Source: Terriglobia bacterium (GTDB taxonomy: Bacteria > Acidobacteriota > Terriglobia > Bryobacterales > Bryobacteraceae). Taken from it: a DNA stretch of 64,000 nucleotides. The notes under the pieces were generated by a model. It saw only the letters and a list, made by a program, of their open reading frames with translations. It did not search any database and had not been told where the DNA came from. The stretch covers positions 186,001 to 250,000 of the forward strand of contig JAIQFE010000001.1 in the NCBI GenBank assembly GCA_020073445.1, in the 5' to 3' direction. Below are positions 1 to 64,000 of this stretch, in pieces. The position numbers were made by a program, and so were the translations under genes. The first letter of the stretch is position 1; each line of letters starts with the position of its first letter.

Positions 1-1
1 G

Positions 2-511
2 ACCCCGGCGGTTGCCACCGGTGTGGCCATCTCTGGCGGCTGGATCGACGATTGGGCCAACTCCGCCAAATCCAAGCGGCACATTTCCCTGCTTAGCGGC
101 TCCGCCAAGCTCAGCGATTACCGCTTGGAGTTCCAGGCGCAGATCGAAAGCAAGGCCATCGGTTGGATCTTCCGCGGGCTGAATCCAAGGAATTATTACG
201 TCACCAAGCTCGAAATCGTCACGCCCGGCCTGGAGCCGACCATCGCGCTGGTGCACTTCGCCGTAGTCGATGGACAGGACGAAAACCGCGTGGTGGTTCC
301 GCTGCCCCTGAAGGTGCGCGTCGATACCACTTATAAGATTCGCTTCGACGCGATCGGCAATCATTTCGCCACGTGGGTTCAGGGCCAAAAGATCGACGAA
401 TGGACCGACAGCCGTTTTGGCTCCGGCGGCGTAGGTTTCTTCTCCGAACGGGATGAGAAGGCCGCCATGCAGGGACAGGTAAACGTAGTGCCGCTGATTC
501 CGAAGAATTAG
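2..511 (+). CDS. Lectin-like (DUF1080/LamG-type) domain protein, 5'-truncated
   Basis: The reading frame is open to the left edge, so the true start lies outside the window; 169 residues are visible. The pattern of alternating beta strands (YRLEFQAQI, GWIFRGLNPRNYYV, TYKIRFDAIGNHFATWVQG, GVGFFSE near the end) resembles the concanavalin-like jelly-roll of DUF1080/3-keto-disaccharide hydrolase-like and LamG domains, which bind or act on sugars. The fold assignment is inference from the pattern only. A TPR gene follows 49 bases later on the same strand, and a regulator after that, so the three may be co-transcribed. Function unknown. Confidence 0.6.
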   Translation, partial: TPAVATGVAISGGWIDDWANSAKSKRHISLLSGSAKLSDYRLEFQAQIESKAIGWIFRGLNPRNYYVTKLEIVTPGLEPTIALVHFAVVDGQDENRVVVPLPLKVRVDTTYKIRFDAIGNHFATWVQGQKIDEWTDSRFGSGGVGFFSERDEKAAMQGQVNVVPLIPKN

Positions 512-560
512 CCGCCAACGCCCGCGGCGTTGCGCACGATGGAAACGAAGGAGTACTGAC

Positions 561-2216
561 ATGTCGCAGAATGACGAACAAGCTTTCTTTGTAGATAACG
601 AACTGGTGGAACGGCTGCTGCGCGGTGATTCGCCGGCCGCCAAGCCCAAGACACAGCGTCCCGCCGAAACCAGCGCCCTCGGAAACGCGGTGAAGCTCGC
701 CGCCGCCGGCCGTTTGGACGAGGCCGTCAAGGAACTGGAAGGCGCGGCATCACGCGGAGAAAAACCCGCCGAGGTGTACACCGGCCTGGGCCATCTGCGC
801 TTCGAACAGCAAAAGTGGGGAGAGGCGGCCGCCTGCTACTCCAAGGTGATCGCGGCCGACGCGAAAAACGCCACGGCCCATTACAACCTGGGTCTCGCCC
901 TGGAGCGCCAGGGCCAGTTCGACCAGGCCGGCCGCTCCTTTGAGACGGCCCTTTCGCTCAATCCGCAGTTGTGGCAAGCCCATACCGGGCGCGGCCTGTG
1001 CCTGCTGCATCTCGGTCAGCCCGACCAAGCGCTGCCGCATTTCGATCAGGCGCTAAAGTCCAGCCCCGGCCAGGACCGGACCTTGTTCGGCAAGGCCGTA
1101 GCCCTGCATCAGCTCGGCAAGTTCGATGAAGCCGCCGAGATCTACCGGAAACTGCTGCCCAGCAACGCCAGCTCGACCGAGCTGCTGGTCAACCTCATCA
1201 CGCTTTCCATGGCGCGCAAGGACGACTCCAAGACCAAGGAATATTCCGAGCGGATGCTCAAGATCCGCCCGCAATCGCGCCAGGCCCTGGAGGGTCTGAC
1301 GGCCGTCGCGCTTTCTCGTGGCGACTTCAGCGGCGCCGTGCAACACTGTTCCAACCTGGTCAAGATCGCTGCCGATTCCTATGAAGCATGGTTCAACCTC
1401 GGCCTCGCGTATCAGAAAACCGGCCGCATGGATCAGGCCGGGAACGCCTATCGCGAAGCCGCCAAGCTTCGTCCCGATGCCCCCGAAGCCAACGCTCATC
1501 TGGGCGTCCTGCTCGAGGAACGCGGCGACCTCCACGGCGCACGTCACGCCTGCGAAGCCGCTTTGGCGGCTGCTCCCGATTCGCCCGGGCTCTTGTGGAA
1601 CCTCGCGCTGATCGACGAGCGCGAAGGCCGCACGCAGGAAGCCGAACAGCACTTCGCCAAATTGGTCGGCGTGAAACCGGATTGGGAAGACGCCGCTTTC
1701 CGCCTGGGTTTCCTCCAGATCCAGCGGGGCGATTTCGCCGCCGCCGTCGACTCCTTCGAGCTCTGCACCAAACAGCGCGGCGATTGGGTGGAAGCGCTGG
1801 TCAATCTCGGCCTGGCCTACTGGAAATTCCAGGATCTCGACGGCGCCACCCAGACCTTCGAGCGGATCCTGTCGCTCCAGCCGCAGAATACCGATGCGCT
1901 GCGCGCCCTGACCGCCATCGCCATCGAGCGCAAGGATCACAACCGCGCTTGGGACCTGCACCAGAATCTGATGTCGTTGGGACAGCGCTCCTTGGAGCTG
2001 TCCTACAATCTGGGCCTCCTGCTCCAGTCCGCCGGAGAACCCGACCGAGCTGCCGAATGCTATCAATTGGCCTCGGAAACGCAGCCTGATTTCCCCGCCG
2101 CTCTGACGAATCTTGGCCATGCCCTCAAGGCATCCGGCAAGGATGAAGAAGCTCGCGCCGCCTGGAGCAAGGCCGTGGAAGTAGACCCCGAATTGGCGGC
2201 TAAGTATTTCCAGTAG
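561..2216 (+). CDS. TPR-repeat protein
   Basis: A 551-residue protein made almost entirely of tetratricopeptide repeats, from about residue 40 to the end. Repeats show the usual W/LG-Y-A-P spacing (for example AHYNLGLALERQGQFDQA and AWFNLGLAYQKTGRMDQA). There is no signal peptide or membrane segment, so it is probably a cytoplasmic scaffold. The ATG is preceded by AAGGAG at good spacing. The first 40 residues are acidic/polar and contain a short Pro/Lys-rich linker. It lies between a lectin-like gene and a sigma-54 activator on the same strand. The binding partner cannot be told from sequence. Confidence 0.85.
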   Translation: MSQNDEQAFFVDNELVERLLRGDSPAAKPKTQRPAETSALGNAVKLAAAGRLDEAVKELEGAASRGEKPAEVYTGLGHLRFEQQKWGEAAACYSKVIAADAKNATAHYNLGLALERQGQFDQAGRSFETALSLNPQLWQAHTGRGLCLLHLGQPDQALPHFDQALKSSPGQDRTLFGKAVALHQLGKFDEAAEIYRKLLPSNASSTELLVNLITLSMARKDDSKTKEYSERMLKIRPQSRQALEGLTAVALSRGDFSGAVQHCSNLVKIAADSYEAWFNLGLAYQKTGRMDQAGNAYREAAKLRPDAPEANAHLGVLLEERGDLHGARHACEAALAAAPDSPGLLWNLALIDEREGRTQEAEQHFAKLVGVKPDWEDAAFRLGFLQIQRGDFAAAVDSFELCTKQRGDWVEALVNLGLAYWKFQDLDGATQTFERILSLQPQNTDALRALTAIAIERKDHNRAWDLHQNLMSLGQRSLELSYNLGLLLQSAGEPDRAAECYQLASETQPDFPAALTNLGHALKASGKDEEARAAWSKAVEVDPELAAKYFQ

Positions 2217-2287
2217 AAGTACGTAACCGGCCAAATCCTAACTTCGAAAGCACGCTCCGCCTCCGATGGATACTCGGAGGCACATAC

Positions 2288-3634
2288 TTGAAACCCGAGG
2301 TGCTCCAAGCCCTCCAGATAGGAGCGGACCGCGTCGAGCTGCCCCCTGACTGGCAGGTCGATTACGCTCCAACGATCGCCGAGGGCGTGGACCGCCTAGC
2401 CAACGTCCACTACGACGTCGCGATCGTGGTCCCGCCGGTACCCGACTTCACGCCGGGCTTCACGATGGAGAACCTTCTGGACCGGCTCTTGTCCTTGCGC
2501 CGTTCCGTGCCGATCGTGATCTGCGATCGTCGCGCCCGCTTGGCCGACGCCGTGCGCTACATGCAACTCGGCGCATACGATGTCGCGGGTCCGGAAGACG
2601 ATGCCATCGCCAAAATCCAGGCTGCCGCCGAAGCTTGCCGGAGCCGGCCCGCCGAAGCCGTTGGCGAGCCCTGGCGCGAGATGCTGGTCGGCACCAGCCC
2701 TGCGATCAGACGAACCGTGGATGTGATCCGGTTGGTCGCCCGGCGCCGCTCCACGGTTCTGATCAGCGGCGAAACCGGCACCGGGAAAGAAGTGGTCGCG
2801 CGCGCCTTGCACCTGGCGAGCCCGCGCGGCAAGTTCCCGATGGTCGCCGTGAACGTCGCCGGACTTCCCGAGACGCTGCTCGAAGCCGAGCTGTTCGGCC
2901 ACGTCAAGGGCGCCTTCACAGGGGCTTCGCAGCAGCGCCTCGGCCGCTTCGAGCAAGCCAACCGGTCGACGCTATTTCTCGACGAGATCGGCGATCTGCC
3001 TCTGGACGTCCAGACCAAGCTGCTGCGCTTCTTGCAAGAAAGAGAGTTTCAGCGCGTCGGCAGTTCGGAAACCATCCGCGTGGACGTTCGCATGATCGTG
3101 GCCGCCAACGTGAACCTGCTCGATCTCGTCCGGCAAGGGAGCTTTCGGGAAGATCTGTACTACCGCTTGAACGTGGTTCCCATCGTCGTCCCGCCCCTGC
3201 GGGAGCGGCCCGAGGATATCCCTCTGCTCGCGAATCACTTCATCGCGAAAGTTTGCGCACAGGAGAACATCGCCCCGCGCCGCCTGGCCCTGGCCGCGCT
3301 CGCCAAACTGCAAGGATTTAGCTGGCCCGGCAATGTCCGGCAGCTCGAGAACGCCATCGAGACCGCCATCGCCCTCAGCGGAGATCGGGAGCTGCTGATT
3401 CCTTCCGATTTCGCATTCGCCGGCCGCGCCTTGCCGGCCAGCCCTGTGCAATCGATCGCGGTCTCGGAAAACGGCCTGAATTTCGACCAGACTGTGGGCC
3501 GGATCGAACGGCAGATCATTGAAGAGGCCCTGCGAAAAGCGCGCGGCAACAAGACCGTCGCCGCCGAAATGTTAGGTTTGAAGCGGACCACGTTATCCGC
3601 TAAACTGCGCAGCCTAGCCGTGTCCGCCGGATAG
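2288..3634 (+). CDS. Sigma-54-dependent transcriptional activator (NtrC-like, degenerate receiver)
   Basis: 448 residues; the start is TTG, chosen because GGAGG sits 7 bases upstream. Residues 1-115 look like a receiver fold, but the strand that should end in the phospho-accepting Asp reads DVAIVVPPVPDF, so phosphorylation control is probably lost. Residues 130-365 are an AAA+ sigma-54 interaction domain: Walker A GETGTGKE (161-168), GAFTGA loop (208-213) that contacts sigma-54, Walker B LFLDEIGD (229-236). A Fis-type helix-turn-helix closes the protein (about 415-445). It should open sigma-54 promoters; the target genes are not evident here. A palindromic repeat follows the stop at once. Confidence 0.93.
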   Translation: MKPEVLQALQIGADRVELPPDWQVDYAPTIAEGVDRLANVHYDVAIVVPPVPDFTPGFTMENLLDRLLSLRRSVPIVICDRRARLADAVRYMQLGAYDVAGPEDDAIAKIQAAAEACRSRPAEAVGEPWREMLVGTSPAIRRTVDVIRLVARRRSTVLISGETGTGKEVVARALHLASPRGKFPMVAVNVAGLPETLLEAELFGHVKGAFTGASQQRLGRFEQANRSTLFLDEIGDLPLDVQTKLLRFLQEREFQRVGSSETIRVDVRMIVAANVNLLDLVRQGSFREDLYYRLNVVPIVVPPLRERPEDIPLLANHFIAKVCAQENIAPRRLALAALAKLQGFSWPGNVRQLENAIETAIALSGDRELLIPSDFAFAGRALPASPVQSIAVSENGLNFDQTVGRIERQIIEEALRKARGNKTVAAEMLGLKRTTLSAKLRSLAVSAG

Positions 3635-3640
3635 CGTAAA

Positions 3641-3719
3641 GGGACAGGCTACTCTGTCCCCTCTCGTAAATCTGTGACTTCGCCCACGAGCTTGGGAGTG
3701 GACAGAGCTGCCTGTCCCC
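3641..3719 (+). repeat. Palindrome-ended dispersed repeat, copy 1
   Basis: A 79-bp element lying between two convergent genes. It starts with GGGACAGGCTACTCTGTCCC, itself a near-perfect hairpin, and ends with GGACAGAGCTGCCTGTCCCC. The end is close to the inverted complement of the beginning. Two more copies are at 8043-8122 and 49043-49120 (inverted). The central 35 bases are less conserved. This layout is typical of REP/BIME-like or MITE-like elements; no transposase lies nearby. Each end hairpin could also act as a bidirectional transcription stop. Confidence 0.85.
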
Positions 3720-3741
3720 ACCCTCAGCGAACCGTTGGCGG

Positions 3742-4350
3742 TCACCGATCCAGCAGATGCCCCATCTTCTCGCGTTTGGTCCGTAAGTAATCCGCGGTCG
3801 ATTCCAACGGCTCGACGATGGACGGCACACGTTCCGTCACGCTTACCCCGGCTTTCTCCAGAGCCTCGATCTTTTCCGGATTGTTGGACATCAGCCGCAC
3901 CGCCCGTAACCCGAAGTGCCGCACCACGGCCGCGGGCGCTTCATAGCCCCGCAAATCCGCCTCGAAACCGAGCTTTTCGTTCGCCTCCACGGTATCCGCG
4001 CCGTGATCCTGCAACTCATAGGCGCGCAGTTTGTTCAGCAGCCCGATCCCGCGGCCTTCCTGGTTCTCGTAAACCAGCAAGCCCCGGCCTTCGCGCGCGA
4101 TGGTTTCGAGCGCCAGTTCCAATTGGGCCCGGCAGTCGCATCGCAGGCTGTGGAAAACATCGCCCGTGAGGCATTGCGAATGAATCCGCACCAGCGGAGG
4201 CCCGCCATGCTCCAGATCGCCCATCTTGAGTGCGACCACGTCCTCGGATTCCGCGCCCGCCGTGTAAGCAAACCCATAGATCCGGAAGTGCCCAAAACGG
4301 CTAGGGAAATCCGCCTCGGCTACCTTTCGAAGTTCGGATGTAGGGGGCAT
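3742..4350 (-). CDS. ribA: GTP cyclohydrolase II
   Basis: A 202-residue cytoplasmic enzyme that opens the imidazole ring of GTP, releasing formate and pyrophosphate, in the first step of riboflavin synthesis. It matches the stand-alone RibA length. The zinc-binding cysteines are visible as C60, C71 and C73 in RIHSQCLTGDVFHSLRCDC, followed by the ENQEGRGIGL substrate loop. No RibB domain is fused to it and no other riboflavin gene lies in the window. No Shine-Dalgarno sequence stands before the ATG; the upstream bases are AT-rich. It diverges from the LytS-like kinase gene. Confidence 0.95.
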   Translation of the reverse strand: MPPTSELRKVAEADFPSRFGHFRIYGFAYTAGAESEDVVALKMGDLEHGGPPLVRIHSQCLTGDVFHSLRCDCRAQLELALETIAREGRGLLVYENQEGRGIGLLNKLRAYELQDHGADTVEANEKLGFEADLRGYEAPAAVVRHFGLRAVRLMSNNPEKIEALEKAGVSVTERVPSIVEPLESTADYLRTKREKMGHLLDR

Positions 4351-4387
4351 TTATACTAACGAAACAATACCGGAGAGGTAACTCCAT

Positions 4388-4393
4388 TATAAT
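4388..4393 (+). promoter_or_regulatory. Candidate -10 box upstream of the LytS-like kinase
   Basis: A perfect TATAAT stands 46 bases before the kinase ATG in an AT-rich divergent gap. No convincing -35 hexamer is present at 16-18 bases upstream, so this is tentative. Confidence 0.35.
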
Positions 4394-4438
4394 GTCGGCA
4401 GGACGGTTCCTGTATATCGGCGCCGCTCCCGGCCTTAC

Positions 4439-5773
4439 ATGCCTGCACAGCATTTGCTGATTTTGCTGGTCAAGCTCGCCGTGGCGGCTTCGCTGGCGAG
4501 CATCCTCACCCGTTCCACCGGTTTCCAGCGAATGCTCATGCGCGAGGAGCGCACGCTCACCCAGCGCGTCAAAATGGCCCTGGTTTGCGCTGTGATCTAT
4601 GGATCGGGCGTCGCCGTCCGCGTCGCCAACCCCAGCGCCTATCAGGCCGTCGACCTGGGGATGGAAGGCAGCCTGGTGATGGGGATGCTCGGGGGCTACG
4701 TCACCGGCATGCTCGCCGGAATCTTCATCGCGATCCCCTCCCTTTTCGAAAGCAAACCCTTGACCATCCTGTTGTTTGCCGCAGCCGGCGTCATGGGCGG
4801 CTTGCTCCGCGATCTCGCTCCAGACAAGGAATTCATCTGGAAGTTCACGCCGGACCCCACCCTGGCCTCCGTACGCCTGCTGCGTCGTGGCGACCTCCGG
4901 CTGGCGGGTTTCAGCATTGCCTGCGTAGGCATGATCGCGCTGGCCGAAGTGCTTCGGCAGACCCTGGCCTCCGTGTTCCCCAACGGGGGAGTCTTCGCGC
5001 TGCAAAAAGACTGGAATGACGGACCCTGGATGCTGGTAGCAGTCTATGGGACTACGCTGTTCTCCGTGGCACTGCCCATCAAGGTCTGGAACAGCAACCT
5101 GAATGAGAAGAGATTGGAACAGCAACAGCTTCGTCTCAATGAAGCGCGTCTGGCCGCGCTCAGCAGCCAGATCAATCCGCATTTTCTGTTCAACACGCTG
5201 AACTCCGTGGCCTCGCTGATCCGCCTGGATCCGGATCAAGCCCGTCAGGTGGTCTACAAGCTTTCCAAGATTCTCCGCCGTCTGCTGCGCCAGCAGGATA
5301 ATCTCACCACGCTCGGCGAAGAACTAAGCTTCATCGATGATTACCTGGCGATCGAAATGGTCCGGTTCGGCGACAAGCTGCGCTTCGTGAAGGAAGTCGA
5401 TCTCGATACCTTGGACCTGCTGGTTCCCAGCATGCTGCTCCAGCCGCTGGTGGAAAACAGCATTCGCCACGGACTCGCCAGCAAAGTGGATGGCGGGACC
5501 ATCCGGGTTCGCAGCCGCCGCCTCGGCAACCAACTCCAGATCGTGGTGGAAGACGACGGCGTCGGTATACCCGAGGCCCGGCTCGCACGTATGTTTGAGA
5601 AGGGCGGAATCGGGGTCAATAACGTCAACGAACGCCTCAAAGTCCTCTACGGCGACAGCTATCGGATGTGGATCGACAGCCGCCCCGGGGAGGGCACCAG
5701 CACGGGGATCGAAATTCCGGAGCAAGTCAGTGGTACCGTAGTGGGAGTTGAATCCTTAGTGGGGAGCGGGTAG
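4439..5773 (+). CDS. LytS/YehU-type sensor histidine kinase
   Basis: 444 residues. The N-terminal half has about six hydrophobic membrane segments (residues 5-215), as in the 5TM-5TMR_LYT sensors. A short coiled segment (NEKRLEQQQLRLNEARLAAL) leads to a His_kinase domain with INPHFLFNTLNS; the phospho-accepting histidine is H248. The ATP-binding part has LLQPLVENSIRHGL, DDGVGIPE and GGIGVNNVNERL. It should autophosphorylate and pass the phosphate to a LytTR-type regulator, but no such partner is adjacent, which is unusual for this family. A methyltransferase gene follows 43 bases later. Confidence 0.92.
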   Translation: MPAQHLLILLVKLAVAASLASILTRSTGFQRMLMREERTLTQRVKMALVCAVIYGSGVAVRVANPSAYQAVDLGMEGSLVMGMLGGYVTGMLAGIFIAIPSLFESKPLTILLFAAAGVMGGLLRDLAPDKEFIWKFTPDPTLASVRLLRRGDLRLAGFSIACVGMIALAEVLRQTLASVFPNGGVFALQKDWNDGPWMLVAVYGTTLFSVALPIKVWNSNLNEKRLEQQQLRLNEARLAALSSQINPHFLFNTLNSVASLIRLDPDQARQVVYKLSKILRRLLRQQDNLTTLGEELSFIDDYLAIEMVRFGDKLRFVKEVDLDTLDLLVPSMLLQPLVENSIRHGLASKVDGGTIRVRSRRLGNQLQIVVEDDGVGIPEARLARMFEKGGIGVNNVNERLKVLYGDSYRMWIDSRPGEGTSTGIEIPEQVSGTVVGVESLVGSG

Positions 5774-5816
5774 CCCACCAGCGACAGCGATATCGGGAGC
5801 ATGTCGGAGTCATTAT

Positions 5817-6539
5817 TTGAGCAACCTTAACTATTCCCTCCTTCTTCCCCGCGAAGACCGGATGCCGCGCACTATCGCCGCGCGAACGCGCCGGGTATAC
5901 GACCTGGTCTCTTCGGTTTATCCGGTCAGTACGTTCTTTTTCCATTCCAAGGCGCACGACTGCGCGTTGAAGCATTCCGGGATTCGCAACGGCATGCGCG
6001 TTCTGGAAGTGGCGACCGGTAGCGGAGAAATGTTCCGCCGCCTGGTGAAAGCCAATCCCGATGGGCAGACCTTTGGCCTTGATCTTTCTCCCAACATGGC
6101 CGCTCACACCCTGCGCGTGGCTCGCAAGGCTTGCCCCCAAGCCGAGGCGCATACCGGCGCCGTGGACGTCCGCAGTCTCCCCTTCCGCTCCTCCAGCTTC
6201 GATGCCGTGATGTGCTGCTATCTGCTGGAGCTGTTATCGCAGGACGATATTCGGCGGACGCTGCGCGAGATCCGCCGCGTGCTGCGTCCCGGCGGGAAGT
6301 TTTCGCTGGTGGTGATCGGGCAGAACGTGAAAATGTTCAACCACCTGTACACGGTGGGCGGCAGTCTGGTGCCGGCCTTCTGGGGCCGCCAGGTGGAGAG
6401 CAGCGTTCCCGAGCTGATCCGCGAGACCGGGATGCGTGTGGTCACCGACCGCTTCGTGCGCCAGGGATTCTACCCCTCGCGCGTGCTGGTGGCGGAGAAC
6501 GCCGCTGCACATCGCCGCACCGCTCGAAACGGACGCTAA
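5817..6539 (+). CDS. Class I SAM-dependent methyltransferase
   Basis: 240 residues from a TTG start that has CGGAG 8 bases upstream; an internal ATG at 5862 (MPRTIAARTRRVYD) is an alternative start. The Rossmann-type methyltransferase fold is clear: motif I VLEVATGSGEMFRRL, acidic loop GLDLSPNM, motif II/III FDAVMCCYLLELL, then LREIRRVLRPGGKFSLV as in UbiE-like enzymes. The substrate is unknown; UbiE/MenG-like activity is possible, but quinone genes are absent here. It follows the LytS-like kinase and may share its transcript. Confidence 0.85.
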   Translation: MSNLNYSLLLPREDRMPRTIAARTRRVYDLVSSVYPVSTFFFHSKAHDCALKHSGIRNGMRVLEVATGSGEMFRRLVKANPDGQTFGLDLSPNMAAHTLRVARKACPQAEAHTGAVDVRSLPFRSSSFDAVMCCYLLELLSQDDIRRTLREIRRVLRPGGKFSLVVIGQNVKMFNHLYTVGGSLVPAFWGRQVESSVPELIRETGMRVVTDRFVRQGFYPSRVLVAENAAAHRRTARNGR

Positions 6540-6573
6540 CTCCGCATGGGGTCTGGCTTTCCAGCCGACGCGC

Positions 6574-7134
6574 CTAATAGAACAGGTACTTCCGCCACTG
6601 GTCGTCGCTCTTGCCGAGCAGGCGCATCAGGTGCCGGCTAGTGTGCAAGCTGAACGGCCGGGGGGCGCGCGCCAGACGCATCCCGGCTTCCTCCGGCGTC
6701 CGGCTACCCTTGCGATTATTGCAGTTATGGCAGCAGGCCACCAAGTTCTCCCACGTGGTTTCACCTTTGCGCGAACGCGGCATCACATGATCCAGTGTCA
6801 GATCGCCCGAGCTCATGGTCTTCATGCAGTACTGGCAGGTGTAGCGGTCGCGCATCAGGATGTTCTTGCGCGATAAAGCTCGCGTCTGGTGCGGAATGCG
6901 GCGGTATTCGAGCAGGCGGATCACACTCGGCACCTTGATCGCCGAGCGTGCCGAGTGAACATGGCCGTTGGCGTGTTCTTCAGCCGCGGCGACTCCCTTG
7001 AGCACCAGCACCAGAGCGCGCCGCGCCGCGCACACGTTAATCGGCTCAAAGCTCGAGTTCAGCACTAGGACTGGCCGGTGCAGACGTTCCCCAGTCGTGG
7101 TTGAGGCATGTGTATAGATCTGTGCGGCGCTCAT
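6574..7134 (-). CDS. HNH endonuclease
   Basis: 186 residues from the ATG at 7134, which overlaps the comF stop by 4 bases (ATGA), so the two genes are translationally coupled. The C-terminal half holds a standard HNH nuclease module: zinc knuckle CQYC, catalytic region [21 protein letters not shown], second knuckle [11 protein letters not shown]. The N-terminal part ([26 protein letters not shown]) matches the widespread single HNH proteins of bacteria whose biological role is unresolved. Longer starts inside comF are possible but would add comF-frame sequence without family support. Confidence 0.92.
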
Positions 7135-7937
7135 ACGCGTCCTCCCGTGGCAGTTAAAGAAAGTTCTACGGACTGGCGGCGGTCGGTCCGCGCCAGTGCC
7201 AGCAAAGCGACATGCGCGGCTCCCGCGCGTTTCAAAACTCGTGCGCACGCGCTGGCCGTGGCGCCCGTGGTGACTACGTCGTCCACCAGCAGCACTCGCA
7301 TTCCGGCAAGCGATTTACCGCGCGGCATTCGAAAGGCCCCGCTCATATTGAGGCGGCGTTTCGCGTTAGTAAGTCCGGCTTGCGGACGCGTGGCCTTCTT
7401 CCGGCGAATCACGTTTCGCACCGGAACATTCCACTTCTTCCCGATTTCGCGCGCCAAGAGATCCGACTGGTTGAACCCGCGCTGCCACTGTTTGAACCAG
7501 TGCAGCGGCATAGGAACGATGACGTCGAAACTTACCTCGCGCGGCAGCGCCTGCGCCAAGAACCTTCCAAAGGTTCCCGCCAGCGGCCGCACGCCGCTGT
7601 ATTTGAATAAGTGGACCAGTTCCCGCAGCGTGCCTTCGTAGGATCCGTACGAATACACCGCATCGAAGCCTTGCAGCCCCAGCCGGCACAGCCCGCAGCG
7701 GCCGGTTTCATCCAGCGGGAAGCGATTGACGAACGGCATTCTGCACGCCACGCAGAAGTATTCGGCGATCAGCGGCTCTGGCTCCGCCAGGCACTTGCCG
7801 CAAACCGGGATTCTGGAAAACGCCTGCAGGGATTCGCCGCAGACGCGGCAATCATCTGGAAAAACAAGGCGGGAAGCGGCGTCGAGTAGGCCGCAGGATA
7901 CCCTTTTCGCGACGCGACCGACGCCGTTCGCCGAAAT
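7131..7937 (-). CDS. comF: ComF family phosphoribosyltransferase-like protein
   Basis: ComF proteins help take up single-stranded DNA in transformation in several bacteria. The PRTase domain is clear: [20 protein letters not shown], and the PRPP loop [14 protein letters not shown]. The frame continues upstream of the first conventional start (GTG at 7751) and encodes the family zinc-ribbon cysteines: CRVCGE, PVCGKC and FCVAC, with CGLC further on. No ATG, GTG or TTG exists between the in-frame stop (7977-7979) and 7751. The most plausible start is ATT at 7937, with GGAG 7 bases before it, giving 268 residues. The gene is coupled to the HNH nuclease gene. Confidence 0.82.
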
Positions 7938-7939
7938 AA

Positions 7940-7967
7940 AGTAGCTCCGACTAGGGAGCAGGCTACT
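7940..7967 (-). promoter_or_regulatory. Stem-loop overlapping the presumed comF ribosome-binding site
   Basis: Read on the minus strand, AGTAG and CTCC pair with GGAG and CTACT around a 6-base loop, with a 4-base bulge on one side. The GGAG is the best ribosome-binding site for the ATT start of comF. The segment also holds CAGGCTACTC, the core of the dispersed repeat found 75 bases away, so it may instead be a remnant of that repeat. Confidence 0.45.
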
Positions 7968-8042
7968 CGAGAAAACTCACCTCCGAGGCCCAACCCAAAT
8001 TCCAGTGTACACCCAGCGCCCTATGGGGGGTCGGTGCTTGAG

Positions 8043-8122
8043 GGGGACAGGCTACTCTGTCCCCTCGCGTAAACTTTCGACTGCGCGCACCAGCCTGGGA
8101 GTGGACGGAGCTGCCTGTCCCC
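8043..8122 (+). repeat. Palindrome-ended dispersed repeat, copy 2
   Basis: An 80-bp element in the gap between two minus-strand genes, in the same orientation as copy 1 (3641-3719). It begins GGGGACAGGCTACTCTGTCC and ends CGGAGCTGCCTGTCCCC. The centre differs from copy 1 at several places but keeps CGTAAA and TGGGAGTGGAC. The ends are inverted repeats and each end is itself a hairpin. Confidence 0.85.
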
Positions 8123-8134
8123 TTCGGCGTCGCC

Positions 8135-8794
8135 TTATATGGACATGTAAAACAAGCTCAGCCTCGGCAGGCCCGCTGCTTCCATTACTTTACGATCCAG
8201 GAATTGCCTCTCGAGCGTGGCCAGTTGTTCGGCGCTCATCTTGCTGCGATACGGCTTCAGCTCCTGATCGAGCGAGCGGCGCGCCTCAAACAACGCTTCT
8301 TCGCTGGCCGTCGAACGGGCGCGAGCAATCATCTTCTCTTCGATCGCCGTCAGCCTCTGCTCCAGTTGCTCCAGATCGCGATACAGCTCTTCGAGGTTTA
8401 AACGTTCAAGCGACTCCGCGAGATCGACATGCCCCGCCGCCCGCAGGGCATCGGCATTTCGTTGGACGTGTGCGCGAACATCGTCGATCGAAAACGGCGG
8501 CGGCGTTTCCTTGCGCTTGGCTGGTGCGCCCGCCGCCAGCGACTGAACTTCCTCCGCCACGGCCTGGGCGCAATAGGCGAGGGAGTTCACCATCTGGAAA
8601 CGCGCCCGCGGCGGACGAGCACGCCACTTCTCGAACGCCGCGTCGATCCCGCGCAGAACTGCTTCCAGGGGAACGCCCGAATTCTTCCAACCCTCGATCA
8701 GCGCCCAATCGAGCGGCGACAGCAGAAAGAGTCCCGTACCCCGCGCGCGCTGGAAATGCTCCTCGATTTCCGTGAAGTAGTTGAAGTAATTCAA
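8135..8794 (-). CDS. Conserved hypothetical protein
   Basis: 219 residues, no signal peptide or membrane segment. The N-terminus (YFNYFTEIEEHFQRARGTG, then LSPLDWALIEGWKNSGVPLEAVLRGIDAAFEKW) suggests a small helical domain like those seen next to core genes in acidobacteria. From about residue 120 it is helical and charged (LEELYRDLEQLEQRLTAIEEKM), probably a coiled coil. It lies 17 bases downstream of coaX in the valS-birA-coaX run, so it is likely the last gene of that operon. No function can be named. Confidence 0.75.
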   Translation of the reverse strand: MNYFNYFTEIEEHFQRARGTGLFLLSPLDWALIEGWKNSGVPLEAVLRGIDAAFEKWRARPPRARFQMVNSLAYCAQAVAEEVQSLAAGAPAKRKETPPPFSIDDVRAHVQRNADALRAAGHVDLAESLERLNLEELYRDLEQLEQRLTAIEEKMIARARSTASEEALFEARRSLDQELKPYRSKMSAEQLATLERQFLDRKVMEAAGLPRLSLFYMSI

Positions 8795-8811
8795 TGTCGC
8801 TGCTGGTCAAG

Positions 8812-9579
8812 TTAAGGATTCGCGCGATGCCAAATCATACGCAGGCCGTTCAGCGTCAAGTCTTCGTCATAAATTTTGACGAAGCGCGACGCCTTCACGA
8901 TTAACTGCCCTTGCCCGCCCGTCGCGACAGCCTTTGTCTCGGGACCCAATTCAGCAATGACACGCTCCAATATGCCGTCGATCATACCTATAAAACCGTA
9001 AAAGAGCCCGGAGGTTATACTTCCCACCGTGTTCGAGCCGATCAGTTTCTCGGGCTGGCGAAAATCCACCATCGGCAGGCGCGCGGTCTTCGCAAACAAG
9101 CCGGAAATCGACATCCCGATCCCGGGGCAGATCACGCCGCCCAGAAATACTTTGTCCTTCGAGACGATATCGAAATTGATGGTGGTGCCGAGGTCGACCA
9201 CCACGCACGGGCCTCCGTACTTGGTGAAACCCGCGACAGCGTTTACCAGCCGGTCCGCGCCCACCTCACGCGGGTTGTCGTAGCGCACCGTGATCCCCAG
9301 ATCGGTGGATTGGTTGACGAACAAAGGCTTGCGGCGGAAGTAACGTTCGGTCATCGCCTCCAGCGGCTGATCGACGGCCGGCACCACACTCGAAATAATC
9401 ACGTCCTTAACGGCGGCCAGATCCAGCTTCGAGAGCGCAAACAGGTTGCGAATGAGAATGCCCCATTCGTCGGCGGTCTGCTCCTGGATGGTGCGAAGAC
9501 GCCAGCGCCCGACGATGTCCGAGCCGTCGAAGGCGCCGATGGTCACGTTCGAATTACCGACGTCGAGAGCAAGCAGCAT
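8812..9579 (-). CDS. coaX: Type III pantothenate kinase
   Basis: 255 residues, the usual length. It phosphorylates pantothenate in the first step of coenzyme A synthesis. ASKHA-fold motifs are present: LLALDVGNSNVTIGAF (phosphate 1 loop) at the N-terminus, PREVGADRLVNAVAG, and VVVDLGTTINFDIV, where the family more often has DFGTATTFD. LGGVICPGIGMS follows. It begins 2 bases after the birA stop. Type III kinases use a monovalent cation and are not feedback-inhibited by CoA. Confidence 0.95.
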   Translation of the reverse strand: MLLALDVGNSNVTIGAFDGSDIVGRWRLRTIQEQTADEWGILIRNLFALSKLDLAAVKDVIISSVVPAVDQPLEAMTERYFRRKPLFVNQSTDLGITVRYDNPREVGADRLVNAVAGFTKYGGPCVVVDLGTTINFDIVSKDKVFLGGVICPGIGMSISGLFAKTARLPMVDFRQPEKLIGSNTVGSITSGLFYGFIGMIDGILERVIAELGPETKAVATGGQGQLIVKASRFVKIYDEDLTLNGLRMIWHRANP

Positions 9580-9581
9580 GT

Positions 9582-10277
9582 TTATAGTGGTCGCACTCCA
9601 CCCGCGAGAATGGTGGTCTCCGTTCCATTATCTTCGCGCACCCGCAGGAATCCCGCCGGGTCGAGCCCGCAGGTCACGCCTTCCAAGCCAGCTTCTACCC
9701 GCACGCGTTTTCCGACCACGTAGCTCGAAGCGTTGGCAAACTCCCGCAGAATATCATCGGCGTCGAGCCGCGTATAGCGATCGATGGATTCAACCAGCGC
9801 GATGAGCAAGTCTTCGCGCGCGACCGTCACGCCTTCGAGCAGAAGCGAGGTGGCCGGTGTTTCGAGATTGTCGGGAAACGCTGTCTGGCTGACGTTGATC
9901 CCGATACCCGCGATGATCGTGTCGCCTTCAAGCTGTGCAAGCACGCCGGCGCACTTCTTGCCGTTCAAGAGAACGTCGTTGGGCCAACGTATATCGCCGC
10001 AGCCGATCGCTTGGTGCGTTGCAAGACCCAAAGCGAGCATGACCACCGGAACGGGCTTCGCCGCCAACACCATCGAGACATAGAGTCCGGTTCCGGCTTC
10101 CGAGATCCATTTGCGGCCGTGCCGGCCCATGCCCGCCGTCTGCTCTTCCGAACCCACGATGCGTCCGGGCTGCATGTCCCGCCGCGCCTCGATCATCGTG
10201 GAATCGATGCTGTCGAACCAATCGATCTTCCGCCCGTCTAGCCGCGCGCGGACGGAATCGACGTCAAAGCGATGCAC
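9582..10277 (-). CDS. birA: Biotin--[acetyl-CoA-carboxylase] ligase
   Basis: 231 residues from a GTG that lies 14 bases inside the end of valS. It joins biotin to the carrier protein of biotin-dependent carboxylases via biotinyl-AMP. Visible motifs: FDSIDSTMIEA, the biotin/ATP loop GMGRHGRKW, IRWPNDVLLNGKKCAGVL and IIAGIGINV; the C-terminal SH3-like part follows. There is no N-terminal helix-turn-helix, so it is the monofunctional type and not a repressor. It sits between valS and coaX with overlaps of a few bases, hence one operon. Confidence 0.94.
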   Translation of the reverse strand: MHRFDVDSVRARLDGRKIDWFDSIDSTMIEARRDMQPGRIVGSEEQTAGMGRHGRKWISEAGTGLYVSMVLAAKPVPVVMLALGLATHQAIGCGDIRWPNDVLLNGKKCAGVLAQLEGDTIIAGIGINVSQTAFPDNLETPATSLLLEGVTVAREDLLIALVESIDRYTRLDADDILREFANASSYVVGKRVRVEAGLEGVTCGLDPAGFLRVREDNGTETTILAGGVRPL

Positions 10278-12795
10278 GGAGTTTGGCAAGCTGGGCCTCA
10301 TACTCGGCCTGTTTTTGCCGCATGCCGGCGACAATCTTTTCGGGAGCCTTGGCCAGAAACGCCTCGTTTGAGAGCTGCCGCACGGAGTTGGCGACCACCT
10401 TTTCGAGCTCGGCGATTTCCTTGGCAATCTTTTCGCGATCCACCTTAAGAGCGAGCTGCAACACGAACTCGGCATCGACTCCCGGCGGCGCTTCGTTGCG
10501 CAAATCCAGTTTCACCTTTGCCAGCCGTGAGATAGCGTTTTCGTTCGCTTGTGCCACGTGAAACGCGCGATGACGAGCGTACAGGATCCCTTCCACCACC
10601 TGCTTGGGATCCACGCCGTTGTCCGCTCGCGTCACCCGCGCCGAAGTGACGATCGCCTTGAGAGTTAGCATCTCGGACTCAGCTTCGGGATTGGGTTCGT
10701 TTTGCAAATAACGCGGATACTCCGCCAGTGCGATCGATTTCCCCGGCATCTCCAGCCGCTGCCACAGCTCCTCGGTCAGGAACGGCATCAATGGATGCAG
10801 CAGCCGCAGCGCCTTCTCGTACACCGTATACGCGAAACTCCAGTCCTCGTCGAGCTTCTTCAGCTCCAAGTACCAATCGCAGAAATCGTCCCACCAGAAG
10901 TGATACAGCTCGTCGGCGGTCTGATCGTAGCGATGCTGCTCGAAGTTGCGATTCGCCGCCTCGGCGCAGGCATTCAGACGGCTGGCGATCCAGCGGTCGG
11001 CCAGCGACACCGGCTTGCCCGAACCTTCGCTCGGCTTGCTGAACAACAAGCGAGACGCGTTCCAGATCTTGTTGGCGAACGCTTTCAGCGCGTCGATGCG
11101 GTCTTCGCTCAACGCGATGTCCCCACCCGGCGCGGCGCTGATCAGCAACGCGAAACGGACCGCATCGGTCCCGTACTTGTCGTTGATGACCAGGGGATCA
11201 ATCGTGTTGCCCTTGGTCTTCGACATCTTCTGGCGCTCGGCGTCGCGCACCAGGCCGTGAATGTGGACCTGTCGAAACGGCACGTCGCCCATAAACTCCA
11301 GGCCGAACATGATCATGCGCGCGGCCCAGAAGAAGATGATGTCGAAGCCCGTCACCAATAACGAAGTCGGATAGAACGTGCGCAGATCTGCCGTATCGTC
11401 CGGCCAACCGAGCGTCGAGAACGGCCATAGCCCGCTCGAAAACCAGGTATCGAGCACATCCGGATCCTGCTCGATGTTCTTTGATCCGCACTTGCCGCAT
11501 TGCGTGGGATCTTCTCGTGTCACCGTAACTTCGCCACACGCGCCGCAATGCCACACCGGAATGCGATGGCCCCACCACAGTTGCCGCGAGATGCACCAGT
11601 CGCGGATGTTGTACATCCATTCGAAGTAAGTCTTGGCCCAATTCGCCGGAACGAAGGTGATGCGGCCTTCTTCCACTGCCTTGATCGCCGGCTCGGCCAG
11701 TGGCTTCATCTTCATCCACCACTGCTTCGAAACCAGCGGCTCCACGACCGTCTTGCAGCGGTGGCACTTGCCGACGCTCAGCCGGTACGGCTCGATCTTC
11801 TCCATCAGCTTGAGCGTTTCGAGATCGGCCACCACCTGCTTGCGCGCCTCGTAGCGATCCAGGCCGGCGTACTTGCCGGTCGCGGCCGTCATCTTCGCGT
11901 TACCGTCGATCACCTGGATGCTCGGCAGGTTGTGGCGTTTGCCCGCCTCGAAGTCGTTGGCATCGTGCGCGGGCGTGATCTTTACCGCTCCCGACCCGAA
12001 TCCGAGTTCGGCCATCTCGTCGAGGATGATCGGAATATCGCGATCCATCAGCGGCAGCCGGACGGTCTTGCCGGCCAGTTCTTTGGCGCGCGGATCTTTC
12101 GGATTGATCGCCACCGCGGTATCGCCCAGCATCGTCTCCGGACGCGTGGTCGCGACCACCAGCTTCATCGAACTGCCATTGACGGGATACGCGATGTGCC
12201 ACAGATGACCCTGCGTGTCTTCGTGCTCGACTTCGAGGTCCGACAGCACGGTCTGGCAACGCGGGCACCAGTTGACGATGTAGTTCGCGCGATAGATCAG
12301 TCCTTTTTCGTACAGGCGGACGAAGGCTTCGCGCACCGCGCGCGACAGGCCCGGATCCATCGTGAACCGCTCGCGCGACCAGTCGCAGCTGTCGCCCGCG
12401 CGCTTCATCTGCTCGACGATGCGGCCGCCGTGCTGGGCTTTCCATTCCCAGACCTTCTTGAGAAACTCCTCGCGGCCCAGTTCGCGCTTCTGGATGCCCT
12501 GCTGCGCGAGTTGCCGGTCTACCATCAGCTCAGTGGCGATCCCGGCGTGATCGGTTCCCGGTAGCCAGAGTGTCCGTTCGCCGCACATCCGATGCCAGCG
12601 GATGAGCGCATCGATGATGGAATGCTCGAACATGTGGCCCATATGGAGCGAGCCTGTAACGTTGGGCGGCGGGATCACCAGCGAAAAGTACGGATCGCCG
12701 GGAGACGGCTCGACGCGGAAGAGCCGTTCGTCGACCCACCACTTGGCCCAATGCGGCTCGAACCGCTGGGGTTCATACACTTTCTCGATTTCCAT
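10264..12795 (-). CDS. valS: Valyl-tRNA synthetase
   Basis: 843 residues from the ATG of MEIEKVYEPQRFEPHW; longer upstream readings lack family support. A class Ia synthetase that charges tRNA-Val. Motifs: PPPNVTGSLHMGHMFEHS (HIGH), KMSKTKGNTID (KMSKS), an editing domain in the middle (VVATTRPETMLGDTAVAI), zinc-binding pairs CHRCKT and CGACGEV...CGKCGS, and a C-terminal coiled-coil arm (KEIAELEKVVANSVRQL). birA begins inside its 3' end. No T-box is seen in the short gap upstream. Confidence 0.96.
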   Translation of the reverse strand: MEIEKVYEPQRFEPHWAKWWVDERLFRVEPSPGDPYFSLVIPPPNVTGSLHMGHMFEHSIIDALIRWHRMCGERTLWLPGTDHAGIATELMVDRQLAQQGIQKRELGREEFLKKVWEWKAQHGGRIVEQMKRAGDSCDWSRERFTMDPGLSRAVREAFVRLYEKGLIYRANYIVNWCPRCQTVLSDLEVEHEDTQGHLWHIAYPVNGSSMKLVVATTRPETMLGDTAVAINPKDPRAKELAGKTVRLPLMDRDIPIILDEMAELGFGSGAVKITPAHDANDFEAGKRHNLPSIQVIDGNAKMTAATGKYAGLDRYEARKQVVADLETLKLMEKIEPYRLSVGKCHRCKTVVEPLVSKQWWMKMKPLAEPAIKAVEEGRITFVPANWAKTYFEWMYNIRDWCISRQLWWGHRIPVWHCGACGEVTVTREDPTQCGKCGSKNIEQDPDVLDTWFSSGLWPFSTLGWPDDTADLRTFYPTSLLVTGFDIIFFWAARMIMFGLEFMGDVPFRQVHIHGLVRDAERQKMSKTKGNTIDPLVINDKYGTDAVRFALLISAAPGGDIALSEDRIDALKAFANKIWNASRLLFSKPSEGSGKPVSLADRWIASRLNACAEAANRNFEQHRYDQTADELYHFWWDDFCDWYLELKKLDEDWSFAYTVYEKALRLLHPLMPFLTEELWQRLEMPGKSIALAEYPRYLQNEPNPEAESEMLTLKAIVTSARVTRADNGVDPKQVVEGILYARHRAFHVAQANENAISRLAKVKLDLRNEAPPGVDAEFVLQLALKVDREKIAKEIAELEKVVANSVRQLSNEAFLAKAPEKIVAGMRQKQAEYEAQLAKLRASL

Positions 12796-12828
12796 GGGAG
12801 ATTCCAATTTTAGCAGGCGGGCTTTACA

Positions 12829-13369
12829 ATGAGGGGTATGAATTACTACTCCGCGAAAGATATGGCCGCTGCATTTCGCACGGTCCGGAACAACACCATC
12901 AAGATCGCCGAAGAGATTCCTGAAGACAAGTACAGCTTTCAGGCTGCATCCGATTCCCGCACGGTGGCTCAGACGCTGGTGCACATCGCCATGGGCACGC
13001 GTTTTGCAACCGCCGTACATGGCGAGAAGCTCAAGACCTTGGAAGGCTTTAACTTCTACAGCTTCATCCACCCGATCATCGCGGAGGAGCAGAAATCCCG
13101 CAGCAAGGCGGAGATCATTCAGCTTCTGCGCACCAGTGGCGACCAGTTCGCAAAGTGGCTGGAAGGATTATCCGACGAGTTCCTGGCCGAACAAGTGAGC
13201 TTCCCCGCCGGGGCGCAGCCTCCCAGCAAGACCCGTTTTGAGATGCTGTTGAGCCCGAAGGAGCACGAGATGCATCATCGCGCGCAGCTCATGGTTCTGC
13301 AGCGCATGCTGGGCATCACCCCGCACCTGACTCGCGAACAGCAGGCCCGCATGGCCGCGATGCAGGCGG

Positions 13370-13380
<11 letters not shown>
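12829..13380 (+). CDS. DinB family protein
   Basis: 183 residues forming the four-helix DinB/YfiT-like fold. The metal-binding histidines are placed as usual: VHIAMG in the second helix and EHEMHHRAQLMVLQRML near the C-terminus. Members are thiol-dependent transferases or have unknown roles; no specific function is assigned. A second ATG at 12838 (MNYYSAKD) may be the true start. It diverges from valS, and its last 11 bases overlap the 3' end of the convergent hybrid kinase gene. Confidence 0.85.
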
Positions 13381-17029
<3,649 letters not shown>

Positions 17030-17133
17030 CTACGGGATATCTTCCGGGGAACACCCTGGCTCCCCACTTAGGACTATCGTCGATTCTTGTTGATTCGATT
17101 AGAGTAGTTGGCCGCTGTGCTAGCCTCGATATC

Positions 17134-18123
17134 TTGGCATCGAACCCATTCAATAGCCCCTCGAAACCCCGTATCGCGGTGGTCGGAGCCGGCAGCTTTG
17201 GCCGGAACCACCTGCGCATCATTCACCAGTCCGAACATGCGGAACTGGCCGGAGTTCTGGACAGCAGTCCCGAACGCGCGGCCGAGGCGAGCAGTACGAA
17301 CTCGTGTCCGGTACTAACGTCACTGGAGGAACTGGCTGGAAAAGCCGACGCCGCCGTCGTGGCGACACCCACCCACACCCATGCCGAGATCGGCCGCCGG
17401 CTGATGGAGCTGGGGTTGGACGTCCTGATCGAAAAGCCGCTCGCCCGCACCGTCGACGAAGCTCGCATGCTGATCGAGACTGCAGCGCGCACCGGTCGCA
17501 TCTTGCAGGTGGGACATCTGGAGCGTTTCAATCCCGCAGTAGCGGCGCTCGAGACCGTGATCACCCACCCGTTGTTTTTCGAGGTGCACCGGTTGAGCGA
17601 ATTCAGCCCGCGAAGCCTGGATGTGGACGTGGTGCTGGATCTGATGATTCACGATATCGACATCGTGCTCACGCTCACCAAACAACTGCCGGAGGAGATC
17701 CGCGCCGCGGGCATCCACATTCTTTCGGAGAAGGTGGACATCGCCAACGTGCGGATGCAGTTTCCGGGGGGCTGCGTGGCCAACCTGACGGCTAGCCGCG
17801 TTTCCACGGAACGCATCCGCAAGCTACGTTTGTTTCAGCCGCATGAATACATTTCGCTGGATTACAGCCGCCAGGATGCGGTCCGATTCACAGTGACGCC
17901 GCCCCTCTCCATCGGCTACGCGCCGCTGCCGGTAACCAAGGACGAGCCGCTGCGGCTGGAGCTCGAAAGCTTCTTCGATTGCGTGGTTTCGAGGGCCATC
18001 CCAAGGGTAACCGGGCACCAAGGGCTGGTGGCGCTCGAAGTGGCTCAAGACATTCTTGATAAAATCGAAGCGCACGCCCGACTGGTGGCTCAGGCGCTCA
18101 ATGTCACGGGCAAATCTTCATGA
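17134..18123 (+). CDS. Gfo/Idh/MocA oxidoreductase, GnnA-like (UDP-GlcNAc 3-dehydrogenase?)
   Basis: 329 residues from the TTG at 17134; an in-frame ATG at 17023 would overlap the divergent kinase start and add unrelated sequence. The N-terminus has the NAD(P) loop IAVVGAGSFGRNHLRI, then EKPLARTVDEA. LQVGHLERFNPA, DVVLDLMIHDIDIVL and CVANLTASRVS match the subgroup around UDP-GlcNAc 3-dehydrogenase (GnnA), which with GnnB makes the diamino sugar of some lipid A types. No gnnB or lpx gene is adjacent, so the substrate is inferred. The TonB-like gene starts within its last 23 bases. Confidence 0.85.
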   Translation: MASNPFNSPSKPRIAVVGAGSFGRNHLRIIHQSEHAELAGVLDSSPERAAEASSTNSCPVLTSLEELAGKADAAVVATPTHTHAEIGRRLMELGLDVLIEKPLARTVDEARMLIETAARTGRILQVGHLERFNPAVAALETVITHPLFFEVHRLSEFSPRSLDVDVVLDLMIHDIDIVLTLTKQLPEEIRAAGIHILSEKVDIANVRMQFPGGCVANLTASRVSTERIRKLRLFQPHEYISLDYSRQDAVRFTVTPPLSIGYAPLPVTKDEPLRLELESFFDCVVSRAIPRVTGHQGLVALEVAQDILDKIEAHARLVAQALNVTGKSS

Positions 18124-19084
18124 GGCAGGTTCGCAGCAAGACACACTCGAGTTGTTCCCCGAGTGGTCCGAACCCGTTACATCGCGGCGCTTGCTTCGTG
18201 CGGGTATCGGTTCGCTAATCGTTCATGCGATTGTCGCGGCGGTGCTGCTGGCGCTTCCCGAAACGACGGGCCGGTTCAATGGGACAGTTATCACCGCCGA
18301 ATTCCGGAAAACAGCCGTGCCCCTGGTTGCACCAAAGATTTCCGAAGTGACCCAGAAGGAGCCAAACAAGGGCAAGGTGACGCCGCAGCTGGATGTGCGC
18401 AGTGCACTGCGCGAAGCTCCTCCCAAGGCCAAGACGTTCGTGCCACCCGCGCCGGCAGGCCCTGTAGTCCCAGCGGCGGCGACCCTCACGCCCCCTCCGC
18501 AAATTCAGGCGGCGGTGACCGCGCCCCCCGTTTCCGGCGTGGCGCCCACGCTGCCCCCGCCCGCCGAAAAGCCCAAGATTGTTCTGGAGAACGTAGGTGC
18601 GGCCGCCACGTCGGTGACGCCGCCCGACAATCCCTCCATCAAATTGCCTCCCACGCCTCTGGATGAGGTCGCGCGGTCCGGACAACCCGGCGGCGCCGGG
18701 GGCATGATAATCTCGCCGGACGGCGCCAGCGAAGCGACGGCGCTGCGGCAGATGCAGCTGTTAAGCGATCCCATGGGCGTCGACTTCAAGCCGTATCTGT
18801 TACAGGTGTTGTCTAAGGTCCGCCGGAATTGGATGGCCATTGTTCCGGACAGCGCCAGGATGGGCCGGCGCGGCTTGGTGCTGATCCAGTTCAGCATCGA
18901 TCGCAGCGGGGGCGTGCCTAAACTTGTGATTGCCTCGACCTCGGGCATCACGGCATTTGACCGGGCCGCAGTGGCCGGAATCAGCGCGTCCAACCCATTT
19001 CCGCCGCTTCCTACGGCCTACAAAGGCGACCAGATCCGCCTTCAAATGGCCTTCTCCTACAACCTTCCGCCCGCTAAACCCTAA
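18101..19084 (+). CDS. TonB/TolA-like energy-transducer family protein
   Basis: 327 residues from the ATG at 18101 (an upstream in-frame start lies deeper inside the previous gene). One membrane anchor near residues 27-50 (AGIGSLIVHAIVAAVLLAL) follows a short cytoplasmic tail. A long Pro/Ala/Thr-rich periplasmic spacer (about 90-215) ends in a C-terminal TonB-like domain (KVRRNWMAIVPDS, LVLIQFSIDRSGGVPKLVI, FDRAAVAGISASNPFPPLP). It could carry energy to an outer-membrane receptor or act like TolA; no ExbB/ExbD or receptor is adjacent. It overlaps genes on both sides. Confidence 0.85.
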   Translation: MSRANLHEAGSQQDTLELFPEWSEPVTSRRLLRAGIGSLIVHAIVAAVLLALPETTGRFNGTVITAEFRKTAVPLVAPKISEVTQKEPNKGKVTPQLDVRSALREAPPKAKTFVPPAPAGPVVPAAATLTPPPQIQAAVTAPPVSGVAPTLPPPAEKPKIVLENVGAAATSVTPPDNPSIKLPPTPLDEVARSGQPGGAGGMIISPDGASEATALRQMQLLSDPMGVDFKPYLLQVLSKVRRNWMAIVPDSARMGRRGLVLIQFSIDRSGGVPKLVIASTSGITAFDRAAVAGISASNPFPPLPTAYKGDQIRLQMAFSYNLPPAKP

Positions 19085-19242
19085 TGAACCGCAAGTTTGC
19101 AGTCGCCTTGGCAACCTTCGCGGGACTCGCGATTCTGGCCTATTTCACTCTGGACGGCAAGATCCTGCTGGCCACGTGGATATTTCTAGGGGCTTTTGCA
19201 CTCAAGTCCTGGCTGGTAGTCCTGAAACAGCGTCAGAGCTAA
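19084..19242 (+). CDS. Small two-helix membrane protein
   Basis: 52 residues. The ATG shares one base with the TonB-like stop (TAATG), which indicates translational coupling. It starts MNRKFAVALATFAGLAILAY, and a second hydrophobic stretch (LLATWIFLGAFALKSWLVVL) follows; it ends KQRQS. Two membrane helices with positive charges at both cytoplasmic ends are predicted by eye. No family is recognised. Coupling to the TonB-like gene suggests a helper in the same membrane complex, but this is inference. Confidence 0.6.
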   Translation: MNRKFAVALATFAGLAILAYFTLDGKILLATWIFLGAFALKSWLVVLKQRQS

Positions 19243-19643
19243 GAACCCGACATACGCCAGGTCGGATAGATTACTAGTCCGCACTAAGGTGAATCATCGA
19301 GATACTCAACCCCACCGCTGCCTTTAAGCTGCTTTCTAACGCTACGTTTTGAAGCGTCCGCGGTCCCGATCAGGGACCAATGTTTCAGATTGAGATAAAG
19401 CAGTGATAAAGCAGTTCCAATTTGGTACCGCCCTATTGGCCGGGGCGATCGAGGGAGTCGGCAGTGCTCCCGTGCGACGAGTCGGAGACTCCGGATTCGC
19501 CGTTGATTCTAAACTGCTACCCCCCTGTTCGGGGCGTATTTATCGAATCGGCAGCAATGCCGCTTTTCTTCAATGCCGCAGATGGTCCAGGGCGTGCACT
19601 TAGGGGAAGAGTTCAGCGATACCGATCAGGAGGATGGCAGGAA
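19243..19643. other. 400-base non-coding leader before the sigma factor gene
   Basis: No gene is supported here; the open frames that run into the sigma gene have no family match. The stretch holds a GGTCCC/GGGACC stem-loop (19362-19378), a tandem 11-base repeat GATAAAGCAGT (19393-19414) and a G+C-rich self-complementary part around 19450-19490 (GGGAG with CTCCC, GGAG with CTCC). It may be a long structured 5' leader for the sigma gene. No known riboswitch consensus was recognised. Confidence 0.4.
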
Positions 19644-20582
19644 ATGACGATGCGAGCGACGATGCGGGCCACGGCGGAAGTAAAGACGCGTGGGGCGAAC
19701 GCCGTGAAGGCTGCGACGGCCGTCAGACAAGTAACGAAGACGGCGCTGCGCGCGGTCCCCAACAGCCGCCAGCGCGTTCCCGCGAAGCCCGTGGCAGCCA
19801 GCACCACCCGGCACGCGGCGCAGACGAACCCCGCTGCGGCTAAGGCTATGGCGCAAGCCGCCAAGCTGGCCCGGCGCGACCGCGTCGTGCTGGAACACGT
19901 TCCTCTGGTGAAAGCCATCGCCGTGCGGGTTCACGAGAACCTTCCGGTTCACGTGGATCTGGACGATCTGGTCCACGCCGGCATCCTGGGTCTGTTCGAC
20001 GCCGCCAGCAAGTTCAATCCCGACAAGCAGGTTGTCTTCTCGAGCTACGCCAAGCACCGCATCAAGGGTGCGATCCTCGATAGTCTCCGCCAGCTCGACT
20101 GGGCTTCGCGCGACATGCGCCGCCGCCACAAACAAGTAGAGGCCGCTACGCGCGATCTGGCCGCCGAGCTGCAGCGCAATCCGACCGAACAGGAAGTGGC
20201 CCAAAAGCTGGGAATGGACGCCGAACGCTGGCGCACCATGATGATCGATCTTCGCAACGTGGGCCTGATCTCCGCCTCCACCCGCGGCAACGAAGGCGAC
20301 GATCTTCCGGCTCCCGATTTCCCGAGCAAGCCCGAAACTCATCCCGATTCCATCTGCGCGCGGGAGCAACTGCGCAGCGTCCTGGGCGTCGCCATGAAGA
20401 CGCTGCCGGAGCGCTATCAGAAAGTGGTCCTGCTGTACTACACCAACGAGATGACCATGAAGGAAATCGGCGGCATCCTGGGGATCAACGAAAGCCGCGT
20501 TTCGCAGATCCACAAGTCCGCGCTCGAGAAGATGCAGGTGGCGCTCGAAGCCAACGGGATTACGTCGGCGCAAGCGTTCTAG
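19644..20582 (+). CDS. RNA polymerase sigma factor, FliA/WhiG type
   Basis: 312 residues from the ATG at 19644 (19650 also possible), with AGGAGGA about 9 bases upstream. The first 70 residues are a low-complexity Lys/Arg/Ala-rich tail not found in typical FliA. Region 2 follows (VLEHVPLVKAIAVRVHENLP, DLVHAGILGLFDAASKF, FSSYAKHRIKGAILDSLRQLDWASRDMR), then region 3 and region 4 (LPERYQKVVLLYYTNEMTMKEIGGILGINESRVSQIHKSAL). The family runs motility or development genes, yet no flagellar gene is in the window. No anti-sigma gene is adjacent. It is preceded by an unusually long leader. Confidence 0.92.
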   Translation: MTMRATMRATAEVKTRGANAVKAATAVRQVTKTALRAVPNSRQRVPAKPVAASTTRHAAQTNPAAAKAMAQAAKLARRDRVVLEHVPLVKAIAVRVHENLPVHVDLDDLVHAGILGLFDAASKFNPDKQVVFSSYAKHRIKGAILDSLRQLDWASRDMRRRHKQVEAATRDLAAELQRNPTEQEVAQKLGMDAERWRTMMIDLRNVGLISASTRGNEGDDLPAPDFPSKPETHPDSICAREQLRSVLGVAMKTLPERYQKVVLLYYTNEMTMKEIGGILGINESRVSQIHKSALEKMQVALEANGITSAQAF

Positions 20583-20628
20583 AAACCCACAGTCAGGGTT
20601 TCCGGCCACTGGTAGAATCGTCCAGTAG

Positions 20629-22569
20629 GTGGCTGCATCCCCCAAAACTCTCACCGTTCGCCAGTTCTTTGGCCGCAAAGGACTGCTTTCCGAGTGGCAC
20701 CCCGGTTACGAATACCGCGAGGGACAGCTACGTATGGCGGAAGCCGTGGAAAGCGCGCTGGCCGACAAGAAACACCTGATCGTCGAAGCCGGCACGGGCA
20801 CCGGCAAGACTCTGGCGTACCTGGTTCCTGCGATCCTTTCCGGCAAACGCGTCGTCATCTCCACGGGAACCAAGAATCTTCAGGAACAACTCTTCTTCAA
20901 GGACATTCCGTTCCTCGAAAAGCATCTGGGACCCTTGCGCGCCTGCTACATGAAAGGGCGGGCCAACTACGCATGCCGCCAGAAGATCTACGATGCCGAA
21001 AAGGAACCGGTACTGGCGGGGCTGGAAGAGGTCGCCGATTTTCAGATCATTCAAGCCTGGGAAAAGACCACGGAAACCGGCGATCGTGCGGAGATCAAGA
21101 GTCTCCCCGAGAACAGTCCGGCATGGGCCAAGATGGACGCGCGCGGCGAGCTGTGCAGCGGCCAGAAATGCCCGCAGTTCGAGCGCTGCTTCATCACCCG
21201 CATGCACCAGAAGGCCAGCGAAAGCGACCTGATCATCGTCAATCATCACCTGTTCTTCGCCGATCTCGCAGTCAAGGAAGACGACCGCGGCGCGATCATC
21301 CCGGACTATCAAGCCGTTATCTTCGACGAGGCTCATGAGGTGGAGGACGTCGCCGGGCAGTACTTCGGCGTATCGATTTCGAGCGGCCAGGTGGAGGATC
21401 TGACGCGCGACGTGGCGGGGCTGGCGCATCGCAAGCAGTTCGGCAGTGAGGAGCTGGATCGTATCCTGATCACGGTGACCGAGAAGGCCGCGCAGTTCTT
21501 TGCGCTCTTTAGCTCGGCGGAAGGACGCACCGGATTCCGCGCGCACGAGGCGTTTCTCGAAAAGAACGAAGAAGCCTATCGCGACGTCCTGCGCGCGCTG
21601 GAACTGGTCACGCTGCAACTGGAGCTGGTAAAAGCTCCGCCGGAAGATTCAATTCCATTGGTGAATCGTGCTCGCGAGATGGCCCGCAAGCTGCAGTTCT
21701 GGATGGAAGGCTCAAACGGGGTGCCCGACAAGCGCTACGTGTACTGGATCGAGCGCCGGGGCCGCAGGACTTTTTTGCAGGCGACGCCGATCGAAGTTTC
21801 ACAACTCCTGGACGAACGTTTGTTCGATCGTGTCGACTGTGCCATCCTGACGTCGGCTACGCTGGCAGTCGCCGGCAGCTTCGAGTACACGCTGCGCCGG
21901 CTGGGACTGCGCGCGGCCCGGACGGAACTGGTCCCGAGCCACTTCGATCACAAGAAGCAAGCGTTGCTGTATGTTCCGCAGACTTTACCCGATCCGCGCA
22001 GTCCGGCATTCACGGCGGCCGCGGCGAAGGAGATCGTCGAGATCCTCACGCTCAGCCGGGGGCGGGCGTTCGTCCTGTTCACCAGCTATCAGCAGATGCG
22101 CCTGATTTACGATCGAGTGTCACTCGAAATTCCGTATCAGACGCTGCTGCAGGGAACGGGGCCGCGTAGCGCTCTGCTGGAAGAATTCCGCGCCACACCC
22201 AATGCCGTGCTGTTCGCGACCTCCTCGTTCTGGCAAGGCGTGGACGTGCCGGGCGAACAGTTGAGTTGCGTTATTATCGATAAGCTGCCGTTTGCGGTGC
22301 CCAGCGACCCGGTGGTGGAAGCTCGCATTGCGGCGATCAAGAACGATGGCGGGGATGCATTCAACGGCTACCAGGTTCCGCAAGCCGCCATCGCGCTGAA
22401 GCAGGGTTTCGGGCGGCTGATCCGCAGCAAGACGGATCGCGGGGTGCTGGCGTTGCTGGATCACCGGATCACGAAAACGCGGTACGGGCAGATTTTCTTC
22501 GACAGTCTGCCGGAATATGATTTCACCACGCGGCGGGAAGAGGTAGAGAAGTTTTTTAAACATGTTTGA
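20629..22569 (+). CDS. DinG/XPD-type ATP-dependent DNA helicase
   Basis: 646 residues from a GTG start. A superfamily 2 helicase of the Rad3/XPD group, probably 5'-3', acting in repair of damaged or structured DNA. Walker A is EAGTGTGKT (53-61) and the DEAH box is D233-EAH. Four cysteines between them, C116, C176, C181 and C187 (ACRQK, CSGQKC, RCFITR), match the 4Fe-4S ligand pattern. The C-terminal helicase motifs include FVLFTSYQQM, SFWQGVDVPGE and QGFGRLIRSKTDRGV. There is no exonuclease domain, unlike Bacillus DinG. queD starts within its last 8 bases. Confidence 0.93.
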   Translation: MAASPKTLTVRQFFGRKGLLSEWHPGYEYREGQLRMAEAVESALADKKHLIVEAGTGTGKTLAYLVPAILSGKRVVISTGTKNLQEQLFFKDIPFLEKHLGPLRACYMKGRANYACRQKIYDAEKEPVLAGLEEVADFQIIQAWEKTTETGDRAEIKSLPENSPAWAKMDARGELCSGQKCPQFERCFITRMHQKASESDLIIVNHHLFFADLAVKEDDRGAIIPDYQAVIFDEAHEVEDVAGQYFGVSISSGQVEDLTRDVAGLAHRKQFGSEELDRILITVTEKAAQFFALFSSAEGRTGFRAHEAFLEKNEEAYRDVLRALELVTLQLELVKAPPEDSIPLVNRAREMARKLQFWMEGSNGVPDKRYVYWIERRGRRTFLQATPIEVSQLLDERLFDRVDCAILTSATLAVAGSFEYTLRRLGLRAARTELVPSHFDHKKQALLYVPQTLPDPRSPAFTAAAAKEIVEILTLSRGRAFVLFTSYQQMRLIYDRVSLEIPYQTLLQGTGPRSALLEEFRATPNAVLFATSSFWQGVDVPGEQLSCVIIDKLPFAVPSDPVVEARIAAIKNDGGDAFNGYQVPQAAIALKQGFGRLIRSKTDRGVLALLDHRITKTRYGQIFFDSLPEYDFTTRREEVEKFFKHV

Positions 22570-22936
22570 AGTCACTGTAGAACAGACTTTCGCGGCGGCC
22601 CACGCGCTCCGCAATTACAAAGGGAGTTGTGAGAACCTGCACGGGCACAACTTCAAGGTGCAGGTAGTGCTGGCGGGAGAGAAGCTAGACGACGCCGGCA
22701 TGCTGGTCGATTTCATCGACGTCAAGAACCTGATGGGCCAGGTGATGTCCCGCCTGGATCATCAGAACCTGAATGAGATCGCCCCGTTCGATGTTAAGAA
22801 TCCCTCGGCGGAGAATATCGCGGAGTATTTCTTCACGGAGATGAGTGGGGGACTGGCCAACACACCGGTGCCGGTGCGCATTCTCGAAGTAAAGATCTGG
22901 GAGACGGACATCCAGAGCGCGACGTACCGTCCCTGA
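22562..22936 (+). CDS. queD: 6-carboxy-tetrahydropterin synthase (QueD/PTPS family)
   Basis: 124 residues. It converts dihydroneopterin triphosphate to 6-carboxytetrahydropterin, an early step to queuosine. Zinc ligands are H14 (FAAAHAL), H27 and H29 (NLHGHNF), and the catalytic cysteine is C23, in the spacing CxxxHGH of the QueD type. LVDFIDVKNLM and LDHQNLNE also fit, and ENIAEYFF is the usual helix. It overlaps the helicase stop by 8 bases. No other queuosine gene is adjacent, so a pterin-only role is possible. Confidence 0.92.
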   Translation: MFEVTVEQTFAAAHALRNYKGSCENLHGHNFKVQVVLAGEKLDDAGMLVDFIDVKNLMGQVMSRLDHQNLNEIAPFDVKNPSAENIAEYFFTEMSGGLANTPVPVRILEVKIWETDIQSATYRP

Positions 22937-22942
22937 AGCGCC

Positions 22943-23320
22943 ATGAACGTCGCCTGGGTCCGCGCTCACTGCATGGCCCTTCCGCATACGACGGAAGAAA
23001 TCCTGTGGGGCGACGACCTGGTGTTCAAGATCGGCGGCAAGATGTATGCCGTCGTCGTACTCGCGCCGGACTACAAAGTAGTCATGTCGTTCAAGTGCAC
23101 GCCGGAGATGTTCGCGGAACTGGTGGAGCGGCCCGGCATCATTCCGGCGCCCTATTCGGCCCGCAGCCACTGGGTGGCTCTGGAGACGGAAGACGCGCTG
23201 CCGCGCACCGAGATCAAACGCCTGATCTCACGATCGTATGAGCTGGTGGTCGCGAAGCTACCCAAGAAACGGCAAGGGGAACTGGCGAAGCCTGTGAAAA
23301 AACCCCGCCCTAATCGATGA
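22943..23320 (+). CDS. MmcQ/YjbR family protein
   Basis: 125 residues. The fold shows the MmcQ/YjbR signature: LPHTTEEILWGDDLVFKIGGKMYAVV, then LSFKC-like VMSFKCTPEMF, and IIPAPYSARSHWVAL. Family members have a CyaY-like fold and are described as DNA-binding-like; their role is unclear. The last 20 residues are basic (KKRQGELAKPVKKPRPNR). It starts 6 bases after queD and ends overlapping the convergent small gene by 11 bases. Confidence 0.88.
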   Translation: MNVAWVRAHCMALPHTTEEILWGDDLVFKIGGKMYAVVVLAPDYKVVMSFKCTPEMFAELVERPGIIPAPYSARSHWVALETEDALPRTEIKRLISRSYELVVAKLPKKRQGELAKPVKKPRPNR

Positions 23321-23624
23321 AGCCCTTCCAGGTGTTGCCGCGGTCGTCGCGCAGCGTAACTGTGCCGCCACTCGAAATACCCTGCAGGGCATTGCCTTTG
23401 GGATCGCGGAATCGATACACGATGGAATTGTCCGGATTGCGGATCGCCGAGCCAAGCCAGACGTTGCCGTACTCGTCCTTGAGCTTGATATGATCGCCGT
23501 GTCCGTAACCAAAAACACGAGTTTTGCTCTTCTCTTCTTCGAGATGGAAGAAGCCGCCGGGGAGTTGCTGCCTTTTGCGGAGCTTGGCGTAGATCATGAT
23601 GGTCGCGGGTACTGCCGCATCCAT
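23310..23624 (-). CDS. Hypothetical small protein
   Basis: 104 residues from the ATG at 23624, or 95 from the ATG at 23597 (MIYAKLRKRQQLPG). It has a basic N-terminus and a beta-rich body with repeated charged turns (HIKLKDEYGNVWLGSAIRN, VYRFRDPKGNALQG, VTLRDDRGNTWKGF). No signal peptide or membrane segment is visible and no family is recognised. Its 3' end overlaps the convergent MmcQ-like gene. The repeating strand-turn pattern suggests a small beta sheet or barrel. Confidence 0.55.
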   Translation of the reverse strand: MDAAVPATIMIYAKLRKRQQLPGGFFHLEEEKSKTRVFGYGHGDHIKLKDEYGNVWLGSAIRNPDNSIVYRFRDPKGNALQGISSGGTVTLRDDRGNTWKGFID

Positions 23625-23651
23625 TATGGGACCAACGGGCTGGTGCGGCGA

Positions 23652-23667
23652 TAGGGTTTCTACCCTA
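23652..23667. promoter_or_regulatory. Short inverted repeat in a divergent gap
   Basis: TAGGGT and ACCCTA flank a 4-base loop, midway between the divergent small gene (start 23624) and dtd (start 23691). It could be an operator or simply a hairpin. Confidence 0.3.
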
Positions 23668-23690
23668 GTTCCAGGGGTACACTCTCCGGT

Positions 23691-24143
23691 ATGCGCGCTG
23701 TGATTCAACGTGTGAAGTTCGCGAAGGTTGAAGTGGAGGGTACTGTTCGCGGCGAAATCGGTCCGGGCGTGCTGGTGCTGCTGGGAGTCTCGCGTACGGA
23801 TGCCGCGGGGGACGCCGAATTCCTGGCGGGAAAAGTCGTAAATTTGCGCATCTTCAACGACGACGCGGGGAAGATGAATCGCAGCCTGCTGGATACCGGC
23901 GGCGCGATGCTGGCGGTCTCGCAGTTCACGCTCTACGGCGATTGCCGCAAAGGACGGCGGCCGAGTTTCGATGATGCAGCGCCGGCCGACCAGGCCCGGC
24001 ATCTGTATGAGCACTTCGTCGAGGCGTCGCGAGGGCTGGGCGTGCGGGTCGAGACGGGCGTGTTCCAGGCCGATATGGCGGTGACACTGCTCAATGACGG
24101 ACCTGTCACTCTGATCGTCGAAAGTGCATCTTCCTCTGGCTGA
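23691..24143 (+). CDS. dtd: D-aminoacyl-tRNA deacylase
   Basis: 150 residues, standard length. It removes D-amino acids (and glycine from tRNA-Ala) from mischarged tRNA. Motifs: [17 protein letters not shown] at the start, the catalytic [17 protein letters not shown] and the carbonyl-binding NDGPVTL near the end. It lies between a divergent small gene and the convergent cbiO gene, so it is probably transcribed alone. Confidence 0.96.
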
Positions 24144-24149
24144 AGGCTC

Positions 24150-24842
24150 TTATGAATATTCCCAGTGGAAACGCTGGATGAGTTCGATCACGTCGCCTTC
24201 TCCCGCGATCCGGCCCTGATCGAAGAACACCGCACGAGTAGTCAGCGCTCGCGCGAGGTTCGCGTCGTGCGTCACCACGACCTTCGCCTGCGGCAGGCTT
24301 CGCAGGAGCGTCAGAAGATCCCGTCGCGTAGGTGGGTCAAGGAACGTGGTCGGTTCGTCGAGCACCAGAATTTCGGGATCCATCGCCAGTACGCCGGCGA
24401 TCGCCACACGCTTTTTCTCACCGGCGCTCAAATGATAGGGAGCGCGTTCGAGCGCATGCGCCATGCCAACGCGCTTCAGGACCGTTCGCGCGCGCGTAAG
24501 CGCATCGTCCGGAGATAAACCCAGGTTCAGCGGGCCGAACGCCACGTCCTCGAGAACCGTCGGCATGAAGAGCTGCTCGTCGGAATCCTGAAACACCACG
24601 CCGACCTTGGAACGGATCTGCTCCAGCGTCTCGTCCGACAGCGGCATGCTGCAGACTTCAATGGACCCTTCGCCTCGCAGTAATCCGTTCAGGTGCATGA
24701 CGAAAGTGGTCTTGCCGGATCCATTCGCGCCGAATAGCGCCACCGATTCACCCGCGTCGAGATGAAAATCGATGCCGTTGAGCGCCTGGGTACCGTCCGG
24801 ATACCGATAGCGCAGCCCCCGGATTTGTATGGCTTTACTCAC
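24150..24842 (-). CDS. cbiO: Cobalt/nickel ECF transporter ATPase
   Basis: 230 residues from a GTG that overlaps the cbiQ stop by 4 bases (GTGA). An ABC ATPase of the energy-coupling-factor type that drives metal uptake with CbiM and CbiQ. Walker A ALFGANGSGKTT, Q-loop VVFQDSDEQLF, signature LSAGEKKRVAIAG, Walker B ILVLDEPTTFLD and H-switch VVTHD are all intact. The Q-loop residues DSDEQLF are typical of CbiO/EcfA. Only one ATPase gene is present, so it probably works as a homodimer. Confidence 0.94.
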   Translation of the reverse strand: MSKAIQIRGLRYRYPDGTQALNGIDFHLDAGESVALFGANGSGKTTFVMHLNGLLRGEGSIEVCSMPLSDETLEQIRSKVGVVFQDSDEQLFMPTVLEDVAFGPLNLGLSPDDALTRARTVLKRVGMAHALERAPYHLSAGEKKRVAIAGVLAMDPEILVLDEPTTFLDPPTRRDLLTLLRSLPQAKVVVTHDANLARALTTRAVFFDQGRIAGEGDVIELIQRFHWEYS

Positions 24843-25540
24843 AGCAATATCCGGACGGCGAGGCACCCCGCGAGACACGCGGAGAAGAAGAGTGCGTCGG
24901 CCGCGCGAAAAGGCGCGGGAGCGGCGGGGACGAAGCGTCCGCGAAATCCGCGCGCGAGCATGGCGTGATAGATGCCGTCGGCCCGCTGCCAACTGCGCGC
25001 GAAAAGTACGCCCACGAGGCCCGTCGCTAATCGAAACCCGCCGGTCTTATGGGACCCGCGGCACACGGCAGCCCATCGCATGCGCTGGGCTTGCTCGGCG
25101 ATCACGAACAGATAGCGGTAGACAAACTGGATCACCAGGATCAGCATTCGCGGAGCACGCCAGCTTTCGAGAGCGGCGGTCCAGCCGGTGAGCGGCGTCG
25201 TGGCTACCAGCAGCAACGCGGCCATGCCGGACAGGAAGCTTTTCTCGGCGAGTGCCAGAGCGCGCAGAGTATCGCCCGACCACCAGGTGAGCAACGCGAA
25301 CGTCGCCGAGAACGGCAGAACCAGGGCAGCGCGGCCTGCCAGTCCGAGAATTGGAAGCCGGGCGCTGTGAACAGCAATGATCAGCATGATGGCATAGGCG
25401 GCGAAAGCCCATTGCGCAGCCGGCCGGGTGGTCGAAAGCACAATCAGAAACACCAGAAGCGCAGCGAGTTTAGCCCGAGGATCACGCTGGTGCAAAGAAC
25501 TTGACCCGCGGCTCCAGCGATCGATTACGAGATGATGCAC
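24839..25540 (-). CDS. cbiQ: Cobalt/nickel ECF transporter T component
   Basis: 233 residues with about five to six membrane segments. It couples the ATPase to the substrate component. The coupling-helix motif appears as MLARGFRG near residue 200 (Ala-Arg-Gly), and the first coupling helix is SWRAPRMLILVIQFVYRY. The N-terminus HQRDPRAKLAALLVF matches the family. It starts 2 bases after the cbiM stop and overlaps cbiO. Confidence 0.93.
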   Translation of the reverse strand: MHHLVIDRWSRGSSSLHQRDPRAKLAALLVFLIVLSTTRPAAQWAFAAYAIMLIIAVHSARLPILGLAGRAALVLPFSATFALLTWWSGDTLRALALAEKSFLSGMAALLLVATTPLTGWTAALESWRAPRMLILVIQFVYRYLFVIAEQAQRMRWAAVCRGSHKTGGFRLATGLVGVLFARSWQRADGIYHAMLARGFRGRFVPAAPAPFRAADALFFSACLAGCLAVRILL

Positions 25541-25542
25541 CG

Positions 25543-26388
25543 TCAGGCGCTCCGCCGGCGCGACTTAAGTTTCCCGCCCAGGTAACACAGCGCAAAGATC
25601 ATCGCGATCCCCGCCAATCCGCCCATGGTCCTCTGGGGCCAACTGGTGGAGTCAACTCCCTGCCCGGTCAGGCGTTGGATACCGTCGGGCGCCACCGATG
25701 CGATCAGGGTTCCGAGGACCACCAGGAGCAGCGCGGCCAGGGCCACACCGGCCACCGTGCGTGACGATGCCGGCTGCGGACCGGCGACCCAGGCGGGATT
25801 CAGACGTTCGATCGCGCGCACTGCGCCGACGGTGATCGCGCCTTCCATGAGCGCGCTGACGACGAACAGTCCCAGCGAAGCCCAGAACACGCCGCCCGTC
25901 ATCGGCACGCCCGAGATCAGAAGCTGTCCGAGCGCAAGGCATGCGCTGGTCATCACGCTCAGCGCGCCTGCGGCGAAGATCGCACCCGACCGGGAAGCTT
26001 GTCCCCACAGCCGGTAGGAAAGGTACGCGGCGGCGACTCCCGCGAGCGCCATGTTGAAGACGTTCGCGCCGAGCGCAAGCACGCCTCCATCCTGGAATAT
26101 CAGCGCCTGCAAAACCAGGATGGCGGTCAGCACCAGGGAAGCGGCGGCCGGTCCAAGCACAACAGTAAGCAACGCGCCGCCGACGAGATGTCCGCTGGTG
26201 CCCGGGCCCACCGGAAAGTTGACCATTTGCGCCGCGAAAACGAACGCTCCCATCACGCCCAGCAGAGGGATGCGGTGATCTTGCGTATCGCGCTGGGCGC
26301 GGCGAGCCACCCATGCCACGGCGGGGGCGCTGACCACGTCCAGCGTGGCCCATACGGGCGTGCTCAGGAATCCGTCGGGGATATGCAT
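25543..26388 (-). CDS. cbiM: Cobalt/nickel ECF transporter S component, CbiM with CbiN-like tail
   Basis: 281 residues from the ATG of MHIPDGFLS; the His right after Met is a metal ligand after Met handling, so this start is firm. CbiM membrane segments follow (NFPVGPGTSGHLVGGAL is typical). The C-terminal 100 residues add two membrane segments around APDGIQRL, the PDGLE/CbiN-like part, so M and N are fused. Nickel and cobalt cannot be told apart by sequence alone. No cobalamin riboswitch is seen in the 130-base upstream gap. Confidence 0.93.
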   Translation of the reverse strand: MHIPDGFLSTPVWATLDVVSAPAVAWVARRAQRDTQDHRIPLLGVMGAFVFAAQMVNFPVGPGTSGHLVGGALLTVVLGPAAASLVLTAILVLQALIFQDGGVLALGANVFNMALAGVAAAYLSYRLWGQASRSGAIFAAGALSVMTSACLALGQLLISGVPMTGGVFWASLGLFVVSALMEGAITVGAVRAIERLNPAWVAGPQPASSRTVAGVALAALLLVVLGTLIASVAPDGIQRLTGQGVDSTSWPQRTMGGLAGIAMIFALCYLGGKLKSRRRSA

Positions 26389-26527
26389 GGAGGAAGTTAC
26401 GACAAAAGCGTCCTTAAACAAACGGCTACGCCGGGCGCTTCTCCATTGGTAACACGATTGCCGAATCGGTGTCACCACGTCTTTGCATAATGTGCTGGCT
26501 TACAATCGAACACATGCAGGGGTGGAT

Positions 26528-26911
26528 GTGATCGTGGGCACGGGCGTCGATCTGTGCGAGGTCGACCGGATCAAGAAGGCCATTACTTCGCCGCACGGAC
26601 GCCGTTTGGTAGAGCGCGTATTTACGCCGCGGGAGATCGCCTACTCCGAGCGCAAGGCGAACCCTTACGAGCGCTACGCCGCCCGATTCGCGGCCAAGGA
26701 AGCGGGAATGAAGGCGCTCGGAACCGGCTGGCGCGGCGGGCTGGGCTGGCAGGATCTGGAAGTGATCAATCTTCCTTCGGGCCGGCCGACACTCCAGTTT
26801 CATCGGCGAGCGGCAGAAATCGCGGAAAAACTCGGTGCGATCAACGTCGCATTGTCGATCACGCACACCGCCGAGCAGGCTCTGGCGATGGTGATTCTCG
26901 AGTCAAAGTAA
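26528..26911 (+). CDS. acpS: Holo-[acyl-carrier-protein] synthase
   Basis: 127 residues from the GTG at 26528 (AGGGG just upstream); an in-frame start at 26483 would give an odd 15-residue extension. It moves 4'-phosphopantetheine from CoA to acyl carrier protein. The metal/CoA motifs are GTGVDLCEVDRI and the helix YAARFAAKEAGMKALGTG; LSITHTAEQALAMVI ends the fold. It diverges from cbiM and runs toward the convergent metalloprotease gene. Confidence 0.94.
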   Translation: MIVGTGVDLCEVDRIKKAITSPHGRRLVERVFTPREIAYSERKANPYERYAARFAAKEAGMKALGTGWRGGLGWQDLEVINLPSGRPTLQFHRRAAEIAEKLGAINVALSITHTAEQALAMVILESK

Positions 26912-28918
26912 TTACCTTCTGGTTACGATCACGCTGCGCCAGCTCATGTTGCCGGCTGTATCGTAGGCGCGGATCACCACCTGGTTGAACCCTACCAGCA
27001 AGGGGATCGCGGCACTCCATGCGTTGGTTCCCGATGCCGTTCCGGCGCTGCCCGTATTCGTCGAGAACGTCACGCTGGCGACTCCCGAAGGATCCGAGGC
27101 CGTGCCCCTAAACGTCAGCGACGCTTGTGTCGTCGCCAGCGTGGTCGATGGATAGGTGATGGTCAGCGCGGGTCCGGTGGTGTCCGTACCCGTGGGTGGC
27201 GGACTCACCGTCCGGGTTGTGCTCACGACGCGGGAGATGCTTCCGGTGGAGTCCGCGGCCGTGATCGTGATGCTGTTGAATCCGATCGCCAAAGGAACAT
27301 TCAACGCAGTCCAGTTCGTGCCGTTCACAGACGCTGCGCCGGACGCCCCCGTGCTCGAAGACCACGTTACTGCCGGAGTGCCGCTGCCTCCGGTTACGGT
27401 TCCCGAGAGCGAGATCGTTGCCGAAGTGGTCGCGGCAGGAACAGCATTCGCCGTCAAGGCGAGGGGCGGCGGAGTAACTGCCTGCCGGGTCACGCTCACA
27501 GTGCTGGAGGAGCTTCCGGTGGTATCGGTAGCCGTTACCGTGATGCTGTTGAGCCCCATCGCTAGCGGGATACTCGCCGCGGTCCAGCTTGTCCCACTCA
27601 CCGAAGCCGTGCCGGATGCGCCGGTGCTCGTAGTCCACGTCACGGTGGGCGTGCCGCTGCCTCCCGTAACGGTTCCCGAGAGCGATATTGTCGCGGAGGT
27701 GGTGGTGATGGGGGGAGGATTAACGGTGAGTGTGAGTGGCGGCGTTTCCGTCCGTGCGGCGTAAAGCGTCCATATGGCGTCCCGATCTTCTTGCGCAAGT
27801 CCGGTCCTCAGCCTGTAGTAGGGATACATCACCGAATCCGGATTGTCGGAGCTTCCCAAGCCCAATGCGTGACCGATCTCATGCAGCGCGACACTAAACA
27901 CGTCGAAGTTGGAGCCAAAGTGCCAGGATTCCGCGTCGTCGAAATGCATGTCCCCGGCGAGAGGCTCCGCGGCGGGTAGCGACGGATAAAACGTGTGGGC
28001 CAGCACTCCTCCGGGTCCATCGAACGGGAAGCCGTCGCCGTGATCTCCTGTGGCGAACAGGATGTTGATTGTGCGGTCCGCTGTCGGGCTCGCATCTGGC
28101 ACCCAGGTAATCTGGGCGACCTTGGCCCATTCCGCCAGGGCACGCGCGATTTCACTCTTCGTGACAAGATCCGGGAGCTGGGAGGTCAGTTGGCTGAAGA
28201 AGTAATTGAGAGTGACGGCGTTCTTGCCAGGACCGTCCCACCCATCCCCAAAGGAGCTGACGAGTTGGCCCAGCACTTCACCGCTAGCAAGCAGCAACCC
28301 GGGGGCCACTGGGAGATCCACCCCCACGGGTAGGCCCTGAATCAACTCCGGAGCCGCCGGGAAGATATACGCCACCGCGTCCTGAGCGGCCAGGCTCGCA
28401 AGCGCCTCCGCTTCTCGGGAAAGATCCATAACGTGCAGCAGCACATGCCGACTGGCTAGATCAGGATTGTCGAGCAGTTCCAGCAGCGGCAAATTAAGGA
28501 TCACGCGCCGCGCAGCGCTAGCATCTATGTCGGGATGAAATTCGACCAGATAGTTTCCCCTGATAACGGACGGATTCCCATCCGCAATCAAAGGGCTGAT
28601 CTTTTGGTACGGACTGAGCGGCGCTGCATAGTGGACGGGCAGATCCACCAGGCTGACGGCCGCATTCATGGTCGTCAGCACGGCATTGTCGGGTATATAC
28701 GACACCGTCGTCGCGCCGCGCCCCGCGAGTGCTTGCAGGGTGTCGGGCGTCGGGGGATCCTGAAACTGCACGATCACGTGCACGGCCGCCGGGGGCTCTG
28801 GGAGAAACATCGCCGGCGCGTTGGGGTCGGGAGGAACCTTTAGCCGAAGCGGCGGCGCCTGCTGCGCCAAGGCCGCAACCTGGACACCGAGGAGAATCAA
28901 CCATCGCAGTTTTCGCAC
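26912..28918 (-). CDS. Secreted matrixin-like metalloprotease with three Ig-like repeats
   Basis: 668 residues from a GTG start. A signal peptide (about 1-18) leads to a propeptide-like region (20-240). The protease domain has H346-E347-x-x-H350 in ALHEIGHALGLGSS, and the Met-turn region SVMYPYY. In matrixins the third zinc ligand is a His at the place held here by S356 (AGC codon), so the site is non-standard. Residues 395-668 are three Ig-like/Big repeats of about 84-99 residues, the first two nearly alike. It is probably a secreted or surface protein. No partner is adjacent. Confidence 0.88.
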   Translation of the reverse strand: MRKLRWLILLGVQVAALAQQAPPLRLKVPPDPNAPAMFLPEPPAAVHVIVQFQDPPTPDTLQALAGRGATTVSYIPDNAVLTTMNAAVSLVDLPVHYAAPLSPYQKISPLIADGNPSVIRGNYLVEFHPDIDASAARRVILNLPLLELLDNPDLASRHVLLHVMDLSREAEALASLAAQDAVAYIFPAAPELIQGLPVGVDLPVAPGLLLASGEVLGQLVSSFGDGWDGPGKNAVTLNYFFSQLTSQLPDLVTKSEIARALAEWAKVAQITWVPDASPTADRTINILFATGDHGDGFPFDGPGGVLAHTFYPSLPAAEPLAGDMHFDDAESWHFGSNFDVFSVALHEIGHALGLGSSDNPDSVMYPYYRLRTGLAQEDRDAIWTLYAARTETPPLTLTVNPPPITTTSATISLSGTVTGGSGTPTVTWTTSTGASGTASVSGTSWTAASIPLAMGLNSITVTATDTTGSSSSTVSVTRQAVTPPPLALTANAVPAATTSATISLSGTVTGGSGTPAVTWSSSTGASGAASVNGTNWTALNVPLAIGFNSITITAADSTGSISRVVSTTRTVSPPPTGTDTTGPALTITYPSTTLATTQASLTFRGTASDPSGVASVTFSTNTGSAGTASGTNAWSAAIPLLVGFNQVVIRAYDTAGNMSWRSVIVTRR
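26915..27736 (-). repeat. Three tandem Ig-like repeats within the metalloprotease gene
   Basis: Repeat 1 is about 27464-27736, repeat 2 about 27167-27463 and repeat 3 about 26915-27166. Repeats 1 and 2 share TTSATISLSGTVTGGSGTP almost exactly, which points to recent duplication; repeat 3 is diverged (TTQASLTFRGTASDPSG). Confidence 0.85.
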
Positions 28919-29033
28919 CCTCTTCGGATCGGCACTGGCGCGAGAAAATCGCGATGCAAGGCGTACTGAATAAGGACAAGAAATTTCTTATCCCATACTT
29001 GCCCTAGGAGCGTGTCGCCAGCCCGCCAGTATA

Positions 29034-29098
29034 GATCCCCCGTCCTCACGGACGGGGCTGACAGTCGATCTCAGCCCCGCCGGTAACGGCGGGGGATC
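29034..29098. repeat. 65-bp imperfect palindrome
   Basis: The element begins and ends with GATCCCCCG and its complement. Arms of 28 bases (ending GGGGCTGA / TCAGCCCC) flank a 9-base centre. Each arm contains its own small hairpin (CGTCC/GGACG on the left, GCCG/CGGC on the right). It fills most of the 192-base gap between murB and the metalloprotease, where no gene is seen. A REP/BIME-like element is the best reading. Confidence 0.75.
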
Positions 29099-29110
29099 AA
29101 TCCTTGTTCT

Positions 29111-30079
29111 TCATGAACCGCCTAGGTACTGGACTTCTTCTTCCAGCATCAGGCCGCAGCGATCTTGGACGCGGCGCTTGAGCGTCTCAATCAGTTCCCG
29201 CACCTCTTGCGATGTGCCGGCGCCGGAATTGTAGATGAGGTTCGCGTGATAATCAGCCACCTGGACGCCGCCCAGAACCATGCCCTTTGCGCCTGCCAGT
29301 TCCAGGAAGTAAGCCGAGGGAACCTTTCCTTCACGAATCACCTGTGCGGGAACCTGGGCGCGCACGGACTCGGGAAGCTCGGCGAGAATCAGATTCTTGA
29401 AGATGCTCCCGGCGCAGTGCATCGTCGGCGGATACTTTTCGTTGCGGACTCTGAGAATGCCTTCCGCCGTGGAACGCAGTGCGGCCGCATCCCCCGCGGG
29501 AAGCCGCAAGGTGGTCTCGAGCACGATCCAGTCCTTATACCGCTTGAAGATGCTTTCGCGGTACCGGAATTCGCACGCCGCATTGCCGATCTTGCGCACT
29601 GCCGGGCCTATGGTCGAACAATCACAATAGCGCACGGATTCGACGAACTCATGGATCGAGTGGCCGTATGCCCCGGCGTTGCCGTAGATCGCACCGCCAA
29701 CCCATCCGGGGATGCCAGTCATGGTGTGCAAGCCCTCGAGTCCGGCTGCGATGGTCGCATCCACCAGATCCTGCAGCACCGCGCCCGCGGAAACCCGCAC
29801 CACCGATCCATCGATTTCGATGTTCTTGGCCGTATAGCGCAGGACGACGCCGGGAAATCCGCGATCGTCTGCGACCAGGTTGCTCCCGCCCCCAATAAGC
29901 GCGTGGGGGGTGCCACCCACCACTTCCAGCGCCGCGATCAGAGCGGCTTCCGACGAGGCATCGGCCAGAATCCGCGCCGGGCCTCCGATCGCAAATCGCG
30001 TCAACTGGCTCAGCGGAACGTTTTCGGTAGACTGTAGTCCTGGGATTGCCCCGAGGCGTGCCAACAACTCGTCATCCAT
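29111..30079 (-). CDS. murB: UDP-N-acetylenolpyruvoylglucosamine reductase
   Basis: 322 residues. An FAD enzyme that reduces the enolpyruvyl group to make UDP-MurNAc for peptidoglycan. Motifs: LTRFAIGGPARI, LIGGGSNLVADD (FAD), TGIPGWVGGAIYGNAGAYG and the catalytic serine in CAGSIFKNL. The C-terminal HANLIYNSGAGTSQEV region is present. No other mur gene is adjacent. It is followed by a 65-bp palindrome. Confidence 0.95.
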   Translation of the reverse strand: MDDELLARLGAIPGLQSTENVPLSQLTRFAIGGPARILADASSEAALIAALEVVGGTPHALIGGGSNLVADDRGFPGVVLRYTAKNIEIDGSVVRVSAGAVLQDLVDATIAAGLEGLHTMTGIPGWVGGAIYGNAGAYGHSIHEFVESVRYCDCSTIGPAVRKIGNAACEFRYRESIFKRYKDWIVLETTLRLPAGDAAALRSTAEGILRVRNEKYPPTMHCAGSIFKNLILAELPESVRAQVPAQVIREGKVPSAYFLELAGAKGMVLGGVQVADYHANLIYNSGAGTSQEVRELIETLKRRVQDRCGLMLEEEVQYLGGS

Positions 30080-30096
30080 CTCTGAACCAGCGTAAT

Positions 30097-30798
30097 ATGT
30101 TTCCCGGATTCTCTCCCGATGCTTTGACGTTTTTGCGAAGCCTGAAGCGAAATAATCGCCGCGAATGGTTTCAGCCCCGCAAGGAGATCTTCGAGACCAA
30201 GCTGAAGACTCCCATGGTCCAGCTGGTGGAGGCCATCAACGCCGAACTGCTGGATTTCGCCCCGGAGCATATCACGGATCCGAAGAAAGCCGTGTACCGC
30301 ATCTATCGCGACACTCGTTTCAGCGCCGATAAGACACCGTACAAGACGCACATCGCCGCTATTTTTCCGGATCGGAACCTGGGAAAGCAATCCGCCGCGG
30401 GATTCTACTTCCATCTCACCGACAAGTCGGTAGGAATCGCGGCGGGGTCGTACATGCCGGGGCCGGACGAACTTCGCGCGATTCGCGCGTGGCTCGCCGA
30501 AAACCACGCCGCGTTTCGAAAAGCATCGCGTGGGCCGCAAAAGCTGCTCGGGAAACTGGAGGGCAGCGCCGTGACGCGCATGCCCAAGGGTTTCGACGCG
30601 GCTCACCCGGCCGAAGATCTCATCCGCATGAAGCAGTGGCTCTATTGGGTGGAACTGGACGCCAAGATCGCCACCACCCCGCGGTTGCTCCCGGAACTGG
30701 TGAAAAGATTCCGCGCCGCGGCGCCCGTAATCGCCATGCTGAACGCGCCCTTGCGAAAAAACGCGCCGAAATCACCTACCGCTACTTATCCGGCCTGA
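30097..30798 (+). CDS. DUF2461 family protein
   Basis: 233 residues from the ATG at 30097 (MFPGFSPDALTFLRSLKRNN); an in-frame upstream start would lie inside murB's 5' end. The signature NRREWFQPRKEIFE, VYRIYRDTRFSADKTPYKTHIAA and GFYFHL matches the TIGR02453/DUF2461 family of unknown function. It is a soluble protein without signal peptide. It diverges from murB, and its last 17 bases overlap the convergent BON gene. Confidence 0.9.
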   Translation: MFPGFSPDALTFLRSLKRNNRREWFQPRKEIFETKLKTPMVQLVEAINAELLDFAPEHITDPKKAVYRIYRDTRFSADKTPYKTHIAAIFPDRNLGKQSAAGFYFHLTDKSVGIAAGSYMPGPDELRAIRAWLAENHAAFRKASRGPQKLLGKLEGSAVTRMPKGFDAAHPAEDLIRMKQWLYWVELDAKIATTPRLLPELVKRFRAAAPVIAMLNAPLRKNAPKSPTATYPA

Positions 30799-31270
30799 GG
30801 TTGTTGGTCACCTTGAACACGCCACTGACACCGTTTGCGGCGATACCGGCGACGTCTTTGTCGGCTTGGTTCGCAACCGCACCTTCCAGAGTCACATTCC
30901 CGTTCTTGACGATGATATGGATCGGGGGCACGGCGCCCATCTGATAGCGTTGCAGCGCCGGCTTCGAATAGATCGCGCGATAAACCGCTATCCGCGTCTG
31001 ATCGTCCATGCCCGACAGCGGCAGAACTTCGATCTGGTTATCCACCGCGGAGACGCCTTCAATGCCCTTGACGGCTTTGCCCGCGTCGTCCTTAAGCTTC
31101 GGATCGCGGACTTGTCCGAACAGCGTGACCTTGGACCCATCCACGCGGTACGTCAGGTTGTCGAACACCCCGTAATAGGGCAACATGACCAGCTCGTGCC
31201 GGACTTCCTTCGTGAGGTCCGAGGCAGCGAACATGGCCAAGGGCAGCAGCAACAAGATTAATCGTTTCAT
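30782..31270 (-). CDS. BON-domain periplasmic protein
   Basis: 162 residues from the ATG of MKRLILLLLPLAMFAASD, a clear signal peptide cleaved near residue 16. Two BON domains follow (about 18-85 and 95-160): VRHELVMLPYYGVFDNLTYRVDG...VTLFGQVRD and the second ending VTLEGAVANQADKDVAG...VTNNL. BON proteins such as OsmY are periplasmic and are thought to bind membranes. A start further upstream (MKRSVSGG) is less likely as it would bury the signal peptide. Confidence 0.88.
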   Translation of the reverse strand: MKRLILLLLPLAMFAASDLTKEVRHELVMLPYYGVFDNLTYRVDGSKVTLFGQVRDPKLKDDAGKAVKGIEGVSAVDNQIEVLPLSGMDDQTRIAVYRAIYSKPALQRYQMGAVPPIHIIVKNGNVTLEGAVANQADKDVAGIAANGVSGVFKVTNNLRPDK

Positions 31271-31328
31271 CGCCCATTGGATACCACCGGACACCGAACG
31301 TTTCAAGGGACCCGAGTTCGGAGGCGGA

Positions 31329-31727
31329 TCAGGCGGCTCGAGACGGAGCCCGCAACCCGCTCCATTCCTCGCAGATCAGCATGGAATTGGCGGGATTCCG
31401 CGTCGAATACTTGAGGCTGGCTGGTCCGATCAGGCGTTCCGGCTCGGGAGGGAGCAGATCGCGCAGCGCGCTGACATCCTGAGACGCCTCGTACTGCACC
31501 CCACCTACCGAGTACGAGTAATACAACATGGATTCCGACGCCTCGGTAATCAGGGCATCCCAAAGCCGACCGTTCTGGTGCAGATCCAAGCGCCGTTTGC
31601 GCTCGCGTTTTTCCGGATTCGCCTGCATCGCCTTCATGGCCATACGTACGCCGAAGGAGACCACTCCCACTCCTAGTGCTCCCAGGAGGATCACCTTCGT
31701 GCCGGGTGAGATTGGCGGTAGGTTCAC
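31329..31727 (-). CDS. Small membrane-anchored hypothetical protein
   Basis: 132 residues with one membrane segment (residues 11-30, VILLGALGVGVVSFGVRMAM), followed by a basic stretch (KRERKRRLDLHQNG). The remaining domain has YYSYSVGGVQYEASQDVSALRDLLP, similar to small domains that read like DUF3592. It lies 19 bases downstream of the transaldolase gene on the same strand. No function is assigned. Confidence 0.65.
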   Translation of the reverse strand: MNLPPISPGTKVILLGALGVGVVSFGVRMAMKAMQANPEKRERKRRLDLHQNGRLWDALITEASESMLYYSYSVGGVQYEASQDVSALRDLLPPEPERLIGPASLKYSTRNPANSMLICEEWSGLRAPSRAA

Positions 31728-31746
31728 TTTGAAAAGGGGTTGAGCG

Positions 31747-32412
31747 CTATCGGGCGACCGGGAGGTCCTGGAAGGCCTTGGCGTAGTCCTTGAGGAACTG
31801 GTCCAAGCCCTTGTCGGTCAGCGGATGATTGAACAGGGCGTCGAGAACCTTGAACGGCATGGTCCCGACGTGAGCGCCGGCCTTGGCGGCGTCGATCACG
31901 TGGTTCGAATGACGCAGCGACGCGGCCAGGATCTGCGTGGTGAAGCTGTAGTTTTTGTAAATCTGCGAAATATCGCGGATTAACTGCATGCCGTCCCAGC
32001 CGGTGTCATCCAGGCGCCCGACAAAAGGACTGACAAAATAAGCACCAGCCTTGGCGGCCAGAATCGCCTGCCCGGCGGAGAAGCACAGGGTCACGTTTAC
32101 GCGAATCCCTTCGCGGCTGAACATGGAACACGCCCGGATGCCGTCGCGGGTCAAAGGCACCTTTACCACGATGTTTTTGTGGATTTTGGCCAGTTTCCGG
32201 CCTTCGGTCAGCATTCCCTCGGTGTCGGTGGCCACCACCTCGGCGCTGATATCGCCGTTGACGATATCGCAGATCTTGCGCACCTGCTCCTCGATCGGCA
32301 CGCCCTCTTTGGCGATCAGCGAAGGGTTGGTGGTGACGCCGTCCACAACGCCCCAGCGGGCTCCGGCCTTTAGCTCGTCCAGATTCGCCGTATCGAGAAA
32401 GAAACGCATGGG
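31747..32412 (-). CDS. Transaldolase / fructose-6-phosphate aldolase-like
   Basis: 221 residues from the ATG of [19 protein letters not shown] lies 11 bases upstream. A class I aldolase of the short TalC/FSA group that transfers or splits a three-carbon unit of sugar phosphates. The Schiff-base lysine is K83 in [21 protein letters not shown] and FVGRLDDTG also match. Whether it acts as transaldolase or F6P aldolase cannot be settled by eye. It diverges from the glycosyltransferase gene. Confidence 0.93.
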
Positions 32413-32459
32413 AGGACGCTCCTTACGTCCAAGTGTAGCATCCATCGGCCTAAATCGCC

Positions 32460-32465
32460 TATAAT
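32460..32465 (+). promoter_or_regulatory. Candidate -10 box of the glycosyltransferase gene
   Basis: TATAAT stands 61 bases before the ATG at 32527 and would place transcription near 32472. This argues for the ATG at 32527 over the GTG at 32470. No good -35 box is seen. Confidence 0.35.
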
Positions 32466-32526
32466 ATTAGTGTTTTACGGCTTCGTCAGCCGTCCTGTGC
32501 TAACGAAAACGGAGCCGCTTCTTCAG

Positions 32527-34155
32527 ATGACAACATTGGTGCCGATACCCGCGTTCTTGCTGGCTACCGGAGTCCCCTCGTTCAGCAGCCGGATCTCCGA
32601 TGTCCTGTTCGACGATACCTTCAAGGGCATTCACCATCTGCAGTTCTTCGACTGGGCCATCATGGTCCCGTATTTCGCGGTTCTCGCGGTGCTCTCCGTC
32701 TACGGGCTCCACCGCTATGAGACCATCCGCGGCTACATGAAACATCGCAAGCACTTCGGCGAAATCGAGCCGCCCATGCGCTTCGCCGAACTGCCGAAGG
32801 TCACCATCCAGCTCCCGATTTTTAATGAGCGCTTCGTGGTGGAACGCCTGCTGGAGGAAACCTCCAAGATCGACTATCCCCGCCACCTGCTCCAGATCCA
32901 GGTGCTGGACGATTCCACCGACGATACGCATCCCTTCACCGAGGAACTGGTTCGCGAGTATCGCGACGCCGGTCTGCCCATCGAGTACATCCACCGGACC
33001 AATCGCCACGGATACAAGGCCGGCGCTCTGGAAAATGGTTTGAAGACCGCTACCGGCGAAGTGGTCGCGGTGTTCGACGCCGATTTCGTCCCGCCCGTCG
33101 ATTTTCTGCAGCGAACGGTGCACCATTTCACCGATTCCAAGGTCGGCATGGTGCAGACCCGCTGGACGTATCTGAACCGCGGGCATAACGTCCTGACCGA
33201 AGTCCAGGCGATCCTGCTCGACGGGCACTTTGTGCTGGAGCACGTCGCGCGCTTCGGCGGCGGCCTGTTTTTCAACTTCAACGGCACGGCCGGTATCCTG
33301 CGCAAGTCCATGATCGCGGATGCGGGTGGCTGGCAGCACGATACGCTCACCGAAGATTCCGATCTTAGCTATCGCGCGCAGCTCAAGGGCTGGAAGTTCG
33401 TCTACGCGCCTGCGGTCGAGTGCCCCTCGGAGCTGCCCGTTGAAACCTACGGCTTCCAGGTGCAGCAATCGCGCTGGGCCAAGGGCTTGACCCAGGTCGC
33501 GATAAAGCTGCTGCCCCAGATCCTGCGATCCAAGCTGCCGTGGCGAGTGAAAGCCGAAGCGTTTTTCCACCTGACTCCGAATGTCGGCTACCCGCTGATG
33601 ATCGTGGTGAGCGTGCTGATGCTTCCGGTGATGATCGTGCGCTTCTACATGGGCTGGTTCGAGATGCTGGTGATCGACCTGCCCCTGATCGCGGCGTCGT
33701 TCTGGTCGATTTCGGCATTCTACGTGGTCGCCCAGCGGGAGTTGTACCCGCGCAACTGGAGGCGAACCATCCTGTTCCTGCCTGCCTTGATGGCGGCCGG
33801 CGTGGCGCTCACGATCATCAATACGAAAGCCTTCTTCGAAGCGCTGGTCGGATATCAGACGGCGTTCGCGCGCACCGCCAAATACGGCGCGCAGAAGACC
33901 ACCCTCGCGAATCTGCAATACCGCCGCCGCAGCGGATGGCTCCCGTATGCCGAACTGGCTGCCGGGTGCGGATTTCTGGCGATCGTGATTTACGCGATCC
34001 AATCCTACAACTACCTGGCGATTCCGTTTCTGATGCTCTTCGTGGGCGGCTACTTCTGGGCCGGTGTCACCACGTTGTGGGAAGAATATCAGGGCAAGCT
34101 GGCCTTCGAGCGGCAGCGCGCACTGAGTGCTCAGGCAGACGCCGCCGAAGCATAA
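32527..34155 (+). CDS. Processive family 2 glycosyltransferase, membrane-bound
   Basis: 542 residues. One membrane helix (about 42-62) precedes a cytoplasmic GT2 domain with VLDDSTDDT (D128, D129), the DAD motif (D184, D186), TEDSD (D277) and QQSRW (313-317). These residues define processive synthases such as cellulose and mannan synthases. Four or five C-terminal membrane helices follow (about 360-520). It probably makes a beta-linked glucan or mannan and extrudes it. No BcsB or PilZ domain is nearby, so it is likely a glucomannan-type enzyme rather than BcsA. Confidence 0.92.
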   Translation: MTTLVPIPAFLLATGVPSFSSRISDVLFDDTFKGIHHLQFFDWAIMVPYFAVLAVLSVYGLHRYETIRGYMKHRKHFGEIEPPMRFAELPKVTIQLPIFNERFVVERLLEETSKIDYPRHLLQIQVLDDSTDDTHPFTEELVREYRDAGLPIEYIHRTNRHGYKAGALENGLKTATGEVVAVFDADFVPPVDFLQRTVHHFTDSKVGMVQTRWTYLNRGHNVLTEVQAILLDGHFVLEHVARFGGGLFFNFNGTAGILRKSMIADAGGWQHDTLTEDSDLSYRAQLKGWKFVYAPAVECPSELPVETYGFQVQQSRWAKGLTQVAIKLLPQILRSKLPWRVKAEAFFHLTPNVGYPLMIVVSVLMLPVMIVRFYMGWFEMLVIDLPLIAASFWSISAFYVVAQRELYPRNWRRTILFLPALMAAGVALTIINTKAFFEALVGYQTAFARTAKYGAQKTTLANLQYRRRSGWLPYAELAAGCGFLAIVIYAIQSYNYLAIPFLMLFVGGYFWAGVTTLWEEYQGKLAFERQRALSAQADAAEA

Positions 34156-34161
34156 GTCGAT

Positions 34162-36555
34162 TCACTTCAGCTCGACAATCGTAGCCCCTGTCCCGCCTTC
34201 TTCAGGCCTGGCGGAATAGAATTTCGCGACGTGCGGGTTGCGCGCGAGCAAATCGGCGATGGCTTTTCGCAGGATCCCCATCCCATGCCCGTGGACGATC
34301 CTCACCAGCTCCGCCTGCCCCAGCGCCGCGTTGTCCAGAAACTTGTCGACGCGCTCGCAGGCTTCCTCGGCACGCTGACCGATCAGATTAATCTCGCGAA
34401 TGGAGGTCGCGAACTCCGGACCCTGATTGAAGGTGATCGATGAGCTGCGTGTCTGCGTCGGCACTTTCGCGATTACTTCTTCGATGTCAGACGTGGGGAC
34501 ACGCATCTTCAGATACCCGGCTTCCACTTCGATCTCGCCGTGGTCTAGGATGCGCCGCACGGTCGCCGGTTGACGGATTCCTTTGAGGCGGACCTGCGCG
34601 CCGGCTTCCAGTTTGAGTCGCGCCGGGGAAGCGCCTGCCGCAGGCAAGGGAGCAAGGGACGCGACCTGCTCCTGAAACTCGCGCTTCGTTTTGGCGATTT
34701 TCGTGCGGGCCTTCTGGCTCAGATCCTCGATCGTCTCCTGCGCGCGGCGTTCGAACTGCACGGATAAGTCCGCGGCTTGCCGTTCCACCTCTTGAATCTT
34801 CGCGATGTATTTTCGTTCCCAGGTCTGCTCCAGCCCCTGTTCGCGTAAGGCGAGCGCCTGGCTGCGCGCAGCGATCTCCGCGCGCTCGGTCTCCAGCTGC
34901 TCCAGCTTCTGATGCATCTCTCCCAGAAACCGCGAGACATCCCGATCCGACGCAGCCATCCTCCCGCGCGCCTGCTCGATCAACGCCGGATCGAGGCCCA
35001 GGCGGCTGGCGATATCGAGACCCGCCGATTTTCCCGGCGCACCCAGCCGCAGGACGTAAGTCGGCTCGAGCGTCGCTTCGTCGAATCCCATGGACCCGTT
35101 CAGCACACCACTTGTGGAAGCTCCGTAGACCTTCATCGCCATCAAGTGCGTCGACGCCAGCGTGAACGCGCCCCGCATTCGGAACGTTTCGAGCACGGTC
35201 ACGCCCAGCGCTCCGCCCTCTTCGGGATCGGTGGCCCGGCCGAGCTCGTCCAGCAGGACTAATGAATCCCCGGTCGCCCGCTCGAGCATCGAACGCACAG
35301 CGACGATGTGAGATGAAAAAGAGCTGAGGCTTTCGGCCAGTGACTGATGGTCGCCGATATCGGCCAGCACTTCGTCGAATAGCGGGAACTCAGCTTCTTG
35401 CGCAGGCGTCGGCAGACCAGCGTGAGTCATCAGCGCCAGCAGGCCGATGGTCTTCAGCGCGACGGTCTTTCCGCCCGTGTTGGGTCCGCTGATCAGCAAC
35501 GTGCTCTGGGCCGTATTCAGTTCGAGTGAAACCGGAACCACCGTCTTCTTTTGGGCGCGCAGAATATCTTCGAGCAACGGGTGCCGCGCGGCGCGCAACA
35601 CGATCCTCCGTGAGCCTTCGCGGCTCAGCCGCGGTACGCAGCATCGAAACTCCACCGCAAATTCCGCTTTGCCGAACAGCAGCTCCAGGCGGCTCAGTGC
35701 CTCGACCGAAGCCGCGATCTCGGCGGCGTGTTCGCGCATCCTGGTGGTGAATTCGCGCAGCAGCCGGTGTACTTCGCGCAGCTCTTCCTCGTGCAAGCGG
35801 ACCAGTTCGTTGTTGAGCGCGATGGTCTCCAGCGGCTCTACGAACACGGTGGCGCCGGAGCCGCTCGATCCATGAATCACGCCATCCACGCGCCGCTCGC
35901 GGCCGGTTACGATCGGCACCACGAACCGGTCATTGCGAATGGTGACGAAGTCTTCCTGCAGGGTTCCATCTTCGTGATGCGCGCGCAGGAAGCGGGCCAG
36001 CGAATCCTCAATTTGCCTGCGCTGCCGTTCGCTGTCGCGGCGCAGGCGCGCCAGCATGACACTTGCATCATCCGCCAGCGTACCGTCGGGCAGAATCTTG
36101 CCGCGAAGATCGCGGGCCAGCTCGCGCAGATCGGCGATCGCCGATGCGTGCCTTGCCAGCCGGGGAAAACGGTCGCGCGCGGAGAGCACCACCGACCGCG
36201 CCTCGGATGCGACGTCCAGGAGCCGCGCCAGCTCGAAGATCTCCGTAGCTTCGAGCGTTGCTCCCTGGATCCGCAGGCGCGCGACCAAAGGCGCTGGATC
36301 GGTACCCAGGTCGAAACGAGGCCGAATCGCCGCGCCGCGACTGGCTGTTTGGGGATTCGAGGCGGCGCGTAGATATTCGATCGCCTCAGCGGCATCGGCG
36401 AGCGCGTTTTCGATCGCCTCGCGATCGGTCAGCGGCGTTACACTTTGCAGCTCCGCTTGTCCCATGGGACTGCGGACGTAGCGGCTGAGCAGCGCACGCA
36501 AGTCATCGAACTCCAGTGCCTTTTCGGCACGCTCAAGTGCGTTTTCGGCTTGCAC
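34162..36555 (-). CDS. mutS2: Endonuclease MutS2
   Basis: 797 residues. The MutS core domain is followed by the ATPase (Walker A ISGPNTGGKT, Walker B LVLLDELGRATDPEEGG) and a long coiled coil (about 520-640, KLEQLETERAEIAARSQAL). It ends in a Smr nuclease domain (INLIGQRAEEACERVDKFLDNA, VRIVHGHGMGILR). MutS2 limits homologous recombination and helps rescue collided ribosomes in some bacteria. The mismatch-binding domain I is absent, as expected. Its start overlaps the end of the Nudix gene by 23 bases. Confidence 0.95.
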   Translation of the reverse strand: MQAENALERAEKALEFDDLRALLSRYVRSPMGQAELQSVTPLTDREAIENALADAAEAIEYLRAASNPQTASRGAAIRPRFDLGTDPAPLVARLRIQGATLEATEIFELARLLDVASEARSVVLSARDRFPRLARHASAIADLRELARDLRGKILPDGTLADDASVMLARLRRDSERQRRQIEDSLARFLRAHHEDGTLQEDFVTIRNDRFVVPIVTGRERRVDGVIHGSSGSGATVFVEPLETIALNNELVRLHEEELREVHRLLREFTTRMREHAAEIAASVEALSRLELLFGKAEFAVEFRCCVPRLSREGSRRIVLRAARHPLLEDILRAQKKTVVPVSLELNTAQSTLLISGPNTGGKTVALKTIGLLALMTHAGLPTPAQEAEFPLFDEVLADIGDHQSLAESLSSFSSHIVAVRSMLERATGDSLVLLDELGRATDPEEGGALGVTVLETFRMRGAFTLASTHLMAMKVYGASTSGVLNGSMGFDEATLEPTYVLRLGAPGKSAGLDIASRLGLDPALIEQARGRMAASDRDVSRFLGEMHQKLEQLETERAEIAARSQALALREQGLEQTWERKYIAKIQEVERQAADLSVQFERRAQETIEDLSQKARTKIAKTKREFQEQVASLAPLPAAGASPARLKLEAGAQVRLKGIRQPATVRRILDHGEIEVEAGYLKMRVPTSDIEEVIAKVPTQTRSSSITFNQGPEFATSIREINLIGQRAEEACERVDKFLDNAALGQAELVRIVHGHGMGILRKAIADLLARNPHVAKFYSARPEEGGTGATIVELK

Positions 36556-36940
36556 CTGAGTACGCCTTCTCGATCACGTCGCGAGTCCCTTCGGTCATCT
36601 GGTAATCCCCCAGCCGTTCACGCGGCACCCATTCGACGCGCGCCACGTCGTCCGCCGCTTGCAGTTTTCCGCCGGTAATCTTACACACGTAATCGACCAG
36701 AAGGTAATGATACTCGGTGCGGCCGCGCGCATCTTTCATCACTCGTTCGAAAACTCCCGCCATCTCCAGAGGCTTGACCTTCAATCCCGTTTCTTCCAGC
36801 ACCTCACGCCGGACCGCTTCGTCGAGACTCTCACCGGTCTCGACCAGCCCACCCGGCAGCGACCAGTAGCCTTTCAGCGGATGGCCGCCGCGTTCTACCA
36901 ACAGAATCGGTCCGCGCTTTCCCGGCCCGCGGAAAATCAA
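36533..36940 (-). CDS. Nudix hydrolase
   Basis: At least 135 residues. The Nudix box is intact: GGLVETGESLDEAVRREVLEETGL. It should cleave a nucleoside diphosphate linked to another group; the ILLVERGGHPLKGYWSLPGG region is typical of ADP-ribose or 8-oxo-dGTP-type enzymes. The TTG at 36940 is the first conventional start, but the frame continues upstream with the family-like RRYPAHPLPGVGAL. An ATT at 37009, with AAGGGGG 9 bases upstream, would give 158 residues and overlap the SMP-30 gene by 11 bases. Confidence 0.9.
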   Translation of the reverse strand: MIFRGPGKRGPILLVERGGHPLKGYWSLPGGLVETGESLDEAVRREVLEETGLKVKPLEMAGVFERVMKDARGRTEYHYLLVDYVCKITGGKLQAADDVARVEWVPRERLGDYQMTEGTRDVIEKAYSGASRKRT

Positions 36941-36998
36941 CGCGCCGACGCCCGGCAGCGGATGTGCGGGATATCTTCTCGAAGCTTTCGACGGCGAC

Positions 36999-37865
36999 TT
37001 AGGGGGAATACGGCACCGCCCCCTTCACGCCCAACTTGATGCGATACACCGACGTCCGCGCAGTCACATAGAGCGTGGAAAAATCCGGATCGCCGAACGC
37101 CAGATTGGACGGAGTCTCCCCCATGCTGATGGTCCGCACGAGTTCGCCTTGCGGCGAATATATGAACACATTCTTTGCGGCGACATAAATGTTGCCCATC
37201 TCGTCCGTTCGCAGTCCCGCGGGCGCGCCTGGAATCTTCGAGACCACTACCCGGTCGTTCGATCCCGCACCCGCTCGATCCAGATCGAACGCGTGAATCG
37301 ACCGGCCGTCCGAATCCGACACGTACAGCGTCCGGCCGTTGGGTGATAGCGCCAACCCGTTGGGCCGGGTCTTCCACTTGGCGATGGCCTCGATTTGCCC
37401 TCGCGTGGTCACCCGAAAAACGCCGTAGAAATCCAGCTCCCGCGCGTCTTCCTGATTACCGAACGCCGGATCGGTGAAATACACGTTGCCGTCGCGCCGC
37501 ACCACCACGTCATTCGGCGCGTTAAGACGCTTTCCCTCGAATCGCGCCGCAATCACCTCGACCTTGCCGTTCTTGGCGGTGCGGATGACGCGCCGCTCAC
37601 GGAATTCGCAGGTGTAAAGATTGCCCTTGTCGTCGTACGCGTTTCCCGCGGTGCCGCCCGGATGGCTGCCGCTATCGGAAACGCCTTTCCCGGGCGTGAA
37701 CCTGTGCTGCTTGTCGGTGACGGTATCGCTGAACAGCAGGAAATCTTCGAGCGACCACACTGGTCCATCGGCGAAGCGCATGCCGTTGGCCACGACCTCA
37801 ACGGTGTATGGAGGGCCTTGCCCCCAGGCAACGACTGCGAACAGCAATGCGGCGAAGCGGATCAC
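36999..37865 (-). CDS. SMP-30/gluconolactonase-like secreted beta-propeller protein
   Basis: 288 residues with a signal peptide (about 1-16, ending AWGQ). The six-bladed propeller has the SMP-30 motifs MRFADGPVWS, GNAYDDKGNLYTCEF, NAPNDVVVRRDGNVYFTDP and RPNGLALSPNGRTLYVSDS, which carry metal and substrate ligands (E36-like acid, N, D). Family members hydrolyse sugar lactones in the periplasm. The substrate is unknown. Its 3' end overlaps the possible extended Nudix start. Confidence 0.9.
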   Translation of the reverse strand: MIRFAALLFAVVAWGQGPPYTVEVVANGMRFADGPVWSLEDFLLFSDTVTDKQHRFTPGKGVSDSGSHPGGTAGNAYDDKGNLYTCEFRERRVIRTAKNGKVEVIAARFEGKRLNAPNDVVVRRDGNVYFTDPAFGNQEDARELDFYGVFRVTTRGQIEAIAKWKTRPNGLALSPNGRTLYVSDSDGRSIHAFDLDRAGAGSNDRVVVSKIPGAPAGLRTDEMGNIYVAAKNVFIYSPQGELVRTISMGETPSNLAFGDPDFSTLYVTARTSVYRIKLGVKGAVPYSP

Positions 37866-37874
37866 TTTTGTCGA

Positions 37875-37901
37875 CTTACTTCTTGTCTCTTCTTACTTCT
37901 T
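37875..37901 (-). repeat. Two 10-bp direct repeats in a purine-rich tract
   Basis: AAGAAGTAAG (minus strand) occurs twice, 7 bases apart, spanning the thioredoxin stop codon and the gap before the SMP-30 start. The purine-rich tract contains GAAG/AGAG stretches that could aid ribosome binding of the SMP-30 gene. Confidence 0.5.
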
Positions 37902-38489
37902 AACGAGCGCGCTGTGATAATACACCGGCTGCTTCCCAGGCTTCCATTTGATGTTGCATCCAGTGGCTGGATGCTGGTCGGTTGCAGGGCGGGCGCCTTT
38001 GAGCAGTGCGTCCATGGCGGCGCGCAGATCGCGGCCGTCCACAGGAATGGTGTTGCCTGGGCGACTCCCATCGATCTGGCCACGATACGCTAGTTTCCGG
38101 TCTTTGTCGAACAGGAAAATATCCGGCGTGCAGGCCGCGGTGAAACTCGTGGCGACGTCCTGCGTCTCGTCGTAACACAGCGGGAAGTGGAAGCCGAGCT
38201 CTTCGGCCATTTCCTTCAGCTTCTCCGGAGAATCCTCCGCAACGTATCCGGCGTCATTGGACGAAATCGCGATGATCGCCACTTTGCCCGCGTAGTCCCT
38301 TCCGATCCGCGCCAGCTCGCTCTTGACGTGGATCACGTACGGGCAATGCTTGCAGATGAACATCACCAGGATCGGTCCGGGCGCACACTGTTCAGGCACG
38401 TGCACCATCTTGCCAGTGCGGACATCCGGCAAAGCGAAGGAAGGGATCTCAGTCCCCAGTTCCATCATGGTCGAAGCGGTCAGCGACAT
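37893..38489 (-). CDS. Thioredoxin/AhpC-TSA family protein
   Basis: 198 residues, no signal peptide. A thioredoxin-fold protein with a CKHC redox pair in FICKHCPYVIHVKSEL, and cis-proline region AACTPDIFLFD. This is the subgroup of thioredoxin-like proteins with an added C-terminal part (ATGCNIKWKPGKQP). It may act as peroxiredoxin or reductase; the exact role is unknown. It is upstream of the SMP-30 gene on the same strand and downstream of the beta-barrel gene. Confidence 0.88.
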   Translation of the reverse strand: MSLTASTMMELGTEIPSFALPDVRTGKMVHVPEQCAPGPILVMFICKHCPYVIHVKSELARIGRDYAGKVAIIAISSNDAGYVAEDSPEKLKEMAEELGFHFPLCYDETQDVATSFTAACTPDIFLFDKDRKLAYRGQIDGSRPGNTIPVDGRDLRAAMDALLKGARPATDQHPATGCNIKWKPGKQPVYYHSALVKK

Positions 38490-38506
38490 ACCAACATTGT
38501 CCTACT

Positions 38507-39757
38507 TTAAAAGCTGTATCGAATCGCCAGCGACCCGTAGGAATTCCTACGGTATTCGCCCAGGAAATCCGTCATGTCTCCCCTGATCCAGGCGATCCCA
38601 CCCGTCGCCCGCCAATGTTGCCCGAAGAGTTGGGAATATTCGAAGCGCACAAACGATCCCTCGGCCCGCACCGCTGTTTCGATCGCCAGACTGCGATTCG
38701 CGTCAATCGTCAATCCCGCGCGCCCGACGAATGACTTCGCAAATCCGCGATCCGGGGCGAATTGCAATGGCGATGCCGCGTCTCGCGTCACCACGCTGCC
38801 CGCATACCCGCCGACGAACGACCATTCCTTCACTTGCCGTTCGAGCTGGATCACATACAGCGCGTACTCTTCTGCTCCCGGAGTCGACGAAGTGAAGTAC
38901 GCCGCTTCGCCTTTGATCGTCAGCCAAGGCAGGGGAACCGCCGCGTCGCCTCCGTATAGCCGCAAGTCTGGATAGGTCCGCGTTAACGCCACGGACGCCG
39001 TCACGGGAGTGAACAGCGCATCGAACGACGGCAGGTTCTGATATCCATCGAAAAAACAGAGCGAATACTCATAGCCCGACCCGATGTGGTTCCAGCGCGC
39101 CCCATACTGCGAGCCACCCGGATAATGCGCGCCTGCGTCGATGAAGCTCACACCCGAAGCTTCCGGCGGCAACGCCGTCCAACGCTGATTCAATAGCGGC
39201 GTGCGGCTGGGGGTGAACCACGGCTGCCAAACCAGATCGACGGTGTCGCCGCCCGATTCATAGGTCACTCGCGCCGCCGATACTCCCAGGAAATCCGTAT
39301 CGACAACGCTCGATAAGTAATCTTTCGGCGCGAATCGGTCGGTGGGATTAAGGATGTCCGTCTTGCCCCAGCGGATCAGTTGACGCCCGATTTCCGCGGT
39401 CACCTTGCCCCGATGAACGGTGGCGCTCAGCCGCCGCACCGAAAACGCAGGGCGCTGTATGCTGCGGTCATCGGCATCGACAACTCCATCGCGTGCAGTT
39501 TGCCGATGGGAATCCGTGCGAGCGTCGAACGATCCGTTGACGGTGAACCAGGGCGCGAGCTTGTAGGACGCTTCTTCACGAAACAGAAGTTCGTCGACAA
39601 CACGGCCGCTGTCATTCGACGCAGTCTGGGGATACACCACGGTCCGGTTCTCGATAAATCCGCGCTGGTCAAAGCGAACAGCGCTTTGCGCGTTGTTCGC
39701 GTCAGAAAGAGGCTGTTGCGCGAGCAGAAGGACGAGTAGCGCGCCGGGCCCGATCAT
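38507..39757 (-). CDS. Outer-membrane beta-barrel protein (DUF1302-like)
   Basis: 416 residues with a hydrophobic leader (about 1-20). The body is built of alternating amphipathic strands and ends in YGSLAIRYSF, the terminal-Phe signature of outer-membrane barrels. GRQLIRWGKTDILNPTDRF resembles DUF1302-type barrels found beside RND or ABC exporters. It starts inside the stop of the LolA-like gene (ATGA). Its role as an outer-membrane acceptor or channel for the exporter upstream is inferred from the operon. Confidence 0.8.
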   Translation of the reverse strand: MIGPGALLVLLLAQQPLSDANNAQSAVRFDQRGFIENRTVVYPQTASNDSGRVVDELLFREEASYKLAPWFTVNGSFDARTDSHRQTARDGVVDADDRSIQRPAFSVRRLSATVHRGKVTAEIGRQLIRWGKTDILNPTDRFAPKDYLSSVVDTDFLGVSAARVTYESGGDTVDLVWQPWFTPSRTPLLNQRWTALPPEASGVSFIDAGAHYPGGSQYGARWNHIGSGYEYSLCFFDGYQNLPSFDALFTPVTASVALTRTYPDLRLYGGDAAVPLPWLTIKGEAAYFTSSTPGAEEYALYVIQLERQVKEWSFVGGYAGSVVTRDAASPLQFAPDRGFAKSFVGRAGLTIDANRSLAIETAVRAEGSFVRFEYSQLFGQHWRATGGIAWIRGDMTDFLGEYRRNSYGSLAIRYSF

Positions 39758-40482
39758 AAATCGCGACGCAGAGCCTGCAGGGTGAAGTCGTCGTCCTTCA
39801 TCGGCAGGTTGTATTCGAGTTTCTCGTACTTGAGAATCGTTCGGCTCTTGCGCACGACGTCGTACACCTCGGTCAACCGCGCGGTCCAGATCCCCTTGAT
39901 CTGCTCGTAATTCTTGTAGTCGATCGTCCGCACCAGGCCCTTCTTGTTATAGGCCTCAATCTTGACGAACGTATAGTTGTCTTTCTTGATCCAGAAGTAG
40001 GAATACTCGTACTGCGACGATTTCCGCGGACGCGATTCCAGCTTCCACATCCCGCCCTCATCCGCGAGCAGTTTGTAATCGTACTGATCGACGTCGCGCT
40101 CCTCCAGATCCTCGAAGCTGAAATCCGTGCCGAAGAAGCGCGTCGAGCGATCTTGCAGTGCGATGCGCTGATCCCTGCCAATTGCCGGCCGCCACATCCA
40201 CTGGTCGCTGGCGCGATCCGGATGATTTACGATCAGCAAGCCCACGCCTTTCACTTCCGCAGGAGCGGTGAACCGCAGAATGGCCTTGCTGTTGCCGAAC
40301 GATCCGATGCGCTGGTAGACCCAGCGTTTGGTGGCCACCTGGTTGCCCTGGCTGGTCACCTCCAGCGTTCCTTCGTAACGTTGCGAATCCGAGTGCTGGC
40401 GCTTCTGCACTTCCAGGATGATCTGCCGAGGATCCTGGGAAAACACCGGCAACGCGAGCAAAAACAGCAGGAGCTTACTCAT
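39754..40482 (-). CDS. LolA-like periplasmic carrier (outer membrane lipoprotein-sorting type)
   Basis: 242 residues from the ATG of MSKLLLFLLALPVFSQDP, a clear signal peptide. It belongs to the LolA-like family of the type annotated outer-membrane lipoprotein-sorting protein: VKGVGLLIVNHPDRASDQWMWRPAIGRDQRI, DFSFEDLEERDVDQYDY, and IWTARLTEVYDV. It probably shields a hydrophobic cargo across the periplasm. It begins 8 bases inside the permease gene and overlaps the barrel gene by 4, so it is translationally coupled on both sides. Confidence 0.88.
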   Translation of the reverse strand: MSKLLLFLLALPVFSQDPRQIILEVQKRQHSDSQRYEGTLEVTSQGNQVATKRWVYQRIGSFGNSKAILRFTAPAEVKGVGLLIVNHPDRASDQWMWRPAIGRDQRIALQDRSTRFFGTDFSFEDLEERDVDQYDYKLLADEGGMWKLESRPRKSSQYEYSYFWIKKDNYTFVKIEAYNKKGLVRTIDYKNYEQIKGIWTARLTEVYDVVRKSRTILKYEKLEYNLPMKDDDFTLQALRRDL

Positions 40483-43015
40483 ATTCCAATGCCTCAATCA
40501 ACGATCCACGCACAGCGCTCTCCGCTGGGCCGAGCGCTGCGAGCAGCGCCGACCCCAGAATCACCGGTATCAGGATCAATGCCGTCTGGAACGGATACGC
40601 GTAGTCGATGCTGATCCCGACCAGATCCCTGCGCGCGATCTCGATGCTGTAAAACAGCTGTACCGCGCCCAGCGCCAGCCCCAGTGCCACGCCGATGATC
40701 CCGATCGCAATCGCCTCCATCCAGATCGTATGCCGGATCTGGTTTCGCAGCCCGCCCACCGCCTGCAGTACGCCCAGTTCACGCCGCCGGTCCGTTATCG
40801 AAACCGTCAGTGCGTTAACGATTCCCAGGATCGCCACGAGCACTGCTACAGCCGTTTGCACATTGGTCAAGCCGAACCACTGGTCTGTAAGCTTGGTGAT
40901 GAAATCGCGGACTTCCCGGTTGGTCAGTACGAATAGCCGTTGCTGGCCGCCGAACGCCTGAAGAATGCGTTGCCGCACTTGCGGGGCATCGGCACCGGGA
41001 GCAACGTACACGCGAAAAACGTTCACCGAATCATCGTGCCAGTAGCGGATGAAAAGGGCGCGATTGAGCAGCAGCGTTCCCTGCTGATCGGAGAAATCGT
41101 CGACCACGCCCACGATGGGCAGACGCAGAATCCCAGCGGGCGTGGGAATCTCCAATACTTCGCCCATGTGCGCGTTGTGCAGCCGCGCGAAATTCGCCGA
41201 AACCACAACGCCTTTCTCTTCGGCCGCCAAGCGGTACATTTCTTCCGAGTTCCCCTCCACCGGAGGCAGATGCACCCGTTTCGCAATCATGCCGATGTCG
41301 CCCGCGATGATCATGATGGGAGCATTCTTCACCATCACACGCACGCTGCGCACCGGCTGCACTTCAGCCACTCCATCAATCCCACGCAAGCCATCGGCCA
41401 GCGATCCCGGGAACACGAAGCTTCGCGAGGACAAGGTTTCCGCGGTGGTCACGAAGAAATCCGGATTCAGCGCGATGCGCATCCACTCCGCCAGCGAATC
41501 GTAACTGGATCGCGCGAGGCCACCCAGCGAAATCACCAGCGCCAGCGAGAGCATGAGTGCCGCAATCGTACCGGATGTTCGCCGTGGCGCCTGGATCAGA
41601 CTGTCCGCCGCCAGCGCTCCTTCCACCGGCCGTAATCCCGCCAGCAATGGACGAAGCGCCCGCGAGAGCCAGAAAGACAAAGCGGGCGAAAGCAGCACCG
41701 CCGCCAGAATCGCCAAGATGAAGCCAGCGTAGGTTACGAACCAAAACCGGTTGAAGGCAAATGCCACCACGGAAGCAACGCCGAATGCGAGCGCCCATCT
41801 GCGCCGCGCGCGATTCTCGCCTTCTCCCAGCGACTGAAATCCGCCTTTTTGCAGCGCCTTCACCGGATCCACGCCAGCCGCGCTGCGCGCCGGAATCACC
41901 GCCGCCACCAGGCTCGTGACTAAGCCCATCGCAACAGCGGTGCCAATGAGCCATGGATCGAGCGTGAGATCGCCGGGGCTCTGCGCCACGCCGTAAATCT
42001 CGGTGAGCATGCCGCCGATGTATCCCGACATCGCTCGTGCCATCGCGATCCCGAACAGCACTCCCACGCACGTTCCCGCCAATCCCGCGATCGCGCTCTC
42101 GGTCAAAAACAGCGTCCGGATCTGGCCCCGAGTCGCACCCAACGCGCGCAGGATTCCAATCTCCGAGCGACGCTCCGTCACCGCAATCGCGAATGTGTTG
42201 TAGATGATAAACATCCCGATGAACAACGCGAACACGCTGGTGATGTTGGACGCCAGCGCATACATGCGTGACGTCGATTCGAACTGTTGGCCGCGCGAGC
42301 TGGGCGGCTCCACTTGAAATCCCGATCCCAGCAGCGTTTGCAACTTCCCAGTAGCGCCTTCGAGAGCGGTGCCTTCTTCCAGCGCTATGTCGATCCGGTC
42401 GAATTTGCGCCCGCGCCCGAACATCTTCTGCGCCGCGTAGATGTCCATGATCGCCAGATCGCCGCCGAAAGCGTTCGCCAGGCCGCCCGGCTTCATGATC
42501 CCGCGCACGGTGAACACCTGGTCGCCTTGCATGGTCCGCATGGGCAACTTGCTGTTGACCTTCAGTCCGCGCTCGTCGGCGAACTTCTTGGTCACCATCA
42601 GCGAATCCGGCTGCGCAAGAAAGATGAGAGGATCGTCAATAGCTTCGTCGTTCCCTTCCAGGTCGTAGTTGCGGATGTTACGGTCGCCGAGCATGTCCAC
42701 GCCCAAAACCAGGAGATTGTTTTGCCCAGTGCCGACGGTAGCTTCGATGACCGGAGCCGCCGCGCGGACTTCTGGGAGCTCGCGGATCTTGTCCAGCACA
42801 TCTTCATCGAAACCCGCATCGCCCGCTGTGACCTGCAACTGGGAAGCGCCCGCAATGCGATCGATAGTCTGATTGAACGCCGCCAGCACGCTCTTGTTCG
42901 CGGTGCGCATCCCCACGAACACGCCCACGCCAAGCACGATGCCCGCGGTGGTCAGCAGAACTCGCAGCAGGTGCTTGCACGCGTAGGGCCAACTGATGAG
43001 CCGCAGCAGGATCAT
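40475..43015 (-). CDS. FtsX/MacB-type ABC permease, two modules
   Basis: 846 residues. The first membrane helix (about 10-35, LLRVLLTTAGIVLGVGVFVG) is followed by a periplasmic MacB_PCD domain (40-230). A group of FtsX helices follows (255-375, with RRSEIGILRALGATRGQI), then two helices (about 405-450), a second periplasmic domain and a final FtsX triplet (720-840, RRRELGVLQAVGGLRNQI). Two FtsX modules in one chain give the whole transmembrane part of a LolCE-like exporter. It is overlapped by the ATPase stop (ATGA) and by the LolA-like start. Confidence 0.92.
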   Translation of the reverse strand: MILLRLISWPYACKHLLRVLLTTAGIVLGVGVFVGMRTANKSVLAAFNQTIDRIAGASQLQVTAGDAGFDEDVLDKIRELPEVRAAAPVIEATVGTGQNNLLVLGVDMLGDRNIRNYDLEGNDEAIDDPLIFLAQPDSLMVTKKFADERGLKVNSKLPMRTMQGDQVFTVRGIMKPGGLANAFGGDLAIMDIYAAQKMFGRGRKFDRIDIALEEGTALEGATGKLQTLLGSGFQVEPPSSRGQQFESTSRMYALASNITSVFALFIGMFIIYNTFAIAVTERRSEIGILRALGATRGQIRTLFLTESAIAGLAGTCVGVLFGIAMARAMSGYIGGMLTEIYGVAQSPGDLTLDPWLIGTAVAMGLVTSLVAAVIPARSAAGVDPVKALQKGGFQSLGEGENRARRRWALAFGVASVVAFAFNRFWFVTYAGFILAILAAVLLSPALSFWLSRALRPLLAGLRPVEGALAADSLIQAPRRTSGTIAALMLSLALVISLGGLARSSYDSLAEWMRIALNPDFFVTTAETLSSRSFVFPGSLADGLRGIDGVAEVQPVRSVRVMVKNAPIMIIAGDIGMIAKRVHLPPVEGNSEEMYRLAAEEKGVVVSANFARLHNAHMGEVLEIPTPAGILRLPIVGVVDDFSDQQGTLLLNRALFIRYWHDDSVNVFRVYVAPGADAPQVRQRILQAFGGQQRLFVLTNREVRDFITKLTDQWFGLTNVQTAVAVLVAILGIVNALTVSITDRRRELGVLQAVGGLRNQIRHTIWMEAIAIGIIGVALGLALGAVQLFYSIEIARRDLVGISIDYAYPFQTALILIPVILGSALLAALGPAESAVRGSLIEALEYE

Positions 43016-43716
43016 CGGCGAACTTCTTCTCTTTGTATGTCGGGCCGGCGCGTGTCTGCAAACACCCGGCCGTCGCGGAGTTGGATTGTACGGGGGCAGC
43101 TCTCCGCTACCGTCTTGTCATGCGTGACCACTAAAACCGTCGCTCCCAGCCGGTCGTGCAGATCGTGAATCAGATTCAGGATCTCAGCGCCAGTATGCGT
43201 ATCCAGGTTCCCAGTAGGCTCATCCGCAAGCAGAATCGGGGGATATACGCTGAGTGCCCGTGCGATCGCGACACGTTGACGCTCTCCTCCGGAGAGCTCG
43301 TCTGGCAAGTGATCCAGTCGTGCGCCTAGCTTCACCGTGTCGAGCAATTCCCGTGCGCGCTCCTCCACCTTCTTGCGAGGCCAGCCGCGCAGATGCAGCG
43401 GAAGCGAGACGTTCTCCAGACAGGAAAGCGTCGGCAACAGGTTGAAGAACTGGAAAATGAACCCGATCTTGTCGCGCCGCACGCGCGTCAGTTCGTCGTC
43501 GCTGAGTTTAGAGAGCGGCTGCCCATCCAGCTCGACCTCGCCCCGAGTAGGCCGATCCAACCCGCCGATCAGGTTGAGCATGGTCGATTTACCCGATCCG
43601 GAAGGCCCCACGAGCGACGCCATCTCGCCCTTGGCTATCGATAGGTCGATCCCGTCGAGCGCGGTGACTTTGCGCTTTCCTTCAAATGTCTTGGAGACAC
43701 CCCGCAGGAGGATCAC
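43012..43716 (-). CDS. LolD/MacB-family ABC ATPase
   Basis: 234 residues from a GTG start (AAGG upstream). Walker A LVGPSGSGKSTML, Q-loop FIFQFFNLLPTLS, signature LSGGERQRVAIARAL, Walker B ILLADEPTGNLD and H-loop VVTHD are all present. QFFNLLPTLSCLENV is typical of the LolD/MacB group, which drives FtsX-type mechanotransmission rather than direct transport. It is the first gene of the four-gene export operon and diverges from the hydantoinase gene across only 34 bases. Confidence 0.95.
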   Translation of the reverse strand: MILLRGVSKTFEGKRKVTALDGIDLSIAKGEMASLVGPSGSGKSTMLNLIGGLDRPTRGEVELDGQPLSKLSDDELTRVRRDKIGFIFQFFNLLPTLSCLENVSLPLHLRGWPRKKVEERARELLDTVKLGARLDHLPDELSGGERQRVAIARALSVYPPILLADEPTGNLDTHTGAEILNLIHDLHDRLGATVLVVTHDKTVAESCPRTIQLRDGRVFADTRRPDIQREEVRR

Positions 43717-43750
43717 TACCTTCTATGATGACACCTGAATAAACTGGGTT

Positions 43751-45649
43751 ATGCGCATTGGCGTAGACTCGGGCGGGACGTTCACCGATTTCGTGGTTCT
43801 CCACGACGACGGCCGCCTGGAATCCTTCAAACTCCGGTCGAATCCACGATCACCCGCGAAGGTGATTCTGGCCGGACTGGAGCAAGCCGCGGCGGGTCAG
43901 AAAAGAGTCGACGTGGTGCATGGCTCCACCGTCGCAACCAACGCTTTACTCGAGCGCAAGGGCGCGCGGACGGCCTTCGTCACCACCGCAGGATTCGAGG
44001 ATCTTCTCGAGATCGGCCGCCAGAACCGTCCCGAGTTGTACAACCTCACGCCGGTACCGCGGCGTCCCTTGATTCCGCGCGATCTATGTTTCGGTGTCCA
44101 CGAACGCACTTATCACGATGGAACCGTCGCTCGCCGGTCCTCTGCGGCTGAACTGAAGCGATTGGCCGCGCGACTGAAGCGTGCGGGAGTCCGCTCGATC
44201 GCGATCTGTTTCCTGCACGCGTATCAGAATGCAGCGAATGAGCGCGCTGTGTGGAAGGCGCTGAAGGAAACCGGCGTGTATGTGTGCGCCTCCCACGATG
44301 TCAGCCCCGAATTCCGCGAGTATGAGCGCAGTTCCACGACCGCCGTCAACGCCTACGTCGGCCCGCTCATGGAAGCGTATCTAGGAGCATTGGGGCGCGC
44401 GCGAAAGTTTCAAATCGCCATCATGCAATCGAATGGCGGATTCCTTTCCGCTAGAGACGCGAGCCGCCATGCTGTGCGCACCGTGCTTTCCGGCCCTGCT
44501 GGAGGCGTGGTGGGCGCCATGGAAACCGCACGCCGAAGCGGCTTCCGAAAGATTCTGGGCTTCGACATGGGCGGCACGTCTACGGACGTGAGCCTGGCCG
44601 ATGGGGCAGCTCGCGAGACCACCGAAGCCTCGGTTGACGGTTTCCCAATTCGCGTACCGATGCTCGACATCCACACGGTGGGCGCGGGAGGCGGATCGAT
44701 CGCGCGTGTGGATGCGGGCGGGCTGCTTCGAGTAGGTCCGGAGAGCGCGGGGGCCAATCCCGGTCCGGCGTGTTACGGCTCGGGCACAGAGCCTACAGTA
44801 ACGGATGCGCATGTAGTGCTGGGCCGCATTCAGTCGTTGCTTGGCGGCAGCATGCGCGTGGACGCGGATCGCGCCGCCGCGGCGATCGATGGTATCGCCC
44901 GCCGCTTGAAACTAGATCGCGCCGCGGCCGCCGCAGGCATCCTGCGCGTCGCCAACTCGAACATGGAACGGGCGATTCGAGTGGTCTCGGTGGAACGTGG
45001 CTACGATCCCCGCGAGTTTGCGTTAGTCGCTTTCGGCGGATGCGGCGGCTTACATGCGTGCGAGATCGCTGAGCAGTTGGGAATCCGCTCCGTGATCGTC
45101 CCTCAATACGCGGGGGCGCTATCGGCGTTGGGCATGCTGATCGCCGATGCGGTGCGCGACTATGCCGCGGGCGCGCTGGGCCACCACAATATCGAAAAAG
45201 TCTTTGAAGTGCTGGAAAAACGCGCGCGCCGCGAATCGCCGGGTGCGCGTATCGAACGATCGGCCGATCTGCGCTATCGCGGCCAGAGCTATGAGTTGAA
45301 CGTGCCCTGGAAGTCCCCGGAGCAAGCGTTCCATCGCGAGCACGCTCGGATCTACGGCTACTCGCTTCCCAAGCGCGAGGTGGAAGTCGTCACGGTACGA
45401 GTACGCGCCCGAGTCACATTGGCCAAACCACGCATCGTCCGTCCGACGATGCGAAAGGGAGCCGCGGAGGTCCGACGAGTCTGGGTTTCAGGCTCATGGC
45501 GGCGGATTCCGGTCTGGAATCGCGAACAGCTCGCCAAAGGTCCTCTCAATGGACCCTCGCTGGTGCTCGATTATGGTTCCACGACGCTCGTGCCGTCGGG
45601 TTGGCGTTTCCAGGTGGATCGTGCCGGAAATCTGCTGATTCAGCACTGA
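43751..45649 (+). CDS. Hydantoinase/oxoprolinase A-like protein
   Basis: 632 residues. The N-terminus ([16 protein letters not shown]) and [40 protein letters not shown] match HyuA, an ASKHA ATPase that opens hydantoin or oxoproline rings. [36 protein letters not shown] and [11 protein letters not shown] follow. The family normally works with HyuB, but no HyuB gene is adjacent, so either it is elsewhere or this is an orphan. The ring substrate is unknown. Confidence 0.92.
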
Positions 45650-45683
45650 GCTTATCCGCACCGTATACACTAAAAGTTCACAC

Positions 45684-46223
45684 ATGAGACAAAAGATCCG
45701 CTCCACGACCATCCTGTGTGTCCGGCGCGACGGCAAGGTGGTGATGGCGGGCGACGGCCAGGTGACCCTAGGCTCGGAAGTGCTAAAGTCGTCCGCGAAA
45801 AAGCTCCGCAGGCTCTATAAGGACAAGATTCTAGCCGGTTTCGCAGGATCCACCGCCGATGCATTCGCGCTGTTCGGCCGGTTCGAAGCCAAGCTCGAAC
45901 AGCATAACGGGAACCTCGCACGCGCTTCCGTCGAATTGGCGAAGGAATGGCGAATGGACCGATCCCTGCGTCATCTGGAGGCGCTCTTACTAGTCGCGGA
46001 CAAGGACAACACCTTCTTGCTCAGCGGCAATGGCGACGTCATCGAGCCCGACGAATCGGTAGCGGCGATCGGGTCTGGCGGCGCTTTCGCCAAATCTGCC
46101 GCGACGGCGCTGATTGAGAACACCAAGCTCTCCGCGCGCGACATCGTGGAAAAGGCTATGATCATTGCGGGCAAGATCTGTATCTATACGAATGAATCCG
46201 TAGTGTACGAGGAACTGGCCTGA
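45684..46223 (+). CDS. hslV: ATP-dependent protease proteolytic subunit
   Basis: 179 residues. A proteasome-like peptidase that forms a double hexamer with HslU. Seven residues are removed to expose T8 ([15 protein letters not shown]), the nucleophile. [33 protein letters not shown] and [13 protein letters not shown] match the family. The stop overlaps the hslU start (TGATG). A TATAC box at 45664 is a possible promoter. Confidence 0.96.
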
Positions 46224-47581
46224 TGGTCATCTATCTTCCCGCCCAAGCCGCCGAAGACACGCCACTCCTGGATGAATTGACGCCGCGCGAGATCGTGCGC
46301 GAGCTGGACAAGTACGTCATCAGCCAGCACGATGCCAAGCGCGCCGTGGCCATCGCTTTGCGCAACCGCATTCGCCGCCAGAAGCTCGACCCCGAGATGG
46401 CCGAAGAGGTGATGCCGAAGAACATCCTGATGATCGGCCCCACCGGCGTCGGGAAAACCGAACTGGCGCGGCGACTCGCCAAGCTGGCCAATTCCCCGTT
46501 TCTCAAAGTGGAGGCGAGCAAGTTCACCGAAGTCGGCTATGTCGGCCGCGACGTCGAATCGATGATTCGCGACCTGGTGGAGATTTCGATCGACATGGTC
46601 CGCGAGGAGCGCCTGGCGGAAGTAGAAGATCGCGCCGAGCGCAATGCCGAAGAGCGTTTGCTGGACCTTCTGATGCCGGCCCAGCCCGAGGAAAGCGAAA
46701 GCGCCGAGCGCACTCGCGAAAAACTCCGCGAACGTCTGCGAGCCGGGAAGCTCGACGACCGCATGGTGGAAATCGAAGTGCGCGAGCGCGGGCCGTCCTT
46801 CGAAGTCACCACCAACAGCGGCATCGAGGAGATGGACATCAATCTCAAGGACATGCTGCCTGGCTTGTTCGCCGGGCGCACCCGCAAGCGTAAGATGCGC
46901 GTCGGCGAGGCCGTGGATTATCTGGTGCAGGAAGAAGAGCAGAAACTGGTCGACATGGACCAGGTCACGCGCACTGCTATCGAACGCGTGGAGCGCAGCG
47001 GCATCATCTTCCTGGACGAAGTCGACAAGATCGCCGGGCGCGAGGGCGGCCACGGTCCCGATGTGAGTCGCGAAGGCGTCCAGCGCGACATCCTGCCGAT
47101 CGTGGAAGGCACTACTGTCAACACGCGCTACGGTTTTGTTCGAACGGATCATATCCTGTTCATCGCCGCGGGCGCATTCCACGTGTCGAAGCCCAGTGAC
47201 CTGATTCCCGAATTGCAGGGCCGTTTTCCGATTCGCGTAGAGCTGAAATCGCTGACCGAAGCCGATTTCATTCGCATTCTGAAAGAGCCGAAAAACGCGC
47301 TGATCAAGCAGTATCAGGCGCTGTTGGACACAGAAGGCATCAAGCTCTCCTTCAGTGAGGACGCGCTCGAAGAGATCGCATCCTTCGCCGCGCGGGTGAA
47401 CGAGACCACCGAGAATATCGGCGCGCGCCGCCTGCACACCATTCTTGAAAAACTGCTGGAAGACGTATCGTTCGACGGGCCGGATCTCAAGAAGAAGACC
47501 GTGAAAGTTGACGTCGGATACGTGCGCAAACAACTGGCGGACATCGTCAAGGATCAGGACCTCAGCCGGTATATTCTGTGA
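46223..47581 (+). CDS. hslU: ATP-dependent protease ATPase subunit
   Basis: 452 residues. An AAA+ unfoldase that feeds substrates into HslV. Walker A is GPTGVGKT (72-79), Walker B is [13 protein letters not shown], the pore loop [10 protein letters not shown] is intact, and the sensor region [22 protein letters not shown] is present. The C-terminus ends DLSRYIL, the tail that inserts into HslV. The I domain lies at about 110-240. The lipoprotein start overlaps its stop by 4 bases (GTGA). Confidence 0.97.
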
Positions 47582-48513
47582 AGCGTTGGGTTCTCTCGGT
47601 GACGGCAGCATTGCTGTCTGGGTGCGGTTATGTAGGGCCGCCACTGCCGCCGACCCTCGATATTCCTGTCACCATCACCGATTTTCGCGCGTGGGAGTAC
47701 GGCGACAACATCGAGTTCGTTTTCACCTTGCCGAACAAGACCACGGAGAACCTGGACTTGACCAGCGTTCGTTCCATCGAGCTACGCGCCGGAGAAGACC
47801 CGTCTCAGAGCAAAATCATCACGTTGCCTATCGCTAAGCCCGGGCCGTACACCGGCCGAGTGCCAGCTCAAACTTGGATCGGTAAGACAATTCTGCTGGC
47901 CGTGCGCGCCACTGGACCGAAGGGAAAAGCATCGGATTGGTCGAATCCCTCCTCGCTCGCCGTGATTCCGCCTCTGGCGACGCCGTCCGTGCCGAAGCCG
48001 CAGAACGTCGAGCAAGGCGTGGAGCTGACTTGGACCGGATCGGGCCCGCATTACCGGATTTTTCGAGCCGAGGCCGATGGTCAGCCGCAACGGCTCGCCG
48101 ATTCCGATAGCCCCCGGTATCTGGACGAGACCACTGTGTACGGCACTCGCTACCAGTATCTGATCCAGGCCATCGCCGGCGAAAACCAATGGAGCGTTTT
48201 GACCGATGCGGCTCAGATCACTCCCGTGGACACGTTTCCGCCCGCGGTTCCCGAAGGTCTGTCCGCGGTGCCCACTCCGCAGTCGATCGAGCTTGCATGG
48301 ACGCGCAATACGGACATGGATTTCCGCGGCTACAATGTCTTCCGTTCCGTGGACAACGGGCCGTTCGTAATGATCGCGCCCCTGATTGAGGCTCCGACTT
48401 ATAGCGATTCGAAGGTTGAAGCCGGGAAGAAATATCGATACGAGATTTCCGCTGTCGATCTGACCGGCAACGAAAGCGCCCGAACGGCGCCAGTGGAGGC
48501 TGCTGCGCAATGA
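47578..48513 (+). CDS. Fibronectin type III lipoprotein
   Basis: 311 residues from a GTG inside the hslU stop. The lipobox LLSGC gives a lipid-anchored Cys near residue 16, followed by [14 protein letters not shown]. The rest has two or three FN3-like domains: about 30-120, 125-215 ([21 protein letters not shown]) and 220-310 ([23 protein letters not shown]). Small lipoproteins with the CGYxGPPLPP start are common after core genes in this type of genome. The function is unknown; it may anchor envelope contacts. Confidence 0.85.
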
Positions 48514-49025
48514 GTCCCGAACCCCGTCCTACGGAAGCATGGCTCCGCGGGCCCGTCGAAGGGGTGCCGCCGCACCTGATGCCCGTGTTTCACTCTTTCG
48601 CGATGGTGCGCGAGGACCTCGCCTACTATACCCAAGGACTCACAACTGACGACGTCTGGCGACGCACCGGATCGCTTCCGCCGCTTGGGTTCCATCTGCG
48701 CCACATCGCCCACAGCGTCGACCGGCTGGTGACGTATCTTTGTGGCAATCAACTGAGCGACGCTCAGATCGCCACGCTCAAGCAGGAAGCTGAACCTGGG
48801 GCGACACTGTCCGAACTGCTCGAAGACATCGATGAAAAGCTAGGCGATGCCGAACGCCGGATCCGCACGATCGAGCCTGGCATGCTGAATGAGCCGCGCT
48901 ACATCGGGAAAAAGCGTCTGCCCTCGACCGTGCTGGGCCTGCTGGTGCACGTCGCCGAACACACGCAGCGGCATCTGGGCCAGGCGATCACGACGTCGAA
49001 GCTGGCAAGAGAAGCACGCCGCTAG
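48510..49025 (+). CDS. DinB family protein
   Basis: 171 residues, coupled to the preceding lipoprotein by ATGA. Helical DinB-like pattern with metal-site histidines in GFHLRHIAHSVDRLV and VAEHTQRHLGQAI; a third region LLVHVAEH also fits. The same fold is coded at 12829-13380 in this window, with low resemblance. It is followed by the inverted copy of the dispersed repeat. Confidence 0.86.
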   Translation: MSPEPRPTEAWLRGPVEGVPPHLMPVFHSFAMVREDLAYYTQGLTTDDVWRRTGSLPPLGFHLRHIAHSVDRLVTYLCGNQLSDAQIATLKQEAEPGATLSELLEDIDEKLGDAERRIRTIEPGMLNEPRYIGKKRLPSTVLGLLVHVAEHTQRHLGQAITTSKLAREARR

Positions 49026-49042
49026 AAGACTGCCTCGAAAAA

Positions 49043-49120
49043 GGGGACAGGCAGCTCTGTCCACTTTCACACTGGCTCGAAGTCACAAGCTAACTGGAGG
49101 GGACAGAGTAGCCTGTCCCC
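49043..49120 (-). repeat. Palindrome-ended dispersed repeat, copy 3 (inverted)
   Basis: A 78-bp element in the gap between convergent genes. Read on the minus strand it begins GGGGACAGGCTACTCTGTCC and ends GGACAGAGCTGCCTGTCCCC, just as copy 1. The two ends agree closely with copies 1 and 2, while the middle differs more. Confidence 0.85.
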
Positions 49121-49133
49121 TTTTTCGGGTGGG

Positions 49134-49151
49134 ACCGGCCTCCAGGCCGGT
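49134..49151. repeat. Short perfect inverted repeat
   Basis: ACCGGCCTCCAGGCCGGT has 8-base arms around CC. It lies 13 bases after the dispersed repeat and 8 bases before the 3' end of the kgd-like gene, so it could end transcription from either side. There is no T-run. Confidence 0.45.
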
Positions 49152-49159
49152 CGCGTAAC

Positions 49160-52100
49160 TCAGCGTTCCTTCTTTCGGCGGACCAGCCGCTTCCGTCCGA
49201 ATCGCGCCACAGTCGGAGCGGCGAACGCGGCGTCGATCAGGTGTGCTTGCTCGCGCTGGTGCACTTTGGGCGATCCCGGCGCCGGACTCGCGCTGCGCGG
49301 CCGGCCCGCGTACCCGATCGCTAGATTCGGGCCCAGCATCGGCTGGATGCGTCCACGGATAGACGACCACGCGCCCATGTTACGCGGCTCCTCTTGCACC
49401 CACACCACGTGCTGCGCCGCGGGATACCGGCGCAATATTTCGGCGAACTCGGCTTGCGGGAACGGATACAACTGCTCGAACCGGACGATAGCGAAAGGTC
49501 CGCCGCGCGCTTCATGCGCCGCCAGCAGGTCATAGTAGATCTTGCCGCTGCACGCCAGAATTCGCGTCACGCTGGCTGGATCGGTCACGCGAGTGTCGTC
49601 CAAAATCGTGCGAAACACGCCGCTCGCCAGTTCATCCACCGACGAAACAACTTTCGGATGCCGCAGCAGGCTCTTGGGCGTCATCACCACCAGGGGTTTC
49701 CGCAATCCGCGCCGGTCGCCGCCGCCACGCATCTGCCGGCGCAGGAGATGGAAATACTGGGCCGGAGTGGTCGGATACGCCACTTGCATGTTGTTCTCGG
49801 CGCACAGTTGCAGGAAACGTTCCAGCCGGGCGCTGGAATGCTCCGGTCCGCCGCCTTCTTGCCCATGCGGCAGCAGCAGCACGATACCGCTGGGCTGACC
49901 CCACTTGGCCTCCGCCGCGGAAATGAACTGATCGATGATGATCTGCGCGCCGTTGACGAAGTCGCCATATTGCGCTTCCCACAGCACCAGCGAAAGCGGA
50001 TCCGCCACGCTGTAGCCGAATTCAAAACCCACGACACCGAACTCGCTCAGCGGGCTGTTGTACACCTCGAAGCTCGCCTGGTTCGGCGCCAGATGTTGCA
50101 GCGGCGTGTACACGCAATCCGTTTCCGAGTCGTGAAACTCCACGTTGCGCTGGCTGAACGTGCCGCGACCGCTATCCTGGCCGCTCAGACGGACCGGCGT
50201 TCCTTCCAGCACTAGGCTGCCGAAGGCCAGCGTCTCGGCCAGCGCCCAATCCACGTGCGGCCCTTCGTGAGCTTGCTTCCGGCGCTCGATGAATCGAGCC
50301 AGCTTGGGGTGCAGGTGGAAATCCGCCGGAAATGTCGTGATGCTATCGATGATGCGGTCGAGCACCGTCCGATCCGCCGCGGTGGGAGGCAAATCCCCCG
50401 GCATGAAATCAGCCGCGATGGGATTCATCTCCAGGAGTTCGAACTCCTCCTTGACCTTCTGGGTGTGATCGTAGATTTCGTAGAGCTGCTTCTTTTGCGC
50501 TTCCTGCCAGGCGGTAACTTCCTGCGCGGTGACCACGCCGTCGTGGATCAGACGCTCGGCGTATAGGGTCGCCACCGGCTTGTGGTTCTGGATTTTCTGG
50601 TAAACCAGCGGCTGCGTGTAGCTGGGATCGTCGCCCTCATTGTGGCCGTGCTTGCGATAGCAGACCATGTCGAGCACGACGTCTTTGTGGAATCGCTGGC
50701 GGTAATCGAAAGCCAGCTCCATCGCGGCAACGCACGACTCCGGATCGTCGCCGTTCACGTGGAATATCGGCGCCTGAATCCCCAGCGCGACGTCGGTGCA
50801 ATACATGGACGACCGCGCCTCATGCGGATTGGTGGTGAAGCCGATCTGATTGTTGATCACCACATGGATAGTCCCGCCCGTGGTGTAGCCTTTCACCTGG
50901 CTGAAGTTCAGCACCTCCGCGACGATCCCTTGCCCCGACATCGCGGCGTCGCCGTGGATCAGAACCGGAATCACGCGCTCGCGTTTGGTGTCGCCCAAAC
51001 GGTTCTGCTTGGGGCGGACGATCCCTTCGACTACGGGATTCACCGCTTCCAGATGACTGGGGTTCGCGGCGACCGAGACCGTAATCTCCTGGCCACCTGA
51101 CACCCGGCGAACGCTGCTGGCGCCCAGGTGATACTTCACGTCGCCCGTGCCCTCGGCGACGTCGGAATCGATATCGCCCTCGAATTCCGAAAATATTTGC
51201 GCCACGCCCTTCCCGATCACGTTGGCGAGCACTGCCAGCCGCCCGCGATGCGCCATGCCGATGACGACCTCGTGGACGCCGGCCGGAGCCGCGCACTCCA
51301 GCAACTCCTCGATCATGGCGATGGTCGTCTCGCCGCCCTCAATCGAGAAACGCTTATGCCCCTTGAAACGGTTGTCCAGGAATCCTTCGAATCCGTCGGT
51401 CAGGACGACGTCCTTCAAAATGCGCCGCTGCGTGGCCGCGTCGAGTGAGAATTGGTCCGCGGCGGATTCCATGCGTTCCTGAATCCATTTCCGCTCTTCC
51501 CGATCGTCGATGTGCATGAACTGCACGCCCGTCTTGGCGGCATAGGTCTCGCGCAGCCGATCGAGCAGCGTGCGCAGAGGCAGCACTCCGAATGATTCGG
51601 CATGAAAGGTGCGATCCAGGTCCCAGATGGTCAGCCCGTGCGCCGATGGTTCCAGATCCGGATGCGCCGACCGCGGCAAACCCAGCGGATCGATGTCCGC
51701 CACCAGGTGACCCCGTTCGCGCCAGGCATGGATGAGTCGCGCGACACCGGCCTGCTTCAGGGGATCGGAGCTGACCATCGGAGCGGTCGCTATATCGGGC
51801 TGCCAGCGCCAGGCCTGCGCCGGAATGGCCAGATCGCGGAAGATCTGGCCGAAGAAACCGACACCTTCCTTGACGTCCTCGCCCTCAAGCAGCGCCTGCA
51901 CACGCGCCAGGAACATCCCCGACTCGGCCCCTTGGATCACGCGATGATCGTAGGTGCACGTCATCGTCATCACTTTGCTGAGACCCATGGAAGAACGCAC
52001 GTCTTCCGGCACGCCGCGATACTCCGGCGGATAGTCGATGGCGCCCGTGGCGATAATCGCGCCCTGCCCCGGCATCAAGCGTGGGATGGAACCCACGGTC

Positions 52101-52828
52101 CCGACGGTTCCGGGATTCGTCAGCGAAATGGTCACGCCTTCAAAATCGGCGACGGTCAGTTTGTTGCTTCGCGCCCGCGCGACCAGATCGTCGTAGGCCG
52201 CGACGAATTCCGCGAAGTTCATACCCTCGGCGCGCTTGATGCACGGCACCTTCAGCGACCGCGATCCGTCCTTGCCGGCGACGTCCACGGCGATCCCCAA
52301 GTTGACGTGCCCGCGCGCTACGCGGAACGATTCTTCACCGCGTTCCGAAAAAGCCTGGTTGATCGCCGGAACCGATTCGATCGCGCGCACGATGGCCCAC
52401 GCCACCAGATGCGTGTACGAAAGCTTGCTCTGCCCCGCGGCCGACCGGTATTGATTGATAAGCCGGCGGTTTTCATCGATCACCTTCACCGGCATCATGC
52501 GCTGGCTGGTGGCGACCGGAATCGTCAGGCTGGCTGCCATATTCTCGGCGATGCGCAGTGCAGGACCACGCAGTGGGATCAGCTGATCGTCTTCCGCTAC
52601 AGCGACAGTCGGGACTTCTGCCGCGCGGACAGCCAGCGCCCGGGTAGGTTCAGCCACAGCAGCGGCTTTCCCAGAGGGCGCGGCCGTGTGTCCATTGCCT
52701 TCTAAAGACGTGCCTTCTAAAACCGGCGCCCAGGTGGCGTCGACGGTCTTGCGGTCGTGCTTATATTGCTGAAAAAGCTCATCTTCCAGCCAGCTATTGA
52801 TGTCGGGTGAGTTTGGGTTGTCTAGCAT
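49160..52828 (-). CDS. kgd: Multifunctional 2-oxoglutarate decarboxylase (E2-E1 fusion, Kgd-like)
   Basis: 1222 residues. The N-terminus (INSWLEDELFQQYKHDRKTVDATW) is the E1 entry motif. After a Pro/Ala linker comes an E2-type acyltransferase domain (about 90-330) with TYDHRVIQGAESG. There is no lipoyl domain. Residues 360-1210 are a TPP-dependent E1: LIHGDAAMSGQGIVAEVLNFS...NNQIGFTTNP is the TPP/Mg site, and HRGRLAVLANVIGK fits. Size and order match the mycobacterial Kgd. It decarboxylates 2-oxoglutarate and may pass the product to E2/E3 encoded elsewhere. Confidence 0.95.
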   Translation of the reverse strand: MLDNPNSPDINSWLEDELFQQYKHDRKTVDATWAPVLEGTSLEGNGHTAAPSGKAAAVAEPTRALAVRAAEVPTVAVAEDDQLIPLRGPALRIAENMAASLTIPVATSQRMMPVKVIDENRRLINQYRSAAGQSKLSYTHLVAWAIVRAIESVPAINQAFSERGEESFRVARGHVNLGIAVDVAGKDGSRSLKVPCIKRAEGMNFAEFVAAYDDLVARARSNKLTVADFEGVTISLTNPGTVGTVGSIPRLMPGQGAIIATGAIDYPPEYRGVPEDVRSSMGLSKVMTMTCTYDHRVIQGAESGMFLARVQALLEGEDVKEGVGFFGQIFRDLAIPAQAWRWQPDIATAPMVSSDPLKQAGVARLIHAWRERGHLVADIDPLGLPRSAHPDLEPSAHGLTIWDLDRTFHAESFGVLPLRTLLDRLRETYAAKTGVQFMHIDDREERKWIQERMESAADQFSLDAATQRRILKDVVLTDGFEGFLDNRFKGHKRFSIEGGETTIAMIEELLECAAPAGVHEVVIGMAHRGRLAVLANVIGKGVAQIFSEFEGDIDSDVAEGTGDVKYHLGASSVRRVSGGQEITVSVAANPSHLEAVNPVVEGIVRPKQNRLGDTKRERVIPVLIHGDAAMSGQGIVAEVLNFSQVKGYTTGGTIHVVINNQIGFTTNPHEARSSMYCTDVALGIQAPIFHVNGDDPESCVAAMELAFDYRQRFHKDVVLDMVCYRKHGHNEGDDPSYTQPLVYQKIQNHKPVATLYAERLIHDGVVTAQEVTAWQEAQKKQLYEIYDHTQKVKEEFELLEMNPIAADFMPGDLPPTAADRTVLDRIIDSITTFPADFHLHPKLARFIERRKQAHEGPHVDWALAETLAFGSLVLEGTPVRLSGQDSGRGTFSQRNVEFHDSETDCVYTPLQHLAPNQASFEVYNSPLSEFGVVGFEFGYSVADPLSLVLWEAQYGDFVNGAQIIIDQFISAAEAKWGQPSGIVLLLPHGQEGGGPEHSSARLERFLQLCAENNMQVAYPTTPAQYFHLLRRQMRGGGDRRGLRKPLVVMTPKSLLRHPKVVSSVDELASGVFRTILDDTRVTDPASVTRILACSGKIYYDLLAAHEARGGPFAIVRFEQLYPFPQAEFAEILRRYPAAQHVVWVQEEPRNMGAWSSIRGRIQPMLGPNLAIGYAGRPRSASPAPGSPKVHQREQAHLIDAAFAAPTVARFGRKRLVRRKKER

Positions 52829-52871
52829 TGAATCCTGACAGTGATTCTATCGGCGAGCGAGCGCTATTACT

Positions 52872-53486
52872 ATGGTATCTAACTCGCCTATGCCTCGCCT
52901 TTTAGTTTTTTCCGATATCCACAACGACGTGCGCGCTCTAGAAAAACTGATGGACGTAGACGCGGACTATTACTTCGCCGCCGGCGACCTGGTGAGCTGG
53001 GCTCGCGGCCTGGATAAGATGGCGGAACCGATGAAGCGCCGCGCCGAACACGTGTATGTACTCCCCGGAAATCACGAGTCTGAAAGAAACATTGCCGATT
53101 TTTGCGAGCGCCACGGGTTCGTCAACTTTCACGGCGGAACGATGGATATTGGTGGGACGCATGTGGCCGGTCTGGGTTATTCGACGCCGACTCCTTTCGA
53201 CACGCCAGGCGAATATTCGGAGGAGGAGATGGCCACTCGCCTACAAAAGTTTGCTCAGTGGAAACCGTCCGTGCTGATCTGCCACGCACCGCCGCTCGAC
53301 ACCGATCTCGACCGCATTCGCACGGGTCTGCACGCGGGCAGCCGCGCGGTGCGCGAGTTCATCGAGCAGCATCAGCCCGCGTATTTCTTTTGCGGCCATA
53401 TCCATGAGGCGGAAGGCGCCGTGATCCAGATGGGCACGACGCGCGCGCAGAACGTCGGCAAGAAGGGATATCTGCTGGAACTTTAG
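52872..53486 (+). CDS. Calcineurin-like metallophosphoesterase
   Basis: 204 residues (198 if the ATG at 52890, MPRLLVFSDIH, is the start). The metal-site motifs are all present: FSDIHND, AAGDLVSW, LPGNHESE, CHAPPLD and CGHIHEAEG. This layout is that of small YfcE/MPP-type phosphodiesterases. The substrate is unknown. It lies between two convergent or diverging core genes and is probably transcribed alone. Confidence 0.9.
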   Translation: MVSNSPMPRLLVFSDIHNDVRALEKLMDVDADYYFAAGDLVSWARGLDKMAEPMKRRAEHVYVLPGNHESERNIADFCERHGFVNFHGGTMDIGGTHVAGLGYSTPTPFDTPGEYSEEEMATRLQKFAQWKPSVLICHAPPLDTDLDRIRTGLHAGSRAVREFIEQHQPAYFFCGHIHEAEGAVIQMGTTRAQNVGKKGYLLEL

Positions 53487-54817
53487 AAGACCGTCACTCC
53501 CTGCGATTCGGAGCTCACACCGGCGAACTTCACTAGAAAATCATGGGGGCCCTTCGGCACATCGGGCGGGGCTTTTGCATTCACCTGGCAGAACCCGCTC
53601 TTCTCCATCGGTCCGATGAAAGTGATCTGAAGCGGGATCTCGCCCAGCACCACCCGCAAGGCCGGCGCGCTGCGGTTCTCAGGTAGTCCGCTCACCCAAA
53701 AACTTACGAACCCTCCATCGGCGATCCTGACCTCGCCACGGTTCCACGATTTGCCGTCGAATACGTCCTTGACGACGATCTGTGCCGGACGTTCGAGGGG
53801 AACGTCGACTGCGATCCGGAGTTCGTTGCTGAATCCGGTGTCGGCAAAGCGCAGCCGCACGGGATGCCATCCGGAATCGAGAGCCGGCGGCAATCGGAAA
53901 GACGCCGCCCAGCCACCATCCTCTTTGCGCTGCACATGGATGGCCCTAGTGCCGAAACCGCTGACTTCGAGGCGTAGATCTTCCGGCCGCACCTCCTTAT
54001 CGTGGCCAGCTTCAAAGGCGCACTCGAGATACTCTTCCGATTTTCGGCAGGAGAAACAGTTGCCCGGCGTTCGGCTGTTGGACACGAAGAGCAGCTGCGG
54101 AGGCGGATTCGCCGGCTGTGCGGGAGCCGGTTCCCACTTGCGGTAGCACGCCGCACCGGCGTACGTGCCTCCCGCGAACATCAGCTCCACGCGGCAGAAA
54201 CCCGCCGCACGGCACATCGCGAGCAGGCAGGCGACCGTGAGGCCGCTCCAGTTGTCGTACTGGTTCCCCAGCTCGAACATCTCGTAAAACTCGAGAGTGG
54301 GAATGGCGTTCTGATGTTCCTTCCAGGTGTCCGCGTCAATGACGTAGGATTCCACCACGGCGACATCGCTGGTCAAGCCACAAACGATCTCGAGCGCCAG
54401 CAGCGGATGGCGAAGGTGATACAGGACCCCCAGGAAAAACACCACATCGAACTTGCCCAAGCCCGCCGCCGGCAGTTCATAGAAATCGAGCACACGATAA
54501 TCGACGTTGGACTTCAGCCGGCGGTGGACCTGCAGGAACGTCGGGATCTCGACGCAATCGATCGCCATGACCTGAGCCCCGTGGCGTTCAGCCTCGAAGC
54601 TGAACCATCCGTCCCACGCGCCAATGTCGAGCACGCGCTTTCCGGACAGGTCATCAGGAATCGGATAACGGGCATAGCGCTCTTTTTGCACGGCGAGCGG
54701 CATGTATCCGTCGATAATGCCGCCATCCGGAAATTCGAAGCTGTGGTACCAGCCGATGGCGAGCAGATCCTCGCTGAAATCCAGCCCTCGTGCGGATTCG
54801 CGCGGCGTATTTGTCAT
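53483..54817 (-). CDS. CmoB-like methyltransferase with Ig-like C-terminal part
   Basis: 444 residues from the ATG at 54817, which shares a base with the upstream stop. Residues 20-240 resemble DUF1698/CmoB-type SAM methyltransferases: WYHSFEFPDGGIIDGY, SGKRVLDIGAWDGWFSFEAERHG and DVVFFLGVLYHLRHP. The remaining 200 residues are beta-rich (LRLEVSGFGTRAIHVQRKEDGGW, VRLRFADTGFSNELRIAVDVP), probably one or two Ig-like domains. The target is unknown; glycan or small-molecule modification is possible. Confidence 0.85.
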   Translation of the reverse strand: MTNTPRESARGLDFSEDLLAIGWYHSFEFPDGGIIDGYMPLAVQKERYARYPIPDDLSGKRVLDIGAWDGWFSFEAERHGAQVMAIDCVEIPTFLQVHRRLKSNVDYRVLDFYELPAAGLGKFDVVFFLGVLYHLRHPLLALEIVCGLTSDVAVVESYVIDADTWKEHQNAIPTLEFYEMFELGNQYDNWSGLTVACLLAMCRAAGFCRVELMFAGGTYAGAACYRKWEPAPAQPANPPPQLLFVSNSRTPGNCFSCRKSEEYLECAFEAGHDKEVRPEDLRLEVSGFGTRAIHVQRKEDGGWAASFRLPPALDSGWHPVRLRFADTGFSNELRIAVDVPLERPAQIVVKDVFDGKSWNRGEVRIADGGFVSFWVSGLPENRSAPALRVVLGEIPLQITFIGPMEKSGFCQVNAKAPPDVPKGPHDFLVKFAGVSSESQGVTVF

Positions 54818-55284
54818 CACTTGCGGAACCGGCTCAGCTTGCGGACGTAAACCATCGTAGGCGCAAGCATCGCGATCAGGAACACCACCAGGAAACCGCG
54901 CCCCGCGGTCCTCATCCGGCCCAGCGGCGTGTGCAGGATGATCCACAATAACCCCGCCAGCAACACCATCAGAATCGTTTTGAGCACGATGGTCATCTGC
55001 AGCAGCAGTTGCTTTACTTCGGGACGATCGCGGTCGATCTCGAAGGGCACGCTGACCAGCTGCTGGTAGTGCGATGCGAAGGTCAGAAGCAGGTAGATGC
55101 CGGCGTTGAGCAAGACCATGATGCTATAACTTCCGCCGCTGCCTCGGCGCGCGAAGATTGGCAATCTCTGCCAGTGCCCGAACACCATCGCGAACGTCGC
55201 GACGAGAGCCGCGAACGCGATAGCTTCCAGCACCCAGTCTTGCGTGGATCTCCGGGGTTGCATAACTCGTGAAACTTCTAGCAT
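54817..55284 (-). CDS. Four-helix membrane hypothetical protein
   Basis: 155 residues from the ATG at 55284 (or 148 from 55263, MQPRRSTQDW). Four membrane helices are visible (about 22-40, 53-72, 98-120 and 128-145). FGHWQRLPIFARRGSGG recalls small DUF1648-like integral proteins. It is coupled to the methyltransferase gene by TGATG. It diverges from prfB. No function is known. Confidence 0.7.
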   Translation of the reverse strand: MLEVSRVMQPRRSTQDWVLEAIAFAALVATFAMVFGHWQRLPIFARRGSGGSYSIMVLLNAGIYLLLTFASHYQQLVSVPFEIDRDRPEVKQLLLQMTIVLKTILMVLLAGLLWIILHTPLGRMRTAGRGFLVVFLIAMLAPTMVYVRKLSRFRK

Positions 55285-55303
55285 ACGGTACACTCGTAAA
55301 AGA

Positions 55304-56435
55304 ATGACCTTGGACGAATTGCAACGCGAATATACCACGCTCCGCCAGCAAGCCGACGCTGTGCGGAGCTATCTTTGACGCCCCCACTCGAAAAACTCAG
55401 CTAGCCAAGATCGAGGAGCTTACCAATGCTCCCGACTTCTGGTCGAACCCCGAAAAAAGCCAGAAGATCATGCAGGATCGCAAGCGCCTGGAGGAGCAGA
55501 TCGCCCAGGACGCGAAGATTTCCGGCCTGACCTCGGATCTGGACACCATGTTCGAGCTCGGACGCGAAGGCGAGAACGTCACGGCGGATCTCGAGCGCGA
55601 CATGAAGAGCTTCTCCGGATATCTCGAAAAGCTCGAAACCCAGATGCTGCTGTCGGGCGACAACGCCTCGAAAAGCGCCATCGTCACCATTCATCCCGGG
55701 GCAGGCGGCACCGAGAGCCAGGACTGGGCCGAGATGCTGATGCGCATGTATTACCGCTGGGCCGAGCGCAATCGATTCGAGATCGTCGAAACCGACCGGC
55801 TGGAAGGCGAGGGTGCGGGCATCAAGTCGGCGACCTTCGAGGTCAACGGCGAGAACGCTTACGGGCTGCTGCAAAGTGAGGTGGGAGTGCATCGGCTGGT
55901 GCGCATTTCACCGTTCGATTCGGCCGCGCGCCGTCACACGTCATTTGCTTCCGTGTTTGTTTACCCGCAGATCGACGAGGAGATCAAGATCGATATTCGT
56001 CCGGAAGATCTGCGCGTGGATACATTCCGCGCTTCGGGTGCGGGCGGCCAGCACGTCAACCGCACCGATTCCGCGATCCGTATGACGCATTTGTCCACGG
56101 GCATCGTGGTGCAGTGCCAGAGCGAGCGCAGCCAGCACAAGAATCGCGCCACCGCGATGAAGCAACTGCGCGCCAAGCTCTACGAGCACGAGATGGACAA
56201 GAAGCGCGCCGAAGACCGGAAGATGGAGGATTCCAAGCTCGAGATCAACTTCGGCAGCCAGATTCGCAGTTACGTGCTGGCCCCTTACAGGATGGTCAAA
56301 GACCATCGCACCAGATTGTCGATCGGCGACGTGGACCGCGTGCTGGACGGCGATCTGGATGCGCTGATCCACGCGTTTCTGGTGTGGCGTAAAACCGGCA
56401 AGACGGCTTCTGACAAAGATGAGCCTCTCGATTAA
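55304..56435 (+). CDS. prfB: Peptide chain release factor 2, with programmed +1 frameshift
   Basis: 376 residues after joining 55304-55375 to 55377-56435. The first 24 codons end in CTT followed by in-frame UGA (55376-55378), and translation continues +1 as GAC GCC CCC (D-A-P-T-R-K-T-Q). RF2 ends translation at UGA and UAA and so limits its own synthesis when abundant. The GGQ motif is at 247-249 (SGAGGQHVNRTDSAIRMTH); the domain-2 recognition loop and IVTIHPGAGGTESQDW are present. The last 17 bases overlap the Sua5 gene. Confidence 0.96.
55365..55378 (+). promoter_or_regulatory. RF2 programmed frameshift site
   Basis: GGAGCTATCTTTGA: an internal Shine-Dalgarno-like GGAG lies 4 bases before CTT-TGA. 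The classic bacterial site is AGGGGGTATCTTTGA, so the slip core TATCTTTGAC is kept while the upstream stimulator is weaker. Confidence 0.92.
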
Positions 56436-57321
56436 GGAGGCGGCGGAGATTCTTCGCAACGGCGGGCTGGTCGCGTTTCCCACCGAGACGGTTTACGGAC
56501 TGGGCGCGAATGCACTCGATCCAGCCGCAGTTCAGAAGATATTCGAGATGAAGGGTCGCCCCGAGACCAGTCCGCTGATCGTGCATGTTGCGTCGGTGGA
56601 GATGGCTCGGACGATCGTGGCCGAGTGGCCGCCGCTGGCTGAAGAGCTCGCCCGGCAGTGGTGGCCGGGGCCTTTGACGTTGGTGCTGCCGAAGAAGAGC
56701 GTTGTTCCGGACATCGTCACGGCGGGTTTGCCGACTGTCGGCGTTCGCATGCCGAACCATCCCGTCGCTCTGGAACTGATCGAAGAGGCCGGCGTGCCAG
56801 TGGCCGCGCCCAGCGCGAATCGCTTCACGGGACTCTCTCCTACAACTGCGGACCACGTGAGAGCCGCGTTCGGCGATGCGGTACCGGTGCTCGAAGGTGG
56901 GCCATGCGCGGTGGGAATCGAATCGACCGTGGTTGCGATTGAAGGCGGCAAGCTCAAGTTGCTGCGTCCGGGAATGATTTCCTTGGGTGAGATCGAGCAG
57001 GCGGCCGCGCAGGCCGGCGCATCTCATCCGGCGCCGGGCATGCACGAGAAGCATTACAGCCCGCGTACGCGACTGATTTTAGTGCGCAGCGCATCCGAGC
57101 TTCCGGATCGCACGGGAGCCTATGTTTGGCGCGTAGCGCTTGGCCCGGTCGCGCGCGCGGTGCGTATGCCGCTGGATGCGGAGCCCTACGCGGCGCAGCT
57201 TTACCGGGTGCTGCATCAGCTCGACGCGGAGAACTGGCCGTGGATCGCGGTGGAGATGCCGCCGGACGCGCCGGACTGGTCGGCTATCCGCGACCGGCTG
57301 CAGCGAGCGGCGGGACGGTAG
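56419..57321 (+). CDS. L-threonylcarbamoyladenylate synthase (Sua5/TsaC type)
   Basis: 300 residues, the long Sua5 form. It makes threonylcarbamoyl-AMP, the first step to t6A37 of tRNAs reading ANN codons. Motifs: GGLVAFPTETVYGLGANALD, KIFEMKGRPETSPLIVHV, PGPLTLVLPKK, VGVRMPNHPVALELIEEAGVPVAAPSANRFTGLSPTTA. The C-terminal Sua5 domain spans about 205-300 (linker SHPAPGMHEKHYSPRTRLIL). It begins inside the prfB 3' end. Confidence 0.94.
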   Translation: MSLSIKEAAEILRNGGLVAFPTETVYGLGANALDPAAVQKIFEMKGRPETSPLIVHVASVEMARTIVAEWPPLAEELARQWWPGPLTLVLPKKSVVPDIVTAGLPTVGVRMPNHPVALELIEEAGVPVAAPSANRFTGLSPTTADHVRAAFGDAVPVLEGGPCAVGIESTVVAIEGGKLKLLRPGMISLGEIEQAAAQAGASHPAPGMHEKHYSPRTRLILVRSASELPDRTGAYVWRVALGPVARAVRMPLDAEPYAAQLYRVLHQLDAENWPWIAVEMPPDAPDWSAIRDRLQRAAGR

Positions 57322-57332
57322 AATACCCTCAA

Positions 57333-58130
57333 GTGAATAAACCGGTGAAAAGCGGTCCCGATCTGATCGAAGAAATCAACCGCACGCTCTCGGTCACGCC
57401 GGCGCTCTGGTGGCTGGGCCACGCCGGATTCGTGGTGCGCTTCGCGAATATTACGTTCTACGTCGACCCGTGCTTATCAGATCCCCCAGGGCGTACGAGA
57501 AGAATGGCCGCGCCGCTGGCCGCGAGCGACATTCGAAATGCCGACATGGTGTTCGCAACGCATGGGCACCCGGGCCATCTGGACGCTCCTTCCGTCTGCA
57601 CAGTCCTCGAGACATGCCGCGGCGCGAAGCTGGTACTTCCGAAAAGCTCCTCCGATGCCGCAAACGCCGCGGGAATTCCGTACAACCGCATGACCACCAC
57701 GGATTCCGGGCTGCGCATCGAGTACTTCAAGGACAATCTCTATGGGCGCGTGTACGCTGTGCCCTCGGCGCATCCGCAACTCGACTGGACCGCGGCGGGC
57801 GGATATCCGTACCTCGGTTACCTGATCCGCTTCGGACGCTGGACCATTTATCACGCGGGCGATTGCGTGATGTATCCGGAGCTGGCGGCGCACCTGCGCC
57901 CGTTCAATGTGAACGTCGCACTGTTGCCTATCGGCGAGGGAAACCTGTCCGTGAGCGAAGCCGCACAGCTTGCTTCCGATATAGGCGCTGCCTGGGTCGC
58001 TCCGATGCATTACGGCACCTTTGATGAGGATCGGGAGAGCGAGTTCGTCTCACACATGCTGGGCCACCGGCCCGAGCAGCGATTCAAGGTGTTCCAGTGC
58101 GGCGAAAAGTGGACTGTGCCGGAAGAGTAG
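57333..58130 (+). CDS. Metallo-beta-lactamase-fold hydrolase (UlaG-like)
   Basis: 265 residues from the GTG at 57333, 11 bases after the Sua5 stop. MBL-fold motifs: WWLGHAGFVVRF, then FATHGHPGHLD. Here the usual HxHxDH metal motif reads HGHPGH (a Gly replaces the Asp that binds the second metal). Later ligands are AHPQLDW, YHAGDC and MHYGTF. The family includes UlaG lactonase and many uncharacterised hydrolases. The missing Asp suggests a one-metal or altered site. Substrate unknown. Confidence 0.86.
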   Translation: MNKPVKSGPDLIEEINRTLSVTPALWWLGHAGFVVRFANITFYVDPCLSDPPGRTRRMAAPLAASDIRNADMVFATHGHPGHLDAPSVCTVLETCRGAKLVLPKSSSDAANAAGIPYNRMTTTDSGLRIEYFKDNLYGRVYAVPSAHPQLDWTAAGGYPYLGYLIRFGRWTIYHAGDCVMYPELAAHLRPFNVNVALLPIGEGNLSVSEAAQLASDIGAAWVAPMHYGTFDEDRESEFVSHMLGHRPEQRFKVFQCGEKWTVPEE

Positions 58131-58757
58131 TCAGACCTTCAAGATCCCGCGCTTGATGGCGGTGACCACGGCTTCGGTGCGATCAGACACACCGAGCTTT
58201 TCGTGGATGCTCAGAACGTGAGTCTTCACGGTGCCTTCGCTGATGAAGAGCAGCGCCGCGATCTCCTTGTTGCTTTTTCCCTCGGCGATCCACTTCAGCA
58301 CTTCGATTTCACGGGTCGATAACGGGCCCCCGGCCATAGCGCGCTCAGCCAGGCGGGACGCGGCGCGCTCGGAGACGTGGGTGCCGCCGGCGCTGATCTT
58401 GCGAATCGCGGTCAGCAGGTCAGCAGTCGAGCAGTCCTTGAGCAGATAGCCCTTCGCGCCGTTCTCGAGCGCACGAAAGACGCTCTCGTCGTTGTCGTAC
58501 GTGGTCAGCACCAGGATTCTCGCGTCTGGAAACTCCCCGCGGATCGCGAGGATCGCTCCGGCACCGTTCAGTTCCGGCATGGCCAAGTCCATCAAGACAA
58601 CATCCGGCTTCAGCTCGCGAAATTGGGCCACGGCTTCGAGGCCATTCTTGGCAAGCCCCACAACGGCCATGTCAGCCTCGAACTTCAATACCGCGGCGAG
58701 GCCGTCGCGGACTACAGCATGGTCTTCCGCAATCAATATGCGTATGGGGTCAGGCAT
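58131..58757 (-). CDS. NarL/LuxR-type response regulator
   Basis: 208 residues from the ATG of MPDPIRILIAEDH. The receiver has D57 in VVLMDLAMPELNG, acid pair E11-D12 and the K of GYLLKDCSTADL. A LuxR-type DNA-binding domain follows (about 140-205, LSTREIEVLKWIAEGKSNKEIAALLFISEGTVKTHVL). It starts 5 bases after the stop of its histidine kinase, so the pair is cognate. The target genes are not evident. Confidence 0.94.
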   Translation of the reverse strand: MPDPIRILIAEDHAVVRDGLAAVLKFEADMAVVGLAKNGLEAVAQFRELKPDVVLMDLAMPELNGAGAILAIRGEFPDARILVLTTYDNDESVFRALENGAKGYLLKDCSTADLLTAIRKISAGGTHVSERAASRLAERAMAGGPLSTREIEVLKWIAEGKSNKEIAALLFISEGTVKTHVLSIHEKLGVSDRTEAVVTAIKRGILKV

Positions 58758-58762
58758 GAGCC

Positions 58763-59920
58763 TCAGGCATTCGGGACGGTGACCACAATCCGCGTGCCGC
58801 ACCCGGGATCACTCAAGATCTGGATCTCGCCCCCGATTTGGCGAGCGCGCTCCCGCATGCCGTCAACGCCAAAACCGGACGGTTCCACCCCGCTCATCCC
58901 CCGGCCGCTGTCGTCAACTTCGAGCACTACCGAGCCAGTCCGATACGCCAGCCGGATGCCGATACGCTTTGTGCCGGAATGTCGAACGGCGTTGGTCATC
59001 GCCTCCTGGGCGATTCGAAGAAGATTCGCTTCATACTGCTCGGGTAGCGCATAGGGTTGGCCTTCGAGCTTGGTCTCGAGCTGAACACCAGAATCGGACG
59101 TGAGCTTGCGCCCGATCTGCTCCATCGCTTCGAGCAGGCTGCCGTCGGAGAGTGCGCCGGCCCGTAGAGCCGATACGGAACGACGGGCTTCTTCCAAACT
59201 TTCGCTTGCAAGCTGACGGGCTTTCTCGATATGAACGCGTGCGTCCGAGGGTTCCCCCTGCAAGCGTTGTTCGGCCGCGTTCAACTGCATCATGATGCCG
59301 GTGAAACCTTGCGCCAGCGTATCATGGATATCCCGTGCGAAACGCGTGCGTTCGGCGACAATTGCGTTGCGCTGCTGCTCCTCGGCGGCACGGCCAACCT
59401 CGAACAATCGCTGGAGGTGGCGCGAATACAACGTCACGATCCAGGCCGAAGAGGCGTAAACCGTACACCAGCCCGCATAGGTCGTCCAGCTATGGGTCTC
59501 CATCGCGCCCGTTCGGGTAATGCAAGCAAATACCGTCCAGCCCCATACCGACGATCGCCCGAACAAGAGTCCGGCGACCAGAATCGTCAGCACCGTCGCG
59601 GCGCCGTATTGGGGATAATCCACGAGCCCTTTGCTCGCGGGCAGAGTGACCGTCAGCACGAGGGCCATGAACAGCGCGACAAAAGCGAAAGGAGGGATCC
59701 GTTTCCGCGTCAGGATGGCCGCCAGAAGCAACGTTCCTGGAAAGAGACTGTATCGCCAGTCTTTGATCTCGGTCCACCAAAGCAGCCCGAACTGAAGTGC
59801 GAGTGTTCCTATGGTGAAGAACAGGATGCGCAAAAACAGTTCATTACGAAGCGGCGCTTCACGCTCGTGAACCAGGATTTGCTTCCGGTTAAGCTTCAGC
59901 CAAGTGTCGAAAAAGGCCAC
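58763..59920 (-). CDS. NarX/DesK-type sensor histidine kinase
   Basis: 385 residues from a GTG (VAFFDTWLKLNRKQIL). Five or six membrane segments cover residues 25-170. HisKA_3 follows: RTRFARDIHDTLAQGFTGIMMQLNAAEQRL, with the phospho-accepting His in DIHDTL. The ATP-binding domain has LLRIAQEAMTNAVRHSG, LEVDDSGRGM and GFGVDGMRERARQIGG. It is followed at once by its LuxR-type regulator. A longer start would only add unrelated sequence. Confidence 0.93.
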   Translation of the reverse strand: MAFFDTWLKLNRKQILVHEREAPLRNELFLRILFFTIGTLALQFGLLWWTEIKDWRYSLFPGTLLLAAILTRKRIPPFAFVALFMALVLTVTLPASKGLVDYPQYGAATVLTILVAGLLFGRSSVWGWTVFACITRTGAMETHSWTTYAGWCTVYASSAWIVTLYSRHLQRLFEVGRAAEEQQRNAIVAERTRFARDIHDTLAQGFTGIMMQLNAAEQRLQGEPSDARVHIEKARQLASESLEEARRSVSALRAGALSDGSLLEAMEQIGRKLTSDSGVQLETKLEGQPYALPEQYEANLLRIAQEAMTNAVRHSGTKRIGIRLAYRTGSVVLEVDDSGRGMSGVEPSGFGVDGMRERARQIGGEIQILSDPGCGTRIVVTVPNA

Positions 59921-60009
59921 TGAATGTCTCCCACAGCAAGAGTACCGGGAAGCCCGTGGCGAAACCATCGAGATTTCGGAGGGTTTTGGAGTCCACCGAA
60001 CGGTGGATT

Positions 60010-60675
60010 CTAGGATTCTTCGTACCAGTGCCGCCAGCGCTGGCGCGAGGGAAACAGGCGGATCAGCAGAATCCCGGCGATGAAGCCGCCAACGTGCGCA
60101 AAGTAGGCGACGCCACCACCGGTGTAGTTCCGTTCCCCGATGGATTCAAAGCCGTTCAAGAACTGCATCCCGAACCAGAAGAGCAGGTAGAACGGCGCGG
60201 GAATCGCCAGGCGTGTGAAGAAAACGAACAACAGGACCAGCGTGTCGATCTGCGAACGCGGGAACTTGATCAGGTAGGCGCCCATCACGCCGGCGATCGC
60301 GCCGCTGGCTCCGATGGTGGGCTGCGGGAAACTAGGATTCGCAAGAACCTGAACCACTCCGGACGCCACACCGCACACCAGATAAAAAGCCAGGAAGCGG
60401 ACGCCGCCGATCAGGTCCTCCAGGTTACGGCCAAAAACCCACAAAAACAGCATGTTCCCGATCAGGTGCATCCACCCGCCGTGCAGGAACATAGAGGTGA
60501 ACAAGGTCACCAGATGCAGGTCGTCCGGCACGATGCCCCAGCTTCGGACGAACTGATCGAGCCGGTAATAGCTCAGTGTATTTTGGTACAGAAAGATGAT
60601 GGTGTTGATGGCGATCAGTGAGCCTGTGACCACCGTACGCGAGTAAACACGCTCGCTCGAGCGTAACGGGATCAT
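60010..60675 (-). CDS. Rhomboid family intramembrane serine protease
   Basis: 221 residues with six to seven membrane helices. The catalytic dyad is S125 (GASGAIAGVMG) and H194 (YFAHVGGF). The HGGWMHLIGN segment (H65, H70, N74) supplies the oxyanion hole. It cleaves substrates within or near the membrane; the targets are unknown. It starts in the stop of the pfkB gene (ATGA), so both belong to one operon with the esterase gene. Confidence 0.95.
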   Translation of the reverse strand: MIPLRSSERVYSRTVVTGSLIAINTIIFLYQNTLSYYRLDQFVRSWGIVPDDLHLVTLFTSMFLHGGWMHLIGNMLFLWVFGRNLEDLIGGVRFLAFYLVCGVASGVVQVLANPSFPQPTIGASGAIAGVMGAYLIKFPRSQIDTLVLLFVFFTRLAIPAPFYLLFWFGMQFLNGFESIGERNYTGGGVAYFAHVGGFIAGILLIRLFPSRQRWRHWYEES

Positions 60676-61628
60676 CGGGAGATAGGATTGCGGGAGAAAT
60701 CGGGATGCGAGCGGCGGTCGCCGCGCTCGATCAGATCACGCGCTTGATCCGCCGTCGCGATTCCGCCCCTGGCCCCTAGACGTGTGCAATTCAGAGCAGC
60801 CATGGCGTTGGAAAATTCGAGTGCGTCCCGCACGGATGCTCCCTTGAGCACAGAATAACAGAACGCTCCGTGAAACACGTCTCCCGCGCCGGTGGTGTCG
60901 ATGCAATTCACGACGAATCCCGGAGAATAGACGAATTGTCCACCTTCGCGTGCGAGCGCACCGTTGGGTCCCAGAGTCATGGCCGCGACTCGCATGCCGT
61001 ACTCGTCTTGGATCCGCTCCAGGGCGCGGAAGGGATCGCGCTCGCCCGTCCATCGCACGGGAAATTCGGTGCTGCCGACCAGGTAGTCGACGCAAGCGAG
61101 CACCTGGTCGAATCCCGGATAAATATTGTCGACATCCACGCTGACCGGGATCCCGTGATCGCGCGCGATGCGGGCCGCACGCGCGACGGCGGGCGTATCG
61201 TGCCCGTCGACATGGAGCATCCGGCCGCAAACGATCTTCTCCGGGGTGATCTGGGCCGGGTCGATGGTCAAACAATCCGGGCGATGCCAGAAGATGGTGC
61301 GCTCTCCAGTGGACTGGTCGATGACGATATAGGCGCTCTGATTGGGGCAGCCCGCGCGGATCTGGAGATCGTCGAGATTTAGAGCAGCTTCGCGAAGGCT
61401 GGCCATCTGGATGCGTCCGCGTTCGTCGTCGCCGACAGCGCCGATGTACTTGGTCCGCAGGCCGAGCTTGCCGCAGGTAACGAGGGCGCTGGCCACCTGG
61501 CCTCCGGGACTGATAATTTCACGCTCGAAGGCGACCTTGCCGCCGAGCTCCGGATACTTCGGAACCAGCAGAAGCGTATCGGTGGCGTTGAGACCCACGC
61601 CGACGAGATCGAACGTGGGCGTCGTCAC
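60672..61628 (-). CDS. PfkB family carbohydrate kinase
   Basis: 318 residues from a GTG that overlaps the esterase stop by 4 bases (GTGA). A ribokinase-like fold: FDLVGVGLNATDTLLLV, PELGGKVAFEREIISPGGQVASALVTCGKLG, and the PfkB signature NCIDTTGAGDVFHGAFCYSVLKG with the catalytic Asp in GAGD. The substrate cannot be told; sugar or nucleoside kinases share this shape. It lies between the esterase and rhomboid genes. Confidence 0.92.
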   Translation of the reverse strand: MTTPTFDLVGVGLNATDTLLLVPKYPELGGKVAFEREIISPGGQVASALVTCGKLGLRTKYIGAVGDDERGRIQMASLREAALNLDDLQIRAGCPNQSAYIVIDQSTGERTIFWHRPDCLTIDPAQITPEKIVCGRMLHVDGHDTPAVARAARIARDHGIPVSVDVDNIYPGFDQVLACVDYLVGSTEFPVRWTGERDPFRALERIQDEYGMRVAAMTLGPNGALAREGGQFVYSPGFVVNCIDTTGAGDVFHGAFCYSVLKGASVRDALEFSNAMAALNCTRLGARGGIATADQARDLIERGDRRSHPDFSRNPISR

Positions 61629-63322
61629 TGAGTATTGATGGCGTTCAAGATTGCATCGATCAGTAGGCCGTGATCCTGCACCAGACTGATGACTTCGGAA
61701 ATATGGTTCTCGCCCGGAACGTAGAGAAGTTCGGCCCCGACGAAATTCTTCTTGAGGGCCCTGGTGAAATCGCGGGCCTGTTTGGGCAAGCCGAAGTAAT
61801 CCCACTGGCAGTAGCTGATCAGGAAGGGCGGCGAGCCGGAATGTGTGTGGGCCATAGGCGAGGCGTCATGCTTATCGCCGCTATCGGCGGCCACGAGGAA
61901 TGTATCGAGCTTATCTACGTCGTATATGCCGCTCATGGCGATGACGCTGCGAATGGACGTGCGAGGCAGCCCGAACTTCCCGAGATATTTTTCGTCCAGG
62001 GCCAGCAGAGCCGCTAAGTGCGCTCCGGCAGAGTGTCCACTGAGATAAATGCGCGACGGATCGCCGCCATGCTGAGCGATATTCTGGACCACCCAGGCGA
62101 ACGCGGCAGCGGTGTCGTGGATCTGCGCCGGATGCGGGTTCTGCGGCATCAGCCGGTAGCTGGGAATCGCGACGCCGATGCCGGCCCGCGCCAGCCGGTC
62201 CCCCAGAGCCCTGTACACTGAGCGATCGCCCGAGCGCCAGGATCCGCCGTGCAGGAACATCAGCACCGGAAAGTTCTTCTTATCGCGGGGAAGGTACAGG
62301 TCGAGCTTGTGCTTATCGGCATCATCGGGCGCTCCATTCGTATACGAGATGCCAGCCACCATCTCCACGCTCGGCGAAATCTGCCCGGAAGGCAGCGTCA
62401 CATTCGTTGGTGGACCAACCGTGATTGGATTGGTGAAGATCCAGGGGCGTTCCTCGCCATCGATGGAGAGCGACGCTTCCACGCGGTAAGCTCCCGTATC
62501 CCGCACGATGTAGTCGAGCCTCCAATCGTGAGCCTCGGCGACGACCATGTTGTCGCGCAACAAACGGATGTTGGCCGGGACGGGAAAGCGCGCGCTGATG
62601 GTCACGGCGCCCGTCAAGGGATTGTGAACCACCGTGTCGCCTATTTCGAACACGCCGAAATAACTCTGCGCGATAAAAGCCGTGCCCGTGGGATCGCACA
62701 GCCAGTCGTGAGCCGCGTATGCATGTCCGGCGGCCAACGAAGCTTGGATCGCTGCGGGAGTCAGCTCGGTCGCCAGAATGTGGGTGGTCGCGTGGCGGAA
62801 GGCGGCGGTATAGGCGTCGGTCAGATCTTTCGTAACCTTCGTGGGCGGCAAATGGGTTCGCGCGAACAGCACGGAACTCGTAGGTACGGGCTCCTCAGGT
62901 GTGTGCACGTCGGTGCCGAAAGCTTCATCGGGACGCTGCTTGAATTTCGAGGGCAAACGCTGCGCGTCCTCTTCCCGAGGCATGCCGAAGATGTCCGTCC
63001 CCTTGAAATCGGCGGCGGGCGCATGCAGGAACAGAACTCCGTCGTGCATCCCCATGGTGGCAGCGCCGAAGACGACACGGACACCGGCATTGTGCGCGGG
63101 CTCCACAAGTATTTGCCGGGCGGCGGGCTCGGGAAGAAAGACGGCGCGGTAGTCCTGATAGACTCCCTCAGCGGGGAAACTCGCGCGAGTCTTTTTCCAT
63201 TCGACAATCTGGGAGTGGACGGCTTCCAGGCGGTCATCCTTCAGGCGCTCGGTGGGCGTGCGGGCCGAGGCCACACAGCAGAACCCGAAACTGCAAAACG
63301 CGGCGAGGGCAGCCGTTCGCAC
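61625..63322 (-). CDS. Alpha/beta-hydrolase fused to a degenerate PHP-like domain
   Basis: 565 residues with a signal peptide (about 1-20). Residues 25-300 resemble the C-terminal region of CehA/McbA-type PHP proteins (YTAAFRHATTHILATELTPAAIQASLAAGHAYAAHDWL, then a beta-rich part FPVPANIRLLRDNMVV), but no HxH metal motif of a PHP start is present. Residues 325-565 form a BD-FAE/formamidase-like esterase: LMFLHGGSWRSGD (oxyanion), the nucleophile S431 in GHSAGAHLAALL and ENHIS for the histidine. The fusion is unusual; secreted esterase activity is likely. Confidence 0.85.
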   Translation of the reverse strand: MRTAALAAFCSFGFCCVASARTPTERLKDDRLEAVHSQIVEWKKTRASFPAEGVYQDYRAVFLPEPAARQILVEPAHNAGVRVVFGAATMGMHDGVLFLHAPAADFKGTDIFGMPREEDAQRLPSKFKQRPDEAFGTDVHTPEEPVPTSSVLFARTHLPPTKVTKDLTDAYTAAFRHATTHILATELTPAAIQASLAAGHAYAAHDWLCDPTGTAFIAQSYFGVFEIGDTVVHNPLTGAVTISARFPVPANIRLLRDNMVVAEAHDWRLDYIVRDTGAYRVEASLSIDGEERPWIFTNPITVGPPTNVTLPSGQISPSVEMVAGISYTNGAPDDADKHKLDLYLPRDKKNFPVLMFLHGGSWRSGDRSVYRALGDRLARAGIGVAIPSYRLMPQNPHPAQIHDTAAAFAWVVQNIAQHGGDPSRIYLSGHSAGAHLAALLALDEKYLGKFGLPRTSIRSVIAMSGIYDVDKLDTFLVAADSGDKHDASPMAHTHSGSPPFLISYCQWDYFGLPKQARDFTRALKKNFVGAELLYVPGENHISEVISLVQDHGLLIDAILNAINTQ

Positions 63323-63337
63323 GACTCCATTTTAAGC

Positions 63338-63358
63338 GCACAGGCCAAATGCCTGTGC
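63338..63358. terminator. Stem-loop between the SDR and esterase genes
   Basis: GCACAGGC and GCCTGTGC form an 8-base-pair stem around a 5-base loop just after the SDR stop (minus strand). A T-run is not present, so either a weak stop or an RNA-stability element. Confidence 0.4.
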
Positions 63359-64000
63359 TTATATGCCGTGGAGGAGTCCGCCATCGACCTGGAGGCTGGC
63401 TCCGGTGATGTAGCTGGCGGCGTCGGACAGCAGAAACACGGCGGCTGCCGCGAACTCATCGGGATCGCCGTAGCGGCCCATGGGAATCGTCGCGAAAATG
63501 CGCTTTTGCTGCTCGGGGATGGTGATGCCGGCGCGCTTGGCGTTATCTTCGTCGATCTCCTTCACGCGGTCGGTGGAGATGCGCCCGGGGATGAGCTGAT
63601 TCACCCGGATCTTGTTCGGCACAAGTTCGTTGGCGAGGATTTTCGAAAGCGCCGACACCGACGTCCGCATCACCGTGGAAAGCGCGAGATTGCCGATCGG
63701 CTCTCTTACGGCCGAGGAAGTCGGCAGCAAAATCGCCCCGCCGCCGCGGGCCGTCATCGATGGAACGGCCAAGCGGATCATGCGCACGGCGCTCAGCAGC
63801 AGCAGTTCGAATGCGCCTTGCCAGGCAGCATCGTCGAACTTGAGCACGGGACCCGGCGGCGGACCGCCTGAATTGGTGTAGAGCAGATCGACGCCGCCGA
63901 AACGATCGACGGTCTCGTGGTGCCAATTCGCAAGCGCATCCGCCGAACGCACGTCGGCGGGTACGGCCAGAACATCTGCACCCGTTTCCGCACTAATTCT
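63359..64000 (-). CDS. Short-chain dehydrogenase/reductase, 5'-truncated
   Basis: The gene enters from the right edge, so the NAD(P) glycine loop lies outside; 213 residues are visible. VDLLYTNSGGPPPG is the NNAG-like motif and GAILLPTSSAVREPIGNLALSTVMRTSVSALSK holds the catalytic area. The usual Tyr of YxxxK is missing (Ser/Thr in ALSTVMR), as in a subgroup of beta-ketoacyl reductase-like SDRs. The C-terminal GRYGDPDEFAAAAVFLLSDAASYITGASLQVDGG is standard. The reaction cannot be named. Confidence 0.88.
   Translation of the reverse strand, partial: RISAETGADVLAVPADVRSADALANWHHETVDRFGGVDLLYTNSGGPPPGPVLKFDDAAWQGAFELLLLSAVRMIRLAVPSMTARGGGAILLPTSSAVREPIGNLALSTVMRTSVSALSKILANELVPNKIRVNQLIPGRISTDRVKEIDEDNAKRAGITIPEQQKRIFATIPMGRYGDPDEFAAAAVFLLSDAASYITGASLQVDGGLLHGI

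Follow-up and report, generated by a model that had tools for sequence, protein, structure and literature searches.

A conserved UUC codon as the probable translation start of comF in Terriglobia

A comF gene that lacks an ordinary start codon

Where does translation of comF begin when its reading frame offers no ATG, GTG or TTG ahead of the region encoding the zinc ribbon? The question is raised by a window of 64,000 nucleotides from a soil bacterium of the class Terriglobia, in which comF lies on the minus strand in a frame open between TGA 7979-7977 and the stop at 7133-7131. The first-pass annotation had stated that this frame holds no ATG, GTG or TTG before GTG 7751 and that the region 5' of this codon encodes CRVCGE, PVCGKC and FCVAC, and the minus-strand frame read-out bore out both statements. 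The features of the coding region are as follows.

7131..7973, minus strand: comF as read from UUC, the proposed start; 280 codons plus stop
7173..7457, minus strand: phosphoribosyltransferase domain (Pfam PF00156, 34.1 bits, cut-off 26.3)
7686..7850, minus strand: double zinc ribbon; across an alignment of 32 relatives seven of its eight Cys never vary and the remaining one hardly does
7749..7751, minus strand: GTG, the first in-frame NTG, inside the zinc ribbon; a start here would delete half of the ribbon

The translation carries the C-terminal phosphoribosyltransferase domain with its PRPP motif and the N-terminal double zinc ribbon of the ComF family, the latter recognized by its Cys conservation, as Pfam DZR_2 scored 25.6 bits on it, slightly below the cut-off of 27. 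TIGR00201 (comF), though the second-best NCBIfam match, reached 109 bits against a curated cut-off of 233.55, and the protein is therefore filed as ComF-like on the basis of its domain order. Since both domains are present, initiation at 7751 would leave a halved ribbon. Among the 246 relatives of the TTC type described below, 117 have no in-frame NTG from the proposed TTC start as far as the first Cys of the zinc ribbon; in 66 of those 117, moreover, a stop in the comF frame lies no more than 10 codons upstream. Judged by these comparisons, the missing NTG start in comF is more than chance.

A Shine-Dalgarno sequence and a TTC codon ahead of comF

The features around the 5' end of the frame, all on the minus strand, are the following.

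8004..8009, minus strand: TACACT, a -10-like box assigned by eye and weakly
7980..7984, minus strand: GGAGG, Shine-Dalgarno (SD) core, 6 nt ahead of TTC; spacing of 6 in 221 of 246 relatives
7978..7980, minus strand: GTG overlapping the SD and opening the five-codon frame GTG AGT TTT CTC GAG TAG; a rival start
7977..7979, minus strand: TGA, in frame with comF at codon -2 counted from TTC; 39 of 246 relatives have TGA at this codon
7974..7976, minus strand: GTT, occupying codon -1 in the conserved RYY-TTC core
7971..7973, minus strand: TTC, proposed start codon (UUC) of comF, on comparative evidence
7963..7965, minus strand: TAG in the GTG/YTT frame; a stop two or three codons past YTT in 152 of 242 relatives
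7935..7937, minus strand: ATT, the candidate start of the first-pass annotation, rejected as a conserved start

TGA 7979-7977 bars comF-frame translation from further upstream, and the first comF codon is therefore codon -1, TTC or something later. It had been suggested earlier that comF is a rare-start gene initiating at ATT 7937, and a GGAG (7948-7945) does stand seven bases ahead of this ATT as described. On comparison with close comF homologues the ATT was found to be confined to the closest three relatives, L003-L005, whose protein identity is 87-90%, with other codons taking its place elsewhere in the genus. The idea of a rare non-NTG start in an undamaged gene is thus upheld, but not ATT 7937 as that start. 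A stronger site, absent from that annotation, is GGAGG 7984-7980, six bases ahead of TTC 7973-7971.

The GGAG at 7948-7945 falls on the 3' side of a stem that is predicted at 7959-7944 (GCTCC-N6-GGAGC), and this stem, which lies early in comF, is terminator-like and is followed by TACTTTATTT. Upstream of GGAGG, boxes of the TACACT, TAAACT or TATACT kind were noticed by eye in many relatives; the box of the window is a weak assignment because a promoter consensus scan of 7900-8200 returned no sites.

Distribution of the arrangement among relatives

We began at the level of the order, where 61 relatives, most with a highly similar comF, were searched. In all 41 of the first order loci (L002-L042 minus repeats of the window, plus L046) we observed the same motif, namely a purine-rich SD followed by GTG or TTG, three further bases and NTTC, and about 180 distinct order sequences, a set selected to carry TG and TTC at the right places, gave the consensus GGAGG TGN RYY TTC YCN AGT AG. 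In other families of the class the SD and the TTC are kept while the GTG is often gone, for example AGGAGG GTCGTC TTC AGC AGT AGC, and the SD-TTC arrangement was present in all 37 genomes of family f11 that were read. Families f5, f7 and f9 mostly have ordinary ATG, GTG or TTG candidates, which are clear in L322 and L364 and ambiguous in L043, L313, L358, L370 and L377.

Order and class taken together, 246 of 269 distinct comF 5' regions carry an in-frame TTC 5-9 nt after an SD core, the distance being exactly 6 nt in 221. The scored regions are a fetched subset of the genomes with a comF match, leaving aside L060-L126 (mostly other phyla), tRNA loci, the fragment L382, sequences repeating a 230-nt stretch and matches below 110 bits. 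Four of the 246 (L309, L313, L320, L355) resemble chance matches by eye. Among the 23 regions that fail the SD-TTC criterion, L039, L041 and L173 have TTC in place with a weak SD, and L159 carries TTC but was anchored at the wrong Cys. Of 67 named comF regions, mostly from other phyla, 6 satisfied the same criterion. In the comF genes a normally spaced SD thus precedes a conserved codon that is not ATG, GTG or TTG, and on these sequence comparisons the arrangement is class-wide. Apparent stops inside comF in genus g29 lay at or past the C terminus in most of the 19 sequences read.

As regards the neighbourhood, the gene directly upstream of comF in the class loci L303-L306, L310 and L316-L318 seems to end in a Cys-rich CIECQEKQEQG-like motif, which we take to be DksA-like; the upstream neighbours of comF in members of the order differ from this gene.

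Conservation and coding signature at the TTC

The pattern of substitution was analyzed in 45 disjoint close pairs, with the four likely chance matches dropped and the TTC of L042 shifted by one codon by hand. The proposed start TTC was changed in none of the 45 pairs, while the other shared Phe codons differed between TTC and TTT in 73 of 317 cases, and therefore the frozen TTC does not behave as ordinary Phe coding; elsewhere in the 246 genes Phe is encoded 1662 times by TTC and 972 times by TTT. Upstream, at codons -14 to -5, 277 of 450 codons were changed and 21 of the changes were synonymous. At codons +1 to +6, by comparison, 70 of 270 were changed, 34 of them synonymously; synonymous changes made up 141 of 343 changed codons over +1 to +20, and at +21 to +33 the figures were 207 of 585 changed and 126 synonymous. 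An equally sharp coding edge after TTC was seen with 137 overlapping pairs. Coding constraint therefore sets in directly after TTC 7973-7971, about 12 codons before ATT 7937.

Codon -1 was changed in eight of the 45 pairs, twice synonymously, and among the 246 relatives it is GTC in 130, ATC in 44, GCC in 34, GTT in 11 and GCT in 8. As this codon is varied and changes non-synonymously, TTC is the only candidate common to all. The three bases T-T-C are also the sole invariant columns in an alignment of 32 hand-chosen regions, and TTC is retained where indels shift its distance from the SD (5-9 nt). The Ser that follows TTC alternates between TCN and AGY codons. Codon +2 is AGT in 170 of 242 sequences, with AGC in only 8 among the Ser codons there. 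The string AGTAG after TTC NNN (7963-7967 in the window) is conserved as nucleotides in 117 of 242 and thereby places a TAG in frame with GTG 7980.

As TTC is the one codon in the vicinity of the SD that all these lineages conserve, we infer that the ribosome starts at UUC 7973-7971, led by GGAGG, and on the comparative evidence we regard this as the probable start of comF translation. The spacing is in keeping with the genome itself, in which ATG after GGAGG peaks at a distance of 6 (18 sites against at most 12 at any other), although a crude set of own-genome open reading frames of 100 or more codons with NTG after GGAGG had no clear spacing peak. The same crude set displayed no preference for Ser or Pro at residue 2 (5 of 53), so that Ser or Pro after TTC is unsupported as a start signature. 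In this genome GGAGGNNNRYYTTC occurs at 36 sites against 22 for the reversed control, and among the 30 sites examined comF alone resembles a gene start.

Alternative explanations

The order-level motif, in which comF is shifted by +1 relative to the GTG frame, first suggested a prfB-like slip, in which ribosomes would initiate at GTG 7980 and undergo a programmed +1 shift at codon 3 (UUU or CUU to UUC), helped by the adjacent SD and by the frequent stop two or three codons on. This was our initial leading idea until class-level relatives without the GTG displaced it, and we now consider it unlikely. It would accommodate the NTG that 195 of 246 relatives have at the corresponding position, the retention of YTT|C, the replacement of GTG by TTG in L039 and L041 and the early first-frame stop. 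But 51 of the 246 have no matching NTG (four of them being the chance matches, while L042 was scored at a wrong TTC), and 30 of the 51, including the same four, have no NTG in any frame within 15 nt before TTC. One extra base moves the GTG off and breaks its frame in three order-level genera (L139 with L140, L230, L241), and L139 additionally has an ATG in the frame of the slip. The codon at the slip site is CTT in 154, TTT in 22, ATT in 2 and GTT in 2 of 180 sequences, a set chosen to have TTC, and with the ATT or GTT of L037, L038 and L040 the tRNA would re-pair poorly. Furthermore, the GTG overlaps the SD, and therefore nothing sets it in the P site.

In prfB an SD stands 3 nt before CTTT and a premature TGA is followed by C (PMC12421855). 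The comF region is similar in its SD-like GGAGG, in YTT|C (CTT|T in prfB) and in its often early first-frame stop. It differs in that 5 nt separate SD and slip codon, in that the stop is not always there and is mostly TAG (within six codons past YTT: TAG 145, TAA 8, TGA 7), and in that the needed canonical first-frame start is missing from some relatives (51 of 246). In the window the slip codon TTT is followed by CTC GAG TAG and not directly by TGA.

We give somewhat less credence to a second possibility, namely that RYY-TTC serves regulation, as a DNA or RNA element, while comF starts at a downstream weak codon, here ATT 7937 with a GGAG of its own. Conservation of RYY-TTC and AGT as nucleotides would suit such an element, as would the pairing of GAGG with YUUC predicted by RNAalifold (four pairs, -1.6 kcal/mol). 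Yet none of these four pairs is kept by a two-sided compensatory change, the bias towards synonymous substitution begins immediately after TTC, no downstream weak start codon was found conserved by eye in the relatives read, and the GGAG ahead of ATT falls in the predicted stem.

Ranked just below the element is a translated leader formed by the GTG...TAG mini-frame, with comF reached by termination and reinitiation near the TAG at UUC or another weak codon. The mini-frame stops at codon 5 or 6 in 130 of 180 sequences (a set selected for TG and TTC), and the excess of AGT over AGC at codon +2 builds the other-frame TAG; against this, the GTG is missing in the same 51 of 246 and a large minority has no nearby stop in that frame. 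A sequencing error, which the first-pass annotation had offered as its other option, or an assembly error, for which the 102 contigs of the assembly might speak, is refuted as a general cause and is of negligible probability: 246 of the 269 distinct sequences show the same arrangement, and its start-less form recurs in many genera and families, among them single-contig genomes such as G357, G432 and G470.

How a UUC start might work

If comF does start at UUC, GGAGG six bases upstream would place the start on this codon, and either the initiator tRNA (anticodon CAU) would mispair with it, at positions 1 and 3, so that comF would be translated inefficiently and perhaps under IF3 gating, or another tRNA would be used. 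Our guess is that a weak initiator-tRNA start under IF3 control would act as a fixed brake on ComF. UUC initiation has reportedly been achieved with an initiator tRNA carrying a GAA anticodon. In another experimental system, UUC-start complexes mature in vitro to productive 70S in the absence of IF3, so that the P site of a productive 70S complex can accept UUC (PMC7907450). Speaking against a UUC start, the codon-anticodon survey of Katoh and Suga found that mismatches at the first or second position mostly gave no full product and that they can lead to drop-off and then restart from the second codon (PMC10158994). In view of both sets of results the IF3-gated weak start is a guess and not a result.

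The UUC experiments used artificial systems. Among the 46 tRNA matches (RF00005) in the genome of the window, three of them with CAT, no GAA initiator-like tRNA was found: the single GAA tRNA is an ordinary-looking, elongator-like tRNA-Phe with G1-C72, and no second one occurs among the 46 typed, a list that may be incomplete (Ile-GAU, for example, was not seen). Initiation at UUC also leaves the conserved codon -1 (RYY), the AGT at +2 and the neighbouring-frame TAG unexplained.

The nearest parallel is the rare start of Escherichia coli infC, which begins with AUU and serves the autoregulation of IF3. Like infC, comF is an SD-led gene with a conserved non-NTG start; it differs in that UUC has two mismatches with the initiator anticodon against one in infC, in that its start does not drift and in that ComF is not a translation factor. 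In the genus of the window infC starts with ATG in all 15 genomes read. In ten genomes of families f2 and f3, read by eye, the aligned infC start is ATT in five, ATC in two and ATA in one (L462-L465, L467, L469, L477 and L481), and in two it is neither, GYT TTC following the SD. These two, L466 and L468 (infC of G038 and G040, genus g17), read GGAGGGTAGRGYTTTC with no NTG, ATT, ATC or ATA at the aligned start, and infC of genus g17 is thus possibly another gene with a UUC start, here the very gene that encodes IF3.

The absence of drift among weak codons, unlike in infC of relatives, is a counterpoint to a merely weak start. One may tentatively suppose, as a possibility we hold to be less probable than the UUC start as such, that UUC has been the dedicated comF start since the common ancestor of several Terriglobia families and is specifically recognized, either by a route other than fMet-tRNA mispairing or through an IF3-gated switch that admits UUC alone. 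Phe-tRNA initiation, or drop-off of fMet-tRNA followed by restart, would be such special routes.

Implications

We know of no natural bacterial gene that uses UUC as its start codon, and a literature search, in which subscription journals were mostly outside reach, turned up neither a frameshift in comF nor a naturally occurring UUC start. As a working rule, a bacterial gene starts at NTG or at a codon one change away from AUG. If the UUC start of comF is true, a natural start with two mismatches to the initiator anticodon, conserved across families, would break this rule, and IF3 fidelity would gain a natural target besides infC. Because comF has no NTG start, gene finders that seek NTG would cut it within the zinc ribbon in Terriglobia, here at the first NTG, 7751. 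The invariance of UUC in comF, set against the drift of infC among weak codons in relatives, is a question that can be put directly to the bench.
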